Assembly (NCBI GenBank): GCA_030429705.1 | Contig: JAUIES010000002.1 | Location: forward strand, 126,001-190,000 | DNA: 64,000 nucleotides | Direction: 5' to 3' | DNA from: Phycisphaerae bacterium | GTDB lineage: Bacteria > Planctomycetota > Phycisphaerae > Phycisphaerales > UBA1924 | Shown here: in pieces, positions 1 through 64,000 of the stretch | Layout of the letters: the number at the start of each line of letters is the position of its first letter | Position numbering within the stretch: position 1 is the first letter of the stretch | Program-made: the position numbers and the translations under genes | Notes under the pieces: model-generated | The model's database searches: none | Told to the model about the DNA's origin: nothing | Seen by the model: the letters and a program-made list of their open reading frames with translations, nothing else

Positions 1-2200
1 CGTCGAAGAGACGAGTTCATTGCGTCTGCGGCATGGCGAAGGGCCGGTTGTTCGAGTGGCGAGCGCAGGTGTCGGGTTGCGTTCACGGTTTATCGTCGCG
101 ATTCGGGAAGACCGAACCGTGACATTCGGTCAGGTTCGCTCGACAGTCCGGCTGGATGGGGGGGGTGCAACTGAACGACTCGTCCCTTATGCATTTCAAC
201 TAGCCGAGAGTCGGTCGATACCCGATTTCGTCTTCGTCCTTGCTGATGGCTCGAGTGCTGTGTTCATCTGGGCTGATGGGTCATTTGAACGATACGACAC
301 GAGCAACCCGCGCGATGAGATCACACGCGTTGAACAAGGCAGGGTGATACCCGAGGGGCGTTCTGTGACCGCCGCTGCCATGGCTCTCGGCGGCAACACA
401 CTGATCATCGGTGATGACCAAGGGTTCATGGAGACCTTCTTGACGATTGCCGACGCACAAAGTGAGTCTGGCGACGGCCGCACGCTTCAATCGGTCTGGT
501 CGGTTGACATTGGTGCAGGCCCGATCCTGCATCTGGCTCCTGGTGACCGCGACCGAACGGTGAGTGTTGCAACCGGTAACAGCACCGTGAGTGTGTACCA
601 CCTCACGAGTCATAAGCGGCTTCTCGCACGGTCCATGGCAGCACCGCTCAAAATGGCGATTGCCAGCCCGTCCACGGATTTGCTTCTTGCGGTATCGACC
701 GAGGGCAATTTTGAGTCATTGCACATTGACCCTGGGTACCCGGAGGTCAGTGCACAGTCGCTCTTCGGCAAGGTGCACTACGAGGGTTACGCCGAGCCTG
801 ATTATGTCTACCAGTCAACCGGGGATGCGCAGTCTGAACCGAAGTACAGTCTTGTCCCTCTCCTGTTTGGAACGATCAAAGCGACGATTTTCGCCATGCT
901 TTTTGCGCTTCCGCTCGCAGTGGCGGCTGCGATTTACACAAGTGAGTTCATGCACCGCAAAGTTCATCGAGTGGTCAAACCAGCGATCGAGTTGATGGCT
1001 TCGCTTCCGTCGGTGGTCATTGGGTTTGTGGCAGCGATGTTCGTGGCGCCGCTCGTTCGTGAATGGTTACCAGCGATCATGGTCGGGATGTTGATCGTGC
1101 CTCTCGTTGCAGCGTTCGTTGGCACGCTTTGGCAGATGATCCCGCCCGCGTACGCACGCAGGCTCGGCTCGCGTGTGCAGTTGGTCGGTGCTGTGGTGTT
1201 GTTCGCGGGTGCCATTGGCGTAAGCATGTTTGCGGGGCCCACGGTTGAGCGCACTTTGTTTGCACCTTCGCACGATGCCCAGCTTGTTCAGGCCGGTTCG
1301 TATGAGGTTCTCGACGACCAGTCTGCAATCGTTGATCTCGATGCGATGTCCGAAGCCGAGCGATCGCGACTTCGCCGTGACGGTGTGTTCTTGGTCGGGC
1401 GAGAAGCGGTGCGGCCGATAGATTCGACGGTCAACTTGCCGCCCGCCCCGGGAAGCATCGAGCAGTGGTTGGACGGGAATTTCGGCCAGCCGTTCCCCGG
1501 ATGGCTCGTCGCCATGATGTTCCCGGCAGCGATCGTGGTTCCGATTATCCTTGAGCGGCTGACCGCTCGTCGATGGAACGGATGGCTTGATTCGCTCACT
1601 CGTTCGCGGGCAGCGTGTGCAGAAGTGGTCCGGTTCATCATTGGATTTGCTGCGATCATCGGCGTTGCCATGTTGCTCGCCTGGGGACTCAGCGTCCTCG
1701 GGTTTGATCCCCGTGACTCAATCTTTGGTCGGTTCACGCCGCGCAATACGCTGGTCGTGGGCATTGTCATGGGCCTTGCCGTCATTCCGATTATCTTTAC
1801 CATCAGCGAAGATGCGCTGGCGAGTGTGCCGAACACGCTTCGTTCGGCTTCACTTGGTGCCGGCGCAACACGATGGCAAACCGCGCTTCGCGTCGTCCTT
1901 CCGGTGGCAGCCAGCGGTATTTTCTCAGCGGTCATGATCGGCCTCGGACGGGCGGTGGGGGAGACCATGATCGTCTTGATGGCGACCGGGAACACCCCCG
2001 AGATGAACTGGAACATTTTCGCCGGGTTCAGAACACTCGCAGCCAACATCGCTGTTGAACTACCCGAAGCCCCGCGCGGGGATGCGCACTACCGCGTGTT
2101 GTTTCTGTGTGGACTCGTTCTGTTTGTGATGACATTGGTCATCAATACCGTTGCCGAAATGGTGCGGCAGCACTACAGGAAGAAGAGTGCTGCACTGTGA
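1..2200 (+). CDS. pstC: Phosphate ABC transporter permease PstC, large form (5' partial)
   Basis: Inner-membrane permease half of the high-affinity phosphate importer PstSCAB. The reading frame is open to the left edge, so the true start lies outside; an internal TTG at 20 is only the first possible start inside the window. The first roughly 270 visible residues form a soluble, beta-rich region (repeated short strands such as IIGDDQGF and LLLAVSTEGNF), followed by hydrophobic segments from about residue 285. The last third holds the binding-protein-dependent permease signature: an EDALASVPNTLRSASLGAGA stretch followed by LGRAVGETMIVL. At more than 725 aa it is more than twice the size of E. 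coli PstC; similarly enlarged PstC proteins are known in marine bacteria. Its TGA stop overlaps the GTG start of pstA. The role of the N-terminal domain is not known to me. Confidence 0.93.
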   Translation, partial: VEETSSLRLRHGEGPVVRVASAGVGLRSRFIVAIREDRTVTFGQVRSTVRLDGGGATERLVPYAFQLAESRSIPDFVFVLADGSSAVFIWADGSFERYDTSNPRDEITRVEQGRVIPEGRSVTAAAMALGGNTLIIGDDQGFMETFLTIADAQSESGDGRTLQSVWSVDIGAGPILHLAPGDRDRTVSVATGNSTVSVYHLTSHKRLLARSMAAPLKMAIASPSTDLLLAVSTEGNFESLHIDPGYPEVSAQSLFGKVHYEGYAEPDYVYQSTGDAQSEPKYSLVPLLFGTIKATIFAMLFALPLAVAAAIYTSEFMHRKVHRVVKPAIELMASLPSVVIGFVAAMFVAPLVREWLPAIMVGMLIVPLVAAFVGTLWQMIPPAYARRLGSRVQLVGAVVLFAGAIGVSMFAGPTVERTLFAPSHDAQLVQAGSYEVLDDQSAIVDLDAMSEAERSRLRRDGVFLVGREAVRPIDSTVNLPPAPGSIEQWLDGNFGQPFPGWLVAMMFPAAIVVPIILERLTARRWNGWLDSLTRSRAACAEVVRFIIGFAAIIGVAMLLAWGLSVLGFDPRDSIFGRFTPRNTLVVGIVMGLAVIPIIFTISEDALASVPNTLRSASLGAGATRWQTALRVVLPVAASGIFSAVMIGLGRAVGETMIVLMATGNTPEMNWNIFAGFRTLAANIAVELPEAPRGDAHYRVLFLCGLVLFVMTLVINTVAEMVRQHYRKKSAAL

Positions 2201-4434
2201 GTGATGTCACGCAAACAACTCAGGCGACCCCAGCGCAGACGACGGTGCACCGTCGGACACCATTCAGCGCCCGCGGCGAGCCGCGCGTGTGGCTTATGGC
2301 CATGGCGGTGGTCGTTTGTCTTGCCTTGATTGTCGGCATCATCGGTCTCATTGTTGTGCGCGGCTCGGCTACCTTCTGGCAAGGGCCGATCGATGAAGTC
2401 CGCCTTCAGGATGGCTCGGTCTTCCTCGGTGTGCCGAGCGTCACGGAAACCTATCAACCCCAACCAGACGAGTTGGAACGCATCGAGCAGGCACGAGCCG
2501 ATGGGCAACTTGACAATGCGCACGCATTTACCAAAACGGGAGAACCTGTTCGCAGGCGGTACTTTGTCGGCAATCGAGACCTCGGGCAAGAGTCGTTTCG
2601 ATGGGTGCCTCTATGGGAAGTTGCCTCGATCGAACAGCCCAAGGATGTCGTCCTGGTCGAGCGCGATGAGTGGGGGCCGTTCCTCGGGCGGGTGCGGACG
2701 CTTCGAGCGGTGACTGATGAAGATCCAAACCCGACAGGCCAAGAATTCAAACCCGAGTCAGTCTCAGATCGCGAACTGCAGAGCGCAATCGACACGATGG
2801 AAGCCAGGCGGGCTGCGATAGCACGCATTGATCGCACACAGATCCCCCGCTTGCAAAACCAACTTCGTCAGCTGGAGTGGAAGTTGAAGGCGGCGCATCT
2901 CAATCAGGAGCGTCGAGCGGCATCAGCCGACGCACCGCCTGCGTGGCTGTGGTGGGGTGCCATGGTTGGTTGTATCGTCGCTGTGGGGGGTGTTTTGGGT
3001 CTTCGCAAGGCGGTTCGGCATACGAATTCCGGCAGTCGAGTGCCTGTCGCAATTCTGGCGTGCCTCCTGCTCGCTACGGGTTCATTGGCGTATCTGTGGC
3101 TTGAGCGCCCCGGCTCACACAAGGGCATGTCCGATGATCAAGTCACGCAGATCGAGCAGCAGGTCGAAGCAGAACGCAATGCGATACTCAACGAGCAATC
3201 GGGACTCCTGACCCAACTCGACGATCTTCGCGAGGAAGACAATCGGTATCGAATCATCATCGAAGAACCGAGCCTCGGGCGAATCAGCCCCGTTTCAAGA
3301 TCTGCACCCGACGACCCCATGCGACTATCGCAGGTTGTGCGCATTGTCCCTGCAAATGACCTCAGTTTCAGCGGGCGGATTGGTGTGTATCTGTCGCGAT
3401 GGTGGGAGTTCCTTTCGACCAATCCGCGTGAAGGTGCCACAGCAGGCGGCGTCTATCCCGTGATCGTCGGCACGGTCACGCTCACCGTCTTGCTCACGAT
3501 CAGCGTCGTTCCGCTTGGTGTGATCGCAGCCCTTTACCTTCGCGAGTATGCCAAGCAGGGGGTGGTGACGAGCATTATCCGTATCGCGATCAATAACCTT
3601 GCGGGCGTGCCGAGCATTGTCTATGGCATGTTTGGTCTTGGCTTTTTCTGCTACACGCTTGGGGGCTACATCGATGAAGGACCGACTGAACCGACACCCG
3701 TCGGCTCGTGGTGGGGGCTTGTCGGTGTCTTGTTCTTGGCGATTCTGATAGCGGGTGCGTGCGGCCTGTTCGTTCGTCGAAGTGGCGACCGCTTGCCTGA
3801 TTCTGCCAGTCGGCTTATCTCGATCGGTGCGACCGTTGGTTGGCTTGTGGCGGTGGTACTGGCGTTCTGGGCGATTTCATCGACACCGTACTTTCATGGT
3901 TTCTTCGAGGCGAAGTTGCCCGAACAGACCACCTTTGGCGGCCGAGGCATCTTGTGGGCATCACTCACGCTTGCACTTCTGACATTGCCGGTGGTCATTG
4001 TGGCAACAGAGGAAGCAATCGCAGCCGTTCCAGGATCAATGCGTGAAGGAAGTTATGGCTGCGGAGCGAGCAAGTGGCAGACAATTCGCAAGATTGTGCT
4101 GCCGTCAGCGATGCCGGGCATTCTGACCGGAGCCATACTGGCGATGGCTCGCGGAGCGGGAGAGGTCGCGCCGTTGATGCTCGTTGGAGCGGTCAACCTG
4201 GCGCCCGCGTTACCCGTCAGTACAGATGCGCCGTTCCTGCACGGGGACAGGACCTTCATGCATCTCGGGTTTCATATTTACACGCTGGGGTTCCAAAGCC
4301 CGGACTCAGAGGCAACGGCGCCTCTTGTGTGGACGACCACGCTGCTCTTGATCACGATCGTTCTGCTTCTCAACCTGATTGCGATTATCGTGCGGGCTCG
4401 GCTGCGGTCGCGCATGGCGACCTCGGCGGTGTAA
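2197..4434 (+). CDS. pstA: Phosphate ABC transporter permease PstA, large form
   Basis: Second permease of the phosphate importer. I chose the GTG at 2197, which overlaps the pstC stop (GTGA) and has an AGGAAG site about 13 bases upstream; the frame stays open further upstream but only inside pstC. The 745-aa protein has an N-terminal membrane helix (about residues 25-50), a long extra region with predicted coiled coil (about 195-230 and 310-350) around two hydrophobic segments (near 245-265 and 280-300), and then a standard PstA permease domain ending with an [20 protein letters not shown] loop and [14 protein letters not shown]. The inserted region makes it more than twice the usual size, matching the enlarged PstC partner. 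Tight coupling to pstC and pstB supports the assignment. Confidence 0.93.
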
Positions 4435-4466
4435 GATTGCGCGAGCAATCGCAGGAGATTTCATCT

Positions 4467-5348
4467 GTGACCACCCAGACTGCACAGCAAGCACTTGCCG
4501 AAGCAACCAATCGGAAGGACGCGCCGAGTGTTGTTGATGTGATCGCCGCGGGCAAGCCGTTCCCAACTGAAGTCCACGCGGAAATGCGTAACACGGATGC
4601 GGTGGTCGATGTCGATCAGTTCAGCTTGTGGTATGGACAAACCCGAGCACTGTTTGAGATCAAACTGGAGATTCCGCGGCAAGGCGTCACCGCACTCATC
4701 GGCCCGTCGGGTTGTGGCAAGTCGACACTCTTACGCTCAATCAACCGACTCAATGATCTTGTCGATTCAGTCCGCACAGACGGCCAGATGCTGCTCAACG
4801 GCAGCCCCGTGTACGCACCCGATGTCGATGTCATCGAACTTCGCAAACGACTCGGCATGGTGTTTCAAAAACCCAACCCGTTCCCGATGTCGATTTTCGA
4901 GAATGTCGTCTATCCCCTGCGCATCGATGGGGAAAATCGACGCGGGCTGTTGATGGAAGCGTGCGAGCGAGCATTGAAGGCTGCAGCCCTCTGGGATGAG
5001 GTCAAAGACCGCCTCAAGCACTCCGCGCTTCGTCTTTCGGGTGGTCAGCAGCAAAGGCTCTGTATCGCCCGCGCCATCGTTGCAGACCCTGAGGTGTTGT
5101 TGCTCGATGAGCCTTGTTCGGCGCTTGACCCACTTTCGACGCTGCGGATTGAAGAGTTGATCACCGAGATATCACAGCGGTACACGGTGATCATGGTGAC
5201 CCACAACATGCAGCAGGCGGCTCGTGTCAGCCAGGCGACCGCGTTCATGTACCTCGGACGACTCGTGGAGTTTGGCCCGACGCAGTCAATTTTCCAGACA
5301 CCGCACCTCGACGAGACTGAGCAATATGTCTCTGGACGGTTCGGGTAG
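4467..5348 (+). CDS. pstB: Phosphate ABC transporter ATP-binding protein PstB
   Basis: Cytoplasmic ATPase that powers phosphate import by PstCA. The GTG at 4467 is taken as start because an AGGAG site lies 9 bases upstream and it gives a 293-aa protein of normal size; the open frame extends back into pstA. Visible motifs: Walker [10 protein letters not shown] (residues 79-87), ABC signature LSGGQQQR, Walker B VLLLDEP with the D-loop SALDP, and the switch histidine in [10 protein letters not shown]. The first 40 residues are a non-conserved extension before the ABC fold. It lies 32 bp downstream of pstA in the same operon. No phoU follows; the next gene is sucA after about 175 bp. Confidence 0.96.
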
Positions 5349-5523
5349 GCAAAAAGGCGTGAATCGAGCGCCAAAACCTCGACTTTTGCGGATTCTGCGA
5401 ATCCAGCGACCGATAGTGCTGACTAGTATCTCTGATCGGAAACTGATGCCGATACAGCGTTTGGTGATCGGTACGAATCGCAACCGCCCCACGGGGCATT
5501 CTTGAGCCCGGACGAGGCAAAAA

Positions 5524-8406
5524 ATGAGTGCCGGACCGAAGCCTGTCCTTTCTTCCGTCAACAGCTGGAATGCCGAGTTCCTCGAGCAGGAGTTCGCTCG
5601 TTTTCAGCAGGACCCCGAGTTGGTCTCACCCGACCTGCGGCTGTTCTTCCAAGGGTTTGAACTGGCGCTCGCCAATGAGATGCGCGTCCATGGCGGATCC
5701 GAGGCAAACGCGCAAACATTGCACACAGCCCCCCGGGTTGGGGTGGCGAGCCATGCGACCGGTGATTCTGGGATTGTCGAGAAGTTGATTCAAGCGTATA
5801 GAGAGTCAGGGCATCTGGCTGCCGACCTCGATCCGTTAGAACGACCACGAGAGATGCCCGCTCAACTTGAACTGTCGTTCCACGGACTCACTGAAGCGGA
5901 TCTCGATCGCGTGGTCGAAGCGACCGAACTTGGGTTCAATAAGCCAGTCGCGCTGCGTGCTGTGATTGACAAGCTGCAAGTGATCTACTGCGGTTCAATC
6001 GGTGTTGAAATCATGCATGTGCTCGACACCGAACAGCGTGCGTGGCTTCTTGAACAAGTTGAGGGACGCAACAGCAAGGAAGAGCTCAAGCCGCAAGATC
6101 GCGTGTTGATTCTTGAACTGCTGACCCGCGCGGACAGTTTCGAGAAATTCCTCGGAAAGCGCTACCCGGGCGACAAGCGATTCAGTCTCGAAGGGTCAGA
6201 GTCGTTGATCCCACTCACCGAGTGGATATTGATGACGGCGACCGAACACGATGTCGAAGAGGTTGTTCTCGGGATGGCCCATCGCGGCCGACTCAATGTG
6301 CTCAACAACATCATCGGCAAGACCTACCAGCAAATATTTACCGAGTTTGAAGAGTCGTGGGAAGAGGACTTTGTCGATGGCGGCGGCGATGTGAAGTATC
6401 ACCGCGGTTATTCAGGGACGCGGCGGTTCCCGAATGGACGCATGCTGCACCTGGCGATGTCGAGCAACCCGAGCCACCTCGAATCAGTTGATCCTGTGGT
6501 CATGGGTCGATGCCGTGCGAAACAGCGGCTGCGCGGCGACACCGAACGCCGCCGCGTGATCCCGTTGCTCATGCACGGTGACGCTGCGGTTGTCGGGCAA
6601 GGCATCGTTCCCGAGTGTCTGAATCTCTATGACCTGGAAGGGTACACAGTCGGTGGCACCATCCATGTCGTCGTCAACAATCACATCGGGTTCACAACCT
6701 CGCCCGAAGATGCGCGGTCGACGCGTTACTGCACCGATATCGCCAAGTTTATCGAAGCGCCTGTGTTCCATGTCAATGGCGACGATCCTGAAGCATGCAT
6801 CGAGGTCGCACGCATCGCTCTTGAGTACCGCCAGAAGTTCCATCGCGATGTCTTTATCGATTTGTGGTGCTATCGCCAGTACGGTCACAATGAGCAGGAT
6901 GAACAGTCGTTTACCCAGCCGCTGCTTGCCAAAGCCATTCGTGCGCAGCAAAGCGTTCTGAAGACTTATGCAACCAAGTTGCTCAATGAAGGCGTGATCA
7001 ACGAAGCCGATGTGCAAGCCATCAAGCACCGACTCGCTGAGGCGCTTGAACAAGCGCAGGCAGCCGCTCGTGAAACGCCAAACGATCCAACGATTGATCC
7101 TGGCAGCGAGCGATGGCAGGGTATAGACAATGAGTTCTCGTTTGATCCCGTAGATACATCGGTGACGAAAGAAGCGTTGGCCGAAGTGTGCGCAGCCATC
7201 GGTCGAGTTCCCGAGAACTTCAAACTCAATCGCAAGTTGAAACCACTTCTCAAGTCGAGGGCTTCGCTTCTGGAGAGTGGTGAAATCAGTTACGCCGACG
7301 CAGAGACGCTGGCCTATGGCACGCTGCTGATCGAGCATCATCCGATTCGATTGACCGGACAAGATGTTCGCCGAGGCACCTTTAGCCATCGACATGCGGT
7401 GATTCGTGACACCGACACGGGTGAGCCGTTTATCCCGCTCAACAACATTCGTCCTGTCGATGAATCGGGGAGTGCGTGTACATCGTTCGATGGTCCATGT
7501 CAGGCGAAACTGTGCATCTATGACAGCCCCTTGAGCGAAGCTTCCGTCCTCGGGTTCGACTACGGCTATTCGCTCGCCGATCCGGGCATGTTGGTTTTGT
7601 GGGAGGCTCAGTTCGGCGACTTCGTCAACGGCGCCCAAGTGATCATTGATCAATATCTTGCTTCTGCCGAGACGAAATGGGATCGTTGGTCCGGGCTGGT
7701 CATGCTTTTACCTCATGGCTATGAAGGCGCCGGGCCAGAGCACTCGTCGTGCCGCATGGAGCGATTCCTTGAGTTATGCGGCCAGGACAACATGCAGGTC
7801 GTGTATCCGACTACGGCTGGGCAGGTGTTCCATATGCTGCGCCGTCAGGTGCATCGTTCATTCCGCAAGCCATTGATCGTGATGACGCCGAAGAGCATGT
7901 TGCGTGTGCCAACCGGTCACATGAATGACTTGATGAACGGTCAGTTCACCGAGATGATTGACGATCCATTCTTTGCAAATGGCGACAATGATCGGACAAA
8001 GGTCAAGCGGGTCATCCTGTGTTGCGGCAAGTTGTTCTACGAGCTGAACGAGCGTCGTGAACAAGCGGGTCGTCAAGATGTCGCGATCGTTCGCATCGAG
8101 CAGGTGTATCCGTTCCACGATCAGATGCTCGCCCAGATTCTTTCGCAGTACCCTGCCGGCGTTGAACTCGTCTATGCGCAAGAAGAAACAAGAAACGCAG
8201 GTGCATACTTGTTTGTTTCCGACAAGTTGCAGGATGTCATGGGCTTGGATCGACCGATATACATCGGCCGACAGGAGTCCGGTTCACCGGCGACCGGATC
8301 GAAGCGCGTGCACAAGATGGAACAAGACCGTATTCTGACAGAGGCCGTGGCGCCGCTGCCTTCATCCGACAAGAAACCGGGCGAGAAACTCGCCGCGTCA
8401 GCATGA
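5524..8406 (+). CDS. sucA: 2-oxoglutarate dehydrogenase E1 component
   Basis: Thiamine-diphosphate enzyme that decarboxylates 2-oxoglutarate and transfers the succinyl group to the lipoyl arm of E2 in the TCA cycle. The 960-aa protein starts with the E1o-type N-terminal segment ([20 protein letters not shown]), carries the TPP-binding region with [14 protein letters not shown] and the conserved [13 protein letters not shown], and ends with the transketolase-like pyrimidine domain ([20 protein letters not shown]). Length and order match the family. The ATG at 5524 follows a purine-rich stretch but has no strong Shine-Dalgarno site. It is 22 bp upstream of sucB, as usual for an odhA/sucA-sucB pair. 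No lpd (E3) gene is adjacent. Confidence 0.97.
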
Positions 8407-8428
8407 CCTGAGAACGGAGTCCGACGGA

Positions 8429-9697
8429 ATGGCTACCGAAATCGTAATGCCCGAAGCGGGAGAGTCAGTCGTCAGCGGCGTGCTCACGACATGGCTCAAG
8501 GCCGACGGAACCTATGTTGAGCGCGACGAGGCGGTCGCAGAAGTCGATACCGACAAGATCACCGTCGAAGTGCCAGCACCGGCCTCCGGCATCATCAAAC
8601 ACCGGACCGCGGAAGGTGACGAAATCGAGATCGGTTCCGTCATCGCTGAGTTGGATGAATCTGCTGCCAAACCTGCAGCCGGTTCGGCGAGCGAGCAATC
8701 TGCCAAGCAGGAATCAGGACAAGACGCAGCAGCCGCAACCGCGGTTGCAACTGGGTCGGGTACGACCGACAAGTCCACCGCGACCAACGGCGAGGTCCAT
8801 GCCACACCGCTAGCCAAGAAAGTCGCGGCCGAAAAGGGAGTGGACCTCAGTAGCGTGCAAGGGACGGGCGCGAGCGATCGAATCCACGAACGCGATGTGT
8901 TGGCAGCCGTTCAAGGAAACTCCGATTCAGTCCAATCGGTGGTCGGAGGCGAGTCTTCAGCGAACGGCCGATCGCGTCGCGTCACGCTTGAACGCATGAG
9001 CCCGCTGCGCCAGAAGATCGCCTCACGCTTGGTCGAAGCCCAACAGACCGCGGCGATGTTGACGACTTTCAACGAGTGTGACATGTCGGCGGTCATGGAT
9101 CTGCGAAAACAGTACAAGGAATCGTTCGAGAAACGGCACGGCATCGGGCTCGGCTTTATGTCGTTCTTCATTAAGGCTGCTGCGAACGCCCTTGAGAAGT
9201 TCCCGATGGTCAACGCTTCAATCGTTGCAGACGATGCTGGTAAACCAGCGATTGAAAAGCACGACTATGCAGATATAGCGATTGCGGTCGCCAGTGCAAA
9301 GGGGCTTGTGGTTCCGGTCATTCGTAACTGCGAGACCCTCACATTTGCCAATGTCGAGTCAGCGGTCAAGGACTTTGGCACGCGGGCTCGCGATGGCAAA
9401 CTCGGGCTCGATGAAATGCAGGGTGGGACATTTACCATCACCAATGGCGGCATCTTCGGCAGTCTGATGTCAACACCCATTCTCAATCCGCCGCAGTCCG
9501 CCATCCTCGGCATGCACACCATCAAGAAGCGTGCGATGGAGCACCCAGTTGGATCCGGCCAGGTTGCGATTCGTCCGATGATGTACCTCGCATTGAGTTA
9601 CGATCATCGAATCGTCGATGGTGCCGAAGCGGTGCAGTTCCTTGTGTCAATCAAGGATGCGATCGAGGATCCGACGCGCTTGCTGCTCGACATTTGA
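8429..9697 (+). CDS. sucB: Dihydrolipoyllysine succinyltransferase (2-OGDH E2)
   Basis: Core acyltransferase of the 2-oxoglutarate dehydrogenase complex. Domains in order: one lipoyl domain with the modified lysine in VDTDKITVE (Lys43); an Ala/Thr/Gly-rich linker (about 80-120); a peripheral-subunit-binding domain ([19 protein letters not shown]...RIHERDV); and the catalytic domain ending with the active-site motif [13 protein letters not shown]. At 422 aa it is of normal SucB size with a single lipoyl domain. The start has GGAG about 12 bases upstream. It is probably co-transcribed with sucA. A convergent gene begins its stop 54 bp downstream. Confidence 0.97.
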
Positions 9698-9751
9698 TCG
9701 ATCTGACGAACTGTTCGGTTTTTCGCATCGTCACGCGAAGTGCTCGATCGA

Positions 9752-10255
9752 TCAGTCGATTTGATCAAGCAGACCTTCGCAGGCGCGGGTGAGCATCTCG
9801 AACACCTGGTCAAATCCGTCATCGCCGCCGTAGTAGGGATCAGGGACATCGATCGCACCAGTCTGCGTCGGCTGACCCTGGTCGTCGAGAAGTTGTTCCG
9901 CGGCAACATCAAAACTGCGCATCAGGCGGATCTTGGATCTCGGCGCTCCACGCTTTTCGAGTGTCTTGGCGTTTGTCTCGTCCATCGCCAGAAGCAGGTC
10001 GAACCGTTCAATGTCGGTCGATGGCGCAAATTGTCGAGCGATACTGGGAAGTTCGATCCCGTGCTTTGCGCAGGTGGCGATGGCGCGTGGATCGGGTGAT
10101 TGACCGACATGCCAGGATCCGAGGCCGCAGGAGTCAACCGCCAAGTTTTCGAGTACCTGCCGCATTTTCGCGTGATGGATGAAAATACCCTCCGCCATCG
10201 GGCTTCGGCAGATATTGCCCAGACATACAAAAAGCAAGGAGCGCGGGGGGGTCAT
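9752..10255 (-). CDS. Low-molecular-weight protein tyrosine phosphatase
   Basis: Cysteine-dependent phosphatase acting on phosphotyrosine; bacterial members commonly reverse BY-kinase (Wzc-type) phosphorylation in polysaccharide export. The P-loop is near the N-terminus (VCLGNICRSPMAEG, matching C-x5-R-S), and the general-acid loop is DPYYGG in the C-terminal third. The start is set at the ATG at 10255 because it overlaps the stop of the upstream gene (ATGA) and has GGAGAA about 6 bases upstream; an upstream in-frame extension (12 residues) is less likely. The resulting 167 aa is the usual length. It is the last gene of a tight six-gene cluster; its physiological substrate is not evident here. 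Confidence 0.92.
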   Translation of the reverse strand: MTPPRSLLFVCLGNICRSPMAEGIFIHHAKMRQVLENLAVDSCGLGSWHVGQSPDPRAIATCAKHGIELPSIARQFAPSTDIERFDLLLAMDETNAKTLEKRGAPRSKIRLMRSFDVAAEQLLDDQGQPTQTGAIDVPDPYYGGDDGFDQVFEMLTRACEGLLDQID

Positions 10256-11241
10256 GAACAATTCTCCGCGACCGCGAATGTTGGCGCGCATGTCTTCTGT
10301 TCCAGGATATTGAGCAACGGTCTGAGTTCTTCGGTCACATTTGCACCGGCTGGAGACTTTGTTTCGTCCAGCAGACTGCCAGGAGCGATCGCGACAGGGA
10401 CGCCGGACGCTTGCGCCTGGGCAACAAGCACGCGAATCGCGCCGCGCGGAATAACCGAGGCCAGTTGTTGCCTCGGTCGCGCAGCATCGACAAAAGCCAC
10501 ATCACATGCGCTGAGCCATGGTGTCATCGGTCCGTCGATCACGATGAGCCGAGCACCCAGACCGCCGCGTCTACAAAACTGTCTTGCACCCGCCAATCTC
10601 CAGGCATTGCTCGGAACTAGTGCCGTCGCGCGATAGCCATTGACACGAAGCATGCCCAACAAGAACGCGAGCCGTTGGCTATCGAGCGAACACCAGGGAG
10701 CAGCGATCGGCATGATCACAATCTCGTCATCGCCGACTTCGAGGACAGTCCGCCGCGAATGGCGTGAAGTCTCGCTCGTGACGGTCGTGTATGATGCCGG
10801 GTCATTGACAGTCACTCTGGCAGCGGGGAGCCCGGCTTGAATCCACGACTGCGCATCGTGAGCATCTACAAACGCTATGTGTCGGAACATTCCGAGACTT
10901 CGGGCCTGATTGATTGATTGCGCGTTGTTGAATCTCAAGCCTTCAAGAAGAACAAGGGAGAGGTCGATTCGCGCGGGCTGACGAAGTGCCCAGTGAGCCG
11001 GTCGTCGGCCCCAGGCGGTGATGTGTCGCGGATCTTCATCTATCATTGACAGATCGAGTGGTGCTCTTGAACGAGGCATGATCACCCGTGCAAGGTTCAT
11101 CACCGTTGCTTGATATTCTGGCACGGGTCCGATGCCGATCGGTCTCGCGTTGTCGTGCGATGCACGAACACACAGCGACTGCACCTCGGGGTATCGACCC
11201 GAGTCAAACACGCCCTCGCTGGCATCGATCACATGCATCAT
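10252..11241 (-). CDS. GT-B-like protein of unknown function
   Basis: I do not recognise a specific family. The 329-aa protein has a two-lobed pattern: an N-terminal half with HITAWGRRPAHW and a C-terminal half with VIMPIAAPWCSLDSQRLAFL, then WLSACDVAFVDA and AQASGVPVAIAPGSLLDE. The latter resemble the 'location in the hierarchy / avoid favourites' end of GT4-type glycosyltransferases (A-x-A-S-G-V-P-V), but the usual E-x7-E motif is not clear, so a degenerate or regulatory glycosyltransferase fold is inferred. It starts 3 bp after the upstream lipoprotein gene and overlaps the phosphatase gene by 4 bp, so it is translationally coupled to both. No signal peptide or membrane helix is seen. Confidence 0.7.
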   Translation of the reverse strand: MMHVIDASEGVFDSGRYPEVQSLCVRASHDNARPIGIGPVPEYQATVMNLARVIMPRSRAPLDLSMIDEDPRHITAWGRRPAHWALRQPARIDLSLVLLEGLRFNNAQSINQARSLGMFRHIAFVDAHDAQSWIQAGLPAARVTVNDPASYTTVTSETSRHSRRTVLEVGDDEIVIMPIAAPWCSLDSQRLAFLLGMLRVNGYRATALVPSNAWRLAGARQFCRRGGLGARLIVIDGPMTPWLSACDVAFVDAARPRQQLASVIPRGAIRVLVAQAQASGVPVAIAPGSLLDETKSPAGANVTEELRPLLNILEQKTCAPTFAVAENCS

Positions 11242-11244
11242 GTG

Positions 11245-11916
11245 CTAGCGGTTTCGCCGGGCGCTGTCCGTCACTTCGACATCGTAGAACATCTGCGCCA
11301 GCGCCAGACCAGTCTGCTGCGCGAGCGCTTCCTGAGATTTGTACACCTCGGCGGTCGTCGATGGAGCGAGACCGGGTCGTTGAGGCATGGAGATGCGCAA
11401 GGGGAACGCGCCCAGATTCTCAGCCGGCCAGATGCGATCACCCGTATTCACATTGAGCAACTTGACCTGTGCGACCGCCGATGGGCGATAGGTGCCGACT
11501 TCTGCACCGAGTGAAAACTCCGTCATCAGTGCATAAATGACAACATCAGCACCCACACTTTCGCCGATCTCGACGATACTGAGCGGGTCGCCGTAGCGTT
11601 CCTTGGCAACCGCTGCGAATGCCGCTCTGCCGTCGATGACTTCGGCAACGAGTTTGCGTTTGAGCAGTTGCGACTGGGCCGAATCGACGATTGTGCCACG
11701 CAGTCGGCGTGATGCGACTTTGTTCGAAGGATCATCGACGAAGATGATGTACTTGAGTTCGGGGTCGAGCGCGACCGACTTTTTGACTTTGCCGGGTCCA
11801 TGCACAGCGTACATGATCGGCGTGGCAATGTTGCACCCGGCCACCATCAAAGCGGTCAGCGCACAAGCGAGAATCGTCAAGCGAGTCTTCAGGTGTGTGG
11901 GGGGGATAAGTGACAT
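11245..11916 (-). CDS. Putative lipoprotein B of the six-gene cluster
   Basis: A 223-aa protein with a lipoprotein signal: positive start, hydrophobic stretch (LTILACALTAL), lipobox VAGC at about residues 25-28. The mature part has alternating strands and helices (KYIIFVDDPSNKVASRRLRGTI, GADVVIYALMTEFS, VAQVKLLNVNTGDRIWP), reminiscent of outer-membrane lipoproteins that bind small partners, but I cannot name a family. It follows lipoprotein A after only 3 bp and precedes the GT-B-like gene by 3 bp. The pair of lipoproteins share a pattern: a conserved D/V-D-V-V/I-V strand following a short 'E/G-x-x-GV' helix, suggesting related folds. Periplasmic or outer-membrane location is inferred. Confidence 0.78.
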   Translation of the reverse strand: MSLIPPTHLKTRLTILACALTALMVAGCNIATPIMYAVHGPGKVKKSVALDPELKYIIFVDDPSNKVASRRLRGTIVDSAQSQLLKRKLVAEVIDGRAAFAAVAKERYGDPLSIVEIGESVGADVVIYALMTEFSLGAEVGTYRPSAVAQVKLLNVNTGDRIWPAENLGAFPLRISMPQRPGLAPSTTAEVYKSQEALAQQTGLALAQMFYDVEVTDSARRNR

Positions 11917-11919
11917 AAT

Positions 11920-12603
11920 CTAGTACTTGATTTCGTTGGCTTCTTTGTGGTCAAAGAATTTCCATGCTACGCGGTCTGCAAAACGATTGGACAACTCGGT
12001 GTTGACGGCTTCATATGCGATGTCAGTCACCATGTACCCGCTCCCGTCGGGATAGGTCACTGAGATCGCTCGTTCGTAAGCGGCATCATCAGGGAGCGGG
12101 CCATCCGACTCGTAGACCGACACCGTGCCGGCGGCTGCGCCATCCCAGACATACGAGTTGCCGGGTTCATGCAGTCGATAGGCAGCGAGATCGACGACGA
12201 TGAGTCGTTCGACGCCCAGCATCGACGCAACTTCGCTACGAGACATCGCAACCCAGGACGGGTTGTTGTACAGAATCTGCATAAGGCGATCAACGCGCGG
12301 AGCCGCCGCCGCCCCGTCAGGCATCTTGGCGTGAGCATTTGCAATGAGTGTGTTGATGCGACCGGTCAACCGAGCGCTGAGTCCGGGTGATTCAGACTCA
12401 ATCGATCGATCGACCGCGACGACAACCGCGAAACTCTTGCCCTTGAGCCCGTCGTATTCTGCATACACCTCATGCGAGCCGGTTCGCTGTGCAGAGCGTG
12501 CCATGCCACCGACGAATGCTGCTGCAGCACAGCCGGACATGGCCGACCCTGTCATGACGAGGCCGGATGCGATGACCGCACGAATAATCGAATGAGACTT
12601 CAT
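11920..12603 (-). CDS. Putative lipoprotein A of the six-gene cluster
   Basis: A 227-aa exported protein of unknown function. The ATG at 12603 is chosen because GGAG lies 6 bases upstream; 21 further in-frame residues upstream would overlap the DUF2752 gene. The signal sequence ends in SAMSGC, a plausible lipobox with Cys near residue 25. The mature domain includes KSFAVVVAVDRSIESE, EVASMLGVERLIVVDLAAYRLHEPG and a late VTYPDGSGYMVTD strand; it resembles its neighbour lipoprotein B in layout. Found 35 bp after the DUF2752 gene and 3 bp before lipoprotein B. No enzyme motif was seen. Confidence 0.78.
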   Translation of the reverse strand: MKSHSIIRAVIASGLVMTGSAMSGCAAAAFVGGMARSAQRTGSHEVYAEYDGLKGKSFAVVVAVDRSIESESPGLSARLTGRINTLIANAHAKMPDGAAAAPRVDRLMQILYNNPSWVAMSRSEVASMLGVERLIVVDLAAYRLHEPGNSYVWDGAAAGTVSVYESDGPLPDDAAYERAISVTYPDGSGYMVTDIAYEAVNTELSNRFADRVAWKFFDHKEANEIKY

Positions 12604-12638
12604 AGGGTTCTCCGCGTTGTTCCGCCGGCGTGACTGTG

Positions 12639-13160
12639 TTACCACACAATCATCTTGTACACCCAAGCGATCAGAAACAACGATATGGCACCAATCGTGA
12701 TGGCGCGGCCGTTCCCACGAGGAATCAACCGCATTGGGTCAACACCTCGAATGCCAGCATGAAGCCCGCCCCATGCCAAAACCGATGCACCAACGGCGAG
12801 AAGCATCCCGAACGGCTGGGTTGCTCCTGACGACTTCAAGTCGCCGTTCGCAGCGTGAGCGAACGCAGTGGTCATTCCGCAGCTTGGGCACGGGAAGTTC
12901 CATCGAAGTACCCAAGGACACGGCGCAAGTCCAAGTTGTTGGTGCGTGCCATGTCCCTCGTGATCTGGCTTGAGGCCTGCAGCGAGCATCAGAATGCCGA
13001 TTGCCCCTACAGCAACCAAAAATCCAATGGCGCGTTTGCGACTATCAGAAAGACGAATTTCAAAGCCGATGGACGGAGTTGATGTGTCAGCCGATTGATG
13101 CACTGCCTTGAGGGTACGCGTGCAAGCTGACGAGGATCCGCAGCCGACAGGGATCGTCAA
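12639..13160 (-). CDS. DUF2752 family membrane protein
   Basis: A small integral membrane protein with the DUF2752 hallmark PCPSCGMTTAFAHAANG (about residues 94-110), a Cys-x2-Cys-Gly-Met-Thr-Thr motif placed after a hydrophobic helix; two more hydrophobic segments follow (around 118-137 and 153-172). Members are common in planctomycetes and Bacteroidetes; function unknown. The start shown is a TTG that overlaps the upstream EAL gene's stop (TTGA), the only arrangement giving full length; no ATG exists before the first helix, so the exact start is uncertain. First accessory gene after the c-di-GMP protein in the cluster. Confidence 0.82.
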   Translation of the reverse strand: MTIPVGCGSSSACTRTLKAVHQSADTSTPSIGFEIRLSDSRKRAIGFLVAVGAIGILMLAAGLKPDHEGHGTHQQLGLAPCPWVLRWNFPCPSCGMTTAFAHAANGDLKSSGATQPFGMLLAVGASVLAWGGLHAGIRGVDPMRLIPRGNGRAITIGAISLFLIAWVYKMIVW

Positions 13161-14935
13161 GCGGAACGACGGAATTCCTGTGCATTGTCAGTGAACATTG
13201 CAGCGGCCGATCGAGCGATGAACTCTGAGCGAACGGATTTTTGCGCAAGCCGATGCTGATCGAGCGATGCACGAAGTTCGGTCCGGGCTATGAAGAGATC
13301 TGATGCCGATCCGTATTCGCCACTGACACCTGTGAGCATCATAACCCGAATGCCGATGTTGCTGCTGGCATCGTCGTCGAGGAGTTGAAGGTGCTCAAAC
13401 GACTCAACCAACAGATCGACATTCTTTTGCAAGAAACCGGTGGGGGCAGTCACGATAAACTGGTCGTCGCCGAGATGCCCGAGGAACGATGACTTGTCCT
13501 GGTCAACCAGCGCCAACATCGATCGGATGAGACCAACCAGATTCTGGATGAGTTCATCACCAAGTTCGTAGCCAACCGCTTGATTAAATCCGGCGAAGCC
13601 TTTGATATCGATGAACGCAATATCGACGGGTGCCTGGTGCTGACTCATCAGTTCGCGGAGATGCAGATCGGTGCGGACACGCCCAGGCAGGCCGGTCAGA
13701 GGCGCTTGACGGATTTGCGTCGCTCGGCACAGGCTTGCGCCAGCTTGAAGCAGATCAGGCATCGTAATCACGCCAAGAATCTCGTCCATTTCGAGGACGA
13801 CGATCGGCGAAGACATGGCGTGCTCCGGTCGCGTTGATGCAAGGTCCAACATCTCGACGACGGGCATGTTCGCATCGACGGGGTTCGTATGAGCCCCAAT
13901 CAGAAACGAGATGGCAAGATCCGCTCGTCCGTCACTTGCGCCGCGGAGCACGACATCTCGATCCACCCACCCGGCATAGGTGTCCCCGTCAGTCACGATG
14001 ACACCGGGTTGTCGCACATCGTGCAGGACCGTCGCGGCAACGCTGCGTATTGAACGATCAGCGGCGACAATTCGTGCGTTTCGTGCAAGGGCGCCCGCGC
14101 GAACAGTTGCGTCGTTGTTGGTCGTCGAGTGTTGGCTGGCCTTCTCACGAATACGCGTCACCATGGCGGGTGCGACTTCCTGGTCGCGCTCGCCCGGTCG
14201 CGCCAGCAGATACCCCTGGCCGAAGTGAACACCAAGTTCGATAATAGTGTCGAGTTCTTCAACCCGTTCGATGCCCTCAGCAATGATGCGGATAGAACTG
14301 AGTTTGGCAAAGTACACCAGGAATCGGATCAAATGCTGACGAACCTTGTCATGATCGATATGGTCGATCAACTCACGATCAAGTTTCAGCCAGCCCGGTT
14401 TGAGACTCGTGATTCGATTGAGTCCACTCGTGCCGGCGCCCACATCATCAATCGCGATATGAAACCCTGAGTGGCGCAACAGGTCGAGCGTTTTGGAGAG
14501 GCCTTCAAATTCCTGCTCCTTGCATCGTTCCGTGATTTCCAGCACAACTCGGCTTGGATGTAAACCTTGAGCAGAACGGATCTGACGGGAGATTTGTGGT
14601 GCGAATCGGCTGTCCGAAACCACTTCAGGCGACGAGTTCAGAAACAACAACACCCCGGCGGGCCACCCGGCTGCCGCATCAAGTGCCTTCTCGCGAGCGA
14701 GCAGTTCCAACTGCCAACTGAGGGGGTTGCCTTCCGCGGCAGTGAACATCTGCTCGGCGTTCTCAAACTGAGAGTCCTTGCTAGGGCGGCACAGCGCCTC
14801 GTTCCCTGCGATGCGGCCGGTCTGCAGGTCCACAATCGGTTGAAACACCGGCGAGATCAGCCTGTGCTTAATCGTGTGAGCCAGTGCGTCCGATGCGGAC
14901 GAGTCTGAAGGATTGTGAATCGGTTCATGTGCCAT
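13157..14935 (-). CDS. EAL - CBS pair - degenerate GGDEF protein
   Basis: Cytoplasmic c-di-GMP-related protein of about 592 aa. The EAL domain comes first (about residues 20-260) and keeps all phosphodiesterase signatures: NEALCRP, the Asn in LFLNSSP, the Glu pair in LEITE, IDDVGAG, KLDRELI, AEGIE and QGYLL, so hydrolysis of c-di-GMP is likely. A CBS pair follows (about 290-400, RSVAATVLHDVRQPGVIVTDG ... VITMPDLLQ), which usually binds adenine nucleotides. The C-terminal GGDEF-like domain has GHLGDDQFIV instead of GGDEF, so it is probably a nucleotide-binding regulator, not a cyclase. The ATG at 14935 is chosen; a GTG 8 codons upstream is possible, and neither has a good ribosome site. It opens the six-gene cluster. 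Confidence 0.9.
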   Translation of the reverse strand: MAHEPIHNPSDSSASDALAHTIKHRLISPVFQPIVDLQTGRIAGNEALCRPSKDSQFENAEQMFTAAEGNPLSWQLELLAREKALDAAAGWPAGVLLFLNSSPEVVSDSRFAPQISRQIRSAQGLHPSRVVLEITERCKEQEFEGLSKTLDLLRHSGFHIAIDDVGAGTSGLNRITSLKPGWLKLDRELIDHIDHDKVRQHLIRFLVYFAKLSSIRIIAEGIERVEELDTIIELGVHFGQGYLLARPGERDQEVAPAMVTRIREKASQHSTTNNDATVRAGALARNARIVAADRSIRSVAATVLHDVRQPGVIVTDGDTYAGWVDRDVVLRGASDGRADLAISFLIGAHTNPVDANMPVVEMLDLASTRPEHAMSSPIVVLEMDEILGVITMPDLLQAGASLCRATQIRQAPLTGLPGRVRTDLHLRELMSQHQAPVDIAFIDIKGFAGFNQAVGYELGDELIQNLVGLIRSMLALVDQDKSSFLGHLGDDQFIVTAPTGFLQKNVDLLVESFEHLQLLDDDASSNIGIRVMMLTGVSGEYGSASDLFIARTELRASLDQHRLAQKSVRSEFIARSAAAMFTDNAQEFRRSA

Positions 14936-15154
14936 AAACAAGTACACCGGCGGTAACACAAGTCACCGCAGTGCGTTTTGAATCGGCACGCCCCCAGCAT
15001 GTGTCAAGGGTTCTGATGTGACTCAATGCAGGGCAGGCCGCACATGTGACGAACCGGATAGATGTACCGGTCGTGCAGGACCGATAGCGAATGGTGCTAG
15101 GGCAATCACACTGTCATTGCTGGCGAGCGGTTGGGCATGGAGTCTGCTGGTCGC

Positions 15155-15565
15155 TCAGTCAAACTTGAACACACCCTTGCGGAATCCATAGAGGTACGCC
15201 ACCACAGTCGTCAACAGGAAGAACATGATGCGGACCAGCCAGGTGAATGCCTGCTCGGACTGTGGCTCGAGATTCGAGAAGGTTGCAGCCCATGGATACA
15301 GAAAGACGACCTCAACATCGAAGACGAGGAAGACCATCGCGATCAGGTAAAAGCGGACATTGAATCGCTTGCGGGCGGACTGAACCGGCGTCATGCCGCT
15401 CTCGTAAGGGATGCCTTTGGTTTCGCCCTTGCGCCTCGGGCCGAGGATCAGGGTGCCGACCACGTTGATGCATGCGAAGCCGATGGCACCCATGATCATC
15501 AGGAAGATGGGCAAATACGCGCCGGGGTCACCCGCGCCCAAGGTTGTTGCGATACATCCGTCCAT
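15155..15565 (-). CDS. nuoA: NADH-quinone oxidoreductase subunit A
   Basis: Small membrane subunit of respiratory complex I that helps form the quinone-site region. The ATG at 15565 gives 136 aa, the family size; the much longer open frame upstream has no membrane character and looks non-coding. Three hydrophobic helices are seen (about residues 12-33, 68-92 and 104-125) with the conserved loop GIPYESGMTPVQSARKRFNV (family E-S/C-G pattern) and the acidic VFLVFDVEVVFLYPWA helix. Normally nuoA leads a nuoABCD... operon; here nothing like nuoB follows and the next gene on this strand is the EAL protein about 220 bp away, so nuoA is isolated from the other complex I genes. Confidence 0.93.
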   Translation of the reverse strand: MDGCIATTLGAGDPGAYLPIFLMIMGAIGFACINVVGTLILGPRRKGETKGIPYESGMTPVQSARKRFNVRFYLIAMVFLVFDVEVVFLYPWAATFSNLEPQSEQAFTWLVRIMFFLLTTVVAYLYGFRKGVFKFD

Positions 15566-15916
15566 AGACCGGCATGATAGCCTCAAATTGAACCCGTGCA
15601 TACCAGAAGATGTGGATCGCAGACATGCCAAGACATCATGTTGCGATTCATCGGATGACCGGCGGACTGCCAAGGTGGCAGGTCGAGTCGATCGATGTGC
15701 TCTGACTGTCAGAAAAACTGAGTGTAGAACTTGCGATGGTCGTACATAAGTGTCTTTCCAACAATGTATTGTGTCAAAAAGGCTTGTGGCACCGGTCTTG
15801 CCAATGGTCCTGCCAGCATGAGGTGCGTTGGCACCCAATCAAACGGAAACAGCCCGTCGAGCAAAGAGCACGCCGGGTGAAAAGACAACAGGTCCTGCAT
15901 TACGGAGCACGATTCC
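15566..15916. other. Divergent intergenic region nuoA / groEL1 (351 bp)
   Basis: No convincing gene. It must carry the promoters of nuoA (minus) and the groEL1-groES-groEL2 run (plus). I looked for a CIRCE operator (TTAGCACTC-N9-GAGTGCTAA) and saw none, so HrcA control is not supported. A small palindrome, CTGACtGTCAG, lies at 15702-15712. GGAG at 15904-15907 is the ribosome site of groEL1. No clear -35/-10 pair could be fixed by eye. Confidence 0.5.
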
Positions 15917-17683
15917 ATGGCCACCAAAGAACTGACCTTCGATATCGAAGCACGCAAAGCCCTTCTGACGGGCGTCGAAAAACTTGCCAAGGCGGTCAAG
16001 TCCACCCTCGGCCCGCGCGGCCGCAACGCCGTCATCGATAAGTCATGGGGCGGCCCGACCGTCACCAAGGACGGCGTGACCGTCGCTGAAGAAATCGAAC
16101 TGACTGACAAGGCCGAGAACATGGGCGCGATGCTCGTGAAGGAAGCCGCCAGCAAAACCTCGGACACCGCGGGTGATGGCACCACGACCGCGACCGTTCT
16201 CGCTGAAGCCCTTTTCCGCGAAGGTCTTCGTTACATCGCAGCCGGTGTTGATGCAAACGCCTTGGTCCGCGGCATGAAGAAGGCTGTCGAAACCGCAGGC
16301 ACCGCGATCGAAGGCATGGCCAAGCCGATCAACGGCAAGGCCGACATCCAGAATGTCGCCACCATCTCCGCCAATAACGATCCTGAGGTCGGCAAGATCA
16401 TGGCCGACGCGTTTGAAAAGGTCGGCAAAGACGGCGTCATCACGGTCGAAGAAGGCAAGAGCCTCGAAACCGAAGTCACTGTCGTCGAAGGCATGCAGTT
16501 TGACCGAGGCTACCTCTCAGCCAACTTCGTCACCGATGTCGATGACATGAAGGCCAACCTCGACAAGTGCCTCGTGCTTGTCTGCGAAGAGAAAATCGAG
16601 AGCGTCGCCAAGTTGGTGCCGTTGCTTGAGAAGGTCATGCAGGCGAAGAAGCCGCTGCTCATCATCGCTGAAGACATCACCGGTGAAGCCCTCTCGACCC
16701 TTGTCATCAACAAACTCCGTGGCACGCTGCAGGTGTGTGCGGTCAAGGCTCCCGGCTATGGCGACCGTCGCAAGGCGATGCTCGAAGACCTCGCTGTCCT
16801 CACCGGCGGCAAGGCGTTCATGAAGGACCTCGGCATCGAACTCGACCAGATCGAACTTTCAGAACTCGGCCTCGCCAAGAAAATCGAAGTCGATGCTGAC
16901 AACACGACCGTCATCGAAGGCGCCGGCGAAACCAAGGACATTCAAGCCCGGATCGACCAGATCCGCCGCGAGATTGAAAACGCCAGCAGCGACTACGACC
17001 GCGAGAAGTTGCAGGAGCGCCTCGCCAAACTCGCCGGCGGCGTGGCTCAGATCAATGTCGGTGCTGCATCAGAAGCTGAACTGAAGGAAAAGAAAGCACG
17101 CGTCGAAGACGCACTGCACGCAACCCGTGCAGCGGTCGAATTTGGCATCGTGCCCGGCGGCGGCGTGAGTTTCATTCGCGCTCAGCAGGCGATCGCAGCA
17201 ACTCGCGAATGGAAGGGTGTCTTTGGTAAGGCGACTGAAGTCAGTTCCAACGATGTCGGCCATGTGAAGTACGATTTCGCTGCCGGCATGAATGTGGTCT
17301 ACAACGCGTTGCAGGTTCCTCTTCGCACCATCGCTGAAAACGCTGGCGCCAAGGGCTCAGTCGTGGTGTCAAAGGTTGCAGAAGCAGACAGCCCGACCTT
17401 TGGCTACAACGCTTTGACCGACACCTACGAAGACCTGGTCAAGGCCGGTGTCATCACGCCCGCCAAGGTCGACATGTCAGCCTTGCAGAATGCAGCAAGC
17501 GTGGCGACGATGCTGCTCGCTGCCGACTGCATCATCACCGAAAACCCGGAACCAGCAGGCGAAGGCGGCGGCCACGATCATGACCACGGGGGTGGCATGG
17601 GCGGTATGGGCGGCGGCATGCCAGGTATGGGTGGCATGGGCGGAATGGGTGGCATGCCAGGCATGGGCGGGATGGGGTTCTAA
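15917..17683 (+). CDS. groEL: Chaperonin GroEL (copy 1, Gly-Met-rich and His-containing tail)
   Basis: 60-kDa chaperonin that folds proteins in an ATP-driven double ring with GroES. Full length at 588 aa, longer than the usual 545. Nucleotide-site motifs are intact ([36 protein letters not shown]). Two differences stand out: an extra stretch around residues 425-450 ([20 protein letters not shown]) and a long C-terminal tail with HDHDH followed by repeated GGM/PGM units, typical of canonical folding GroELs but extended and with histidines that could bind metal. GGAG sits 9 bases before the ATG. groES follows after 94 bp, so the order is groEL-groES, the reverse of the common groES-groEL. Confidence 0.97.
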
Positions 17684-17777
17684 AAGCAATGTCCCTGTAA
17701 CCTCACTTACAAATTTGAACTGAGACAACACATACATCCGCCCGCGGGCTGATGTTATAGACAAACGGAGAATCACA

Positions 17778-18065
17778 ATGGCAGTCAAACCACTTGAAGA
17801 TCGTGTTCTTGTCAAACCCATCGAAGCAGATTCGATGACCGCAAGCGGGCTGTACTTGCCCGAAGGATCGAAGGAGAAGCCGATTCAGGGCGAAGTCGTC
17901 GCGGTCGGTCCGGGGCGTTTGCTTGACAATGGCAAGCGTGCTGCATTGTCCGTGAGCAAGGGCGACCGCGTCGTCTACAGCAAGTACGCAGGTTCGGAAG
18001 TCGAGATCAAAGGCGATACGCATCTGATCTTGAAGGAGACCGAACTGCTCGGCGTCATTGGCTGA
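17778..18065 (+). CDS. groES: Co-chaperonin GroES
   Basis: 10-kDa heptameric lid for the GroEL cavity. 95 aa, normal length, starting MAVKPLEDRVLVKPIE and carrying the mobile-loop segment (about residues 18-34, ending SKEKP) and the conserved QGEVVAVGPG beta strand and GDRVVYSKYAG. A CGGAGAA site lies 7-8 bases upstream of the ATG. It sits between two groEL genes, so either ring may use it. Confidence 0.97.
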   Translation: MAVKPLEDRVLVKPIEADSMTASGLYLPEGSKEKPIQGEVVAVGPGRLLDNGKRAALSVSKGDRVVYSKYAGSEVEIKGDTHLILKETELLGVIG

Positions 18066-18080
18066 GGAAGAGAAAGCAAT

Positions 18081-18173
18081 GGGCACTAGGCATCAGGCAC
18101 TAGCGGTCCAGGTTGTGAATCGAGCCTGAGTCATTATGAAGTAACCAATGCCTAGTGCCAAGTGCCTAGAGCC
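18081..18173. repeat. Inverted pair of imperfect heptamer tandem repeats
   Basis: Between groES and groEL2. The left arm (18082-18103) is three imperfect heptamers, GGCACTA-GGCATCA-GGCACTA; the right arm (18150-18170) is TGCCTAG-TGCCAAG-TGCCTAG, the same units in reverse complement. GGCACTAGGCAT at 18082-18093 and ATGCCTAGTGCC at 18148-18159 are perfect 12-bp reverse complements. The 54-bp centre holds no ORF. Unlike a terminator it has no T-tract. The arrangement resembles the ends of a short, possibly non-autonomous mobile element or a solo remnant; this is inference. Confidence 0.7.
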
Positions 18174-18194
18174 TCACATCGGAGCAACGCGAAG

Positions 18195-19808
18195 ATGAGC
18201 GACAAACAAATCATGTTTCAAGATTCCGCCCTTCTCGAAATGAAGAAAGGCGTTGATCGTTTGGCCGACGCGGTCAAGTGCACCATGGGGCCGAGCGGCC
18301 ACCATGTCATCATCGACAAGGCCTACGGCGGGCCCAGCGTGACCAAAGACGGCGTGTCCGTCGCCAAGGAAGTCACGCTCGCCGAGCCCTTCCAGTCGAT
18401 GGGTGCGAAAATGGTCTATCAGGTTGCCAAGAAGACCGCAGACAAGGCGGGCGACGGCACCACGGCCGCGACCGTGCTCGCGCAGGCCATCTTCACCGAA
18501 GGCCTCAGGGCGGTCGCAGCTGGATACAACCCGATTCACCTGCACCGTGGAATCAACAAGGCTGCAGCCGCTGCAGCCGAGGCGATCGACAGCATCGCTA
18601 TCCCCTGCAAGGGCAAGGCCGACTACAAGAAGGTCGCCACTGTTTCTGCGAACCACAACGCCGAAGTTGGCGAGTTGATCGCCGAAGCCATCTCAAAGGT
18701 GGGGGCTGACGGCGTGGTCGAAGTCGAAGACGGCAAGAGCGCCGAAACCGAACTCAACTATGTCGAAGGCATGCAGTTCGACAAGGGTTATCTGTCGCCC
18801 TACTTCATGACCGATCCCAAGACCGGCGAAGCCGAACTTGAAGACTGCTATGTGTTGATCCACGAGAAGAAGATCAGCAACCTGCCCGATCTTCTGCCAC
18901 TGCTCAATAAGATCGCCGGCACCGGCAAGCCGTTGCTCATTATCGCCGAAGAAGTTGAAAACGAAGCCCTCGCGGCTCTCGTCGTCAACCGTCTGCGCGG
19001 CGTGCTGAAGGTCTGTGCGGTCAAGGCGCCTGGCTTTGGCGATCGTCGCAAGGCTATGCTCGGCGATATCGCTGTCCTCACTGGTGGCACCTTCCTCGCA
19101 GAAGACCTCGGTCGCACGCTTGAGTCGGTCGAGATCAGCGAACTCGGTATCGCCAAGAAGATCGTCGTCACCAAGGACGACACCACCATGATCGAAGGCG
19201 GCGGCAAGAAGAAGGACATCACCCAACGGGCAGCCCAGATCATGGCCCAGTTCGAAAAGTCCACCAGCGACTACGACAAGGAAAAACTGATGGAGCGGCA
19301 CGCCAAGCTCACCGGCGGCGTGGCGATCATCTCAGTCGGCGGCGCGACCGAGCAGGAGCAGAAGGCCCTCAAGGACCTCGTCGATGACGCGCTCCATGCG
19401 ACCCGCGCGGCTGCAAAGGAAGGCTATGTTGCCGGCGGCGGCGTGGCTCTGCTCCGCACCAAGGACGCGATTGAAGCAGCTAAAAAGAAGGCCAAGGGCG
19501 ATGAAAAGTTTGGCTTTGATATCGTGACCCGAGCCATCGAATACCCGGCTCGCCAGATCGCGGTCAACGCCGGTTACGACGGCGACCTCGCTGTCGAGGA
19601 GATCCTGTCAGGCGAGGGCGGCTTCGGGCTCAACTCGGCTACAGGCGATTATGTTGACCTCATCAAGGCCGGCATTATCGATCCGGCATTGGTCGCCAAG
19701 AGCGCGCTCGTCAACGCAGCGAGCGTTGCAGGCCTCATGCTGACAACCGATGTCATGGTGACGGATCTGAAGGAGGACACCAAGCCGGCTGTCGGCGCGG
19801 TGAGCTGA
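18195..19808 (+). CDS. groEL: Chaperonin GroEL (copy 2, no Gly-Met tail)
   Basis: Second GroEL paralogue, 537 aa. The ATG at 18195 has GGAG 10 bases upstream and gives the conserved N-terminus; an 11-codon in-frame extension would run into the upstream repeat. The fold motifs are intact ([48 protein letters not shown]), but the KGRN of canonical GroEL is changed to SGHH, and the C-terminus ends in [16 protein letters not shown] without the Gly-Gly-Met tail. Multiple chaperonins with one tail-less copy are known in planctomycetes; a specialised substrate set is likely but not shown. It ends 28 bp before a strong stem-loop. Confidence 0.96.
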
Positions 19809-19836
19809 TCGAGTTGTAGAGAGGAGAGAGAATTGC

Positions 19837-19866
19837 CGTTCCCCGATGGGACACTGTCGGGGAACG
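19837..19866 (+). other. Strong stem-loop downstream of groEL2
   Basis: CGTTCCCCGA (19837-19846) and TCGGGGAACG (19857-19866) form a perfect 10-bp stem with a 10-base loop, 28 bp after the groEL2 stop. Only ATTT follows, so it is not a classic intrinsic terminator; it may stabilise the groEL2 3' end, attenuate read-through into dnaJ, or mark the insertion boundary of the adjacent GxxExxY element. Confidence 0.65.
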
Positions 19867-19880
19867 ATTTGCAGGAACGA

Positions 19881-20303
19881 ATGAACCAAAGAGTCACAGA
19901 GTCACAGAGGAGAAATGCATTGGATTCTCCTGTCGAGAGAGATCCGCTCACGCGCGAGATCGTGGGTGGAGCGATCGAAGTGCATAAGGCTCTTGGCCCG
20001 GGCCTGTTGGAAAATGTCTACGAGGAGTGTTTATATATCGAGTTGTCCGATCGTGGGCTCTCTGTTCAGACGCAAGTGCCCCTCCCTGTCACTTTCAAAG
20101 GGCGGATTCTCAATGTCGGGTATCGCCTTGATTTACTTGTGAACGATTCAGTTATTGTGGAACTCAAAACTGTCGAGCGTGTTCTGCCAGTCCACGAGGC
20201 TCAACTCTTGACCTATCTCAAACTTTCTGGAAAGCGAACTGGCTTACTTTTGAATTTCAACTCCGCCTATATGAAAGACGGCATTCTTCGAAGAGTTCTT
20301 TAG
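19881..20303 (+). CDS. GxxExxY protein (PD-(D/E)XK nuclease-like)
   Basis: Small protein of the GxxExxY family, thought to have a PD-(D/E)XK nuclease-like fold; cellular role unknown. From the ATG at 19881 it has 140 aa: a short N-terminus encoded by the flanking repeat ([12 protein letters not shown]), then the family signature [28 protein letters not shown], a [22 protein letters not shown] strand pair, and [23 protein letters not shown], in which D (RLDLLV), E and K (VELK) fit the nuclease active site. A TTG at 19920 is an alternative start with AGAGGAG before it. A longer frame beginning at 19833 would pass through the stem-loop and is unlikely. It is flanked by inverted octamer repeats and lies between groEL2 and dnaJ, breaking the chaperone operon. 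Confidence 0.9.
19891..19912 (+). repeat. Left tandem-octamer repeat of the GxxExxY element
   Basis: Two perfect octamers GTCACAGA-GTCACAGA (19893-19908) preceded by GA and followed by GGAGA. It overlaps the beginning of the GxxExxY coding region. Its reverse-complement counterpart lies at 20305-20334. Confidence 0.75.
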
Positions 20304-20304
20304 T

Positions 20305-20334
20305 CCTTCTCTGTGTCTCTGAGCCTCTGTGGTG
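20305..20334 (-). repeat. Right tandem-octamer repeat of the GxxExxY element
   Basis: Read on the minus strand it is CACAGAGG-CTCAGAGA-CACAGAGA, three imperfect octamers matching the left repeat in inverted orientation. It begins 1 base after the GxxExxY stop and supplies the sequence directly upstream of dnaJ. Confidence 0.75.
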
Positions 20335-20342
20335 AAAACAGC

Positions 20343-21488
20343 ATGCCAACCACCCGTGACTATTACGAAGTACTGAGCGTTGAGAAGTCAGCGGATAGCG
20401 ACGAGATCAAGCGCTCATATCGCCGCATGGCGATGAAGTATCACCCGGACCGCAACCCCGGCGACGCTGAGGCCGAGGCGAAGTTCAAAGAGTGCGCTGA
20501 AGCGTACGAAGTGCTTTCTGATCCGCAGAAGCGGCAGGTCTACGACCAATACGGGCACGAGGGCATGCGCGGCGCTGGTGCAGCCGCCCACGACTTCAGC
20601 CGCATGAATGTTGATGACATCTTCTCGATGTTCAACGACATCTTTGGCGGCGGTGGGGGAGGACAGGCACGCGGCGGACGGCGCGTCGTCCGCGGATACG
20701 ACCTCGAGACAGAAGTGTCGGTCTCACTGAAAGATGTGCTCGAAGGCTGCGAACGCGAGGTTGAGTTCACGCGGATGGATGTTTGCGGGACCTGTACCGG
20801 CGACGGCGCCAAGCCGGGCACTGAGCCGAAAACCTGCGAGACCTGCGGCGGTCAAGGCAAGGTACAGCAGGCCGGACTCGGCGGCATGTTCCGCATGGTC
20901 ACCGCCTGCCCGCACTGTCGCGGCCGAGGGACGATCATCACTGAGAAGTGCCCTGACTGCCGCGGCAAAGGTCGCCAGCCGAAGAAACGCAAGATCGCGG
21001 TCAAGATTCCGCCGGGTATCAGTAGCGGCCAGGCGGTGCGGGTCGCAGGTGAAGGGGAGCCGCCCCCACCTGAAGCATCACCAAGTGGTGAAGGACAGCG
21101 GGGCGACCTGCATGTTGTGGTCAATGTCGAAGAGCACGACCTGTATGTGCGCGAGAATGACCACCTGATGATGGAGATGCCGATCAGTTTTACGCAGGCG
21201 GCTCTCGGTGCCGAGGTTGAAGTTCCCACGCTCGAAGGGTCACAACAAATCAAGATCCCCAAGGGGACGCAGTTTGGCAAGATGTTCCGGCTGGAAGGGC
21301 ACGGGCTGCCGAACCTGCGATCCGGGCGTCGCGGCGATCTGATCGCGGTGACGCGTATTGAGATCCCGAAGAAACTTTCGGGTCAGCAGGAGAAGTTGCT
21401 GCGTGAGTTTGCAGATTCTGCTGACCAGCGTGTCCTGCCTGAGAGTCACGGATTCTGGACGAAAATCAAGGACCTCCTCGGCGGTTAG
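20343..21488 (+). CDS. dnaJ: Chaperone protein DnaJ
   Basis: Hsp40 co-chaperone that stimulates DnaK ATPase and delivers substrates. The ATG at 20343 begins [15 protein letters not shown] and gives 381 aa; the open frame before it is the repeat. Domains: J domain with the HPD triad in YHPDRNPGD (about residues 33-36), a short Gly/Phe region with GGGGGG, a zinc-finger region with four C-x2-C-x-G-x-G type repeats ([32 protein letters not shown]), and the two C-terminal substrate-binding domains. The ribosome site is weak (GGTG within the flanking repeat). No dnaK is adjacent; grpE follows 29 bp later. Confidence 0.97.
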
Positions 21489-21517
21489 CCGACAGTTCAC
21501 GATGAGGTTTTTTTGCG

Positions 21518-22132
21518 ATGACGGAACACACAGAAAAAGCAGAATCACAAACACCTGAACAAGAGGCAGAACGCAGCGCCGACGCGCTGACGAGTGATGA
21601 ACTTGAGCAGATCCAGTCCTCTGTCGTCGAAGCATCGTTCGAGCCGCCAACTGGTGCAGAAGACATCGTCGCGGCGTTTCGCGCGACATTGGCGCAGCGC
21701 GACGACTGGCAGAACCGGTTTGTGCAACTCAGTGCTGATTTTCAGAATTTTCAGCGGCGTGCTGCCAACAACGAACGCGAGGCCCGACAAGGCGCAACGG
21801 CAGGCGTTGTTCAGAGTGTGATGCCCATTCTGGATCAGTTTGACCTGGCGCTTGAACACGCTGCGAGCGGAACCACCGCTGAACAGATCGCCAGTGGCGT
21901 CACGCTGATCCGTGATGAGTTTCAGCGGATTCTCGGGACCTATGGCGTCTCAAAGATTGAACCCAAGCCCGGTGACGAGTTTAACCCATCCGAACACGAA
22001 GCGATGTTGCAGTCACCATCCGAAGAGGTCAAGCCGGGTTGTGTTGTTCAGTCAGTCGGTGCCGGGTACCGTCTTGGCGAGCGTGTGATCCGTCCTGCGA
22101 AGGTTATCATCGCTCAGGCTGCTGACGCATAA
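21518..22132 (+). CDS. grpE: Nucleotide exchange factor GrpE
   Basis: Releases ADP from DnaK. 204 aa: an acidic, disordered N-terminus (about 1-55), a long coiled-coil helix (about 60-110, RDDWQNRFVQLSADFQNFQRR), and the C-terminal beta domain with the GrpE signature around VVQSVGAGYRLGERVIRPAKVII. GAGG lies about 10 bases upstream. It is in the same transcription unit as dnaJ and the zinc-ribbon gene 10 bp downstream. Confidence 0.95.
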   Translation: MTEHTEKAESQTPEQEAERSADALTSDELEQIQSSVVEASFEPPTGAEDIVAAFRATLAQRDDWQNRFVQLSADFQNFQRRAANNEREARQGATAGVVQSVMPILDQFDLALEHAASGTTAEQIASGVTLIRDEFQRILGTYGVSKIEPKPGDEFNPSEHEAMLQSPSEEVKPGCVVQSVGAGYRLGERVIRPAKVIIAQAADA

Positions 22133-22142
22133 AGGGGGGGTC

Positions 22143-22514
22143 ATGCCGACTTACGAATATCGTTGCAAGGCCTGTGAGCATGAGTTTGAGTTGTTTCAGA
22201 ACATGAGCGACTCGGTCAAGCGCAAGTGCCCTTCATGTGCGAAGAATCAACTCGAGCGACTGATTGGCACGGGCGCAGCTGTGATTTTTAAAGGTGGCGG
22301 TTTTTACGAGACGGACTATCGTTCCGAGTCGTACAAGAAAGACGCCAAAGCCGACAAGGCCGAGTCGAAAACCAAGGCCGAAACAAAGTCTGGTGGCGAA
22401 GGGTCAAGTTCGTCGGAATCGAGTAAGAACGACGCCAAGCCCAAGTCCGAAACGAAGAGCACCGAGCCAGCCAAAACGAGCAAGCCCGAGAAGCCAACTT
22501 CTTCAGGCGATTGA
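22143..22514 (+). CDS. FmdB-family zinc-ribbon protein
   Basis: 123-aa protein starting MPTYEYRCKACEHEFE with a zinc ribbon formed by two C-x2-C pairs (CKAC at 8-11, CPSC at 34-37), the FmdB/CxxC_CXXC_SSSS regulatory-like domain. The last 60 residues are a Lys/Ser/Glu-rich low-complexity tail, likely disordered. The family's exact function is unknown. A run of seven G, beginning AAAGGGGGGG, serves as the ribosome site. It is downstream of grpE and 15 bp upstream of acpS. Confidence 0.9.
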   Translation: MPTYEYRCKACEHEFELFQNMSDSVKRKCPSCAKNQLERLIGTGAAVIFKGGGFYETDYRSESYKKDAKADKAESKTKAETKSGGEGSSSSESSKNDAKPKSETKSTEPAKTSKPEKPTSSGD

Positions 22515-22529
22515 CCCCGAAGGACCGGC

Positions 22530-22928
22530 ATGCACGCAGTCGCCCACGGTGTCGACATGGTCGAAGTTGCTCGCATTCGCGAGATGTGCGCCAAGCACCC
22601 CGATCGATTCGTGGATCGCTGCTTCACCGCTGGTGAACAACAGTATTGCCTGGGGCGAGGCCGGGAGTCCGAACATCTCGCCGTCCGCTTTGCAGCGAAA
22701 GAGGCTGTCATGAAAGCACTGGGGACAGGGCTCTCGCACGGCATCGCTTGGACCGACATCGAGGTCACAAAGAATGACTTGGGTGGACCAGAAATTGCGC
22801 TGTCTGGGCAGGCCGCGACTGTTGCGACCGGCAACGGCATCGCTCGCTGGCTCGTGAGTTTGTCACATACCGACACGATGGCGATTGCTTCGGTGATCGG
22901 GTTGGGCAACGACACATCAGTGACCTAG
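22530..22928 (+). CDS. acpS: Holo-[acyl-carrier-protein] synthase
   Basis: Transfers 4'-phosphopantetheine from CoA to apo-ACP for fatty-acid synthesis. 132 aa, family length. The Mg-binding signature GVDMVEVARI appears at residues 7-16 and the second motif RFAAKEAVMKALGTG near residue 53; LVSLSHTDTMAIASVI closes the fold. AGGA sits 6 bases before the ATG. Confidence 0.95.
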   Translation: MHAVAHGVDMVEVARIREMCAKHPDRFVDRCFTAGEQQYCLGRGRESEHLAVRFAAKEAVMKALGTGLSHGIAWTDIEVTKNDLGGPEIALSGQAATVATGNGIARWLVSLSHTDTMAIASVIGLGNDTSVT

Positions 22929-22979
22929 GGTCTGATCGAATCAACCAACCACACTGAAGAGACGCTGAGGAACCGCACC

Positions 22980-23624
22980 ATGGAACTGTACATCGACACT
23001 GCGAACTTGGATGAAATTCGAGAGGCCCACGATCTCGGCGTGCTCGACGGCGTGACAACCAATCCGTCGCTTATCGCTAAAGAAGGCGTGGACTATGGCA
23101 AGCGACTCGCCGAGATCTGCGAGATTGTCAGTGGGCCGGTCTCAGCGGAAGTTCTTGCTGTTGACGCCGAGGGGATGATTGTGGAAGGGCGCGAACGAGC
23201 AAAAATCGCGCCGCACATCGTGGTCAAGTTGCCGAGCACGATCGACGGGCTCAAGGCGTGCAAGGCGCTGGCCGATGAAGGCACACGCACCAACATGACG
23301 CTGTGCTTTCAGCCGCTACAGGCACTGATGGTTGCCAAGGCCGGGGCGTTTCTGGTCAGTCCATTCATCGGTCGGCTCGACGACATCGGTCAAGACGGGA
23401 TGGACTTGATTGCTCAGATTCGACAGATCTACGACAACTACAACTACCAGACGAAGATTCTGGCAGCTTCCATTCGGCACCCGTTGCACATGGTGAACTG
23501 TGCGCTCGCCGGAGCTGATGTGGCGACGGTCCCACTCAAGGTGATCAAGCAGTTCATGAGCCACCCGTTGACCGATACAGGTCTGGAGAAGTTCATCGCA
23601 GACTATCAGAAAACATTCGCTTAG
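22980..23624 (+). CDS. Transaldolase / fructose-6-phosphate aldolase family protein
   Basis: Small (214-aa) TalC/FSA-type class I aldolase, using a Schiff-base lysine: Lys83 in HIVVKLPSTIDGLKA. Other family marks are the start MELYIDTANLDEIREA, GVTTNPSLIAKEG, and FVSPFIGRLDD-like LVSPFIGRLDDIG. It may act as transaldolase in the pentose phosphate pathway or as fructose-6-phosphate aldolase; sequence alone does not separate them. GAGGA lies 9 bases upstream. Its stop codon overlaps the convergent gene's stop by 4 bases. Confidence 0.9.
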   Translation: MELYIDTANLDEIREAHDLGVLDGVTTNPSLIAKEGVDYGKRLAEICEIVSGPVSAEVLAVDAEGMIVEGRERAKIAPHIVVKLPSTIDGLKACKALADEGTRTNMTLCFQPLQALMVAKAGAFLVSPFIGRLDDIGQDGMDLIAQIRQIYDNYNYQTKILAASIRHPLHMVNCALAGADVATVPLKVIKQFMSHPLTDTGLEKFIADYQKTFA

Positions 23625-24835
23625 TCCGGTCGTTCATCCAACGGGAACGACAGGACAACCGTTGAATGCAATGGCGGAAACTTGACGACATATCGGTAGC
23701 AGGCAAAATCTTCGATCGGCCGAATGCCATCCGCCGACTGACGGATGAGTTCCGGGTAGTTTGCATAGATTTCTGTTGAGCAAGTTTGCTTGCCTCCTGG
23801 GAGTCGTTCCGGCTCGACCGAAATCGGAAGCCGCTCGTGGCGCGACTCAGCGACATGGTCGTCGAGCCCGCCACCCGGTCGAGCGAGAATCGCACACTCG
23901 ATCTGTCGATCAAAATCCAGATCACGATGAATGAACAAGTCAAACAGCAACGATTCAACCGGCACTTCGATCACCGAATAGAATTCGCCAGTCGGTTCTT
24001 CACTCGTCGCGTACCGATCGAAAATGCCGTTGACCTCTTTGGAAAAGAAAGTCGAAAAGGCACCGGTGCGACCGACTCGCCCTGCGCCGAGGCGATAAGT
24101 CTGACCAAAGTCGTGTTGATCAATCGTGAAGTTTGACGAGTCCTCCGGCGTGACCTGTGAGAACACGCCTCCGTGGTCCTGCAACACGACTTGGCTCTCG
24201 ATCGAGTTGACCGGTCGCCCGTCCGCGTGATACTGGCGCACACGAAACAACGGCAAACCTTCGACCTGCCGCAGTCGACAGAGATCAACAAAGCCACCGA
24301 TGAGCAGTGTGTCCAACTTCTCAGGGGACTGAAGACTTGGCGCCACGAAACAAGTCGTCAGCTTCGCTCGACCTTGGACCCCGCTCAGGCCGCTGTTGCC
24401 GAGGTATGCCATGCGTCGACTCGCGGTGAGTGCATCTCGCGAATCTCCTCCTAACGGGCCATCAAGAAGCAGTTCCAGCGTTTCCTGATCGCCAGCGTGC
24501 AAGCGGACCGCTTCTTGAAACGCTTCATTTGCTTTCTCGACGCGAGCAATCGCTTCAGCATCCACGCCGGCAACTTCCGCTGCTTTGAGAAAAAGTTTGA
24601 GCCCGCCCGCCCCAGGCAGATGCGGAATGCCTTCTCCCGGCGTGGTTGCCTTGATGACCTTGGACACATGCCAAGCGAGGTTCTTGTTGATTTTGAGGTG
24701 ACGAGCCAGATCCTGCGGAAAGGTCGGCTTCCCACGAGCCATGACTGCGGTATCGACGAGCGACGACCGCAGCCTCTGGTAGGTCTCGTCGATGTGTCGA
24801 TCGACCGTCGGGATGTGTGTGTCCGTTGTCGTCAT
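23621..24835 (-). CDS. Protein of unknown function with helix-turn-helix-like N-terminus
   Basis: I do not recognise the family. The start is uncertain: the ATG at 24835 (404 aa) is preferred because the preceding 39 codons (from 24952) look unlike coding sequence, though 24952 has an AGGA nearby. Residues about 25-60 (VMARGKPTFPQDLARHLKINKNLAWHVSKVIKA) look like a winged or helix-turn-helix motif of the 'select regulator' kind; the rest is mixed alpha/beta with no membrane segment or catalytic signature. A sensory or transcription-factor role is a guess from the N-terminus only. It is divergent from the PEP-CTERM gene, leaving about 260 bp of shared upstream DNA. Confidence 0.8.
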   Translation of the reverse strand: MTTTDTHIPTVDRHIDETYQRLRSSLVDTAVMARGKPTFPQDLARHLKINKNLAWHVSKVIKATTPGEGIPHLPGAGGLKLFLKAAEVAGVDAEAIARVEKANEAFQEAVRLHAGDQETLELLLDGPLGGDSRDALTASRRMAYLGNSGLSGVQGRAKLTTCFVAPSLQSPEKLDTLLIGGFVDLCRLRQVEGLPLFRVRQYHADGRPVNSIESQVVLQDHGGVFSQVTPEDSSNFTIDQHDFGQTYRLGAGRVGRTGAFSTFFSKEVNGIFDRYATSEEPTGEFYSVIEVPVESLLFDLFIHRDLDFDRQIECAILARPGGGLDDHVAESRHERLPISVEPERLPGGKQTCSTEIYANYPELIRQSADGIRPIEDFACYRYVVKFPPLHSTVVLSFPLDERPD

Positions 24836-25097
24836 GGCTGTATCTGACCTGATATCGGCCCGCAGCCAATTGTACAAGCAATTTGTGAGCGTGACGATGG
24901 GATTGTCGATTTTCTCAAAGATTTCCCCAGAGAAAACTGGCACACGCTTCATGGTCCTGTAAGTTGAATGGTGAAGTATGCAGTTTCAAGGCAACCGGTG
25001 CCTTTGAAAAGTCCCCGGTGTGATGAAAAATGGGTTTTCCCACTCATTGCACCCCAGAGGCATGCTCAATCTTGGAAGGCGAAGGAGAACACGGATC

Positions 25098-26252
25098 ATG
25101 AATACTCGAAACGCATCAGTCGTCGGCTTGATCGCCGGTCTCGCATTGGTCTCAGGGACAGCAAACGCCCAATTCTGGGCACTCGACATCGGCACTGGGT
25201 TGACCGAAGACATCAGTGACAATGGTGTTGCTTCAGGGTCATTCGGTTACCTTGGAGGAAATTACTTCATGTGGACCGCCGATGGCGGCAGCATCGATAT
25301 CGGAGGCGTGTCGCCCGGCAACGGCGTTGGCGGCCAGGGAAAAATCTCCGATGACGGCCGTTATATCAGCGGCAGCACCTACAACGCGGCGGAAGACTGG
25401 ACCGAGATGAGCCGCTATGACACCGTCACGGGCACTTGGACGGGCTTTGGCGCGATCCCCGGGCATGGCGCTCAAATCGACGCGGAAACAACAGGCGGTT
25501 GGTCAATCTCAGGCGACGGCAATACCGTTGTCGGTCTCGGTTGGACGAACATCGGTACCGCTGATGCACACGCCATTCGTTGGACGCAGGCGGAAGGCAT
25601 CGTCGATCTCGGTTCAAACGCCGTTGGAAGGTCTTCACGAGCGAACTCTGTCAACTACGACGGCAGCGTGGTCGCCGGTTGGCAGGATGGCGCAGGTCGT
25701 CAAGGTGCGGTCTGGGTCAATGGGGTCCAGGAACTTATCTTCCAGTCAGATGGCGTGACTGCTGCCCAGGAAGCGTTTGCTGTTTCAGGTAACGGCCAGT
25801 ACGCGACCGGGCTTGGACTCGGCAGATTCTTCGCTCCTGGCAACGCTTACCGTTACAACATTGATACCGATACATACGAAGTGCTGGACAACCTGACATC
25901 TGGTGCCGGCAGCCGCATGGCAGGAGCCGACATCACAGATGATGGATCGATCATTGTCGGAGGCACATGGGGAACCGGCCCGGCGACCTTCGGCACGGCA
26001 TTCATCTGGCAGGAAGGCGTTGGAACCATGTCACTGAGTGACTATCTCGATGGCCTGGGCATCGCTTATGACGACGGGTTCCACTTTGCTTTCGCCTCGG
26101 GTATCTCCAGCGACGGACAGTGGATTACTGGCTGGGGGAACTACGGCTCACCGGCAACCACGACAAGCTTTGTCGTGAAGATCCCGTCACCAGCAACCGC
26201 TGCCATGCTCGGTTTGGGTGGTCTGATGGCAACCCGCCGTCGTCGCACCTGA
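25098..26252 (+). CDS. Secreted HAF-repeat-like protein with PEP-CTERM-type anchor
   Basis: Exported protein of 384 aa. The ATG at 25098 has GGAG 10 bases upstream and opens a signal peptide (SVVGLIAGLALVSGTANAQF, cleavage after ANA). The body has repeated beta units of about 40-50 residues with the recurring pattern 'S-x-DG-x-x-V/I-x-G' (ISDDGRYISGS, ISGDGNTVVGLG, VNYDGSVVAGW, VSGNGQYATGLG, ITDDGSIIVGGT, ISSDGQWITGWG), like HAF/beta-propeller repeats. The C-terminus PSPATAAMLGLGGLMATRRRRT is a PEP-CTERM-type sorting tail, so exosortase processing and surface anchoring are likely. An intrinsic terminator follows. Confidence 0.92.
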   Translation: MNTRNASVVGLIAGLALVSGTANAQFWALDIGTGLTEDISDNGVASGSFGYLGGNYFMWTADGGSIDIGGVSPGNGVGGQGKISDDGRYISGSTYNAAEDWTEMSRYDTVTGTWTGFGAIPGHGAQIDAETTGGWSISGDGNTVVGLGWTNIGTADAHAIRWTQAEGIVDLGSNAVGRSSRANSVNYDGSVVAGWQDGAGRQGAVWVNGVQELIFQSDGVTAAQEAFAVSGNGQYATGLGLGRFFAPGNAYRYNIDTDTYEVLDNLTSGAGSRMAGADITDDGSIIVGGTWGTGPATFGTAFIWQEGVGTMSLSDYLDGLGIAYDDGFHFAFASGISSDGQWITGWGNYGSPATTTSFVVKIPSPATAAMLGLGGLMATRRRRT

Positions 26253-26280
26253 TTTGCAGCAGCGATTTCATGTGATTCAC

Positions 26281-26315
26281 AAGCCACGCTCGGTTGATGC
26301 CGAGCGTGGCTTTTT
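26281..26315 (+). terminator. Rho-independent terminator after the PEP-CTERM gene
   Basis: AGCCACGCTCGG (26282-26293) pairs perfectly with CCGAGCGTGGCT (26300-26311) around a TTGATG loop, and a T-tract runs through 26315. It lies 29 bp after the upstream stop codon and just before the convergent agmatinase-family gene. Confidence 0.93.
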
Positions 26316-26318
26316 CAA

Positions 26319-27353
26319 TCAGTCGTTTGAGCTGTTCCAACACGCAGCACCGCAAAGTCGATAGACCATGCGTGCGCCGACATTCGCATCCCACTCAGAC
26401 GCGCCGGTTGGGTCAGGTGCGACTTCGACAACATCGAACCCGACAATCTGTCGGCCAGATTGGCATATCAGTTGCAGGAGCAGCCCGACCTGCTCAAACG
26501 CAAGCCCCCCCGGGACCGGCGTACCGGTGTGTGGGCACAGTGATGGATCGAGCCCGTCGATGTCACATGAAACATACACGCGCTGCGGGAGTTGCTCGAC
26601 AGTGCTCAGCAGAATCGAGTGCACTGACTGCCCTTGAGCGAGTGCGTCATGGATATCCGGCCAGCAATGAACGCGGACACGATCGCCAGCAGCCAACGCC
26701 GCTTCACGCTCTTCTTCGCAGTAGTCACGAACTCCAATCTGCACGATGCGTTCGACACCCGGGACTTCCGCCAACACATTGTGCATGATCGAAGCGTGCG
26801 AGTGTTTGAATCCCTCGTACGATCGCCGCAAGTCCATGTGCGCATCGATCTGGAGCACGCCGATGGATTCATGATGCGTGGCAACGGCTTCGACCGCCCC
26901 GAGGCTGATGGCATGCTCTCCGCCGATGATGCCAGGTCGTTTGGATCGGGCGAGCACAGATTCGACCGCGGATCGCACGAACGACCGAACCTGTTCGCAA
27001 GACGCATCAATTGTCTCGATGTGTTGATCGGTTGATCCGCCGTCATCGTTGCCATCAAGAATCGGCTGCGTCAATGCTCGTGTCGATTGTGAGAGATCGG
27101 CAATATCCGTTGGGTTGGGAGCCATCCAGATGCCGTGTTGATAGACGGCTCCGAAACGATGGTCGTACAGATCGACCTGAAACGACGCGGTGCGGATGGC
27201 TTCTGGTCCGGCAGCCGTCCCGGCTCGATATGAAGTCGTCGCGTCAAATGGGACTGGGATCAAGATCACCGCTGCGTCGTCTTGCGTCGTTGGCAGGCCG
27301 AACACGCCGGCGTCACTCGGTGCAGCCGCATTGGGGTCAAATGTTGGTGGCAT
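26319..27353 (-). CDS. speB: Agmatinase / arginase-family ureohydrolase
   Basis: Manganese hydrolase of the ureohydrolase superfamily, probably agmatinase (agmatine to putrescine and urea). 344 aa. Metal ligands are present in GGEHAISLG, QIDAHMDLR and SCDIDGLDP; the N-terminal VPFDATTSYRAGTAAGPEAIR is typical of SpeB. An insertion with a poly-acidic stretch (DGNDDGGSTDQH) occurs near residue 100. Substrate (agmatine, guanidinobutyrate or other) cannot be fixed from sequence. Its promoter region is shared with the divergent sulfotransferase gene. Confidence 0.88.
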   Translation of the reverse strand: MPPTFDPNAAAPSDAGVFGLPTTQDDAAVILIPVPFDATTSYRAGTAAGPEAIRTASFQVDLYDHRFGAVYQHGIWMAPNPTDIADLSQSTRALTQPILDGNDDGGSTDQHIETIDASCEQVRSFVRSAVESVLARSKRPGIIGGEHAISLGAVEAVATHHESIGVLQIDAHMDLRRSYEGFKHSHASIMHNVLAEVPGVERIVQIGVRDYCEEEREAALAAGDRVRVHCWPDIHDALAQGQSVHSILLSTVEQLPQRVYVSCDIDGLDPSLCPHTGTPVPGGLAFEQVGLLLQLICQSGRQIVGFDVVEVAPDPTGASEWDANVGARMVYRLCGAACWNSSND

Positions 27354-27410
27354 TCAAAACGGTAGGGCGTGGTTTTGTAGCGAGTCCTGATGATTCGATA
27401 CACTCTGACC

Positions 27411-29000
27411 ATGGCACGACGCCCACAGTCCAAGTTGAAACGCACGACGGTCCGATCGAGCAAGAAGAAAACCGCTCCGTTGGCATCACCCGCAGATGAG
27501 TTTGTCCAAGATGCCGTGACGCTATTGATGCGTGAACAGTACGAATCGGCCATTGCGCTGCTGTCGAAGGCGGTTGCGCAAGATTGGAAACACACGAAAG
27601 TCCGGCTGCTGCTTGCTCGTGCATACGGGCAAAATGGGCAACTCGACGAATGCAAGCAGGAGATTCATCGGGTCGTCGAGATCGCCAAACGACAACCTGA
27701 AGTGATCATTGAAGCAGGACAGGCTCTGGCTCGTTTCGGAGAATTTGACGCGGCTTTTGATGTGTTTGAAAAGGCGCACGAAGTTGGCACCCGCAACTCG
27801 CAGGCATTGACTCGGATGGCGGATGCTGCTGAGCGACTCTCGCGGCTGGAAGATGCGTCAACTTTCGCGACGCAGGCTATCTCTCATGACACCCAGGCTC
27901 ACGAAGCCCGACTTGTGCTTGCTCGCGTGCTTCGCAGGAAAAGAGACCATGGCCACGCGGCTGAGGTCTTGCATGAAGCAATCAGTACGGCCGGCGCAAC
28001 GGACCAGTTGCGAGCCAAGCAAAACTACGAATTGGCAGCAGTCCTCGACCAACTCGGTGAGTACGCCAAAGCAGCCGAAGCCCTGACGAACGCGAAAGCA
28101 CGATTGAAGGAGTCAGCGAAGGTGATACGCGAGCCCGCTGATGAAGCGGCCTACACACTCCGTCGGCTCGTTCAGGAACTTTCCCAGGAGCGTGTTGCAG
28201 GTTGGGTCGAGGCGAGTCGTGACATGCCACCCGCACGGGTTGCCGCCCTCGTCGGATTTCCGCGTTCAGGGACGACGCTGCTCGAGCAGGTGCTCGATGC
28301 ACACCCCGAGATAGTGAGTGTCGAAGAATCGACACATCTATCGAGCGAACTTGTGGCTGGCATGACTCGAACCGTGCCAAAAACCGAGTCTCTGGCTCAA
28401 ACACTCGACCAGGTGAAACTGGACGATGTGCAGCATTGTCGAAAGCGGTATCTCGATGCACTCAGTGGGCATGTTGGTGGGGGAATTGGCAGCCGATATG
28501 TGCTGGACAAGAATCCAATTCGAACGCTCGTGATGCCATTCCTGAGACGCGCAATTCCAAATGCGAAGATAATCACGGCCTTGCGCGATCCACGCGATGT
28601 GGTGTTGAGCAACCTCATGCAGGCGTTCGAACCATCAGCGATGAACCTGGCGTTTCTCGATGTGAAAGAGGCGGGTGACTTCTATGCGTTGAATATGGAA
28701 GGCTGGATCAGGCTCCGTTCGATGATCGACGATTGGGTCGAGGTTTGCTACGAAGATGTGGTGACCGATTCATCCGCACAGGCGATGCGGGTGTTTGAGT
28801 TGCTCGGTCTTGAATGGCGTGATGAAGTCGCTCGATTTCGTGAAAACATGCCGGATAAAGCCGTGCGCAGCCCAACCTATGCCGCGGTCCAAGAGCCAGT
28901 TCATTCGCGAGCGGTTCGACGCTGGGAGAATTATGCCGAGTATCTTGCACCGGCAATGCCTGTGCTCGAGCGTGTCGCGAAAACGCTCGGATATGACTGA
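27411..29000 (+). CDS. TPR-repeat sulfotransferase family protein
   Basis: About 529 aa from the ATG at 27411 (an ATG 7 codons upstream at 27390 is possible; neither has a clear ribosome site). A basic, Lys/Arg/Ser-rich start is followed by tetratricopeptide repeats (about residues 30-245, e.g. YESAIALLSKAVAQDWKHTKVRLLLARAYGQ). The second half is a sulfotransferase domain: the 5'-phosphosulfate loop VGFPRSGTTLLEQVLDAHP and the 3'-phosphate motif ALRDPRDVVLSN, both needed to bind PAPS. Such TPR-sulfotransferase fusions are common in planctomycetes; the acceptor is unknown. Confidence 0.9.
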   Translation: MARRPQSKLKRTTVRSSKKKTAPLASPADEFVQDAVTLLMREQYESAIALLSKAVAQDWKHTKVRLLLARAYGQNGQLDECKQEIHRVVEIAKRQPEVIIEAGQALARFGEFDAAFDVFEKAHEVGTRNSQALTRMADAAERLSRLEDASTFATQAISHDTQAHEARLVLARVLRRKRDHGHAAEVLHEAISTAGATDQLRAKQNYELAAVLDQLGEYAKAAEALTNAKARLKESAKVIREPADEAAYTLRRLVQELSQERVAGWVEASRDMPPARVAALVGFPRSGTTLLEQVLDAHPEIVSVEESTHLSSELVAGMTRTVPKTESLAQTLDQVKLDDVQHCRKRYLDALSGHVGGGIGSRYVLDKNPIRTLVMPFLRRAIPNAKIITALRDPRDVVLSNLMQAFEPSAMNLAFLDVKEAGDFYALNMEGWIRLRSMIDDWVEVCYEDVVTDSSAQAMRVFELLGLEWRDEVARFRENMPDKAVRSPTYAAVQEPVHSRAVRRWENYAEYLAPAMPVLERVAKTLGYD

Positions 29001-29090
29001 TCAAGGGAGTCCGTAACCAGCGTTCAATCCGTCTGAGCGATCGGGTTCCCCGGCTGCAATGAACCTATGATCAATGATGAGGAGTCTTGT

Positions 29091-30080
29091 ATGAATATTC
29101 TAGTGGCAGACAAGTTTGACGCGGCGGGAATTGCGGGTCTCGAACAGCTCGGAGCGACCGTGACCGTCGAGCCTGACCTTGGAACAGACACACTCGCTGA
29201 GGCGATCAATCGCACCGAGGCTGAGGTTCTTGTTGTCCGGTCGACCAAAGTTCGTCAACCTGTGTTTGATGCATCACCCGGGCTGCGGGCGGTCATTCGG
29301 GCGGGTGCCGGTTATGACAATATCGATCACGCCTACGCTGGGGAGCGGGAGATCGCGGTCTGCAACACGCCCGGCATGAATGCTGTCGCTGTTGCTGAAC
29401 TGACCATCGGTCACTTGATCAATCTCGATCGGCGTTTACCGACGCAGAACGCAGCACTCAAATCAGGGCAATGGAATAAGGCCGAGTTCGGCAAGTCGCG
29501 CGGCTTGAAGGGTCGCAGCATGCTGGTCATCGGGACCGGAGCAATCGGGACCGAGGTGATCAAACGAGCCCAGGCATTTGGGATGAAAGTTTTCGCGCAG
29601 TCGCGGAGTTTGCGCGACGAAACGGCGCGGGCGCTGAACATTCAACCCATTGCCTATACACGCCAGGCGCTGTACGACACGCTTCCATCAATGGACGCTG
29701 TCTCGTTGCATGTGGCTTCGACGCCGGATACGCATGACTTGTGTGATGCTCGGTTTTTTGACGCCATGCAGCCAGGCGCGTATTTCATCAACACGAGTCG
29801 CGGCGAGTTGGTCGATGAATCGGCACTCGCCAAGGCTGTGCAAGACAAAGGCATTCGTGCCGCTCTCGATGTGTACCGCAATCAGCCTGCCGAAAAGAGC
29901 TGTTCGTGGCAACCCGACATCGCAACGGTCGATGGCGTGTTCTGTTCGCATCACGCAGGTGCGTCGACAGATCAGGCCCAGCTCGCGGTGGCTGAAGAGG
30001 TCGTGCGGATTGTCAGCGAGTTTGAACGCACCGGTGCCTGGATCCACCAGGTCAATCAGCGAATGAACGCAAGCACCTGA
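29091..30080 (+). CDS. serA: D-3-phosphoglycerate dehydrogenase-like (short form)
   Basis: NAD-dependent 2-hydroxyacid dehydrogenase, probably converting 3-phosphoglycerate to 3-phosphohydroxypyruvate, since serC follows at once. The ATG at 29091 with GAGGAG 6 bases upstream gives 329 aa. Visible: Rossmann motif VIGTGAIGTEV, catalytic Arg in NTSRGELVDE, Glu in the VYRNQPAE region, and His in CSHHAGAST. It lacks the C-terminal ACT or ASB domain that gives serine feedback in many SerA proteins. Substrate assignment rests on the neighbour. Confidence 0.88.
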   Translation: MNILVADKFDAAGIAGLEQLGATVTVEPDLGTDTLAEAINRTEAEVLVVRSTKVRQPVFDASPGLRAVIRAGAGYDNIDHAYAGEREIAVCNTPGMNAVAVAELTIGHLINLDRRLPTQNAALKSGQWNKAEFGKSRGLKGRSMLVIGTGAIGTEVIKRAQAFGMKVFAQSRSLRDETARALNIQPIAYTRQALYDTLPSMDAVSLHVASTPDTHDLCDARFFDAMQPGAYFINTSRGELVDESALAKAVQDKGIRAALDVYRNQPAEKSCSWQPDIATVDGVFCSHHAGASTDQAQLAVAEEVVRIVSEFERTGAWIHQVNQRMNAST

Positions 30081-30127
30081 ATGCCGACATCCGAGTTCGG
30101 GCATGTGATATCAAGGAGAACAGTGTC

Positions 30128-31234
30128 ATGAGTGGACGCGTATACAATTTCTCGGCTGGCCCGGCGGTCTTACCCAAGCCGGTCCTCGAACAGGCCCGCA
30201 AGGATATGGTCGATGTCTTCGGCAGCGGACTCAGCGTTCTTGAACTGAGTCATCGCGGCAAGGAGTTTGACCGGATCACCGCCGAAACGCTCGAAGCCTG
30301 TCACGGTGTGACTTCGATCCCGGACGACTACGCTGTCTTCTGGATGCAAGGGGGGGCCACGAGTCAGTGTTACTTTGTACCGGCCAACCTCCTGCCGGAA
30401 GGACGCACCGCCGACTACTTCCAGACCGGCAAGTGGGCCAATGACTCGATCAAGGAGGTCCCACTCTACGGTAACTGTCATATCTGCGGCTCGGGCAAAG
30501 ACAACGCCTATCGAACCATTCCGACCGGCGATGCTGTGCAGTACTCCAAAAACCCGGTCTATGTCCAGTTCACTTCGAACAACACGATCATGGGGACCGA
30601 GTTTCAGTCAGAGCCGGATGCACCCGCCGGGTCGTATCTCGTGTGCGACGCGTCAAGCAACATATTCAGCAAGCCGATCGATATCTCCAAATACGGACTC
30701 ATCTACGCCGGAGCGCAGAAGAACCTCGGACCAGCCGGCATTACGCTGTTGATCGCCCGCAAGAGTCTGGTTGAAGAGCCCGTTCGCCCGTTGCCGACCA
30801 TGGCCCAGTATTGTCAACATGCAAAGAAGGAAGGGCGGTACAACACCCCCCCGACCTTTGGCGTGTATCTGATGGGTCGGGTCATGAAATGGATCACCGA
30901 TGAAGGCGGTCTGGATGTGATGGAAGCGAGAAACAAGGCCCGGGCGAAGATCGTGTATGACTTCCTGGATAGCCAGGACTTCTACATTCCGCACGCAAAC
31001 AAGATTTGCCGCAGCAACATGAATGTCACCTTCAAGTGCCCAACACCCGATCTTGACGCTGCATTCGTTGCAGGTGCGACCGCTGAAGGGTTACGAGAAC
31101 TCAAAGGCCACCGCTCAATCGGCGGCATGCGTGCGAGCATGTACAACGCATTCCCGACAGAAGGGGCAGAGGCTCTCGTGTCGTTCATGAAGTCTTTTGC
31201 TCTCAATCACACCAACGCCGCCACCACGCGATAA
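30128..31234 (+). CDS. serC: Phosphoserine aminotransferase
   Basis: PLP enzyme forming O-phosphoserine from 3-phosphohydroxypyruvate and glutamate. 368 aa, family length. Family marks: the start YNFSAGPAVLP, the LELSHRGKEF segment, and the PLP lysine in YAGAQKNLGPAG (about residue 200). AAGGAG lies 8 bases before the ATG. Together with the preceding serA-like gene it forms the phosphorylated serine pathway; no serB is adjacent. Confidence 0.96.
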   Translation: MSGRVYNFSAGPAVLPKPVLEQARKDMVDVFGSGLSVLELSHRGKEFDRITAETLEACHGVTSIPDDYAVFWMQGGATSQCYFVPANLLPEGRTADYFQTGKWANDSIKEVPLYGNCHICGSGKDNAYRTIPTGDAVQYSKNPVYVQFTSNNTIMGTEFQSEPDAPAGSYLVCDASSNIFSKPIDISKYGLIYAGAQKNLGPAGITLLIARKSLVEEPVRPLPTMAQYCQHAKKEGRYNTPPTFGVYLMGRVMKWITDEGGLDVMEARNKARAKIVYDFLDSQDFYIPHANKICRSNMNVTFKCPTPDLDAAFVAGATAEGLRELKGHRSIGGMRASMYNAFPTEGAEALVSFMKSFALNHTNAATTR

Positions 31235-31250
31235 CTGAGGAATGAACGCC

Positions 31251-32579
31251 ATGTTGAAGTCTGTTTTGGTCGCTGCTGTCGTTGCTTTGTCTACATCAGT
31301 TTCTGCGCACGATGTCGCGCCCACACCATCGGAGTTTGTGCCGCTGTTTAATGGGCAGGATCTATCAGGCTGGTGGGGCTGTAGCACAGAAAACCCGCGT
31401 GCCTGGCAGGCGCTCGAGCCCAAAGCACTGGCTGAGAAGAAGGCAGCGAGTCTCGAAGATATCAACAAGCACTGGAGCGTGGACAACGGCGAACTGGTCA
31501 ATGACGGACATGGCTTGTTCCTGACCACAGACAAGAACTACCGCGACTTCGAGCTCGTGCTGGATTACAAGACCGTCGCAGGTGCCGACAGCGGCATCTA
31601 CCTGCGAGGATTGCCGCAGGTGCAGATCTGGGACACGACCGAAGCGGGCGGCAAGTGGGGGATCGGCGCCGACAAAGGCTCAGGCGGGCTTTGGAACAAC
31701 TCGGCTGGGGCCGCTGGCAAAGATCCTTTGGTTCTCGCTGACAAACCATTCGGCGAGTGGAACCATGTACGCATCATCATGGTGGGTGAGCGTGTAACAG
31801 TGTGGCTAAACGACGCATTGGTTGTCGATCATGCACGCCTTGAAAACTACTTCGATCGATCACTTCCCGCGCCCGCAGCCGGACCGATTCAACTGCAGAC
31901 ACATGGCGGCGAGATTCGCTGGCGACAGGTCGCCATCCGTGAGATCGAATCAGAAGAAGCGAATCGCATCTTGCGCAAGGGTGGGTTCGGCAAAAAAGCA
32001 CAGCCCGAGTTTGTTTCCGCATGGAACGGCAAGGACTTCACAGGTTGGAGCGGGCCAACGGAAAACTACGAAATCGTCGACGGCGCGATCCGTTGTCAGG
32101 CCGGGCACGGCGGGACGATTTTTACAGATGCCGAGTATGGCGATTTTCAGGTCCGGTTCGAGTTCCTGCTGCCCCCAGGCGGTAACAACGGACTCGCGAT
32201 CCGATATCCGGGCTCAGGTGACACCGCATATGTCGGCATGTGCGAGTTGCAGGTGCTCGACAACACGCACCCGAAGTATGCCAATCTCGACGCACGCCAG
32301 TACCACGCATCCGCATACGGGCAGGCAGCCGCCCATCGTGGCTACCTGCGTCAGCCGGGCGTGTGGAACGAACAAGTGGTTACTGTGAAGGGCTCAACGA
32401 TTACCGTTGAGCTCAACGGGACCCAGATCTTGAATGCCGATCTCGCAAAGACGACCGACTTCATGTATGAAGCCGAGAAGTTTCAAGGGCGATCGCGCAC
32501 CAGCGGCCATTTCGGCTTCGCGGGTCACAACGACCCGGTCTCCTATCGCAAGATCGAGATCAGAGAGTTGGCTGACTAA
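31251..32579 (+). CDS. Secreted protein with two DUF1080 (3-keto-disaccharide hydrolase) domains
   Basis: Exported protein of 442 aa. The ATG at 31251 is preferred because GAGG is 10 bases upstream; an ATG three codons earlier is too close to it. The signal peptide is SVLVAAVVALSTSVSA. Two concanavalin-like DUF1080 units follow: the first starts at FVPLFNGQDLSGWWG (about residue 30), the second at FVSAWNGKDFTGWSG (about 255). Each shows the family's strands (DFELVLDYKTVAGADSGIYLRG; DFQVRFEFLLPPGGNNGLAI). Known members cleave 3-keto-glycosides; planctomycetes carry many copies. Located only 16 bp after serC, though the functional link is unclear. Confidence 0.92.
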   Translation: MLKSVLVAAVVALSTSVSAHDVAPTPSEFVPLFNGQDLSGWWGCSTENPRAWQALEPKALAEKKAASLEDINKHWSVDNGELVNDGHGLFLTTDKNYRDFELVLDYKTVAGADSGIYLRGLPQVQIWDTTEAGGKWGIGADKGSGGLWNNSAGAAGKDPLVLADKPFGEWNHVRIIMVGERVTVWLNDALVVDHARLENYFDRSLPAPAAGPIQLQTHGGEIRWRQVAIREIESEEANRILRKGGFGKKAQPEFVSAWNGKDFTGWSGPTENYEIVDGAIRCQAGHGGTIFTDAEYGDFQVRFEFLLPPGGNNGLAIRYPGSGDTAYVGMCELQVLDNTHPKYANLDARQYHASAYGQAAAHRGYLRQPGVWNEQVVTVKGSTITVELNGTQILNADLAKTTDFMYEAEKFQGRSRTSGHFGFAGHNDPVSYRKIEIRELAD

Positions 32580-32602
32580 AGAACAGGATCCCTGAACACC
32601 AG

Positions 32603-34432
32603 TCAGGCGTTGTCGTCTTCATCGACCCAGGTGCTCGAGACATGCAACTCATTGAGTTGAGCATCATCCACCTCATTCGGTGCTTCGCACATGAGGTCTG
32701 CACCCGTTTGCGTCTTCGGGAACGCGATCACATCGCGGATGTTCTCAGTTCCACAGAGATGCATGATCAATCTGTCGAGCCCGAATGCGATCCCGCCGTG
32801 CGGCGGAGCGCCATAACTGAGAGCATCAAGCAGGAAACTGAACTTCTGCTTGGCTTCGGATTCACTGAGCCCGAGCAGCGCGAACACCTGCTGCTGGATG
32901 TCGGTCCGGTGGATACGGATCGAGCCTCCGCCGAGTTCCGAGCCGTTACAGATCATGTCGTACCCGTCCGAGATCATCGATTCGACCCGATCAATGTTGT
33001 CCTGTGAATGATCATTCGGGTCGAGTTTCATCAACGCTTCGACAAACGCGGGCGTTGGAGCGGTGAACGGGTGATGCAATGCATAGAACCGCCCTGACTC
33101 TTCGTGGAATTCGAACATCGGGAAGTCAACCACCCACAGGAAGTTCCACGCGCCCTCCGGGATCATGTCCAGATCGCGGGCAACACACTGGCGTAACTCG
33201 CCGAGCGCTTTGGAGCACACCGCATAGGTATCGGCGCCAAACAGAATGGTGTCGCCGGGCTCTGCTCCCGTCCGTTCGATTAGTTCAGCAGCGATCGGTT
33301 CGATGAACTTGCCGATGCCGGCTTCCAGTTTGCCACCCTCAGCCACTTTGGTAATGGGAACGCCACCAGCGCCAAACTGGCGCACAAACTCGGTATATCC
33401 ATCGGTGATCTTGCGAGTCAGCGTGCTGGCGCCACCCGGCACGCGAATGCACTTGACGACGCCTCGCGGTTTCTCCAGAGCGCTCGAGAACACCTTGAAC
33501 TCAGTCTTGGCGGCGAGATCTGAAACATCGACGAGTTCCAGTCCATACCTGGTGTCCGGGCGGTCGCTCCCGAATCGGTCCATTGCCTCTTGATAGGTCA
33601 TGCGCGGGAAGTCAGGCAGGTCGACATTCGCAACTTCCTTCCAGAGCCTCTTGGCAAACCCTTCCATCGTGTCGAGCACTTCTTCACGCGAGACGAACGA
33701 TAACTCCAGATCGATCTGGGTGAACTCCGCCTGCCGATCAGCACGCGGGTCTTCGTCACGAAAACACCGGACGATCTGCAGGTACTTGTCGCACCCCGCA
33801 ATCATCAGAATCTGCTTGAACAGTTGCGGACTTTGCGGCAGGGCGTACCACTGCCCGGGCTGAAGACGGGACGGCACGAGGAAATCGCGTGCACCCTCTG
33901 GTGTCGAGCGGCACAGCATCGGCGTTTCAATCTCGAGGAACCCCTGCTCATCGAAGTAGTCTCGTGTTACCTTGGAGACGCGGTGGCGGGTACCCAGAAT
34001 TTTCTGCATCTGAGGCCGGCGAAGGTCCATATACCGATGGCGCAGCCGCACTTCCTCGCCGGGCAGTTCTCCCTTGTCGTCCCGCGGCAGGAAAGGTGGC
34101 TTGGCGGTCTTCGAGAGAACCTGGCAGTCTTCTACCACGATCTCGATTTGACCGGTTGTCAGCTTCGGATTCGGCCCGCCCGCGCGCAGGCGCACAACAC
34201 CCTTGGCATTGATCACATCTTCGTTGCGGATACGGTTCGCAAGATCGAGCAGGTCCTGCGATGCGTCTTCGGTATCGAAGACCAGTTGCGTCAAGCCGAA
34301 TCGATCGCGGATATCGAGGAAGATCAAGCCCGTGCCGTGGTCGCGATAGGCATTGACCCATCCCGCCAGACAGACCGTGTCACCGATGTTCGATTCGTTG
34401 AGTTCGCCGCATTGATGCGTCCGTTGCCACAT
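32603..34432 (-). CDS. aspS: Aspartate-tRNA ligase
   Basis: Class II aminoacyl-tRNA synthetase charging tRNA-Asp (possibly also tRNA-Asn). 609 aa with the bacterial layout: N-terminal anticodon-binding OB fold (about 1-105), class II core with motif 2 (RCFRDEDPRADRQAEFTQIDLE), the inserted GAD domain (about 290-430), and motif 3 (GIAFGLDRLIMHLCG). Whether it is discriminating or not could not be read. Its upstream neighbour on the same strand is the SRPBCC gene, 72 bp away. Confidence 0.97.
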   Translation of the reverse strand: MWQRTHQCGELNESNIGDTVCLAGWVNAYRDHGTGLIFLDIRDRFGLTQLVFDTEDASQDLLDLANRIRNEDVINAKGVVRLRAGGPNPKLTTGQIEIVVEDCQVLSKTAKPPFLPRDDKGELPGEEVRLRHRYMDLRRPQMQKILGTRHRVSKVTRDYFDEQGFLEIETPMLCRSTPEGARDFLVPSRLQPGQWYALPQSPQLFKQILMIAGCDKYLQIVRCFRDEDPRADRQAEFTQIDLELSFVSREEVLDTMEGFAKRLWKEVANVDLPDFPRMTYQEAMDRFGSDRPDTRYGLELVDVSDLAAKTEFKVFSSALEKPRGVVKCIRVPGGASTLTRKITDGYTEFVRQFGAGGVPITKVAEGGKLEAGIGKFIEPIAAELIERTGAEPGDTILFGADTYAVCSKALGELRQCVARDLDMIPEGAWNFLWVVDFPMFEFHEESGRFYALHHPFTAPTPAFVEALMKLDPNDHSQDNIDRVESMISDGYDMICNGSELGGGSIRIHRTDIQQQVFALLGLSESEAKQKFSFLLDALSYGAPPHGGIAFGLDRLIMHLCGTENIRDVIAFPKTQTGADLMCEAPNEVDDAQLNELHVSSTWVDEDDNA

Positions 34433-34504
34433 GATAATTCGCCTCGTTTTGAGGGTTGTCGTACAGGAGCGGAGAGTATAGCGGCCATCATTGCCGGGCT
34501 CGTA

Positions 34505-35974
34505 CTAACCACCAGTGGGAATAGCGGAAGTCGGCAACCGGCGTGCTCTCGTAAACAGGGCTTCGAGAATCGGTATGTCAGCACCGTCAATCTCGAATAT
34601 CTGCAATGTATATTCCCACCGCCGTTCCAGCGTCATGACCATGCGATACACGGTTGCTGTTCCGTCAGGAGCCTGCGATCTCCAATCCCACACCACTGCA
34701 TCATTGTCGAGTGTGATCTCGCCTTGCGCGACACTGCCAGTTTCATCGAGGCTTTGGAACCTGGTTTGTTCGTTGGTGTGATCAAGCCAGATGAGTGTCG
34801 AGGCGTGCAATCGTTGTTCATCGCGAGCATTGAACCAACCCGAGATGACGAGCCCATTGTTGCCCGGGCCAACCCTGATATCGTTGCGAATTGTGGTGGG
34901 GACACCTTCCGGGTCGACGACCTCGGCTTCCCACACGCCGACGAGCGAATCGGTCATGAAGGAGAGGACCTTCTCGCCGCGGATGACTGATGTCGCAGGC
35001 TCGCCCGACGATAAATCGGCACTGCGCCGAATCAACGCTCGTCCAAGATCACGCACCTGTTGTCTCAGTCGTGTCTCGAAGAACAGGCGTGGCGTACGCC
35101 ACTCGGGTCCCGACCCCCAGCCGAGCATGGTGCGCGTGACGCGCGTCTTGCCTTCTGGTAATGGCTCTATGCGCGTGACGATCCAGGTGTCTTCAACCGA
35201 ACCCATCGTCGTTTCGAGGTTGCTCGGAATATCGAGTTGTGTGACCAGCACGCGGCCGGGGTCAAATGCGAGAATTCGTTCATGAGTGGGCGCATCACCT
35301 TCGCCGATTGTGATCAGCCCGCCAAGCCGAAGGTCAACATCGCTGACATCGCCAAGCCAGGTCGCGAGACCGTCTCGCTCGGTGATCGCTTCCCATGCGA
35401 TCTCAGGCGAAGCATCGACTTCGACAGCGTGTGACAGTGAGCGCACACTGGTACGCGTTGTGGTTAAGGGCTTATGCTCACCCGCGAACCGCTGTTCGAG
35501 CAGGCTGAGCACATAAGCGTTGGCTTGTTCGAAGAACTGGCGTGCTTCATCCCATTCGTCGCCTTCGCGCCAGCCGTGCATGGAATACACCACACGCGTG
35601 TGGGCTTCGTCCATCGCAGAGAGCGAGACCACCGCCCAGGTGTCTTCAGCATCGGCGACTTCGGGGAACGCATCGGGCGGTGCACTGGTTGTGAACGCCA
35701 GCATGTGACCCGGGTCGAATGCGATGACCTGCATCTCAACGGTTCCGGGCTTTCCGACTTCGGCAAAACCGTTGGTTGCGTACCGCCCCCCCGGTTCGAG
35801 GTTCACCTTCGCCGACTTCGCCAGCCACGATTCGAGACCACGCTCCGTTGCCCACGCGGTCCAGACTTCTGCGATCGGGGCTTCGATCACGGCTTCGTGA
35901 ACGAGAGGCCGATCTGGCGGAGCGATCACGCTGACGACGAGGCTGACCAAGATCGTGGTGAGACAATCAATCAC
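34505..35974 (-). CDS. Double SRPBCC-domain protein
   Basis: 489-aa protein with a short hydrophobic N-terminus (LTTILVSLVVSVIA) that looks like a signal peptide. Two AHSA1-like SRPBCC units follow: one from VHEAVIEAPIAEVWTAWATE (about residue 25) and one from LSHAVEVDASPEIAWEAITE (about 180), both with the WL (W-x-x-x) ligand-cavity pattern. A C-terminal third (about 340-480) has a lipocalin-like beta pattern (LVGVWEAEVVDPEGVPTTIRND). SRPBCC folds bind hydrophobic ligands; the ligand is unknown. A small membrane protein gene overlaps its start. Confidence 0.85.
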   Translation of the reverse strand: MIDCLTTILVSLVVSVIAPPDRPLVHEAVIEAPIAEVWTAWATERGLESWLAKSAKVNLEPGGRYATNGFAEVGKPGTVEMQVIAFDPGHMLAFTTSAPPDAFPEVADAEDTWAVVSLSAMDEAHTRVVYSMHGWREGDEWDEARQFFEQANAYVLSLLEQRFAGEHKPLTTTRTSVRSLSHAVEVDASPEIAWEAITERDGLATWLGDVSDVDLRLGGLITIGEGDAPTHERILAFDPGRVLVTQLDIPSNLETTMGSVEDTWIVTRIEPLPEGKTRVTRTMLGWGSGPEWRTPRLFFETRLRQQVRDLGRALIRRSADLSSGEPATSVIRGEKVLSFMTDSLVGVWEAEVVDPEGVPTTIRNDIRVGPGNNGLVISGWFNARDEQRLHASTLIWLDHTNEQTRFQSLDETGSVAQGEITLDNDAVVWDWRSQAPDGTATVYRMVMTLERRWEYTLQIFEIDGADIPILEALFTRARRLPTSAIPTGG

Positions 35975-36186
35975 AATGCTTCCTTTCCGCGAGCGTCAAT
36001 CGAAGTCGCTGGGCGTTCTTGCGTTGTTCCGGTCGCCCAATCAGCCCGGCGAATGATGTGAGCCCCGGCGTTGGGATGCTTCACTGTATCACCGGTCGCG
36101 TCGCGACTGAAGACCAGAATGATGGCCACACGCACCGCGAGAATCAGTGCAAAGAGGATTGCAAGCCAGATAATGGGGCCGACCAT
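35971..36186 (-). CDS. Small single-helix membrane protein
   Basis: 71 aa with one strong transmembrane helix (IIWLAILFALILAVRVAIILV, residues 5-25) and a hydrophilic C-terminal half. Its stop overlaps the start of the SRPBCC gene (ATGA), so it is translationally coupled and probably real. No family recognised. Confidence 0.75.
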   Translation of the reverse strand: MVGPIIWLAILFALILAVRVAIILVFSRDATGDTVKHPNAGAHIIRRADWATGTTQERPATSIDARGKEAL

Positions 36187-36241
36187 ACTTCAAGAGTGTA
36201 TTGCTACAGAACTCGAATTGTTTTGAGTGAGGCGGCAATGG

Positions 36242-37336
36242 TTACATCAACGGATTCTTCAGCCCATGCTTGTAGTCTTCGCTCGGGCTCAGGTTGTCCA
36301 TCGGGAGGGCGTAGACATCCGATGCAAGTTCGGTGTCGACATCCGGGATTGGAGCCGCTTCGGCCGCTTCGACTGCTTCACGGACAACTGTCTTGATCTC
36401 GTCTTCCATCGTCGACCAAGCGTCCTCAGAAATGCACTCGCGCTCATTCATCAGGTGATGCAACAGGCTGGCGATCGGGTCGCGTGACTTCCAGTCCGCA
36501 ACCTCGTCCTTGGTACGGTACTTCTGGGGGTCAGACATCGAGTGACCCTGATACCGGTAGGTCTTGAGGTCCACAAAGCCGGGCCGTTGCATGTCGCGGC
36601 AATCATCGGCGAGCGGCTTGAACGCGTCGTATACATTGCGAACATCAAAACCGTCGATCTCGATCGATTCGATGCCATACGACTTGCCGCGTGCGATCAG
36701 GTTGTCTGCGTTGGCGGTGTGGCGGTGAATGGCGGTCCCCATCGAGTAGCCGTTGTTTTCGATGATGTAGATCACAGGCAGTGAGTAAAGGGCTGCGAGA
36801 TTCAACGCTTCGTGAAAAGCGCCTTGATCAATCGCGCCGTCGCCGAGATAGCACAGGCACACTTTCTTCGTACCGGTGCCGAGCACTTCCCATTCGTATC
36901 GTGCACCGAATGCCAGCCCTGCTCCGAGGGGGGTCTGAGCGCCAACGATGCCGTGACCGCCGTACAGGTTGTTCGGGCGATCGAACATGTGCATCGAGCC
37001 GCCTTTCCCCTTCGCACAGCCTGTAATCTTGCCGAACATCTCAGCCATGCACGCTTCTGCCGACATGCCTCGCGCGAGTGCGTGTCCGTGGTCGCGATAA
37101 GCGGTGACGACGGGGTCTGACTTCTCGACAGAGTTGATCGTGCCGACAGCACATGCTTCCTGACCAGAATAGATGTGGCAGAACCCCCCGATTTTGGCCT
37201 GTTGATAGGCCTGCATGGTTCGGCTCTCAAACTCGCGGATGAGCTGCATATCACGCAACCAACCGATCAGGGTCTCGTTGGAGAGGTCGTCCGAGCGTCG
37301 GTCGTTCTTCGTGGTTTTTGTGGTCGCTGGTGTCAT
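36242..37336 (-). CDS. pdhA: Pyruvate dehydrogenase E1 component subunit alpha
   Basis: Alpha chain of the heterotetrameric E1 of pyruvate (or branched-chain 2-oxoacid) dehydrogenase. 364 aa with the TPP-binding motif GDGAIDQGAFHEALNLAALYSLPVIYIIENN (about residues 170-200) and the RYQGHSMSDPQKYR phosphorylation-loop region typical of PdhA. Family marks CHIYSGQEACAVG and AYRDHGHALARG are also present. The partner beta subunit (pdhB) and E2 are not beside it; the neighbours are unrelated, so pairing must be with genes elsewhere. Confidence 0.95.
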   Translation of the reverse strand: MTPATTKTTKNDRRSDDLSNETLIGWLRDMQLIREFESRTMQAYQQAKIGGFCHIYSGQEACAVGTINSVEKSDPVVTAYRDHGHALARGMSAEACMAEMFGKITGCAKGKGGSMHMFDRPNNLYGGHGIVGAQTPLGAGLAFGARYEWEVLGTGTKKVCLCYLGDGAIDQGAFHEALNLAALYSLPVIYIIENNGYSMGTAIHRHTANADNLIARGKSYGIESIEIDGFDVRNVYDAFKPLADDCRDMQRPGFVDLKTYRYQGHSMSDPQKYRTKDEVADWKSRDPIASLLHHLMNERECISEDAWSTMEDEIKTVVREAVEAAEAAPIPDVDTELASDVYALPMDNLSPSEDYKHGLKNPLM

Positions 37337-37465
37337 AAGGGCTCCATCATGGGCGAGCGTTCAGTCCATCGGCTATCGCTTTGAATCGTTCTGGCAGGTG
37401 CAGCGTCATAGTAGGTGCCCTGACTCGTTCAGGGGGAGAGAACGCCAACTTGCCTGCATGATCCG

Positions 37466-38965
37466 ATGAACATCGAATTGTCTGATTCTCCCACGATTTC
37501 ACGCCGATCAAAGTTGATACATATGGGACGATCAACACCGCAAACCGATCCGAGTCCATCGAACGCGTGTCCGAGTGAAGGTGCCCGCCGCACCAAGCGG
37601 TCGAGGCGACTCTGGCTTGGTGCTTCCATCGGTGTTCAGGCGGTCCTTTTGGCTGCCGGGCTCGCCATCACCTTCGGGTTTACGCGCGCTCAGGTCGCGG
37701 AGAAGTTTCGCGATGAAATCCTGTCGAGCAACATCCGCACAGCCCAGGCTGTGAGTGAGCGGCTCGCGACCCAGGTGACCAAAAAGATCGCGTTCCAAAG
37801 CCCGGAATGGGAATCCGCTCAGTCTGTGATCGAGAGCCTGAATCTGCCCGCGGGCGGATACGCCTGCATCATTGATGATGAGAACGCGGTGCTGTGCCAT
37901 CCAGATATTCGCAAGGATCCAGGCCTGCGGAACATGAATCTGGGTGATCAGGAACTCGTCACAACCGAACCTGCCAAACCGATCAGGATTCGAGATCTGT
38001 CGAAGACAGAGATCGCATCGGGCAAAATCACATTCAATGGCATCGACACGCATTATGTCGCTTCTCGCACGCTGCCCGGTCTCAACGCTCGGATTCTGGT
38101 TCATCAGCCGGTCGGCGGTCTGCTGACAGCGGGAGAAGCCGCAACAAGTGGCATGCTGATGGTGTCCGTCGGCATCGGTGGCGTGGTGTTGCTCAGTACC
38201 GGTGTGCTTTCAGCAGTTCTCATGCGCCGACATGACCGCGAACTCGAATGCATCAATCAAGGGCTCGAAGCAGAAGTCAGCGAGCGGGTTCAGCAAGCGC
38301 TCGGGCTGCGCGATGCCTTGATTTTTGGACTCGCCAAATTGGCTGACTACCGCGACACGGATACCGGCACGCACCTCGAACGCATTGCTGAATACTGCGT
38401 CATTTTGTGCGATCAGATCGCTGAACAGTGCCCAGCAGTTGACGATTCCTTTACGCAGTGTTTGCGCATCGCATCCGCGATGCACGATATCGGCAAGGTC
38501 GGCGTCGAAGACGAAGTCTTGCTCAAACCGGGCAAACTGACAGACGAGGAACGCTTGCGGATGCAGCGGCATCCGAACATCGGTGCAGACACACTCATTG
38601 CTATCCGCGAGCGCATGGGTAGCGACGAACTTATCGAAATGTCGATTGTCGTGGCGCTCCAACATCACGAGCGATGGGACGGTAAGGGCTATCCACTCGG
38701 GATCGCCGGCGATGAGATTCAACTCCCTGCACGCATCGTTGCCTTGGCTGACGTGTATGACGCGTTGACCAGCAAGCGGGTGTACAAGCCGGCTATGGAC
38801 CATGACAAGGCTGTGTCCATCATTACGGAAGGCCGCGGTTCTCAGTTTGACCCGCTCGTCGTCGATGCGTACCTGGCGTGCGCCGATCGCTTTGAACAGG
38901 CCCGTGAGCAGTTGCATAGGAACGATGCGCTTCGAGGCGTGTCGTTGACGCGTTCAGCAGCATGA
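37466..38965 (+). CDS. Membrane sensor HD-GYP c-di-GMP phosphodiesterase
   Basis: 499 aa from the ATG at 37466 (an ATG 19 codons later at 37523 is equally possible; neither has a clear ribosome site). Two membrane helices (about residues 48-70 and 228-250) frame a periplasmic sensor of about 155 residues with VPAGGYACIIDDENAV-like PAS/dCache strands. The C-terminal HD-GYP domain is complete: SAMHDIGKVGVED, HPNIGADTL, ALQHHERWDGKGYPLG and IVALADVYDALTSKRVYKPA. It should hydrolyse c-di-GMP in response to an external signal. A CCCTGA-ctcgt-TCAGGG hairpin lies at 37418-37434 in its leader. An intrinsic terminator follows. Confidence 0.92.
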   Translation: MNIELSDSPTISRRSKLIHMGRSTPQTDPSPSNACPSEGARRTKRSRRLWLGASIGVQAVLLAAGLAITFGFTRAQVAEKFRDEILSSNIRTAQAVSERLATQVTKKIAFQSPEWESAQSVIESLNLPAGGYACIIDDENAVLCHPDIRKDPGLRNMNLGDQELVTTEPAKPIRIRDLSKTEIASGKITFNGIDTHYVASRTLPGLNARILVHQPVGGLLTAGEAATSGMLMVSVGIGGVVLLSTGVLSAVLMRRHDRELECINQGLEAEVSERVQQALGLRDALIFGLAKLADYRDTDTGTHLERIAEYCVILCDQIAEQCPAVDDSFTQCLRIASAMHDIGKVGVEDEVLLKPGKLTDEERLRMQRHPNIGADTLIAIRERMGSDELIEMSIVVALQHHERWDGKGYPLGIAGDEIQLPARIVALADVYDALTSKRVYKPAMDHDKAVSIITEGRGSQFDPLVVDAYLACADRFEQAREQLHRNDALRGVSLTRSAA

Positions 38966-38983
38966 ACATAGAAGCGGAACGAG

Positions 38984-39015
38984 AAAAAAGCCCGGCACTT
39001 CAGCCGGGCTTTTTT
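38984..39015. terminator. Bidirectional intrinsic terminator
   Basis: AAAAAAGCCCGGC (38984-38996), loop ACTTCA, GCCGGGCTTTTTT (39003-39015): a perfect stem with A-tract on one side and T-tract on the other, so it can end transcripts from the HD-GYP gene (+) and the S41 protease gene (-), which converge here. Confidence 0.93.
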
Positions 39016-39062
39016 CATCTCGATTGTTCAAAGTCATTCTGTCAGATCTCGCTGGCGTCTGG

Positions 39063-41306
39063 TTACTCGCCGCCCCTTGAGATCTTCTCAACCTGCTGCG
39101 GCACAATCTGGCTACCCAGAACGACGACCGCGGCTTCAAGTTGCAGGTCAATACCGTCGGTCAGCAGTGTCGCAGGATCAGGTCGCTCTGCATCTGCAAC
39201 GATTTCGCCGTTTTCATTGATGGGCAGCACATCGGCATCGCGACGGAGAATCAAAGCGTCCATACTCTGCTGAGGCAGCATCTCGATCGCGAGGTCAGGC
39301 TCAATGCCATACTCGGTCGCACCCGGTCGACGATGAATCATGTGGTTCGTGCGCAACTTGTAATACTGCGTGGTCAGTTTCATGAGCGTCGAGTTGTCAC
39401 CCGGAATGGGGAAGACATTCTGGACGCTGCCCTTGCCGAAGCTGCGCTGACCGATGATGAGCGCTTGCACGCGTCCCTCTTCAGCGTGGGCCTGAATGGC
39501 ACCCGAGACGATTTCACTCGCTGACGCAGACCCTTCGTTGATCAACACGACAATCGGTATGTCTGAGACATTGACATCGTTCGACACGACGCGGGCAGAC
39601 TGTGAATCGCGGGTACGGCCGTTGGCGTCTTCCGTGCGAACGATCATGCCGCCGTCGATGAATCGACTTGAGATGCTGACCGCCTGATCGAGCAGGCCGC
39701 CAGGATTGAAGCGCAGATCAAGGATCAGTCCGTTCAAGCCGACCCGCTTCATGGCGCGAACAGCACGATCAAACTCAGCGGTGGTCTTTTCACTGAACCC
39801 GGTCAGGCGGATATAGCCGACCCCGGCTTCGGGGTCGACAAACCAGTTCCAGTCATCATCGCCAGCACCGACTTTTTCCCACCCCTTGACAGTCGGGAGT
39901 TCGATCACTTGACGAACCAACGGATACTCAACTTCAATGCGCTCGCCGTTTTCACCCTCACGGTCGATCGTGAGTTGGACTTTGGTGCCACGCGGGCCGG
40001 TGATGACATCGACAGCCTGATCGAGCGTGAATCCGAGTGTGGACTTGCCATCAACGCCCTTGATGAGGTCGTCCGCACGAATGCCCGCACGCTGAGCGGG
40101 TGAGCCTTCCAAAGGTGTGACCACCTTGATGTTCTGGGCTTCATCCATCTGGATGCTGATGCCAACGCCGACGAACTGGCCGCGCGTGGAACGCTCAAAG
40201 CGAGCAAGTTCGTCCGGCCAGATGATTGAGCTGTATGGGTCAAGCGCCGACATCGCGCCATTGCCGAACTCATGTGCGATGACATTGATGGGCAGTTTGA
40301 CTGTCATTTCGTTTGCACGAATCATGTCCTCAGCCGCACGATACAAATCGCCACGATTGACATTGCCGTCCTTGGTTTCGATTCGTGTCTGGATCTCCGT
40401 CAGAGCATCCTGAAACATGGAACGAGCTTCATGTTGCGAGAGTCCGCTAAAGACATCGGAGAGATCTTGCGTTTCAACCAGCGTATTGACCGCTGAAAGT
40501 CCTTCCAGCAGGACCGCCTTCATCGGCACGCCGTCCACATGGTTATAAGTGCGGCTGATTGCCTGCAGAACTGTCTGCAGTCGCACATCAGCGAATTTTT
40601 CTTCCCAACTGTCTCCAATGGGGTTGTACTCAGCAAACGCTTCTTCGCCGGCTGCCAGACGGCGATCATTGCGCATCTGCCAAAACTTTTCGGGCGCGTA
40701 GTTGCGAATCATGATGAGGCGACGGTCGATCGCTTCACGCTCAGTCTTGTAGCGTTCCTCATTCTCGAACAACAGATCGAGACGAGCATACAACTCGCTG
40801 GCAATCAGCCACTGCTTGTTGGCTTCCGCTTCTTGAGCGACGCGCTCGGCGGTATTCAAAAGTGTGGTGATGCCAGGGTGTGCAAAGAACTCATCTGTGC
40901 TCGGCATCAACAGTTCAATCTTATTGGCGACACGCAAAGCCTCACTCAGCGCAACCGGGTCGTCGCCCTTGGCGAGAAACTCCTGCATTTCGGTGTTGGC
41001 TTCATCGAGTTGCTCTTGTCGTTGGGTTTCGCGCTTGGCGAGGTGTGACTCAAATCGGGCGATCGCTTCTTTGATCCAGTCAGCGCCGTCCGCGTTCTCG
41101 CCGGCGATGTTCTCGAGGCGTTCGATGAGTTTCGCTTCGTCGCCGCCGTCGGCGGTTTTCCACACACCTTCAGACCAGGCTTGCAGTTTGTCATGATCCG
41201 CTTGGGTCGCCTGACCGGCATGCGCAAAGGGTGTGACTGACATGACACCGGCGAGCGTGCATGCGGCAAGTGCGTGGGTCCAACCTCGACGAATAGTTGA
41301 TGTCAT
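39063..41306 (-). CDS. S41-family carboxyl-terminal processing protease
   Basis: Exported protease of about 747 aa. The ATG at 41306 is chosen: GGAG lies 5 bases upstream, while the GTG two codons earlier would overlap it. A signal peptide ends near AHAGQA (residue 30). An N-terminal helical region of roughly 280 residues precedes a PDZ domain (about 370-450, with RGQFVGVGISIQMDEA and LIKGVDGKSTLGFTL). The peptidase S41 domain has the catalytic Ser in NEGSASASEIVSGA and the general-base Lys in GQRSFGKGSVQN. The long N-terminal part is larger than in E. coli Prc/CtpA. Likely periplasmic; substrate unknown. Confidence 0.93.
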   Translation of the reverse strand: MTSTIRRGWTHALAACTLAGVMSVTPFAHAGQATQADHDKLQAWSEGVWKTADGGDEAKLIERLENIAGENADGADWIKEAIARFESHLAKRETQRQEQLDEANTEMQEFLAKGDDPVALSEALRVANKIELLMPSTDEFFAHPGITTLLNTAERVAQEAEANKQWLIASELYARLDLLFENEERYKTEREAIDRRLIMIRNYAPEKFWQMRNDRRLAAGEEAFAEYNPIGDSWEEKFADVRLQTVLQAISRTYNHVDGVPMKAVLLEGLSAVNTLVETQDLSDVFSGLSQHEARSMFQDALTEIQTRIETKDGNVNRGDLYRAAEDMIRANEMTVKLPINVIAHEFGNGAMSALDPYSSIIWPDELARFERSTRGQFVGVGISIQMDEAQNIKVVTPLEGSPAQRAGIRADDLIKGVDGKSTLGFTLDQAVDVITGPRGTKVQLTIDREGENGERIEVEYPLVRQVIELPTVKGWEKVGAGDDDWNWFVDPEAGVGYIRLTGFSEKTTAEFDRAVRAMKRVGLNGLILDLRFNPGGLLDQAVSISSRFIDGGMIVRTEDANGRTRDSQSARVVSNDVNVSDIPIVVLINEGSASASEIVSGAIQAHAEEGRVQALIIGQRSFGKGSVQNVFPIPGDNSTLMKLTTQYYKLRTNHMIHRRPGATEYGIEPDLAIEMLPQQSMDALILRRDADVLPINENGEIVADAERPDPATLLTDGIDLQLEAAVVVLGSQIVPQQVEKISRGGE

Positions 41307-41538
41307 AGTCACTCCAAACGGTCGTTACGAGTCTCTCTTCAGCGCCCAACGGACTGGACACACCCAGTTCTGTATTCGACCCCCCGGATAGGGTGTCATC
41401 AGCCGAAACCCTCAGATCGGGCTCAACCACACTATATCGGATGCTGTGATCGGCGTATTCCTTCACACATCCACCGTCTTTCATACGAACGCACTGACCG
41501 ATGGGTTTTATTCAGAAAGTCCGGTATCTCACGCCGGA

Positions 41539-42780
41539 TCAGTCAGTTCGAGGCTTGCCAACTGAGGCTCGGAAAGCTGCACCGACCAATACTGCGACGA
41601 TGATCCCAACGGAGAGGACCACTGCTGTATGTGCATCGCCATTGGTTGCTGGCACTATGAGAAACCCGAGCAAGCCACATGCAGGGCCACCGGCGTACCC
41701 CAGTCCGATAATTGCTTCGTGCCAACCACCGTCGTCAACACGACTTCCGCCGACTTCCATGCCGTAGTACAACGCGGCGACATAGACCACACCAGTGGAA
41801 CAACCGAAGAGGAGCAGACCGACAATGAAAGTCTGCATGCCGATCGGACCGCATCGTGGCGCGAGCATGATGGCTGCGAAACTGAGGATGAGTCCGATAC
41901 CGCCCGCCAGTGGAGGCCAGCGTTTGCCGTGCCAGCGATGTGTTCGTTCCAGCGTGATAAACATTGCCAACCGGGCGACCAACCACAGGGAAAACACCGG
42001 CCCTTTCCAGGTGAGTTTGATCCCAAGTTCGCCGAGGACGACCGGTACCGCTGGCGAAAGGCTGGCAATGAGCAGATACGAGCCCGGGAGCAAGAGCCGC
42101 GTCGATCTCAACAATCGTTTGTACTGTCGAGTTACGATGTGAGGCGAATCGTCCAGATGTTTCGCGGGCTCAGATGACATGAAGCAGACCATGATGGCCG
42201 AAATGCCATGCACAACACCGATCCAGAAAAACACCATGAGTGGCGCGTTTTTGACATACGGTGCGATGAGCCACAACGACAGAATCACAGCAGTTGCCCA
42301 GACGATGTTGAACGCGCCGATGGCGGATCGGAGGCGCTTATCGCGTCGTCCTCCGGTGATATAGCCTTCGATGATCGGCCAGAGACACCCGGTGAATCCT
42401 CCAAACCCTGCGGCTGTGATCCAGATCGACCAGGCGGGCGGGGTGGCGGTCGTTCCTCCTGCTGCCACGATGGGCACGATGCAGAGCACGCCGAGACTTG
42501 CCAGTAGAGTTACGACGATGGTTCGGGTGGTCCCGAGTCGTCCGCCCGCTCGTTGAAGCATGGGGCCGATTCCGGCTGCGCCCGCGATGTAGCACAACCC
42601 GACGACGAGGGCGAGCGCGTAGTTCATTTTTCGGCCATACCCGAGCGCCGATTCGGTGAGGAAGTAGATGCCGTTGGTAATCGCACCCGTCCCGATGCTG
42701 GCGAGGAAAGTGACCATGAGAGCCAGCCTGAGCGTCCGGTCAGATTTGATTGGGTTCTGGGGTGGTTTCGAGTTTGCCAT
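41539..42780 (-). CDS. MFS-type transporter
   Basis: 413 aa with about 12 hydrophobic helices, the usual major facilitator layout: GTGAITNGIYFLTES near the first helix, the loop GGRLGTTRTIVV after helix 2, and a break into two six-helix halves near residue 195-210. No family-specific motif that would name the substrate. The upstream tRNA-Arg lies on the opposite strand. Confidence 0.85.
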   Translation of the reverse strand: MANSKPPQNPIKSDRTLRLALMVTFLASIGTGAITNGIYFLTESALGYGRKMNYALALVVGLCYIAGAAGIGPMLQRAGGRLGTTRTIVVTLLASLGVLCIVPIVAAGGTTATPPAWSIWITAAGFGGFTGCLWPIIEGYITGGRRDKRLRSAIGAFNIVWATAVILSLWLIAPYVKNAPLMVFFWIGVVHGISAIMVCFMSSEPAKHLDDSPHIVTRQYKRLLRSTRLLLPGSYLLIASLSPAVPVVLGELGIKLTWKGPVFSLWLVARLAMFITLERTHRWHGKRWPPLAGGIGLILSFAAIMLAPRCGPIGMQTFIVGLLLFGCSTGVVYVAALYYGMEVGGSRVDDGGWHEAIIGLGYAGGPACGLLGFLIVPATNGDAHTAVVLSVGIIVAVLVGAAFRASVGKPRTD

Positions 42781-42811
42781 GATCGGGTGAGCATCGTAGA
42801 GTCACCACCGA

Positions 42812-42885
42812 GCGCCCGTAGCTCAACTGGATAGAGCGTTGGCCTCCGAAGCCAAAGGTTCCGCGTTCGAATCGCGGCGGGCGTA
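42812..42885 (+). tRNA. tRNA-Arg (anticodon CCG)
   Basis: A 74-base cloverleaf: acceptor GCGCCCG paired to CGGGCGT (one G-T pair), D arm GCTC...GAGC, anticodon stem TTGGC/GCCAA with loop CTCCGAA (anticodon CCG, codon CGG), variable AGGTT, T arm CCGCG-TTCGAAT-CGCGG, discriminator A. CCA is not encoded. Confidence 0.97.
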
Positions 42886-43060
42886 TTTCTTTCTGGCTGG
42901 TGATCGAGAGGTCCGATAGCCACTTCGCCGTCCACTCGGTGTCAGGAACACTTCAAGATTGGCGGCATACATGACGACCCAGTCGATAGGTGCGCTCGTA
43001 TCCATCGATAGTTCAGATCGGAACCTTCGAGGGCCCGGCCTCGGTACGGAGAGAATAAAG

Positions 43061-43924
43061 ATGATTCAAAATCGACTTTCTATGACACTTGCTGCAGGTC
43101 TTGGTGTGCTCGTCGGATTCTCAAGTTTCGCTTCGGCCCAAACTGAAGAGCAACCGGCGGATGAGGGTGTGAAACTCATCACTGATATTGATCTTCCGTC
43201 TCCCGAAGAGATCTTCAAAGCCCATGTCGAAGCCATCGGTGGCCGAGAGAAAATGAAGGAGATCAAGAGTCGGCATATCGATGGTCGGTATGTGGGTCGG
43301 CCATTCAAGTTTGCGGCCAGATTAACGCTGTGGCAGGAGTTTCCGAACAAGTTTCATCTAAAACTGCACGAGCCCGCCGGCGAGACGATCGAACTGGCTT
43401 TTGACGGTCAAACCGGTTGGGAACGCCAGCCCGGGATCGGTCTGCGCGAGGTCACGGGCGTTCGACTGATCGAACTTCGTGACACCGCAGACTTCTGGGG
43501 TGAGGCAAACTGGGAAGAACGCTACATCGAAATGAACACATTGGCGTTCATCGAAAACTACAACGGGCTGGACGGCTACGGCGTTCATGTCAAGAGTCTG
43601 TCCAAGCGTGAGAAGTTGCTGATCTTTTCGCACGAGACCGGTCTGTACATTGGTACGCGAACGCTGACGGTCCATCCTGACACCGGCGAGCCGACCGAGT
43701 TTGAAACAGTGCTCGCGCCCTACAAGGAGTTCGGTGGGGTGAAGATGCCGATGGGCATGATTCAGCGTTACTACCAGCAGAAAGCGACGACCGAGATTAC
43801 CTATCACAAGGTGATTATCAATGCTGAAGAGAAGCATGACTTCTCACCACCTGCCGAGTTGCAGGCTGTGATTGATGCTGAAAAGGAAGCAGAATCTGAC
43901 GGTGGTGCCCCCGAAGACGAATGA
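43061..43924 (+). CDS. Secreted protein, outer-membrane lipoprotein-sorting-like
   Basis: 287 aa from the ATG at 43061, which has GGAG 9 bases upstream; in-frame ATGs further upstream give no signal. The signal peptide is MTLAAGLGVLVGFSSFASAQ. The mature protein is beta-rich (AARLTLWQEFPNKFHLKLHE, TIELAFDGQTGWERQPGIG, VYGVHV-like GYGVHVKSLSKREKLLIF), resembling LolA/outer-membrane lipoprotein-sorting folds, with an acidic C-terminal tail. Function not assigned. Confidence 0.82.
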   Translation: MIQNRLSMTLAAGLGVLVGFSSFASAQTEEQPADEGVKLITDIDLPSPEEIFKAHVEAIGGREKMKEIKSRHIDGRYVGRPFKFAARLTLWQEFPNKFHLKLHEPAGETIELAFDGQTGWERQPGIGLREVTGVRLIELRDTADFWGEANWEERYIEMNTLAFIENYNGLDGYGVHVKSLSKREKLLIFSHETGLYIGTRTLTVHPDTGEPTEFETVLAPYKEFGGVKMPMGMIQRYYQQKATTEITYHKVIINAEEKHDFSPPAELQAVIDAEKEAESDGGAPEDE

Positions 43925-43936
43925 GCCTCTGAGGGG

Positions 43937-44653
43937 TTAGCGCTCGCAGTTGCTGCAGAATCGTCTGCAAATCGGGTCGGTCTTTGGGCATGCCTTTGAA
44001 CGCGCGGTACAGACGCGTCGCCCGTGCCAGATGAGACCATGAGCGGTCTGCGTCCATTTGTTCCGCGGGAAGGCAGCCATGAGCACGCGTTCGGTTGTCT
44101 GCGTGGTTGCGTCTTCTGCGATGAATCCGAATCGGCCTGCGAGGCGGTGGATGTGTGTATCCACGACGAATCCCACATTGATATCGAACGCATTTCCGAG
44201 CACGACATTCGCTGTCTTCCGAGCAACGCCCCGCAGCGTGAGCAACTCGTTCATGGTGCGCGGCACTTCGTCATGAAACCGCTTATGGACCTCAGTCATC
44301 GCTGCGTGTATTGATTTGGCTTTGTTGCGAAACAGCCCGATGCTTTTGATGTAGGGCTCGATTGCTTCAGGTGTGCTGGCTGCGTAATCGGTGGGTGTCG
44401 GAAAGGCTTTGAAGAGGGCAGGGGTGGCCTTGTTCACGCCTACATCGGTCGCCTGGGCCGACAGGATCGTGGCGACGAGCAACTCGTGAGGCGAGTTAAA
44501 ATCAAGTTCGCAGTGGGCATCGGGGTATTGCTGTTCGAGCAACTTGACAATCGCGCGGGCACGGCGTTTCAGTTCATCCGACACATCAGGCAATCGAAAC
44601 GGAATGTCTTTGAGCCCGCGCGGGTTCGCTGGTGTCACCTGCTCGCCTGTCAT
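43937..44653 (-). CDS. nth: Endonuclease III (HhH-GPD DNA glycosylase/lyase)
   Basis: Base-excision repair enzyme that removes oxidised pyrimidines. 238 aa. The helix-hairpin-helix LLTLRGVARKTANVVLGNAF contains the catalytic Lys (RK-T), and VDTHIHRLAGR contains the catalytic Asp. The C-terminal iron-sulfur loop is unusual: CTARSKACPKTDPICRRFC gives C-x6-C-x6-C-x3-C, then another Cys 3 residues on, instead of the usual C-x6-C-x2-C-x5-C. The [4Fe-4S] cluster may use a different set of cysteines or be absent. Its start overlaps the stop of the upstream membrane protein gene by 4 bp. Confidence 0.92.
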   Translation of the reverse strand: MTGEQVTPANPRGLKDIPFRLPDVSDELKRRARAIVKLLEQQYPDAHCELDFNSPHELLVATILSAQATDVGVNKATPALFKAFPTPTDYAASTPEAIEPYIKSIGLFRNKAKSIHAAMTEVHKRFHDEVPRTMNELLTLRGVARKTANVVLGNAFDINVGFVVDTHIHRLAGRFGFIAEDATTQTTERVLMAAFPRNKWTQTAHGLIWHGRRVCTARSKACPKTDPICRRFCSNCER

Positions 44654-45246
44654 GATGACGCCGCTCGTCCGGGGTCATCCGGTTGATCATGCTCTGTTCG
44701 AGAAGTCGCACTCCAGGCACCGCACACAAAGAGACCCACAGCACAAACGCCGATGAGTCCAAATGTTCTGGTGGCGGTGGGGTGGTCGGCTGAAAACGCT
44801 TCTCGAAATGCGTCGGCACTCACGGTATCCCCAGCCTGGGCCGCTTGCCAGTATTGAATCGCGTTGCGGTCCATGCGCGGTGCGAGCACGAAAAATTGAT
44901 ACCAGAAGAGCAACATGGCACCGCCCATGAGGATGCTGCGAATGATGGTCGACTTGAACCGGATCGCTTTGCGAGCGCCGACCGACACGACCAGCGTGAG
45001 CAAGCCGACGAACAGAGCCACGAACTGAACAAGATCGACGGCTGCAAAGACTCGTGCCTGAATGAAACCAGCGCCCAAATCAGCATGATCGCTTGTGTAG
45101 AGGTTGAACCTTGTGAAGTGTGGCGAGAGTTCGCGCATGGTTGGAAAGATAATGGCAGCGACGACAGCACCCATGATCAGTGTGCCAATCCAAATTCCAA
45201 CAACGAACTGGTGGACGATCTCTGCGAATCGTGCGGCTCGCGGCAT
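44650..45246 (-). CDS. DUF4149-like membrane protein
   Basis: 198 aa with four hydrophobic helices (about residues 12-34, 70-92, 98-118 and 158-177) and the loop HADLGAGFIQARVFAAVD. The arrangement resembles the DUF4149/TMEM205-type family; function unknown. ATGA overlap with nth shows co-translation; the pair is divergent from the next gene with about 50 bp between. Confidence 0.75.
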   Translation of the reverse strand: MPRAARFAEIVHQFVVGIWIGTLIMGAVVAAIIFPTMRELSPHFTRFNLYTSDHADLGAGFIQARVFAAVDLVQFVALFVGLLTLVVSVGARKAIRFKSTIIRSILMGGAMLLFWYQFFVLAPRMDRNAIQYWQAAQAGDTVSADAFREAFSADHPTATRTFGLIGVCAVGLFVCGAWSATSRTEHDQPDDPGRAASS

Positions 45247-45297
45247 GCGCGATGGTAGTCGGCAAGCCCGTCGTCGGCAGCGTGCCTACAACGATGC

Positions 45298-46038
45298 ATG
45301 ATGTTCGAGCCCATTCCGCTCAGTCTTGCACTTGCGCATACGCCCGAAGCGGCCAATCCGCGCTCGGCCATCGACCGGGCACCAGCACGCGGATTTCAAT
45401 GGGTACAACTCGATGCCACGCAGCGAGGCGTGCGACCCAGAGAACTGGATGGTTCTGCGCGACGAGACCTGGCCGCGTCGGTCAGCCGGGCTGATGTCCA
45501 GTTGAGCGGGCTGGACTTGATGATTCCATCCGGTGAGTTTACCAACAGCGAGACAGTCGATCGTGCAGTGGCTGCAGTGTTGTCTGCAGTTGATCTGTTG
45601 GGTGATCTCATGCGATTGAACGCAGCCGGGGTTGGGTCGGCGGTTTCACTCATTTTGCCCAAGGATGTAGACCCGTTGGTCGTCGAGAGCATGCAAGCTG
45701 CCGCAGATCGTGCTGGGGTGCTCATCGCCGACCATGCGATACAACCGAACAGGTGGACAGCCATCGGTCTCGATCCGGCGATGCAACTAGCAGCGGGATT
45801 TGATCCGGTCGCGCTCGCTTCACAAGATCGACTCGTGACAGCCCGATTAAGCGATGCCAGCGAGATCGGACGGGTACCGGTTGGTTTGGGGGGGCTGAGC
45901 GTGCTGGAGTTCGGCGTCGCACTCTCAACGGCAAGTTACAGACATGCGGTCGTCGTTGATGTTCGCGGACTCCCCGATCCTGTCACTGGCATCGAACTGG
46001 CGCAGCGTGCCTGGGCTCAGATGACATTGCCCGAGTGA
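45298..46038 (+). CDS. Sugar phosphate isomerase/epimerase-like TIM-barrel protein
   Basis: 246 aa. The pattern of short strands (FQWVQLDAT, QLSGLDLMIPSG, LDLLGDLMRLN, VLIADHA, RLVTARLSD, HAVVVDVRG) fits the xylose-isomerase-like (AP endonuclease 2) barrel, but the glutamate and histidine metal ligands usual for active members are mostly missing, so it may be inactive or divergent. Two adjacent ATGs at 45298 and 45301 are possible starts. Confidence 0.7.
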   Translation: MMFEPIPLSLALAHTPEAANPRSAIDRAPARGFQWVQLDATQRGVRPRELDGSARRDLAASVSRADVQLSGLDLMIPSGEFTNSETVDRAVAAVLSAVDLLGDLMRLNAAGVGSAVSLILPKDVDPLVVESMQAAADRAGVLIADHAIQPNRWTAIGLDPAMQLAAGFDPVALASQDRLVTARLSDASEIGRVPVGLGGLSVLEFGVALSTASYRHAVVVDVRGLPDPVTGIELAQRAWAQMTLPE

Positions 46039-46080
46039 CGACGCTTTGCCGAGTCACGAGGCAAATGCGTGACGAATAAA

Positions 46081-46719
46081 CTAGCGAAGCCTCTCAGCCC
46101 ACGCGATACTTCGGACTCGCTGCGTCGGCCCCCATTTGTCGCTGGCACCGATGCGCTCATCCCATGCTCGGCGAACTGACTCAAGGTGGCCGTAATCGTG
46201 TCCGGCGACAATGCCACCAACGCGCACCAGGTCAGACCAATCGTCAAGATCGATCGCGACCCCTTCGTACGAGTGATCACCATCGATCCACAGCAGGTCG
46301 ATCGCCTTGGGGTTGTCGCCATCGTGCATGGTGTCCCAGTCCGGGCGTGCATCGTGGCTCTCTTTGACGATGTGCATCACCCGATCAGCGACGCCATGCC
46401 GGCTGAGCGCGTCGTTCATGCGTCGTGTGTCTTCCGGGTCGTACACGACTTCGCCTCGATCGCCTTGCCCGTAGTGGGGGTCGATCGCGGTGATGGTCGC
46501 GTTTGGCTCTCCTTTGGCGAGGAGAACACACGATTTGCCTCGATACGATCCAATCTCGACGATGGTTTGTTTGCCTCGCGCTGTGCGATAGAGGAACGCG
46601 CTTTCCTCGATTGAGAGCAGGCCGTCCAAATCGTCGTGCAGCCGCACGATTTCAGCGCCATTTGGTCCGCGTCGGACGCGAGCACGGCGGAGGGTGCGTT
46701 TGAGTGAGAATGCGCTCAT
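46081..46719 (-). CDS. Class I SAM-dependent methyltransferase
   Basis: 212 aa from the ATG at 46719 (a TTG at 46752 overlapping the upstream stop is possible). Rossmann motif I is IVEIGSYRGKSCVLLA, motif II ITAIDPHYGQG, and DLLWIDGDHSYEGVAIDLDDW is the Methyltransf_24 signature with the metal-binding Asp-x-His. Family members include cephalosporin-hydroxylase-like and O-methyltransferases acting on surface glycans; the substrate here is unknown. Confidence 0.85.
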   Translation of the reverse strand: MSAFSLKRTLRRARVRRGPNGAEIVRLHDDLDGLLSIEESAFLYRTARGKQTIVEIGSYRGKSCVLLAKGEPNATITAIDPHYGQGDRGEVVYDPEDTRRMNDALSRHGVADRVMHIVKESHDARPDWDTMHDGDNPKAIDLLWIDGDHSYEGVAIDLDDWSDLVRVGGIVAGHDYGHLESVRRAWDERIGASDKWGPTQRVRSIAWAERLR

Positions 46720-46748
46720 CGGGTCGGTCTCGCGGTGTGTCGAAAGAA

Positions 46749-47759
46749 TCAAGCGTCGACGAGTTGGTACCAGTCGTGTTCATCAGAGCGGACTCGTCTG
46801 CAAGGCGTGCCTGGCTCATGATCGAGAATGAGCAACCAGTCATTCGCTGCTGCTTCAGCCAGGAACCAATGCTTGGTGATCATCGTTGTGTAGGCTTCGA
46901 CATCGTATGCGAGGCTGTAGGCGGCGCCGGCATGCCATGCTGTGGGGATGAGGTCTGCCGCGAAAACGACTGTGTTGTTGTCTGTGTCCTGAAAGCGCAC
47001 AGCCTGCTGACCCCAGGTGTGTCCTGGGACGAGGAATGTCTGAACGCCGGGCAAGACTTCGGTCATGCGTTCCTCGGCCGTCGTTTTTGGAGTATCCGAC
47101 CGACTGGGCTTGCGGTTGAGCGGGAAGGGCCGTGGTGAATCAACGAGCACCATCCGCGGCCGCCCGCCGGGCAAGGTTAATGACTCGTCCTCAAAGGGGA
47201 GGATGTGGTCGCGGTAATAGGTTCGTGTCATAACCGAGTCGTTGTTGCGAGCGTCGACCCATTCTCGCCGTTGGGTGATGAACTGAGCGTTCGGAAAGGT
47301 AAATCGCACACGAGGTTCGTCGCCGGACGCTGATCCGGGTTTGTTTGCGGTCCAGTGCGGTTCTTCTCCATCGCGGACTTTTCTGGTCAGCCCCCCTGCA
47401 TGATCAAAATGGAGGTGAGAGCAGATCACCTGGTCGATGGTTTCTGGCGCGACATCGATCTCATTGAGTGCCGTTTCAACCGTTCGGCCGTCAAGGCCGA
47501 AGATCGAAGCCATCTTCTCACCCAATTTGTCGCCCGTTCCGGTTTCAATCAAGATCCGGCGCGGGCGTCCGAGCAGGGGGTCCTTGCCATCAGACTCAAG
47601 ATAGACACAGTTGTGGCTGAGCGTGACGCGGTGTTTGTCATCGGTTTCAGCGAAGCGTGACCACACCACTCGCGGGATCAAACCAAACATACCACCGCCG
47701 TCAAGCAACAATCGGCCCGCTCGAAGCACTTGCCACTTATAGCGCATGGGTGTCGTCAT
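46749..47759 (-). CDS. MBL-fold metallo-hydrolase
   Basis: 336 aa. The zinc-binding motif CSHLHFDHAGG (H-x-H-x-D-H) is at about residue 110-120, further ligands in LVPGHTWGQQ and the FAADLIPTAWH and LILDHEPG segments. The layout (central FPNAQFITQRREW, VPGHTWG) resembles lactonase-like MBL proteins such as AHL or quinolone-type hydrolases, but the substrate cannot be fixed. 29 bp upstream of the methyltransferase, probably one operon. Confidence 0.88.
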   Translation of the reverse strand: MTTPMRYKWQVLRAGRLLLDGGGMFGLIPRVVWSRFAETDDKHRVTLSHNCVYLESDGKDPLLGRPRRILIETGTGDKLGEKMASIFGLDGRTVETALNEIDVAPETIDQVICSHLHFDHAGGLTRKVRDGEEPHWTANKPGSASGDEPRVRFTFPNAQFITQRREWVDARNNDSVMTRTYYRDHILPFEDESLTLPGGRPRMVLVDSPRPFPLNRKPSRSDTPKTTAEERMTEVLPGVQTFLVPGHTWGQQAVRFQDTDNNTVVFAADLIPTAWHAGAAYSLAYDVEAYTTMITKHWFLAEAAANDWLLILDHEPGTPCRRVRSDEHDWYQLVDA

Positions 47760-47774
47760 GCGGGCATGGTAGCG

Positions 47775-47909
47775 TCAATGCTTGCGTGATCGAGGTTTAC
47801 TCTTGCGGTGATGTCGATTCCCGAGTGAGGCGAAGATGGCGATACCGCCGAATATCGTCACGAGGAGGACGACCACACCGACTGCGATGAGGATAATGTT
47901 CAGGCTCAC
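47775..47909 (-). CDS. Very small single-helix membrane protein (44 aa)
   Basis: Short ORF from a GTG: one strong helix (LNIILIAVGVVVLLVTIFG) followed by a basic tail (NRHHRKSKPRSRKH). Hydrophobic helix plus positive cytoplasmic tail is typical of real small membrane proteins. No clear ribosome site, so the call is tentative. It lies between pgk and the MBL gene on the same strand. Confidence 0.5.
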   Translation of the reverse strand: MSLNIILIAVGVVVLLVTIFGGIAIFASLGNRHHRKSKPRSRKH

Positions 47910-47999
47910 GCAAACAGTCTACCCGAAATAGGCTGGATCTTGCAAGCCGATGTGATCTGTGGGGTGTCGTTGCCCCGGTTGCGATGGCGATGCACCGAT

Positions 48000-49208
48000 T
48001 CAAGCGTTGTCGAGCACTTCCACGCCGGGCAGCACTTTGCCTGAGAGCATCTCAAGGCTCGCGCCTCCACCGGTGGAGACATGGGAGACCTGATCGGTCA
48101 AGCCGAACATTTCGACTGCGGCTGCTGAGTCGCCTCCGCCGACGATTGTGGTAGCGCCGTTCTTGGTGGCGGTTGCGACCGCCTGGGCAACATGCTTGGT
48201 GCCAATCTTGAACGGTGCCCATTCAAAGACACCCATCGGCCCGTTCCAGACGACCGTCCCAGCCTTTTCGATGATTGACGAATATCGCAGCTGTGTCTTC
48301 GGCCCGATATCAAGTCCCATGAACCCCGGCTTGATCGCGTCTTCGAACACTTCGATATCGCCGGCTTTTTCAGCAAAAGCGGTTGAACAGATGTGATCGA
48401 ATGGCAGATGCAAATTGACATCTTCGCGGGCTGCGATTTCGATGAGACTTTTGGCATCGCCGATGCGGTTTTCTTCGACTCGACTTGCCCCAACTTCGTG
48501 TCCAGCCGCCTTGAGCAGCGTGTACGCCATTGCACCACCGACCAAGACCTCATCGGCCTGACGGAGCATGAACTCGATGGCTTCGAGTTTGTCGGAGACT
48601 TTAGCCCCCCCGAGAATGCACACGAATGGTTTGGCGGGCGACTGTAGAGATTCAGAAAGGAACTTGATTTCTTTTTCAACGAGCAAGCCACTCACGCGAG
48701 GTGCGCCGGCTGCCATTGCTTTGGGGACAGCCACCATCGAAGCATCGTTGCGGTGGCTTGTGCCGAACGCGTCGTTGACATAGACATCGCCATAACTCGC
48801 GAGCCGGGCTGCAAACTTCTGGCCGCCGGTCTTTTCACACGAATGGAATCGAAGATTTTCGAGCAGCAAGACATCGCCCGGTTGCGATGACTCGATTGCA
48901 TTGGCCGCAGCATCATCTTCGCAGTCTTTTGAGGGGAATCCGACGGGTTGACCAAGCAATTCGCCGAGACGGGCAGCGATCGGTTCAAGTGAGAACTGCG
49001 ACTCGAAGCCAGTTCCAGCGGGTCGACCGAGATGACTCATGAGCACCGCTCGGCCGCCGCGTTCGATCACATTTTGAATCGTGGGGAGAGCGGCACGGAT
49101 GCGCCGATCATCGGTGATTTTTCCATCCTTCATCGGGACATTGAAATCAACCCGAATCAGCACGCGTTTGCCGTGCACATCGATCGCAGAAACTGTCTTT
49201 TTGGCCAT
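48000..49208 (-). CDS. pgk: Phosphoglycerate kinase
   Basis: Glycolytic enzyme making ATP from 1,3-bisphosphoglycerate. 402 aa, family length. Start VHGKRVLIRVDFNVPMKDGKITDD matches the substrate-binding signature; the nucleotide end has GPMGVFEWAPFKIGT and GGGDSAAAVEMFGL. It directly follows atpH (6 bp between), so it may be transcribed with the ATP synthase genes. Confidence 0.97.
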   Translation of the reverse strand: MAKKTVSAIDVHGKRVLIRVDFNVPMKDGKITDDRRIRAALPTIQNVIERGGRAVLMSHLGRPAGTGFESQFSLEPIAARLGELLGQPVGFPSKDCEDDAAANAIESSQPGDVLLLENLRFHSCEKTGGQKFAARLASYGDVYVNDAFGTSHRNDASMVAVPKAMAAGAPRVSGLLVEKEIKFLSESLQSPAKPFVCILGGAKVSDKLEAIEFMLRQADEVLVGGAMAYTLLKAAGHEVGASRVEENRIGDAKSLIEIAAREDVNLHLPFDHICSTAFAEKAGDIEVFEDAIKPGFMGLDIGPKTQLRYSSIIEKAGTVVWNGPMGVFEWAPFKIGTKHVAQAVATATKNGATTIVGGGDSAAAVEMFGLTDQVSHVSTGGGASLEMLSGKVLPGVEVLDNA

Positions 49209-49214
49209 GACTTG

Positions 49215-49841
49215 TTATTCCTCGGAAGAGGCGTTGTCGTCGAGCAGATCGTTGGCACGCCCACGAATGGTGGTGCCGCCGCGGTTGAGAAGTCGTTCGC
49301 GCATGCCTTGCAGCCGTGTCGCGACGGAAGCGTCAATGAGTTGGTCGCCGATACGCAGTTTAAGCCCGCCCATCATCGTCGGGTCCGTGTACGGATGCAT
49401 CACCGGTTGTTTGCCAATTGCATCGGCCAATTTGTCCCGGATTGACGCGAGTTGTGCGCCATCGATCGGTGTGGCTGTGTAGACATCAACCTCGACGCGT
49501 CCAAACCGTTCTTGGACGATCTGGTCATATGCAGCACTGATCGGTGGCAGGTGGCTCAGTCGGCCTTTGCGGTTGAGGAGCAGAAGGAAGTGCAGGACCA
49601 AAGTACTGCACCGCTCGTTCAGGATGGTCCTTAGCGTGGCTTCGCGTTTTGAGACGCCAAGCACGCGTGAAGCGAGAAACTCGCTGAAACCGGCATCTGC
49701 TCGTGCGAGTTCGACAATGTCCTCGATCTCGCCACCGATCGATTCGACGGCTTCTTGTCCGCCCTGCTCGTGAGCGAGTTCGAACAGGCTTTGGGCGTAC
49801 ACCGCAGCGAGTGCATCAGGTTTTGATTCAATCAGAGGCAT
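49215..49841 (-). CDS. atpH: ATP synthase subunit delta
   Basis: Stalk subunit joining F1 to the b subunits of F0. 208 aa with the N-terminal helical bundle (AAVYAQSLFELAHEQGG) and the C-terminal conserved MMGGLKLRIGDQLIDASVATRLQGMRERL. Normally followed by atpA; here pgk follows instead. Confidence 0.94.
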   Translation of the reverse strand: MPLIESKPDALAAVYAQSLFELAHEQGGQEAVESIGGEIEDIVELARADAGFSEFLASRVLGVSKREATLRTILNERCSTLVLHFLLLLNRKGRLSHLPPISAAYDQIVQERFGRVEVDVYTATPIDGAQLASIRDKLADAIGKQPVMHPYTDPTMMGGLKLRIGDQLIDASVATRLQGMRERLLNRGGTTIRGRANDLLDDNASSEE

Positions 49842-49854
49842 GGTCGCTCCGTCA

Positions 49855-50505
49855 TTAGTTCGACTTGGCCTTCATTTCGGCCAGCGACTCGTTCACGAGT
49901 TGCTGCTGATCATCGACATTGATTTCACGCTGAAGGATCTTCGAAGCCATGGCCGATGCCAGCGTCACCGACTCTGTGTAGATCTCATTGAGCGCGGTTC
50001 GCTTCGCGGCTTCGATATCTTTCTTGGCTCGCTCGCGGAGTGCTGTCAGTTCGGCATCGGCATTTGCACGAAGTTGTGCAGCGAGATCGGCTTGCTGAGT
50101 TTTCGTGTCTTCAAGCATCCGCTGTGACTCGGCGCGAGCATCAGCCAGACTCTTCTCATATTCATCGAGTGCGTCTTTGGCCTGTTTGCGAGCGGCCTCG
50201 GCGGCGGCGATCTCTTCACGAATCTTCGCCGAGCGCTCATCAAGGCCCTTCGTGATCATCGGCCACACCTTGACATACAACACTGCGAACACCAAAGCAA
50301 ACACCAGCAGCGAGGTGATCGCTGGTGCGATGCCTTCTTTCAGCGTCGGAACCACATTCCCCTTCGGAGGATGTGAGCCGTGGTCGTCACCCGCCGCGGC
50401 GGCAGAACCATGCGTCGGTTCAGGAGCGGCGAACGCATTGGGTGCTGCGAGGAATGCAACAGCCAAGAAAGCGAGAACGGGCAGTACTCGTACGAGTCGT
50501 GTCAT
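49855..50505 (-). CDS. atpF: ATP synthase subunit b, with signal-peptide-like start
   Basis: Peripheral stalk subunit. The ATG at 50505 has GGGAGA 7 bases upstream and gives 216 aa. An N-terminal hydrophobic segment ending APNAFAAPEP looks like a cleavable signal peptide, unusual for subunit b, followed by a low-complexity linker, the real membrane helix (TSLLVFALVFAVLYVKVWPMI) and a long alpha-helical stalk (LDERSAKIREEIAAAEAARK...). Confidence 0.93.
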   Translation of the reverse strand: MTRLVRVLPVLAFLAVAFLAAPNAFAAPEPTHGSAAAAGDDHGSHPPKGNVVPTLKEGIAPAITSLLVFALVFAVLYVKVWPMITKGLDERSAKIREEIAAAEAARKQAKDALDEYEKSLADARAESQRMLEDTKTQQADLAAQLRANADAELTALRERAKKDIEAAKRTALNEIYTESVTLASAMASKILQREINVDDQQQLVNESLAEMKAKSN

Positions 50506-50592
50506 ATGAAATCTCCCATCGGGGACCAACCAGAGGTCCCGGTGGCTGAAAACCAGCCCGCTGTCTTTCGACAACGGGCGGCGAAAACTCGC

Positions 50593-51012
<420 letters not shown>

Positions 51013-51071
51013 CTATGCCTGTCGGGCTCCCCGCCGAGTGACCCGAGGCTCAATTTACACTTCGAACACGC

Positions 51072-51989
51072 TTATGCGTGCGCAGGCTCGTGGTCATGCC
51101 CGTGCTCGTCACCGTGCGGCGAGAGTAGGGAGATGAACACAGCCGTCAGGAACATGAATACAAATGCTTGCAGGAACGCAACGAACAGTTCAAGGAACAG
51201 CACGCCGATCATCCCGGCAACAGAAAGCACGGTGACGGGTGCGGTGACAAGAATCGAGTTTGCAGCAAACGCCATCGCGACGAACATGCCGAGGGTCGCC
51301 AGCAGCGTGTGCCCAGCGGTCATATTGGCAAACAGACGAATCGCCAGCGCGACCGGCTTGATGAACACGCCCGCGAGCTCGATCATGAAGACCAACGCGA
51401 CGATGGGGAGATAGGCAGGCTTCAGTGGTACGCCGCCGGTCATGTGCTCGAAGTAGTGCTTGACCCCGAGGCTCTTGATCCCGGCGATGTTAATGACGAT
51501 ACCGCTGATCACGGCCAGGGTGCCGGTGACCCAAAGGTGCTGCGTCGCGGTGCCACCGATCCAGGCGACATGGTTCTTCATGATCATCTCGTTGGCGAAG
51601 ATGGTCTGCATGTCGTAGAACGGAATGAGACCAAGCAAATTGTTGATCAGAATGAAGAAGAAAAGCGTCCAAAGGAAGGGCATGAACACGGCCGTACGAC
51701 CGTGGAGCATTGGCTCTACAACGACATCACGAAGGTAAACACAGATCACTTCCACCATCTGCGCGAATGGGTTTCTGGTCACATAGCGGTCATGTCCTTC
51801 AGACTCACCACCGGTCGCAACCCTTTTTGCGATCCAAGGCCCGAGGAACAGCATGATGATGCCGCTGATGATCAAGTTCGTCTGAATGGACGACCAGATC
51901 ACCCAGCCGCTTTCGGTCCATACGGCGATGTGGTTGAGCACATGGTCAAGCGGATTGCTCGCGCCCAAGGTCGTGAATAAATCGGACAT
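51072..51989 (-). CDS. atpB: ATP synthase subunit a
   Basis: Stator channel subunit. The ATG at 51989 overlaps the atpI stop by one base (TGATG) and follows GGAGGAG; 305 aa. Conserved proton-path motifs: ELAGVFIKPVALAIRLFANMTAGH with the key Arg, and the C-terminal ELFVAFLQAFVFMFLTAVFI. The C-terminus is His/Asp/Glu rich (HGDEHGHDHEPAHA). Confidence 0.96.
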   Translation of the reverse strand: MSDLFTTLGASNPLDHVLNHIAVWTESGWVIWSSIQTNLIISGIIMLFLGPWIAKRVATGGESEGHDRYVTRNPFAQMVEVICVYLRDVVVEPMLHGRTAVFMPFLWTLFFFILINNLLGLIPFYDMQTIFANEMIMKNHVAWIGGTATQHLWVTGTLAVISGIVINIAGIKSLGVKHYFEHMTGGVPLKPAYLPIVALVFMIELAGVFIKPVALAIRLFANMTAGHTLLATLGMFVAMAFAANSILVTAPVTVLSVAGMIGVLFLELFVAFLQAFVFMFLTAVFISLLSPHGDEHGHDHEPAHA

Positions 51990-52426
51990 CAACGCTCCTC
52001 CCGCTCGGCGTTCGTGTCAGCCGTACGGATCCATTTCATGACAAATGCGACCTCACCACCGAGTACGACGAGTGAGGCTGCGAGAAACAGCAACCAGAAA
52101 GACATCGGGTCAGGCTCGGCAAGAACATAGGTCACGAGTCCGAGGCTCAGTGACACGATCATGCGCGCACCCTGCGAGATCAGTAACACCCCTGCCCAAG
52201 CTCCGGGAACACGAGGGGGCGATTGGGCGAGGATCATCATGCCCATCACCAATCCAACGAATACGGTGACGAATGCCAAGGCACCTGCTTGGACGAACTG
52301 CATGTCGCCTCGCACGAACCCGATGACCGTCGCCAAGAGGACAACCGAGAGCACTGGTGCGACGATCCATCGCACGAGCCCCATCAGTGGGAACTTCACC
52401 TCGGCATGTGTGCTTTCGACACCCAT
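51989..52426 (-). CDS. atpI: ATP synthase I-like membrane protein
   Basis: 145 aa with four hydrophobic helices, placed directly before atpB, the usual position of the atpI/gene-1 protein that helps assemble the c-ring. The ATG at 52426 is the first after non-coding-looking sequence. Sequence identity with known AtpI is low; position and topology carry the call. Confidence 0.75.
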   Translation of the reverse strand: MGVESTHAEVKFPLMGLVRWIVAPVLSVVLLATVIGFVRGDMQFVQAGALAFVTVFVGLVMGMMILAQSPPRVPGAWAGVLLISQGARMIVSLSLGLVTYVLAEPDPMSFWLLFLAASLVVLGGEVAFVMKWIRTADTNAEREER

Positions 52427-52584
52427 GGTTCTGTGCGAACTCCGTCTTGCGTTTGGCGAAAAGCGCCCCGAACATCGAGCAGTCAGTCGGTGCGGGATCC
52501 GTCCCGCTGATAACCATTCCCGTGGGACGAGAAGAATAGCGACCGCACAGTCGTTCGGCGACCCCTTCCAGTCGGATTCTGCAT

Positions 52585-52863
52585 CTATTCGTCGATCTCT
52601 TTGTCTTCGACTTCGAGCGGTGGGAGATCGGCGATGGATCGGGACATTTCGCGGTTGAGCTGCAAGGCTTCTCGAACGAACCGCAACAGCCCGGACGCGA
52701 GGCCCATGGCCCCCATCAAAATCATGAAGATCGGGAATGTGCCGAATAACCAATCGAGCCCGTACCCGATCAAACCCCCAGCAATAAGAAAGATGACCAG
52801 ATCCATCCCAATCGCCCATGCTCGACCCATCGCGGACATATCTGAAGATTTTGATCGGGTCAC
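52585..52863 (-). CDS. AtpZ/AtpI-type F0F1 assembly protein
   Basis: 92 aa from the GTG at 52863, chosen because AGGA is 8 bases upstream; two hydrophobic helices in a hairpin (MDLVIFLIAGGLIGYGLDWLF and IFMILMGAMGLASGLLRFV) are typical of AtpZ/YbeZ-type small subunits that precede atpI. A charged tail follows. Confidence 0.82.
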   Translation of the reverse strand: MTRSKSSDMSAMGRAWAIGMDLVIFLIAGGLIGYGLDWLFGTFPIFMILMGAMGLASGLLRFVREALQLNREMSRSIADLPPLEVEDKEIDE

Positions 52864-52920
52864 AAATAGTGTCCTTTGTACGGGTTCGATCCTCTGAACC
52901 GAAGCGAGACCTTTCAACGA

Positions 52921-55791
52921 TCAACCAATCTTGCGAAACGCGACTTGCCTCGCTAATCCGGCAGCCTCGTTGAGTTTCGAGATGTCATTGCCCGAGCCTT
53001 GGGCTTGTTCAGGTTTGCCGCCGCCTTTGCCGTCCATTGTCGATGCGACTTCTTGAACCCAATCGCCAGCTTTGAGCCCGCGAGAGATCAGGTTCTTCGG
53101 GACGGACGCCATGATTGCAACGCGACCGGCGTTGTGGTCCGGGCTGAGCACCATCACCGCTGCGTTTTTGACAATTTGTGAAATCGTGGTGACGGCCGCC
53201 TGCAACGCCTGGCGATCAGAACCGAGTTCGAGTGTGGTCACCACAACCTCTTCGAGCGAGGCGGCGGCAGATTCGCCGACACGACGGGCCATCTCCGATG
53301 CTTCTTTCGCGATTTCGGCCGCGCGTGCTTTCTTGGCTTTCTTGACAATGTCCTGGAACGAAGCGATCGATTCACGCAGTCTGGCTTTGTCGATCGCGGG
53401 GATTAAGGCTTCATCGACGGCCTGCGTGAAACTTTGAATCTCTGCTTCGAGTGCAGCACCAGCGAGATTCTGTGCGTCGGCGACGCGTTGGGTCAGAGCG
53501 GCCGCCGCGTCACCTGCCTTGCGGGCGGAGTCGCCGGTGATCGCGGTGATACGGCGCACGCCCTTGGCGATGCCTTCTTCACTGACGATGGAGAACGAGC
53601 CGATTTGTTTGGTCGATTCAACATGGGTACCGCCGCAGAGTTCGACGCTGTAGTCGCGCCACTGGTCGCGTTCGGGTTCGTCCATAATGTCTGAAACCTT
53701 GGCACCGATTGAAACCACGCGGACCGGGTCGGGATAGGTCTCGCCGAAGACCGCGCGGAGTCCGTGGGTCGACTTGGCAACCATGAGGGGGGCAAGGTCG
53801 GCGAACACGGTCAGATCACAATCGACACGCTCGTTCACGATGCGCTCGATTTCTGCGATCTGATCGTTTTCAATCGGCTTGTTGCTGTTGAAGTCGAACC
53901 GCAAGCGGTCAGGAGCGACCAGCGATCCCTTTTGGTCAATCCCCTGATCCACAGCTTCACGCAAGGCAAAATTCAGCAAATGCGTAGCGGTGTGGTTGGA
54001 CGAGATCTGCTGACGGCGCTGCTTTTCGAGGTGCAACTGCACATCGTCACCAACGCGAAGTTCGCCGCGCATCAAGTGCCCGATGTGCAGGACATAGCCC
54101 CCGAACGAGCGGACTTCTTCGACGCGGAACTCGCCGCCGTGGCCGGAGCGATCGTTGTGGGATTCGCGCGACACCAACAAGCGGCCATGGTCAGACATCT
54201 GCCCGCCCATCTCGGCATAGAAGTTGGTCTTGTCGAGCACAATGCCGACACGCTGGGTGGCGCGGGTGCCGGTGTGTTCGTCGAAGTTGTGCCCGTTCCA
54301 GATGGCGCGGACAGTCGCGCGGATGTCACGGCCACGGAACTTGTCGGCGTCGTTGGTCGCGGCGACCTTCAGATGTTGCAGGCGAGCGACGGCCTCGGTA
54401 TCGAGCGCGATCGCGTCGGTTGTGGTGTCCTTGCCACCGGCGCGACTGCGCGCTTTCTGCTCTTCCATCGCGGCTTCAAAGCCGACAACATCAACCGTGA
54501 GACCGCGCTCCTCAGCCATGAGTTGGGTGAGATCGAGGGGGAAGCCGAATGTGTCGTAGAGTTTGAATGCATCTTCGCCTGTAATTGATGATTCTGCCTT
54601 CGATGCGATGTCCTCGAACAACCCGATCCCACGATCCAGCGTTTTCCCAAAACTTTCTTCTTCTTCAAAGATCACATCGGCCACGCGTTGTGAGTCCTGA
54701 CGCAATTCGGGGAACGCCTCGCCCATGTGCTCGACCACAGTCGGCACGAGTTGCGACAGGAAACCGTTCTTGGCTCCGAGTTTCTGGCGGCCGTAGCGCA
54801 CTGCCCGTCGAAGGATGCGCCGCAGCACATAACCGCGTCCTTCGTTGCTCGGTATGGCGCCGTCGGTGATGGCAAAGGTGAGTGTGCGGATGTGGTCCGC
54901 GATGACGCGGTACGCCATGTCGTGGCCGTCCGGGTCGTGCTTGCCGAGTTTGCCGTGATAGCCTCGGGCATCGCCCGTAATGCGTTCAATGGCTGCGAAT
55001 ATTGGGGTGAACAGATCGGTGTCGTAGTTGGAGGGCTTGTCCTGCAGGATGCTGACGAGGCGTTCGAGCCCCATGCCGGTATCGACATGCTTTGCCGGGA
55101 GTGGTCGTAGCGAGCCGTCGGATTGACGGTCGTATTGAATGAAGACGAGGTTCCAGACTTCGATGACATTCGGGTCATCTTGATTCACGAACACGGCTGC
55201 ATTGCGTCCGCCGATGCGGTCATAGTGGATCTCGCTGCATGGTCCGCACGGACCGGTGTCGCCCATTTCCCAGAAGTTGTCCTTCATGTCGCAAGGCAGC
55301 ACGCGTTCGGGGGGCAGATACCGAAGCCAGCAATCGCGGGCCTCGGTATCGGGTTCGAGACCTTGTGATTCGTCGCCACCGAAGTAGGTCGCGTAGAGCC
55401 TGTCTGCGGGCAAGTTGAAGATTTTGGTCAACAGATCCCAAGCCCATTCGATGGACTCGGCTTTGAAGTAATCGCCAAACGACCAGTTGCCGAGCATTTC
55501 GAAGAAGGTGTGGTGATAGGTGTCTTTGCCGACATCTTCGAGGTCGTTGTGCTTGCCACCAGCGCGGATGCACTTTTGCGTATCCGTCGCTCGGGTGAGG
55601 CCGGCGAGCGGACTGGACGGGTCAACCTGGCCGAGGAAGATCGGCTTGAACTGATTCATCCCTGCGTTGGCAAACATCAGCGTCGGGTCATCATGCGGTA
55701 CGACCGGCGACGATGGGACGACCGTGTGGGTGTGTTCACGGAAGAAGTCGATGAATGTCTGTCTGACGCTGGCCGCGCTCCACCTGTCCAT
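52921..55791 (-). CDS. alaS: Alanine-tRNA ligase
   Basis: Class II synthetase charging tRNA-Ala. 956 aa, longer than E. coli AlaRS (876). Catalytic domain starts VRQTFIDFFREHTHTVVPSSPV; editing-domain zinc ligands are in SSNHTATHLLNF and CGGTHVEST; the C-terminal C-Ala/DHHA1 part includes KAKKARAAEIAKEASE and GGGKPEQAQGSG. It precedes the ATP synthase genes by 57 bp on the same strand and is divergent from the sthA-like gene. Confidence 0.97.
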   Translation of the reverse strand: MDRWSAASVRQTFIDFFREHTHTVVPSSPVVPHDDPTLMFANAGMNQFKPIFLGQVDPSSPLAGLTRATDTQKCIRAGGKHNDLEDVGKDTYHHTFFEMLGNWSFGDYFKAESIEWAWDLLTKIFNLPADRLYATYFGGDESQGLEPDTEARDCWLRYLPPERVLPCDMKDNFWEMGDTGPCGPCSEIHYDRIGGRNAAVFVNQDDPNVIEVWNLVFIQYDRQSDGSLRPLPAKHVDTGMGLERLVSILQDKPSNYDTDLFTPIFAAIERITGDARGYHGKLGKHDPDGHDMAYRVIADHIRTLTFAITDGAIPSNEGRGYVLRRILRRAVRYGRQKLGAKNGFLSQLVPTVVEHMGEAFPELRQDSQRVADVIFEEEESFGKTLDRGIGLFEDIASKAESSITGEDAFKLYDTFGFPLDLTQLMAEERGLTVDVVGFEAAMEEQKARSRAGGKDTTTDAIALDTEAVARLQHLKVAATNDADKFRGRDIRATVRAIWNGHNFDEHTGTRATQRVGIVLDKTNFYAEMGGQMSDHGRLLVSRESHNDRSGHGGEFRVEEVRSFGGYVLHIGHLMRGELRVGDDVQLHLEKQRRQQISSNHTATHLLNFALREAVDQGIDQKGSLVAPDRLRFDFNSNKPIENDQIAEIERIVNERVDCDLTVFADLAPLMVAKSTHGLRAVFGETYPDPVRVVSIGAKVSDIMDEPERDQWRDYSVELCGGTHVESTKQIGSFSIVSEEGIAKGVRRITAITGDSARKAGDAAAALTQRVADAQNLAGAALEAEIQSFTQAVDEALIPAIDKARLRESIASFQDIVKKAKKARAAEIAKEASEMARRVGESAAASLEEVVVTTLELGSDRQALQAAVTTISQIVKNAAVMVLSPDHNAGRVAIMASVPKNLISRGLKAGDWVQEVASTMDGKGGGKPEQAQGSGNDISKLNEAAGLARQVAFRKIG

Positions 55792-55977
55792 GGCGATTCC
55801 TTACTGATCTGGCTTTCTCGTGAGCCACACTCTGGTATCAGATGATGTGAGCGGGCTTGATCGGTCAAACGGTCACGATTGTAGTAGGGCGTTTCGGGGA
55901 AACGACAAGAATCGGTGACTCGCGTTACCATGCGCTTCGGAGAAAGCCCAATCCCCAGATCGACCGATAGGAACTTC

Positions 55978-57393
55978 ATGGCGATATATGACCTCTGTGT
56001 GATCGGAAGTGGCCCTGGCGGGCAGAAGGCAGCCATCCAGGCGGCCAAACTCGGTAAGCGAGTTTGCATCGTCGAAAAGCAGCAGACGCTGGGTGGTGTC
56101 ACGGTCAACACGGGGACGATTCCCTCAAAAGCACTGCGAGAAGCGATCCTGCAGATGCTCGGCAACCGGTCGGCGATGCCATCGGAACAAGATTTCTACG
56201 AGGCGCGAAATCGCACGATGAGCGAGTTGGTCGCCTCATGCCAAGGGGTGATGCACAACGAGATCCAGATGGTCGATCGTCACCTGCGCAGCAACGGCAT
56301 CGAAATCGTGCACGGCTTCGGATCGTTCATTGATGATCACCATGTCGATGCGATTTCCGATGGTGGGACGCGACACATCGAGGCAGAGCATTTTGTGATC
56401 GCTGTGGGCTCGAAGCCGGCGAAACCTGACTCAATCGCATTCGATGCCGAGGACATTATCACTTCAGACGAAGTCTTCCGTATGGGTGTCTTGCCGCACT
56501 CGATGATCGTGGTCGGTGGCGGCGTGATTGGTACGGAGTACGCTTCCATGCTCTCTGCGCTTGGTGTGAAGGTGACACTTGTCGAAGGACGGTCGAGGCT
56601 GCTCGATTTTGTGGATGCTGAGATCTCCGAAGCGCTGCAATACAACCTTCGCCGCGGCGGGATGACGCTTCGCCTGGGCGAAAAAGTGGTGTCCATTCGT
56701 GCTTCAGAACCAACTGGTCAAGCGCGTTCAGTCAATAACCGCATCGTCGAGGCGGTGCTTGAAAGTGACAAGGTTTTGCGTGCGGACGCGCTGCTCTATG
56801 CGATCGGTCGGCAAGGTGCGACGGACGGGCTCGGGCTCAACAAGGTCGGTCTCAAGGCGGATGAACGAGGTCGCATCAAAGTGAACCAGTCGTATCAGAC
56901 TGAGGTTGAGCATATCTACGCGTGCGGCGATGTGATCGGGTTTCCGGCGCTGGCTTCGACTTCGATGGAGCAGGGTCGCATGGTCGCGTGTTCCATGTTC
57001 GGCCAGTCATGCCGATCGGTCCCGCAGGAGATCCCCTACGGCATTTACTCGATCCCCGAGATCAGCATGGTGGGCTGGACCGAGGAACGCCTGACCAAAG
57101 AGGGCATCCCGTATGAAGCCGGGATCGCTCAGTATGACGAGATCGCTCGTGGGCACCTGCTGGGCGACACGACGGGCCAACTCAAGATGCTCATTCACCA
57201 GGAGAGTCATCAGATTCTCGGCGTGCACGCGATTGGAACCGGTGCGACGGAACTTATTCACATCGGGCAGGCAGCGATCGCGTTCAACGCCACGGTCGAC
57301 TATTTCGTGAATGCGGTGTTCAACTATCCGACCCTTGCCGAGTGCTACAAGGTCGCAGCGCTCAATGGGCTCAACAAGTTGCGGGGCATGTAA
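55978..57393 (+). CDS. sthA: Soluble pyridine nucleotide transhydrogenase-like flavoprotein
   Basis: FAD enzyme of the disulfide-reductase fold, 471 aa. The ATG at 55978 (AGGA 5 bases upstream) starts MAIYDLCVIGSGPGGQKAAI, the FAD-binding motif. The active-site CxxxxC of true disulfide reductases is replaced by LGGVTVNTGTIPSKALR, lacking both cysteines, which matches SthA (NADPH to NAD+ transhydrogenation) and not lipoamide dehydrogenase. The NAD motif VVGGGVIGTEYASML and the C-terminal dimerisation end HIGQAAIAFN...FNYPTLAECYKVAAL agree. Confidence 0.88.
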   Translation: MAIYDLCVIGSGPGGQKAAIQAAKLGKRVCIVEKQQTLGGVTVNTGTIPSKALREAILQMLGNRSAMPSEQDFYEARNRTMSELVASCQGVMHNEIQMVDRHLRSNGIEIVHGFGSFIDDHHVDAISDGGTRHIEAEHFVIAVGSKPAKPDSIAFDAEDIITSDEVFRMGVLPHSMIVVGGGVIGTEYASMLSALGVKVTLVEGRSRLLDFVDAEISEALQYNLRRGGMTLRLGEKVVSIRASEPTGQARSVNNRIVEAVLESDKVLRADALLYAIGRQGATDGLGLNKVGLKADERGRIKVNQSYQTEVEHIYACGDVIGFPALASTSMEQGRMVACSMFGQSCRSVPQEIPYGIYSIPEISMVGWTEERLTKEGIPYEAGIAQYDEIARGHLLGDTTGQLKMLIHQESHQILGVHAIGTGATELIHIGQAAIAFNATVDYFVNAVFNYPTLAECYKVAALNGLNKLRGM

Positions 57394-57425
57394 CCCGGTG
57401 ACTTGGTTTCGGCTACGCTTGAGAC

Positions 57426-58565
57426 ATGGCACGACGAGCGTTTGATGAAGAGGTCGAGACCCTGCCGGAGTTGACGCTCCCACCGATTCCACGATGGGAT
57501 CAGATCGTCGGGCAGGATCGCGCGATTGAAGTGCTTCAAGCATCTTTGGCGTCGGGTCGGTCACATCATGCGTGGCTCTTTTCAGGGCCGGTCGGCGTGG
57601 GCAAGTATACCACGGCGCTCGCATTCGCTTCATGTTTGCTTGATCCGACCTCTGCCGCCAACTTTGGCGGGGTCATCGAACCGGACCCCGAGAGTGCAAC
57701 GCAGGTGCGACTGCGCAGCGGCGCTCACCCGGACTTGCACATTGTGCGCAAAGAACTGGCACTGCACAGCAGTGACCCGAATGTTCGTAAACGGAAACTG
57801 GCGACGATTCCCATTGATGTGGTTCGGCAACACCTGCTGGAACCGGCCTATCGAGCACCGACGATCGCACGCGATTGTCTGGCACCCAAGGTGTTCATCG
57901 TGGATGAAGCGGAGTTGCTGGACAGGAGTGCCAGCAACGCACCGGTTCAGAACGCACTTCTGAAAACCATGGAAGAGCCGCCGCCGGGAACGGTTTTGAT
58001 TCTGGTGACGACGAGTGAGGATCGACTGCTTCCGACGATTCGTAGCAGGTGCCAGCGTCTGCGTTTTGGCTCGCTGTCGCATGAAGACATGGAACGGTGG
58101 TTCGGGACAGCATCGATCGAAATCCCTCCCGGATCGCGCGAGTGGCTGATGCGCATTGCGCAGGGCTCTCCCGGGCGACTGGTGGAAGCGATCGAGGCGG
58201 GGATCGACTCGTGGGCCGAACCGCTCAATCCGATCCTCGCGGCCTTTGATCGTGGTCAGCCGGTTTTCGACCTCGGTCCGGTTGCAGCGGGACTGATCGA
58301 CAGTTATGCGACATCGTGGACCGCTGCCGGGCCGAATCGAAGCAAAGAGGTCGGCAATCGCCGTGCAGCGCAACTCCTGCTCTCGCTGTTCGCTGGTCAT
58401 TTCAGTCGTGGGTTACGAGACGGGGTCGACCCGGATTGGTCAGCCCGCGCGATCATGCGATGCGAACAGTCGAGCCGCGAAATGGCGAGCAATGTTCAGG
58501 CGGCGCTCGTGTTTGATGCGCTCGCTGCGGATCTGACTGTGACGCGTCCGGCTGCGCGGTCATGA
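57426..58565 (+). CDS. holB: DNA polymerase III subunit delta'
   Basis: AAA+ subunit of the clamp loader. 379 aa: WDQIVGQDRAIEVLQASL, Walker A GPVGVGKYT (about residues 53-61), a Cys-poor insert region, Walker B VFIVDEAELLD, and the SRC motif TIRSRCQRLRF; NALLKTMEEPPPGTVLILVTT is typical of delta'/tau. It starts 32 bp after sthA. Confidence 0.92.
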   Translation: MARRAFDEEVETLPELTLPPIPRWDQIVGQDRAIEVLQASLASGRSHHAWLFSGPVGVGKYTTALAFASCLLDPTSAANFGGVIEPDPESATQVRLRSGAHPDLHIVRKELALHSSDPNVRKRKLATIPIDVVRQHLLEPAYRAPTIARDCLAPKVFIVDEAELLDRSASNAPVQNALLKTMEEPPPGTVLILVTTSEDRLLPTIRSRCQRLRFGSLSHEDMERWFGTASIEIPPGSREWLMRIAQGSPGRLVEAIEAGIDSWAEPLNPILAAFDRGQPVFDLGPVAAGLIDSYATSWTAAGPNRSKEVGNRRAAQLLLSLFAGHFSRGLRDGVDPDWSARAIMRCEQSSREMASNVQAALVFDALAADLTVTRPAARS

Positions 58566-58577
58566 TGAGCGGTTGCT

Positions 58578-59102
58578 CTACGCTTGAATGCTGAGTGGTT
58601 TGTGCTGCGGGGGCGGTGCGTTTGATGGTTCAGTTCGCGAAGTCGAACCGGGCATGGCGCCAGTCGCTGCGGTCGCAGGCGTTGCCGACTTGCCTGCCTC
58701 TCGGCCGGGCGCGATTTCGCCGCGCTGTTCTTTGGCAATGTGTTCCATCGCGAGAATCCAGGTGTCTCGTTCGTATTCGAGCAGTTCGACGACCTTCGCA
58801 GTCCGTTCAACGCTCTTTTCAAAACTGGCATCCATCAACTCGCGATAGACGAATAGAAACACATTGCGGACATTTTCTGCAAGTTCGGGATCGGCATCTG
58901 GGCTGATGCCATTGACCAACTCCAGAACGATTGCTCGTGCCTGCGAGAAGCCGTTGAACGAGAGTTCAAAGTTTTTCGTTCGCAGCCCTTCACACGCTTG
59001 TTGCGCATGTTTGACAGCCGCATTGAGAAGCAGCAGCCGCAGTTCCTGTGGACTTGCAGACATGACGCGTGTCGTCAGATAACTATTCGCAGTTTGATCC
59101 AT
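58578..59102 (-). CDS. fliS: Flagellar export chaperone FliS
   Basis: Chaperone that keeps flagellin unpolymerised. 174 aa: the FliS start ANSYLTTRVMSASPQELRLLLLNAAVKHAQQA, a helical bundle with LVNGISPDADPELAENVRNVFLFVYREL, and a Ala/Pro/Thr-rich C-terminal tail longer than in most FliS. It follows fliD, as is common. Confidence 0.9.
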   Translation of the reverse strand: MDQTANSYLTTRVMSASPQELRLLLLNAAVKHAQQACEGLRTKNFELSFNGFSQARAIVLELVNGISPDADPELAENVRNVFLFVYRELMDASFEKSVERTAKVVELLEYERDTWILAMEHIAKEQRGEIAPGREAGKSATPATAATGAMPGSTSRTEPSNAPPPQHKPLSIQA

Positions 59103-59146
59103 CGCCAGATCTATCGACCTCTCATGAGCGTCGGTTCAGCCAACAT

Positions 59147-62035
59147 TCATCCGATCAGACTAATCGAGGATAGTGCGCTCTGCTGACTCTGCATTTGCGC
59201 AATTGCCTTCTCCATGGCCACGAACTGATTCTGTAATGCCGACCGTTTGGTCTCCAGCGAACGGTTCATGTTTGATATGCGCTTGCGCTGGAGGTCGATC
59301 TGATCATTGAGCGACTGGTTTTTGCGCGTCAGCACGCCATCGATTGAACTGATGTATGAGTTGATGAACTCCTCAATTTGGGGGATCACGCCGAGTTCTG
59401 AGTAGACGGTGTTGGCATCAGGGTCAGATCCGGTAATGCCGTCGCCGAGATCGATGTCGTTACCATCTTCATCGATTGCCCTTCGAGCAAACATTGCTTC
59501 GACGGCCTCGGCGTCTTCTTCGAGTGCTGCTCTGAATTGTTCTTTGTCGAGGGACAAGGTGCCGCCGGTACCCACGCTGAGCCCGACCTCTGCGAGTGAT
59601 TCAAAGGTTTCGCTGAAACCTTTGTTCTCATTGAACAGTGCATTGAACAGGGAGTTTTTGAGCGCGATGGTTGTGCCATCGCCGAGGAGGGGACCTCTGG
59701 AGTTTGTTTCTTCGACGAACCGCGTTTGCGTGTTGATTCGAGAGAGCACATTATTGAAAGACTGCACGAATGCATCGACCTTTTCTTCGATCGCTTTGGT
59801 GTCGCGTGTGACGGTCACGGTGACGGGGTCTTCAGAGACGCTCTTCAAATCGATCGTGACACCCGAGATGACGGAGTCGAGCGTGTTGGAACTGCTCGAA
59901 AGGAGCACACCGGATGCGGGATCGGTTGAACCGAAGAAGACGCGTGCGTCATTGCCTTCGTCGAGTGTGTCGAGCCCGAGATTGAATGACCCGGTGTCGA
60001 GCAGGAATCGGCCCGCCTGACCTGAGTTTTTACTGACAATACTCAGTCGGAACGGGTTGACGCCACCGCCATCGTTGATGGAACTGATCGTGACGCCTGC
60101 GCTTGAGTTGTTGACCTTGCTGATGATGTCTTTGAGGGTGTCAGTTGCGTCGAACTCGAGCGAAGTCTCGAAAGACCCGTCGATGACATTTTCTGCGTCC
60201 GTACCATCGGCTTCACCGGCGATCCGAAGGCTTTTCGCGGCAGAGCCTGACACATCTTCGATTTTGATACTCAACGCACCTGCCGGGTTGCCGCCGCTGA
60301 GGTCTTCCTCGATGATGAGGCCGTCGCCGTTGTCATTGATTCTTGCGGTGACATCAAGCCCGGCTTGGTTGATCTTGTTGATGATGTGGCCGAGTGTGAG
60401 TGTGCTCGAATCGATGGTGATATCTGCCGTTCCGCCGTTTGAGTCGGTGATTCGGAACTTGCCGTTGCTGATGCCACTTCCGTCGTTGAATGTGCTGAGC
60501 AGGGTTGATTCGCTCATGTAACGGTGTTGGAGATTGCTGCCTGTGACCGAATCTTCGGCGACCCCAGTCGCGCCGGTTGCGACTCCGAGTTCATCGGCAG
60601 CGTGTCCATCAACGATGAAGTTGCTGCCCCCACCCGTGGTGTCGTTGAGGACGAGTTTGGTGCCGGTTGTATCAAGCGAAGCCACAACACGGCCAGCATT
60701 GGTTGCGTCGTCATTGATGAGGTTGATCACTTCGGCCATAGTGGTAGCGGAAGACAGGCCGGTGATGCTGAATGACCCGCCATCGCGTGCTGTGAAGTCG
60801 ATCTGGTCGGCCGAGATTCCACTACCGCCATTGATGTTGCTGAGGAGCGTTGTGTTCATCCCCGCGAGAACGCGTGAACCGTTGATGCCACCGGTCCCCG
60901 TGCCGAGGAGACCAAGGTCTCGAGCGGTGGTTCCCTCATCAACCTCACCGGCGTTTTTCTCGGAAACGGTCACATCGACGCCGCCCCCAGCGCTGATGAC
61001 GAGTCGGCCGCTCGCCTGATCGATCGACGCCGTCACACCAGACACACCTGTGGCGTCGGCGAGCGCCGCGTTGATTCGGTCGACGACACCGCCGACAGTT
61101 GTGACGCGTGTTTCTGTTTCGATAAGTTCGTCGTCTTCGTCAAACTCCCACATCGAACCGATGTTGACATTGACATCAATCGGGTCGTCGCCACCAGCAC
61201 CGTCCATGTCGACCGAGATCACAAAGTCGAATCTTGTTTCACCGACATCAGTGCCAAAGTTCACACCGAGACCATCATTGAGTATGCTGAGTGCTGTGTC
61301 GCTCGAGATCTCGTAGACAGATCCCCCCTCAAGCGTGGACCCGTTGAGTGTCGCGCTGCCGGAATCGAGACCGAGCGACTCGGCCGTATTCCCGCCGGCT
61401 TCACTGGTGACGGATACTGCTCCTTCGAGTTCGAACCGATCGCCATTGACGGTCGCGGTGACATCGATGCCGGTCGCCGCGTTGATTGCGTCGAGCACTT
61501 CGTTCACGCTGGCGACTCGTGAGAGATCAATCTCGGCTTGATCGCCGTCGGCATCTTCGATGATGATGACCCCGCGGTCGATGCCTTCGCCGCCGTTGAG
61601 GGCTGCGAGTGCCACATCACGATCGAGGCGTGCTTCTTCGGGTTCAAAGGTCCAGGTGCCGGCGTTTTGCCCGGTCGTGTCAAAGTCCGCAAAGCCTCGA
61701 CTGAGCATCTGTTGGGTGCTGACGAGGCGATCAACGACGAAACTGTAACTGCCGGGGGCTGCCGATTTGCTCGCGGATGCCACGAGCGCGTCGAGATCAC
61801 TCGATGTCGCCTGCTTGGTATCGAAGGTGGACCCGGTGCGGAACACGGATGATGCTGAGCGCAGCGAGTTGAGTGCTGTGTTCAAGTCGAGGTAGGCGGA
61901 TTGCCTGACCTGGAGTTGGATCATCCGTTGCTCGACAAGCTGTCTCGGTCGAGCTGCGACTGACAGCAACTGGTCGATGAGACTTCCGGTGTCAATGCCG
62001 CTGAAGAGTCCGATGCCTGTTGAGAAACCACCCAT
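59147..62035 (-). CDS. fliD: Flagellar hook-associated protein 2 (FliD cap), giant form
   Basis: Filament cap protein. The ATG at 62035 follows a strong AGGAGG site, so the long open frame upstream is not coding; 962 aa, much larger than typical FliD (450-700). The FliD N-domain starts GIGLFSGIDTGSLIDQLLSVAARPRQLVEQR; the C-domain ends with a coiled region (LTRKNQSLNDQIDLQRKRISNMN). Between them are several 'flagellin hook IN motif' modules (VNEVLDAINAATGIDVTATV; MAEVINLINDDAT; LGHIINKINQAGLDVTARI; LKDIISKVNNSSAGVTI) each preceded by a L-x-x-L/F-N-x-G-x-G-I segment. The repeats explain the size. Confidence 0.92.
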   Translation of the reverse strand: MGGFSTGIGLFSGIDTGSLIDQLLSVAARPRQLVEQRMIQLQVRQSAYLDLNTALNSLRSASSVFRTGSTFDTKQATSSDLDALVASASKSAAPGSYSFVVDRLVSTQQMLSRGFADFDTTGQNAGTWTFEPEEARLDRDVALAALNGGEGIDRGVIIIEDADGDQAEIDLSRVASVNEVLDAINAATGIDVTATVNGDRFELEGAVSVTSEAGGNTAESLGLDSGSATLNGSTLEGGSVYEISSDTALSILNDGLGVNFGTDVGETRFDFVISVDMDGAGGDDPIDVNVNIGSMWEFDEDDELIETETRVTTVGGVVDRINAALADATGVSGVTASIDQASGRLVISAGGGVDVTVSEKNAGEVDEGTTARDLGLLGTGTGGINGSRVLAGMNTTLLSNINGGSGISADQIDFTARDGGSFSITGLSSATTMAEVINLINDDATNAGRVVASLDTTGTKLVLNDTTGGGSNFIVDGHAADELGVATGATGVAEDSVTGSNLQHRYMSESTLLSTFNDGSGISNGKFRITDSNGGTADITIDSSTLTLGHIINKINQAGLDVTARINDNGDGLIIEEDLSGGNPAGALSIKIEDVSGSAAKSLRIAGEADGTDAENVIDGSFETSLEFDATDTLKDIISKVNNSSAGVTISSINDGGGVNPFRLSIVSKNSGQAGRFLLDTGSFNLGLDTLDEGNDARVFFGSTDPASGVLLSSSSNTLDSVISGVTIDLKSVSEDPVTVTVTRDTKAIEEKVDAFVQSFNNVLSRINTQTRFVEETNSRGPLLGDGTTIALKNSLFNALFNENKGFSETFESLAEVGLSVGTGGTLSLDKEQFRAALEEDAEAVEAMFARRAIDEDGNDIDLGDGITGSDPDANTVYSELGVIPQIEEFINSYISSIDGVLTRKNQSLNDQIDLQRKRISNMNRSLETKRSALQNQFVAMEKAIAQMQSQQSALSSISLIG

Positions 62036-62076
62036 GGCGAAACCTCCTGAGACCGAGTCTCCCTCAAATGGCGTGC

Positions 62077-62093
62077 CGGGCAGTATTTGCCCG
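62077..62093 (-). promoter_or_regulatory. Hairpin in the fliD leader
   Basis: CGGGCA and TGCCCG pair perfectly around a 5-base loop, about 40 bp before the fliD start. It could affect translation or mRNA stability; no sigma-28 or sigma-54 promoter could be placed with confidence. Confidence 0.25.
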
Positions 62094-62260
62094 ACGCCGG
62101 TCGCTGTGGGGACTCCCTGAGAAGATCGGCACGGGGGCGGACCGACTTTCTTGCGCTTGCATAACTGTCGCGCAAATTGAGACTTGTGCGTTGGTTGCCT
62201 GGCAATGGTGCAGGATCTGGGGATGGGTCTGAACCTGTGATTCTGGAAGGGCGTACGCTC

Positions 62261-62938
62261 ATGGAAGCGCATCGTTTTGCCGATAATCGCCATGTGAGCC
62301 AAGATATGTCGACCGTACCGAAGATCGCCAGCGTAGGTGCCACCATTTCCGGGGGCGTTTTGTTCTTGAGCGCGCTGTTTGGTGTGTACCTGAGTTTGGC
62401 TGCGACGGAACAACCGTTGTGGGGTAGTCTCAGTTTTGAATTCACTTTGGTGATTACCGGGCTTTTGGTTGTCCTTCTCGGATTAGGCAGATTTGCACCC
62501 GGTTTTGGTATGGCGGCAGGGGTGCTGGGCATGACCGCGATCGGCGCAATTGTGCTCGGGTATGTCGACGCAAAGTCAAATCTTGCCCAGACCTGGGTCG
62601 GACCACATCTCAAACAGGTCGTGGGCGTTCGCGTCTTGCTCGCATTCACGCTTCTTGCGTGCGGTGGGTTTGCGACACTTCAAAGTGAGCGGCACAACTA
62701 TCGTCGGTTCTTCTTGGGGCTGATGTTTCTTGCGCCTGTGGCGGCGTTGGGGCTGGCCGCCAAGATTGGTCGCCTCGGTTTCTTGACCAGTAAGGCCGAA
62801 GGTAACGCCGAGTTGTTGCGCGTTGGCGGGCTGTTCATGATCGGTGTCATTTTGATCGTGTTGCTCTCGGCCAGCGGTCACTTGCTCATCACAGCATTTC
62901 TGCCGCCTCGTGGGCAAGCGAATCCTGATCGCGCGTGA
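62261..62938 (+). CDS. Multi-pass membrane protein, unknown
   Basis: 225 aa from the ATG at 62261 (GGAAGG 10 bases upstream; an ATG 15 codons later is possible). Six hydrophobic helices spread over the chain. No family recognised. The DUF4230 gene follows 33 bp later, so they may be co-transcribed; the gene is divergent from fliD. Confidence 0.75.
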   Translation: MEAHRFADNRHVSQDMSTVPKIASVGATISGGVLFLSALFGVYLSLAATEQPLWGSLSFEFTLVITGLLVVLLGLGRFAPGFGMAAGVLGMTAIGAIVLGYVDAKSNLAQTWVGPHLKQVVGVRVLLAFTLLACGGFATLQSERHNYRRFFLGLMFLAPVAALGLAAKIGRLGFLTSKAEGNAELLRVGGLFMIGVILIVLLSASGHLLITAFLPPRGQANPDRA

Positions 62939-62971
62939 AATTCGCGAACGGCCTTTCCGACGAATGCCGGT

Positions 62972-63673
62972 ATGGAGATCACCACTGCTCTGTTTGCTGT
63001 CGTTTTGACCGGTGCGTTCATTGTCGGCCTGACTTTGGCGTTCATGGCGTTTCGCTTGCTTGCCAGTAAAACCGCGCGTCAGACGGTCGAAGTGCGAAGC
63101 ATCGCCGAACGCGTCCGATCAGTTGGCAGACTTGTGGGGCTTGAGGTCTTTGCGAAGGAGATCGCGACCGCGAAATCGGGTTGGCCTTGGTGTCCGCCGG
63201 TCTTGCTGTCGCAAGCCAAACTGGCGATGATCTTCCATTTCGAAAAGCAGTACAGCGTGGACCTTGCATCTGTCAAGGTCAACGGTGTCGAGCGCGTTGG
63301 CGCTGATCACTATCGTGTTCGACTCCCACAAATCGTTGGTTCATTACGCCTGGTTGATGTCACGCCATACGACATTCAGCAGGGGCGCGTGCTCGGGTTG
63401 CTGGATGTGATTCCGATGAATGCCGAGCGACAAGCGATGCTGATGAAGACCGCTCAAGAGCAAGCCTCGGCGCTCTATGAGCATGGTGAAGAACGCTACC
63501 TCAGCCAAGCGCGCGAAGCGATCGAACGGCAACTGGCTGCGCTTCTTGGATTGTTTGGTGTGCAGGTGGAATGGGTCTGGCCGGACGAAGGGGACAAGTC
63601 GGTTGCGACATCGCCTGTGCAGATCGAGTCGGCGCCGCGTGGGACACCGGTGCTCTCGCTTGCGACGGCATAA
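62972..63673 (+). CDS. DUF4230-domain membrane-anchored protein
   Basis: 233 aa with one N-terminal helix (LFAVVLTGAFIVGLTLAFMAF) and a DUF4230 domain of unknown function (FHFEKQYSVDLASVKVNGVERVGADHYRVRLPQIVGSLRLVDVTPY). A helical segment (residues 150-190, AERQAMLMKTAQEQASALYEHGEERY) precedes a short C-terminal tail. Confidence 0.85.
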   Translation: MEITTALFAVVLTGAFIVGLTLAFMAFRLLASKTARQTVEVRSIAERVRSVGRLVGLEVFAKEIATAKSGWPWCPPVLLSQAKLAMIFHFEKQYSVDLASVKVNGVERVGADHYRVRLPQIVGSLRLVDVTPYDIQQGRVLGLLDVIPMNAERQAMLMKTAQEQASALYEHGEERYLSQAREAIERQLAALLGLFGVQVEWVWPDEGDKSVATSPVQIESAPRGTPVLSLATA

Positions 63674-63695
63674 GAGGCAGCGTGGCTGATTTGAC

Positions 63696-64000
63696 TCAGG
63701 TTGCTGCAGGATGCCACATGGTTTTCAGTTCGACCAGAGGTTCAATAGCAGTGAGACCCTCAAAACGACTGATATCATCGAACTGACCACAATCATTCAG
63801 AATTGAAACCCGTTTGAGATTGCCAGCAACGCCCAGCCGGAGGATCTTCTCTTGTGCGTTTGTCAACCCGGCTGCAACCACCGCATCGATTCCCGCGTGC
63901 TCGGCAGCGTGCTCAATGAGTTCGTCAAGATTGCCCGTCAGGATGTTGATGGTCCCGGCGGGAACATCGCTGGTTGCGACGACTTCACCGAGAACGCAAG
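63696..64000 (-). CDS. Aldehyde-dehydrogenase-like protein, C-terminal part (5' partial, possibly truncated)
   Basis: The frame is open to the right edge, so only the 3' part (about 100 codons) is visible. Residues such as LGEVVATSDVPAGTINILTG, DELIEHAAEHAGIDAVVAAG and VAGNLKRVSILND match the middle of the NAD-binding domain of ALDHs (P-A-G-x-x-N-x-x-T-G; ...N-L-K-R-V). A stop comes about 35 residues after that point, before where the catalytic Glu and Cys region would be, so the protein is either a shortened, inactive ALDH-like subunit or a frameshifted gene. A partner ALDH may lie just outside the window. Confidence 0.7.
   Translation of the reverse strand, partial: CVLGEVVATSDVPAGTINILTGNLDELIEHAAEHAGIDAVVAAGLTNAQEKILRLGVAGNLKRVSILNDCGQFDDISRFEGLTAIEPLVELKTMWHPAAT

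Follow-up and report, generated by a model that had tools for sequence, protein, structure and literature searches.

Layout of the six-gene locus

The window, a 64,000-nucleotide stretch from a Phycisphaerae bacterium, carries six closely packed open reading frames between positions 9752 and 14935, all on the minus strand (Table 1). An ORF check confirmed these places and the tight packing, both of which had been described in an earlier note made from the DNA letters. We read the junctions from the sequence: the stop of the EAL gene overlaps the TTG start of the DUF2752 gene by 4 bp, the gap between DUF2752 and LipA is 35 bp, and the gaps between LipA and LipB and between LipB and the GT-B-like gene are 3 bp each. 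The GT-B-like and phosphatase genes share 4 bp (ATGA), provided that the phosphatase starts at 10255 and not at the longer ORF start at 10291. Scans for regulatory signals were uninformative, with one promoter-like site against 3.0 expected and five terminator-like sites against 4.6 expected.

Table 1. Genes of the locus, listed from the EAL gene to the phosphatase gene.
Feature	Position in window	Strand	Status
EAL – weak CBS-like – degenerate GGDEF protein	13157..14935	-	family-specific addition
DUF2752 small membrane protein	12639..13160	-	core
LipA lipoprotein, PelC-like predicted fold	11920..12603	-	core
LipB lipoprotein, PelC-like predicted fold, LipA paralogue	11245..11916	-	core
GT-B-like protein (relative of GT family 4) without the second Glu of E-x7-E	10252..11241	-	
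Low-molecular-weight protein tyrosine phosphatase (LMW-PTP)	9752..10255	-	lineage-specific addition

In the window, LipA, LipB and the GT-B-like protein all lack a Pfam match at E <= 1. A search with PADLOC at E <= 0.01 for a defence system matched none of the six proteins. The earlier note had also proposed a single, envelope-directed gene block with two lipoproteins that have no family name, and had known of no described system like it; both points hold. A search of one literature collection for DUF2752, PF10825 and IPR021215 returned no match, and the titles and opening lines of abstracts on planctomycete or Phycisphaerae lipoproteins, exopolysaccharide, c-di-GMP and PelC gave no account of the block.

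Conservation of gene order

LipB was found in 59 of the 61 genomes examined from the order (all except G018 and G041). At the 59 order-level loci, DUF2752 is present in 56 and LipA in 57. All three genes occur together in 56, and every one of these 56 complete loci keeps the same order and strand, so conservation of the core exceeds chance. The three exceptions (L054, L081, L094) lack DUF2752, LipA or both, and L094 lies at a contig end. The GT-B-like gene is found at 53 of the 59 loci, at one of them 7 kb away, and is missing from the other six; the full set of six genes occurs at only 11.

The pairing extends well beyond the order. DUF2752 and the lipoproteins are still neighbours in 16 of 20 loci from other families of the class and in 17 of 19 loci from other classes, and among 80 named GTDB loci that were found via DUF2752, 71 have DUF2752 followed by two genes of LipA/LipB type. 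Two of the 80 (L171, L235) have DUF2752 with neither LipA nor LipB within the stretch examined. In a draw of genomes from the phylum, 44 have a LipA match and 40 of these also carry DUF2752; of the 250 without one, 127 do (Fisher p 2.6e-7, counted by hand). A look downstream of DUF2752 at 15 more places, all either outside the class or second copies, found no LipA or LipB match within 2.6 kb. What evolution keeps together in many planctomycetes is thus the gene of a small membrane protein with those of the two lipoproteins behind it.

Other neighbours are much less regular. Within 5 kb of the 40 class and phylum loci, no other neighbour family appears in more than 5 of the 40 (core, GT-B-like and antisense frames excluded). 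The commonest other neighbour in the order is nuoA, at 29 of 59 loci. PelB or pel genes were not seen as recurrent neighbours at the 59 order loci and the 40 wider loci, where families were named by eye from the sequences and only some families were inspected.

The signalling genes

Conservation of gene order in relatives had been named as the check on the whole cluster. The core passes it in the way described above. EAL is present at 13 of the 59 order loci and the phosphatase at 22, all in the window's own family, and both are missing from all 23 loci outside it. In other families of the class we found EAL at 0 of 20 loci and the phosphatase at 1 of 20, where it is distant and on the opposite strand, and neither gene at the 19 loci from other classes. 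The 80 named loci, counted irrespective of family, include 45 with the phosphatase and 17 with EAL. The two genes are therefore additions to the core, seen near it mainly in the family of the window, and c-di-GMP and phosphatase control is not supported as the theme of the cluster. We rejected a primarily c-di-GMP module on the same restriction among the 59 order loci.

The EAL protein itself matches Pfam EAL (1.3e-48) and GGDEF (4.7e-10). EAL phosphodiesterases share the residues EAL, N, E, DD, K, E and Q, and the window protein keeps all seven motifs that we inspected. The motifs are intact in 12 of the 13 aligned proteins and eroded in L061. Its GGDEF site reads HLGDDQF and not GG(D/E)EF, and the canonical form is found in none of the nine relatives with letters at this site, the nearest being GGDRF in L055. 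With intact EAL motifs and a degenerate GGDEF site, the net activity is likely c-di-GMP breakdown. No other EAL match occurs in the genome (completeness 95.98), which has five GGDEF matches including the one in this protein. Energy sensing, proposed in the earlier note, is not supported, as it depends on a weak CBS match below the Pfam cut-off (E 0.016, 16 bits against 24).

The phosphatase matches Pfam LMWPc at 5.3e-37. The hallmarks of LMW-PTPs are C-x5-R and a D-P loop, and the protein carries both (CLGNICRS and DPYY). The Wzz domain is the usual membrane part of BY-kinases; a search of the genome by this domain alone found no Wzz-domain protein. A Wza-type Poly_export gene is present elsewhere in the genome.

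The DUF2752 and GT-B-like proteins

We aligned subsets of the proteins found in the order (LipB 41 of 59, LipA 40 of 57, GT-B-like 40 of 53, DUF2752 30 of 56) with start codons picked by script, so the N-termini are approximate. The DUF2752 protein of the window matches PF10825 with E 1.5e-9 and 38.2 bits, above the gathering score of 27. C81, C91, C94, H73, Q115 and P116 are invariant across the 30 aligned members. Within the PF10825 family, the type found in this operon is set apart by C-x9-C-x2-C, by GMTT in the window protein and by its place ahead of the lipoproteins. Most of the 29 aligned relatives have nothing that corresponds to the first ~35 residues, and translation may really begin ~35 codons after the TTG at 13160.

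The GT-B-like protein is a relative of GT family 4, with matches to Glyco_transf_4 in 14 of 40 members and to Glyco_trans_1_4 in 14 of 40 (Pfam, E <= 0.5). The window protein itself has no Pfam match, and a key motif position is lost. GT4 enzymes carry the motif E-x7-E in the C-terminal domain. None of the 40 members has Glu at the position aligned with the second Glu of this motif, in an alignment that is poor (19% mean identity, with the anchoring Gly missing in five of the 40 rows). A pattern scan of the C-terminal half found the strict E-x7-E string in one of 40 and any such string in eight of 40. As a control, 8 of 13 Glycos_transf_1 matches in the same genome have the string within the matched stretch; L300 and L304–L307 are without it, and the strings in L298 are perhaps not the motif.

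The two lipoproteins

The lipobox cysteine is conserved throughout, as Cys25 in 40 of 40 aligned LipA proteins and as Cys28 in 41 of 41 aligned LipB proteins. Comparison of the two profiles (E 3.8e-22) identifies LipA and LipB as homologous, and they are paralogues by this sequence evidence. In the tree, the LipB sequences of the class are set apart from LipA on one side of a branch with 99/95 support and the f49 pair forms a separate clade. The tree thus has at least two separate tandem duplications, one of which arose independently in another class, with a bootstrap that is unsettled (0.982) and several class LipB rows that are long branches.

Predicted models have a mean pLDDT of 90.3 for LipA and 92.2 for LipB, and in these models both proteins have a fold of the PelC/GNA1162/DUF330 type. 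PelC (PDB 5t11, 5t10, 5t0z, 9h80) is first in the VIA list for each, with Z 11.8 and rmsd 3.0 over 131 for LipA and Z 10.4 and rmsd 3.5 over 133 for LipB. For LipB, the DUF330 lipoprotein XCC0632 (Z 9.9) is tied with PelC, the two being within 1 in Z, and Foldseek places an LPHT flagellar ring chain (2.8e-6) and GNA1162 (3.3e-6) before PelC (4.0e-6). The same fold occurs in FlgT, LpoB, LptE, GNA1162, TraT, CsgG, TolB and PqiC, and families outside the match lists may share it as well. Since many different envelope proteins have this fold, it does not fix the function.

PelC, the lipoprotein of Pel exopolysaccharide export, has been described as forming a twelve-membered, lipid-anchored ring at the PelB barrel, with Trp-149 as its conserved Trp (PMC12141448). 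LipA and LipB resemble it in the predicted fold and in a predicted N-terminal lipid-anchored Cys. They differ from it in having no detectable sequence match at E <= 1, in being encoded by two paralogous genes and not one, and in lying beside DUF2752 with no pel-type neighbours seen. The lipoproteins of GNA1162-like, LpoB, CsgG and DUF330 type also share the fold, and the GNA1162 and LpoB families have weak Pfam matches among some LipB members. They differ in gene context, and both window lipoproteins and all 40 LipA members are without such matches.

Proposed function and alternatives

The explanation that we favor, and that we hold as a tentative but quite possible one, is an undescribed planctomycete envelope operon with DUF2752 and one or two PelC-fold lipoproteins as its conserved heart, usually followed in the Phycisphaerales by the degenerate GT-B protein. 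LipA and LipB would be lipid-anchored at the outer membrane and would form a ring or collar, probably together, that helps an envelope glycan or lipid to be exported or assembled via a channel encoded elsewhere. DUF2752 could be their inner-membrane partner, perhaps through the three invariant Cys and one His, and the GT-B-like protein may have a regulatory role in which it binds a sugar nucleotide or glycan, in place of the activity of a standard GT4 enzyme. The EAL phosphodiesterase and LMW-PTP, added in the family of the window, would tune the output of the module. From the separate tandem duplications one would expect a heteromeric complex. A bolder version, which we consider rather unlikely, is an undescribed outer-membrane machine of DUF2752 and the PelC-fold lipoproteins, old enough to be shared by several classes, in which the tandem paralogues, having arisen independently in two classes, alternate in a hetero-oligomeric ring. 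Its control from the cytoplasm would lie with a former glycosyltransferase that now acts as a sensor, joined in one family by c-di-GMP and tyrosine dephosphorylation.

The block keeps its gene order in nearly all sampled genomes of the order, its heart persists in several classes, and two of its proteins have no curated family; on these grounds it is a strong candidate for an envelope function that is basic to planctomycetes. DUF2752, LipA, LipB and the degenerate GT-B protein now form a named set that can be tested. The emphasis also shifts, with the EAL and phosphatase regulators corrected to additions in one family.

Against this PelC-based reading, neither lipoprotein profile matched a PDB chain in profile searches at E <= 1, the LipB rankings are divided as described above, and at the loci inspected neither a PelB-like gene nor any other export gene showed up repeatedly next to the core. 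Lipoproteins that span the periplasm from the outer membrane and activate or place a peptidoglycan synthase, as LpoB does, would be one alternative. LpoB structures align with LipA and LipB at Z 7.1–7.6, Pfam LpoB matches four of 41 LipB members (best 7e-4), and the window LipB matches NCBIfam LpoB with E 0.043 and 13.8 bits, far below the cut-off of 110.55. Five of the 41, however, match GNA1162-like as well (best 1.4e-3), and none of the 40 LipA members matches either family. PelC also outscores LpoB for both models, and inspection by eye of part of the recurrent neighbour families turned up no penicillin-binding protein, which leaves an LpoB-like role unlikely. We give similarly little credence to an accessory role like that of LptE or PqiC/DUF330, in which the lipoproteins aid a lipid or LPS transporter. 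In its favor are the structural matches, with XCC0632 at Z 10.8 for LipA in addition to its tie for LipB, PqiC at 9.4 for LipA and LptE at 6.7–8.4; however, the 81 LipA and LipB members scanned have no LptE or DUF330-type Pfam match at E <= 0.5, and the recurrent neighbours inspected by eye included neither an ABC nor an MCE gene.

An accessory of the flagellar ring, in which the lipoproteins encircle the P or L ring as FlgT type proteins, is less probable still. FlgT ranks with the best matches by structure (Z 10.7 for LipA, 8.8 for LipB), the LPHT ring chain leads the Foldseek list of LipB, and all 61 genomes of the order have FlgI-family matches. In six of the 61, however (G022, G042, G048, G050, G054, G058), there is only a partial FlgI-like domain in a frame of 623–1112 aa, and all six retain DUF2752-LipA-LipB, so an obligate flagellar link is weakened. 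By hand count of the phylum draw, eight of the 44 genomes that match LipA, all eight of them weakly, lack a FlgI match, and 128 of the 164 FlgI-matching genomes have no LipA match while 36 have one. The original proposal of a six-gene exopolysaccharide module under c-di-GMP and energy control seems to us about as doubtful. The complete loci, the likely phosphodiesterase activity and the frequency of the phosphatase and EAL among the named loci speak for it; the family restriction of both genes, the eroded motifs of L061, the CBS score and a phosphatase with no Wzz-domain partner in the genome speak against it. Chance neighbours would be a very improbable account of the locus. Chance is possible for EAL and the phosphatase, found in a minority of order loci, but nothing favors it for the core, where the conserved order refutes it.

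Layout and identity of the block

The six minus-strand genes that the earlier note described as packed together are present as ORFs, with the spacing it gave. Pfam assigns the first to EAL (1.3e-48) and GGDEF (4.7e-10), the second to DUF2752 (1.5e-9), and the sixth, the phosphatase gene (PTP), to LMWPc (5.3e-37). The CBS match of the first ORF reached only 0.016, which is below the Pfam cut-off, and the two lipoprotein ORFs (LipA and LipB) and the GT-B-like ORF of the window had no Pfam match at E <= 1. The PTP start is most likely 10255, giving an ATGA overlap with the GT-B gene. At its end the block meets two 2-oxoglutarate dehydrogenase genes in convergent orientation.

Table. Coordinates of the block, its neighbors and two features elsewhere (window positions unless a genome or locus handle is given)
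Feature	Position	Strand	Remarks
Six-ORF block	9752-14935	-	Packed; overlaps of 4 bp or gaps of 3-35 bp
nuoA-type gene	15155-15838	-	PF00507, 6.2e-28; upstream of block, same strand
GroEL-family gene	15917-17683	+	
GroES-family gene	17778-18065	+	Flanked by the two GroEL-family genes
GroEL-family gene	18162-19808	+	
FlgI-like domain, example	G000:C4:345652-346368	-	
EAL protein of a family member	L061:5573-7384		Eroded EAL motifs

Conservation

LipB is found in 59/61 genomes of the order, with a single match per genome. We retrieved the neighborhoods for all 58 relatives with a LipB match and used iterated profiles of the six proteins to score each ORF there. The order counts cover 59 loci, including that of the window. 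DUF2752 is present in 56, LipA in 57, LipB in 59 and the GT-B gene in 53 (in one of these 7 kb off). The core trio of DUF2752, LipA and LipB co-occurs in 56 loci, and gene order, whose conservation the earlier note proposed checking, is identical in all 56, as is strand. As a background comparison, the commonest neighbor family from outside the block, nuoA, occurs in 29/59. The block is real and deeply conserved in planctomycetes.

The six-gene set holds up for this core, but not for its signalling genes: EAL occurs in 13/59 loci and PTP in 22/59, all in the window's own family (13 and 22 of 36), and profile scoring of ORFs found neither at the 23 order loci outside it. The complete set is present in 11/59. 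EAL and PTP are additions inside one family. Locus L054 breaks the pattern, with LipB, GT-B and PTP present and neither LipA nor DUF2752.

The LipA profile matched 161 of 198 genomes in a class draw and 44 of 294 in a phylum draw. Twelve other families of the class supplied 20 loci, with LipA in 20, LipB in 19, DUF2752 adjacent in 16 and GT-B adjacent in 6; a LipB-like gene adjoins DUF2752 in three of five class genomes missed by the LipA profile (E 3e-3, 4e-4, 5e-21). Outside the class, DUF2752 lies upstream of the lipoprotein in 17/19 loci, and the lipoprotein is a tandem pair in family f49 and single in families f90 and f99. DUF2752 on its own is more widespread (167/294 genomes of the phylum draw), occurring in 40/44 LipA-matching genomes versus 127/250 others (p 2.6e-7, counted by hand). 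We also looked downstream of 15 more DUF2752 genes, which either lie outside the class or are second copies, and saw no LipA/LipB match there.

A separate DUF2752 search of named GTDB contigs gave 520 loci. The best 80 are titled mostly Phycisphaerales, Phycisphaerae or Planctomycetota, and many of their contigs may come from genomes already in the order set. Among these 80, DUF2752 is followed by two LipA/LipB-type genes in 71; four others end at a contig edge and five differ otherwise. Loci L177, L208 and L212 have all three core genes in a disturbed sort order, probably because of long frames; L171 and L235 have DUF2752 but neither lipoprotein within the stretch examined. GT-B follows LipB in 67/80, with PTP in 45 and EAL in 17. 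L171, which like L054 breaks the pattern, holds EAL together with DUF2752. The titles of L166 and L239 (Cyanobacteria bacterium and Chitinophaga pinensis) look wrong; apart from these two, almost all of the 80 are planctomycete.

Lipoproteins and possible function

LipA and LipB align profile to profile over 203 columns (E 3.8e-22), and the lipobox Cys is kept in 40/40 aligned LipA and 41/41 aligned LipB. In a 110-row tree with rough support, a 99/95 branch sets the class LipB rows apart, and the f49 tandem pair is a clade of its own; by this tree, tandem pairs next to DUF2752 evolved on at least two occasions. Such repeated duplication suggests an advantage in having two unlike subunits, and LipA and LipB may join in one ring.

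Both structure predictions are confident, and PelC tops the VIA list for each (LipA Z 11.8, LipB Z 10.4; by the tool's own figure, Z 7-8 is typical of models without a clear match). PMC12141448 describes PelC as an essential lipoprotein that forms a twelve-fold ring at the PelB barrel. From the fold, the lipid anchor and the GT-B neighbor, we tentatively favor a ring or collar at the outer membrane that would serve the traffic of envelope glycans or lipids, at somewhat under an even chance. For LipB, DUF330 XCC0632 (Z 9.9) tied with PelC in VIA, and in Foldseek PelC came narrowly behind GNA1162 and a chain of the flagellar LPHT ring; other structural matches are FlgT, chlamydial CT253, GNA1162, TraT, LptE, TolB, LpoB and CsgG. 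We rank an LptE/PqiC-type accessory role, activation of a PG synthase by the lipoproteins, and a flagellar ring role below the ring or collar. Against a purely flagellar role, 6/61 order genomes have only the long-frame FlgI-like form, a partial domain, and still keep the core. A Wza-type gene is present in 61/61 order genomes, so an outer-membrane export route exists and could be a partner of the block; a search of the window's own genome turned up no Wzz-domain protein. The fold is known, and we found the gene set to be new and undescribed.

We also rank lower the earlier proposal of a c-di-GMP- and energy-controlled envelope or exopolysaccharide module. The inspected EAL motifs are intact in 12/13 aligned proteins, the window's among them, and the GGDEF site is degenerate, a combination with which the window protein would likely lower c-di-GMP. 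Its genome contains five GGDEF matches and no other EAL match.

The GT-B-like protein evolves fast (mean identity per column 19%), and 14/40 members matched GT4 models. E-x7-E is a GT4 motif. At the aligned position of its second Glu, Glu occurs in 0/40 and Trp is commonest (16). A pattern search of the C half found any E-x7-E string in 8/40 members and a strict one in 1/40; for comparison, 8/13 Glycos_transf_1 matches of the same genome have the string in the matched stretch.

The FlgI-like domain, which covers roughly residues 7-230 of PF02119, lies in long frames, mostly 600-1100 aa, alongside true FlgI in most order genomes. In family member L061 the EAL motifs read ELF, EIGFAC and DGVGLN, possibly an inactive EAL protein still in place.
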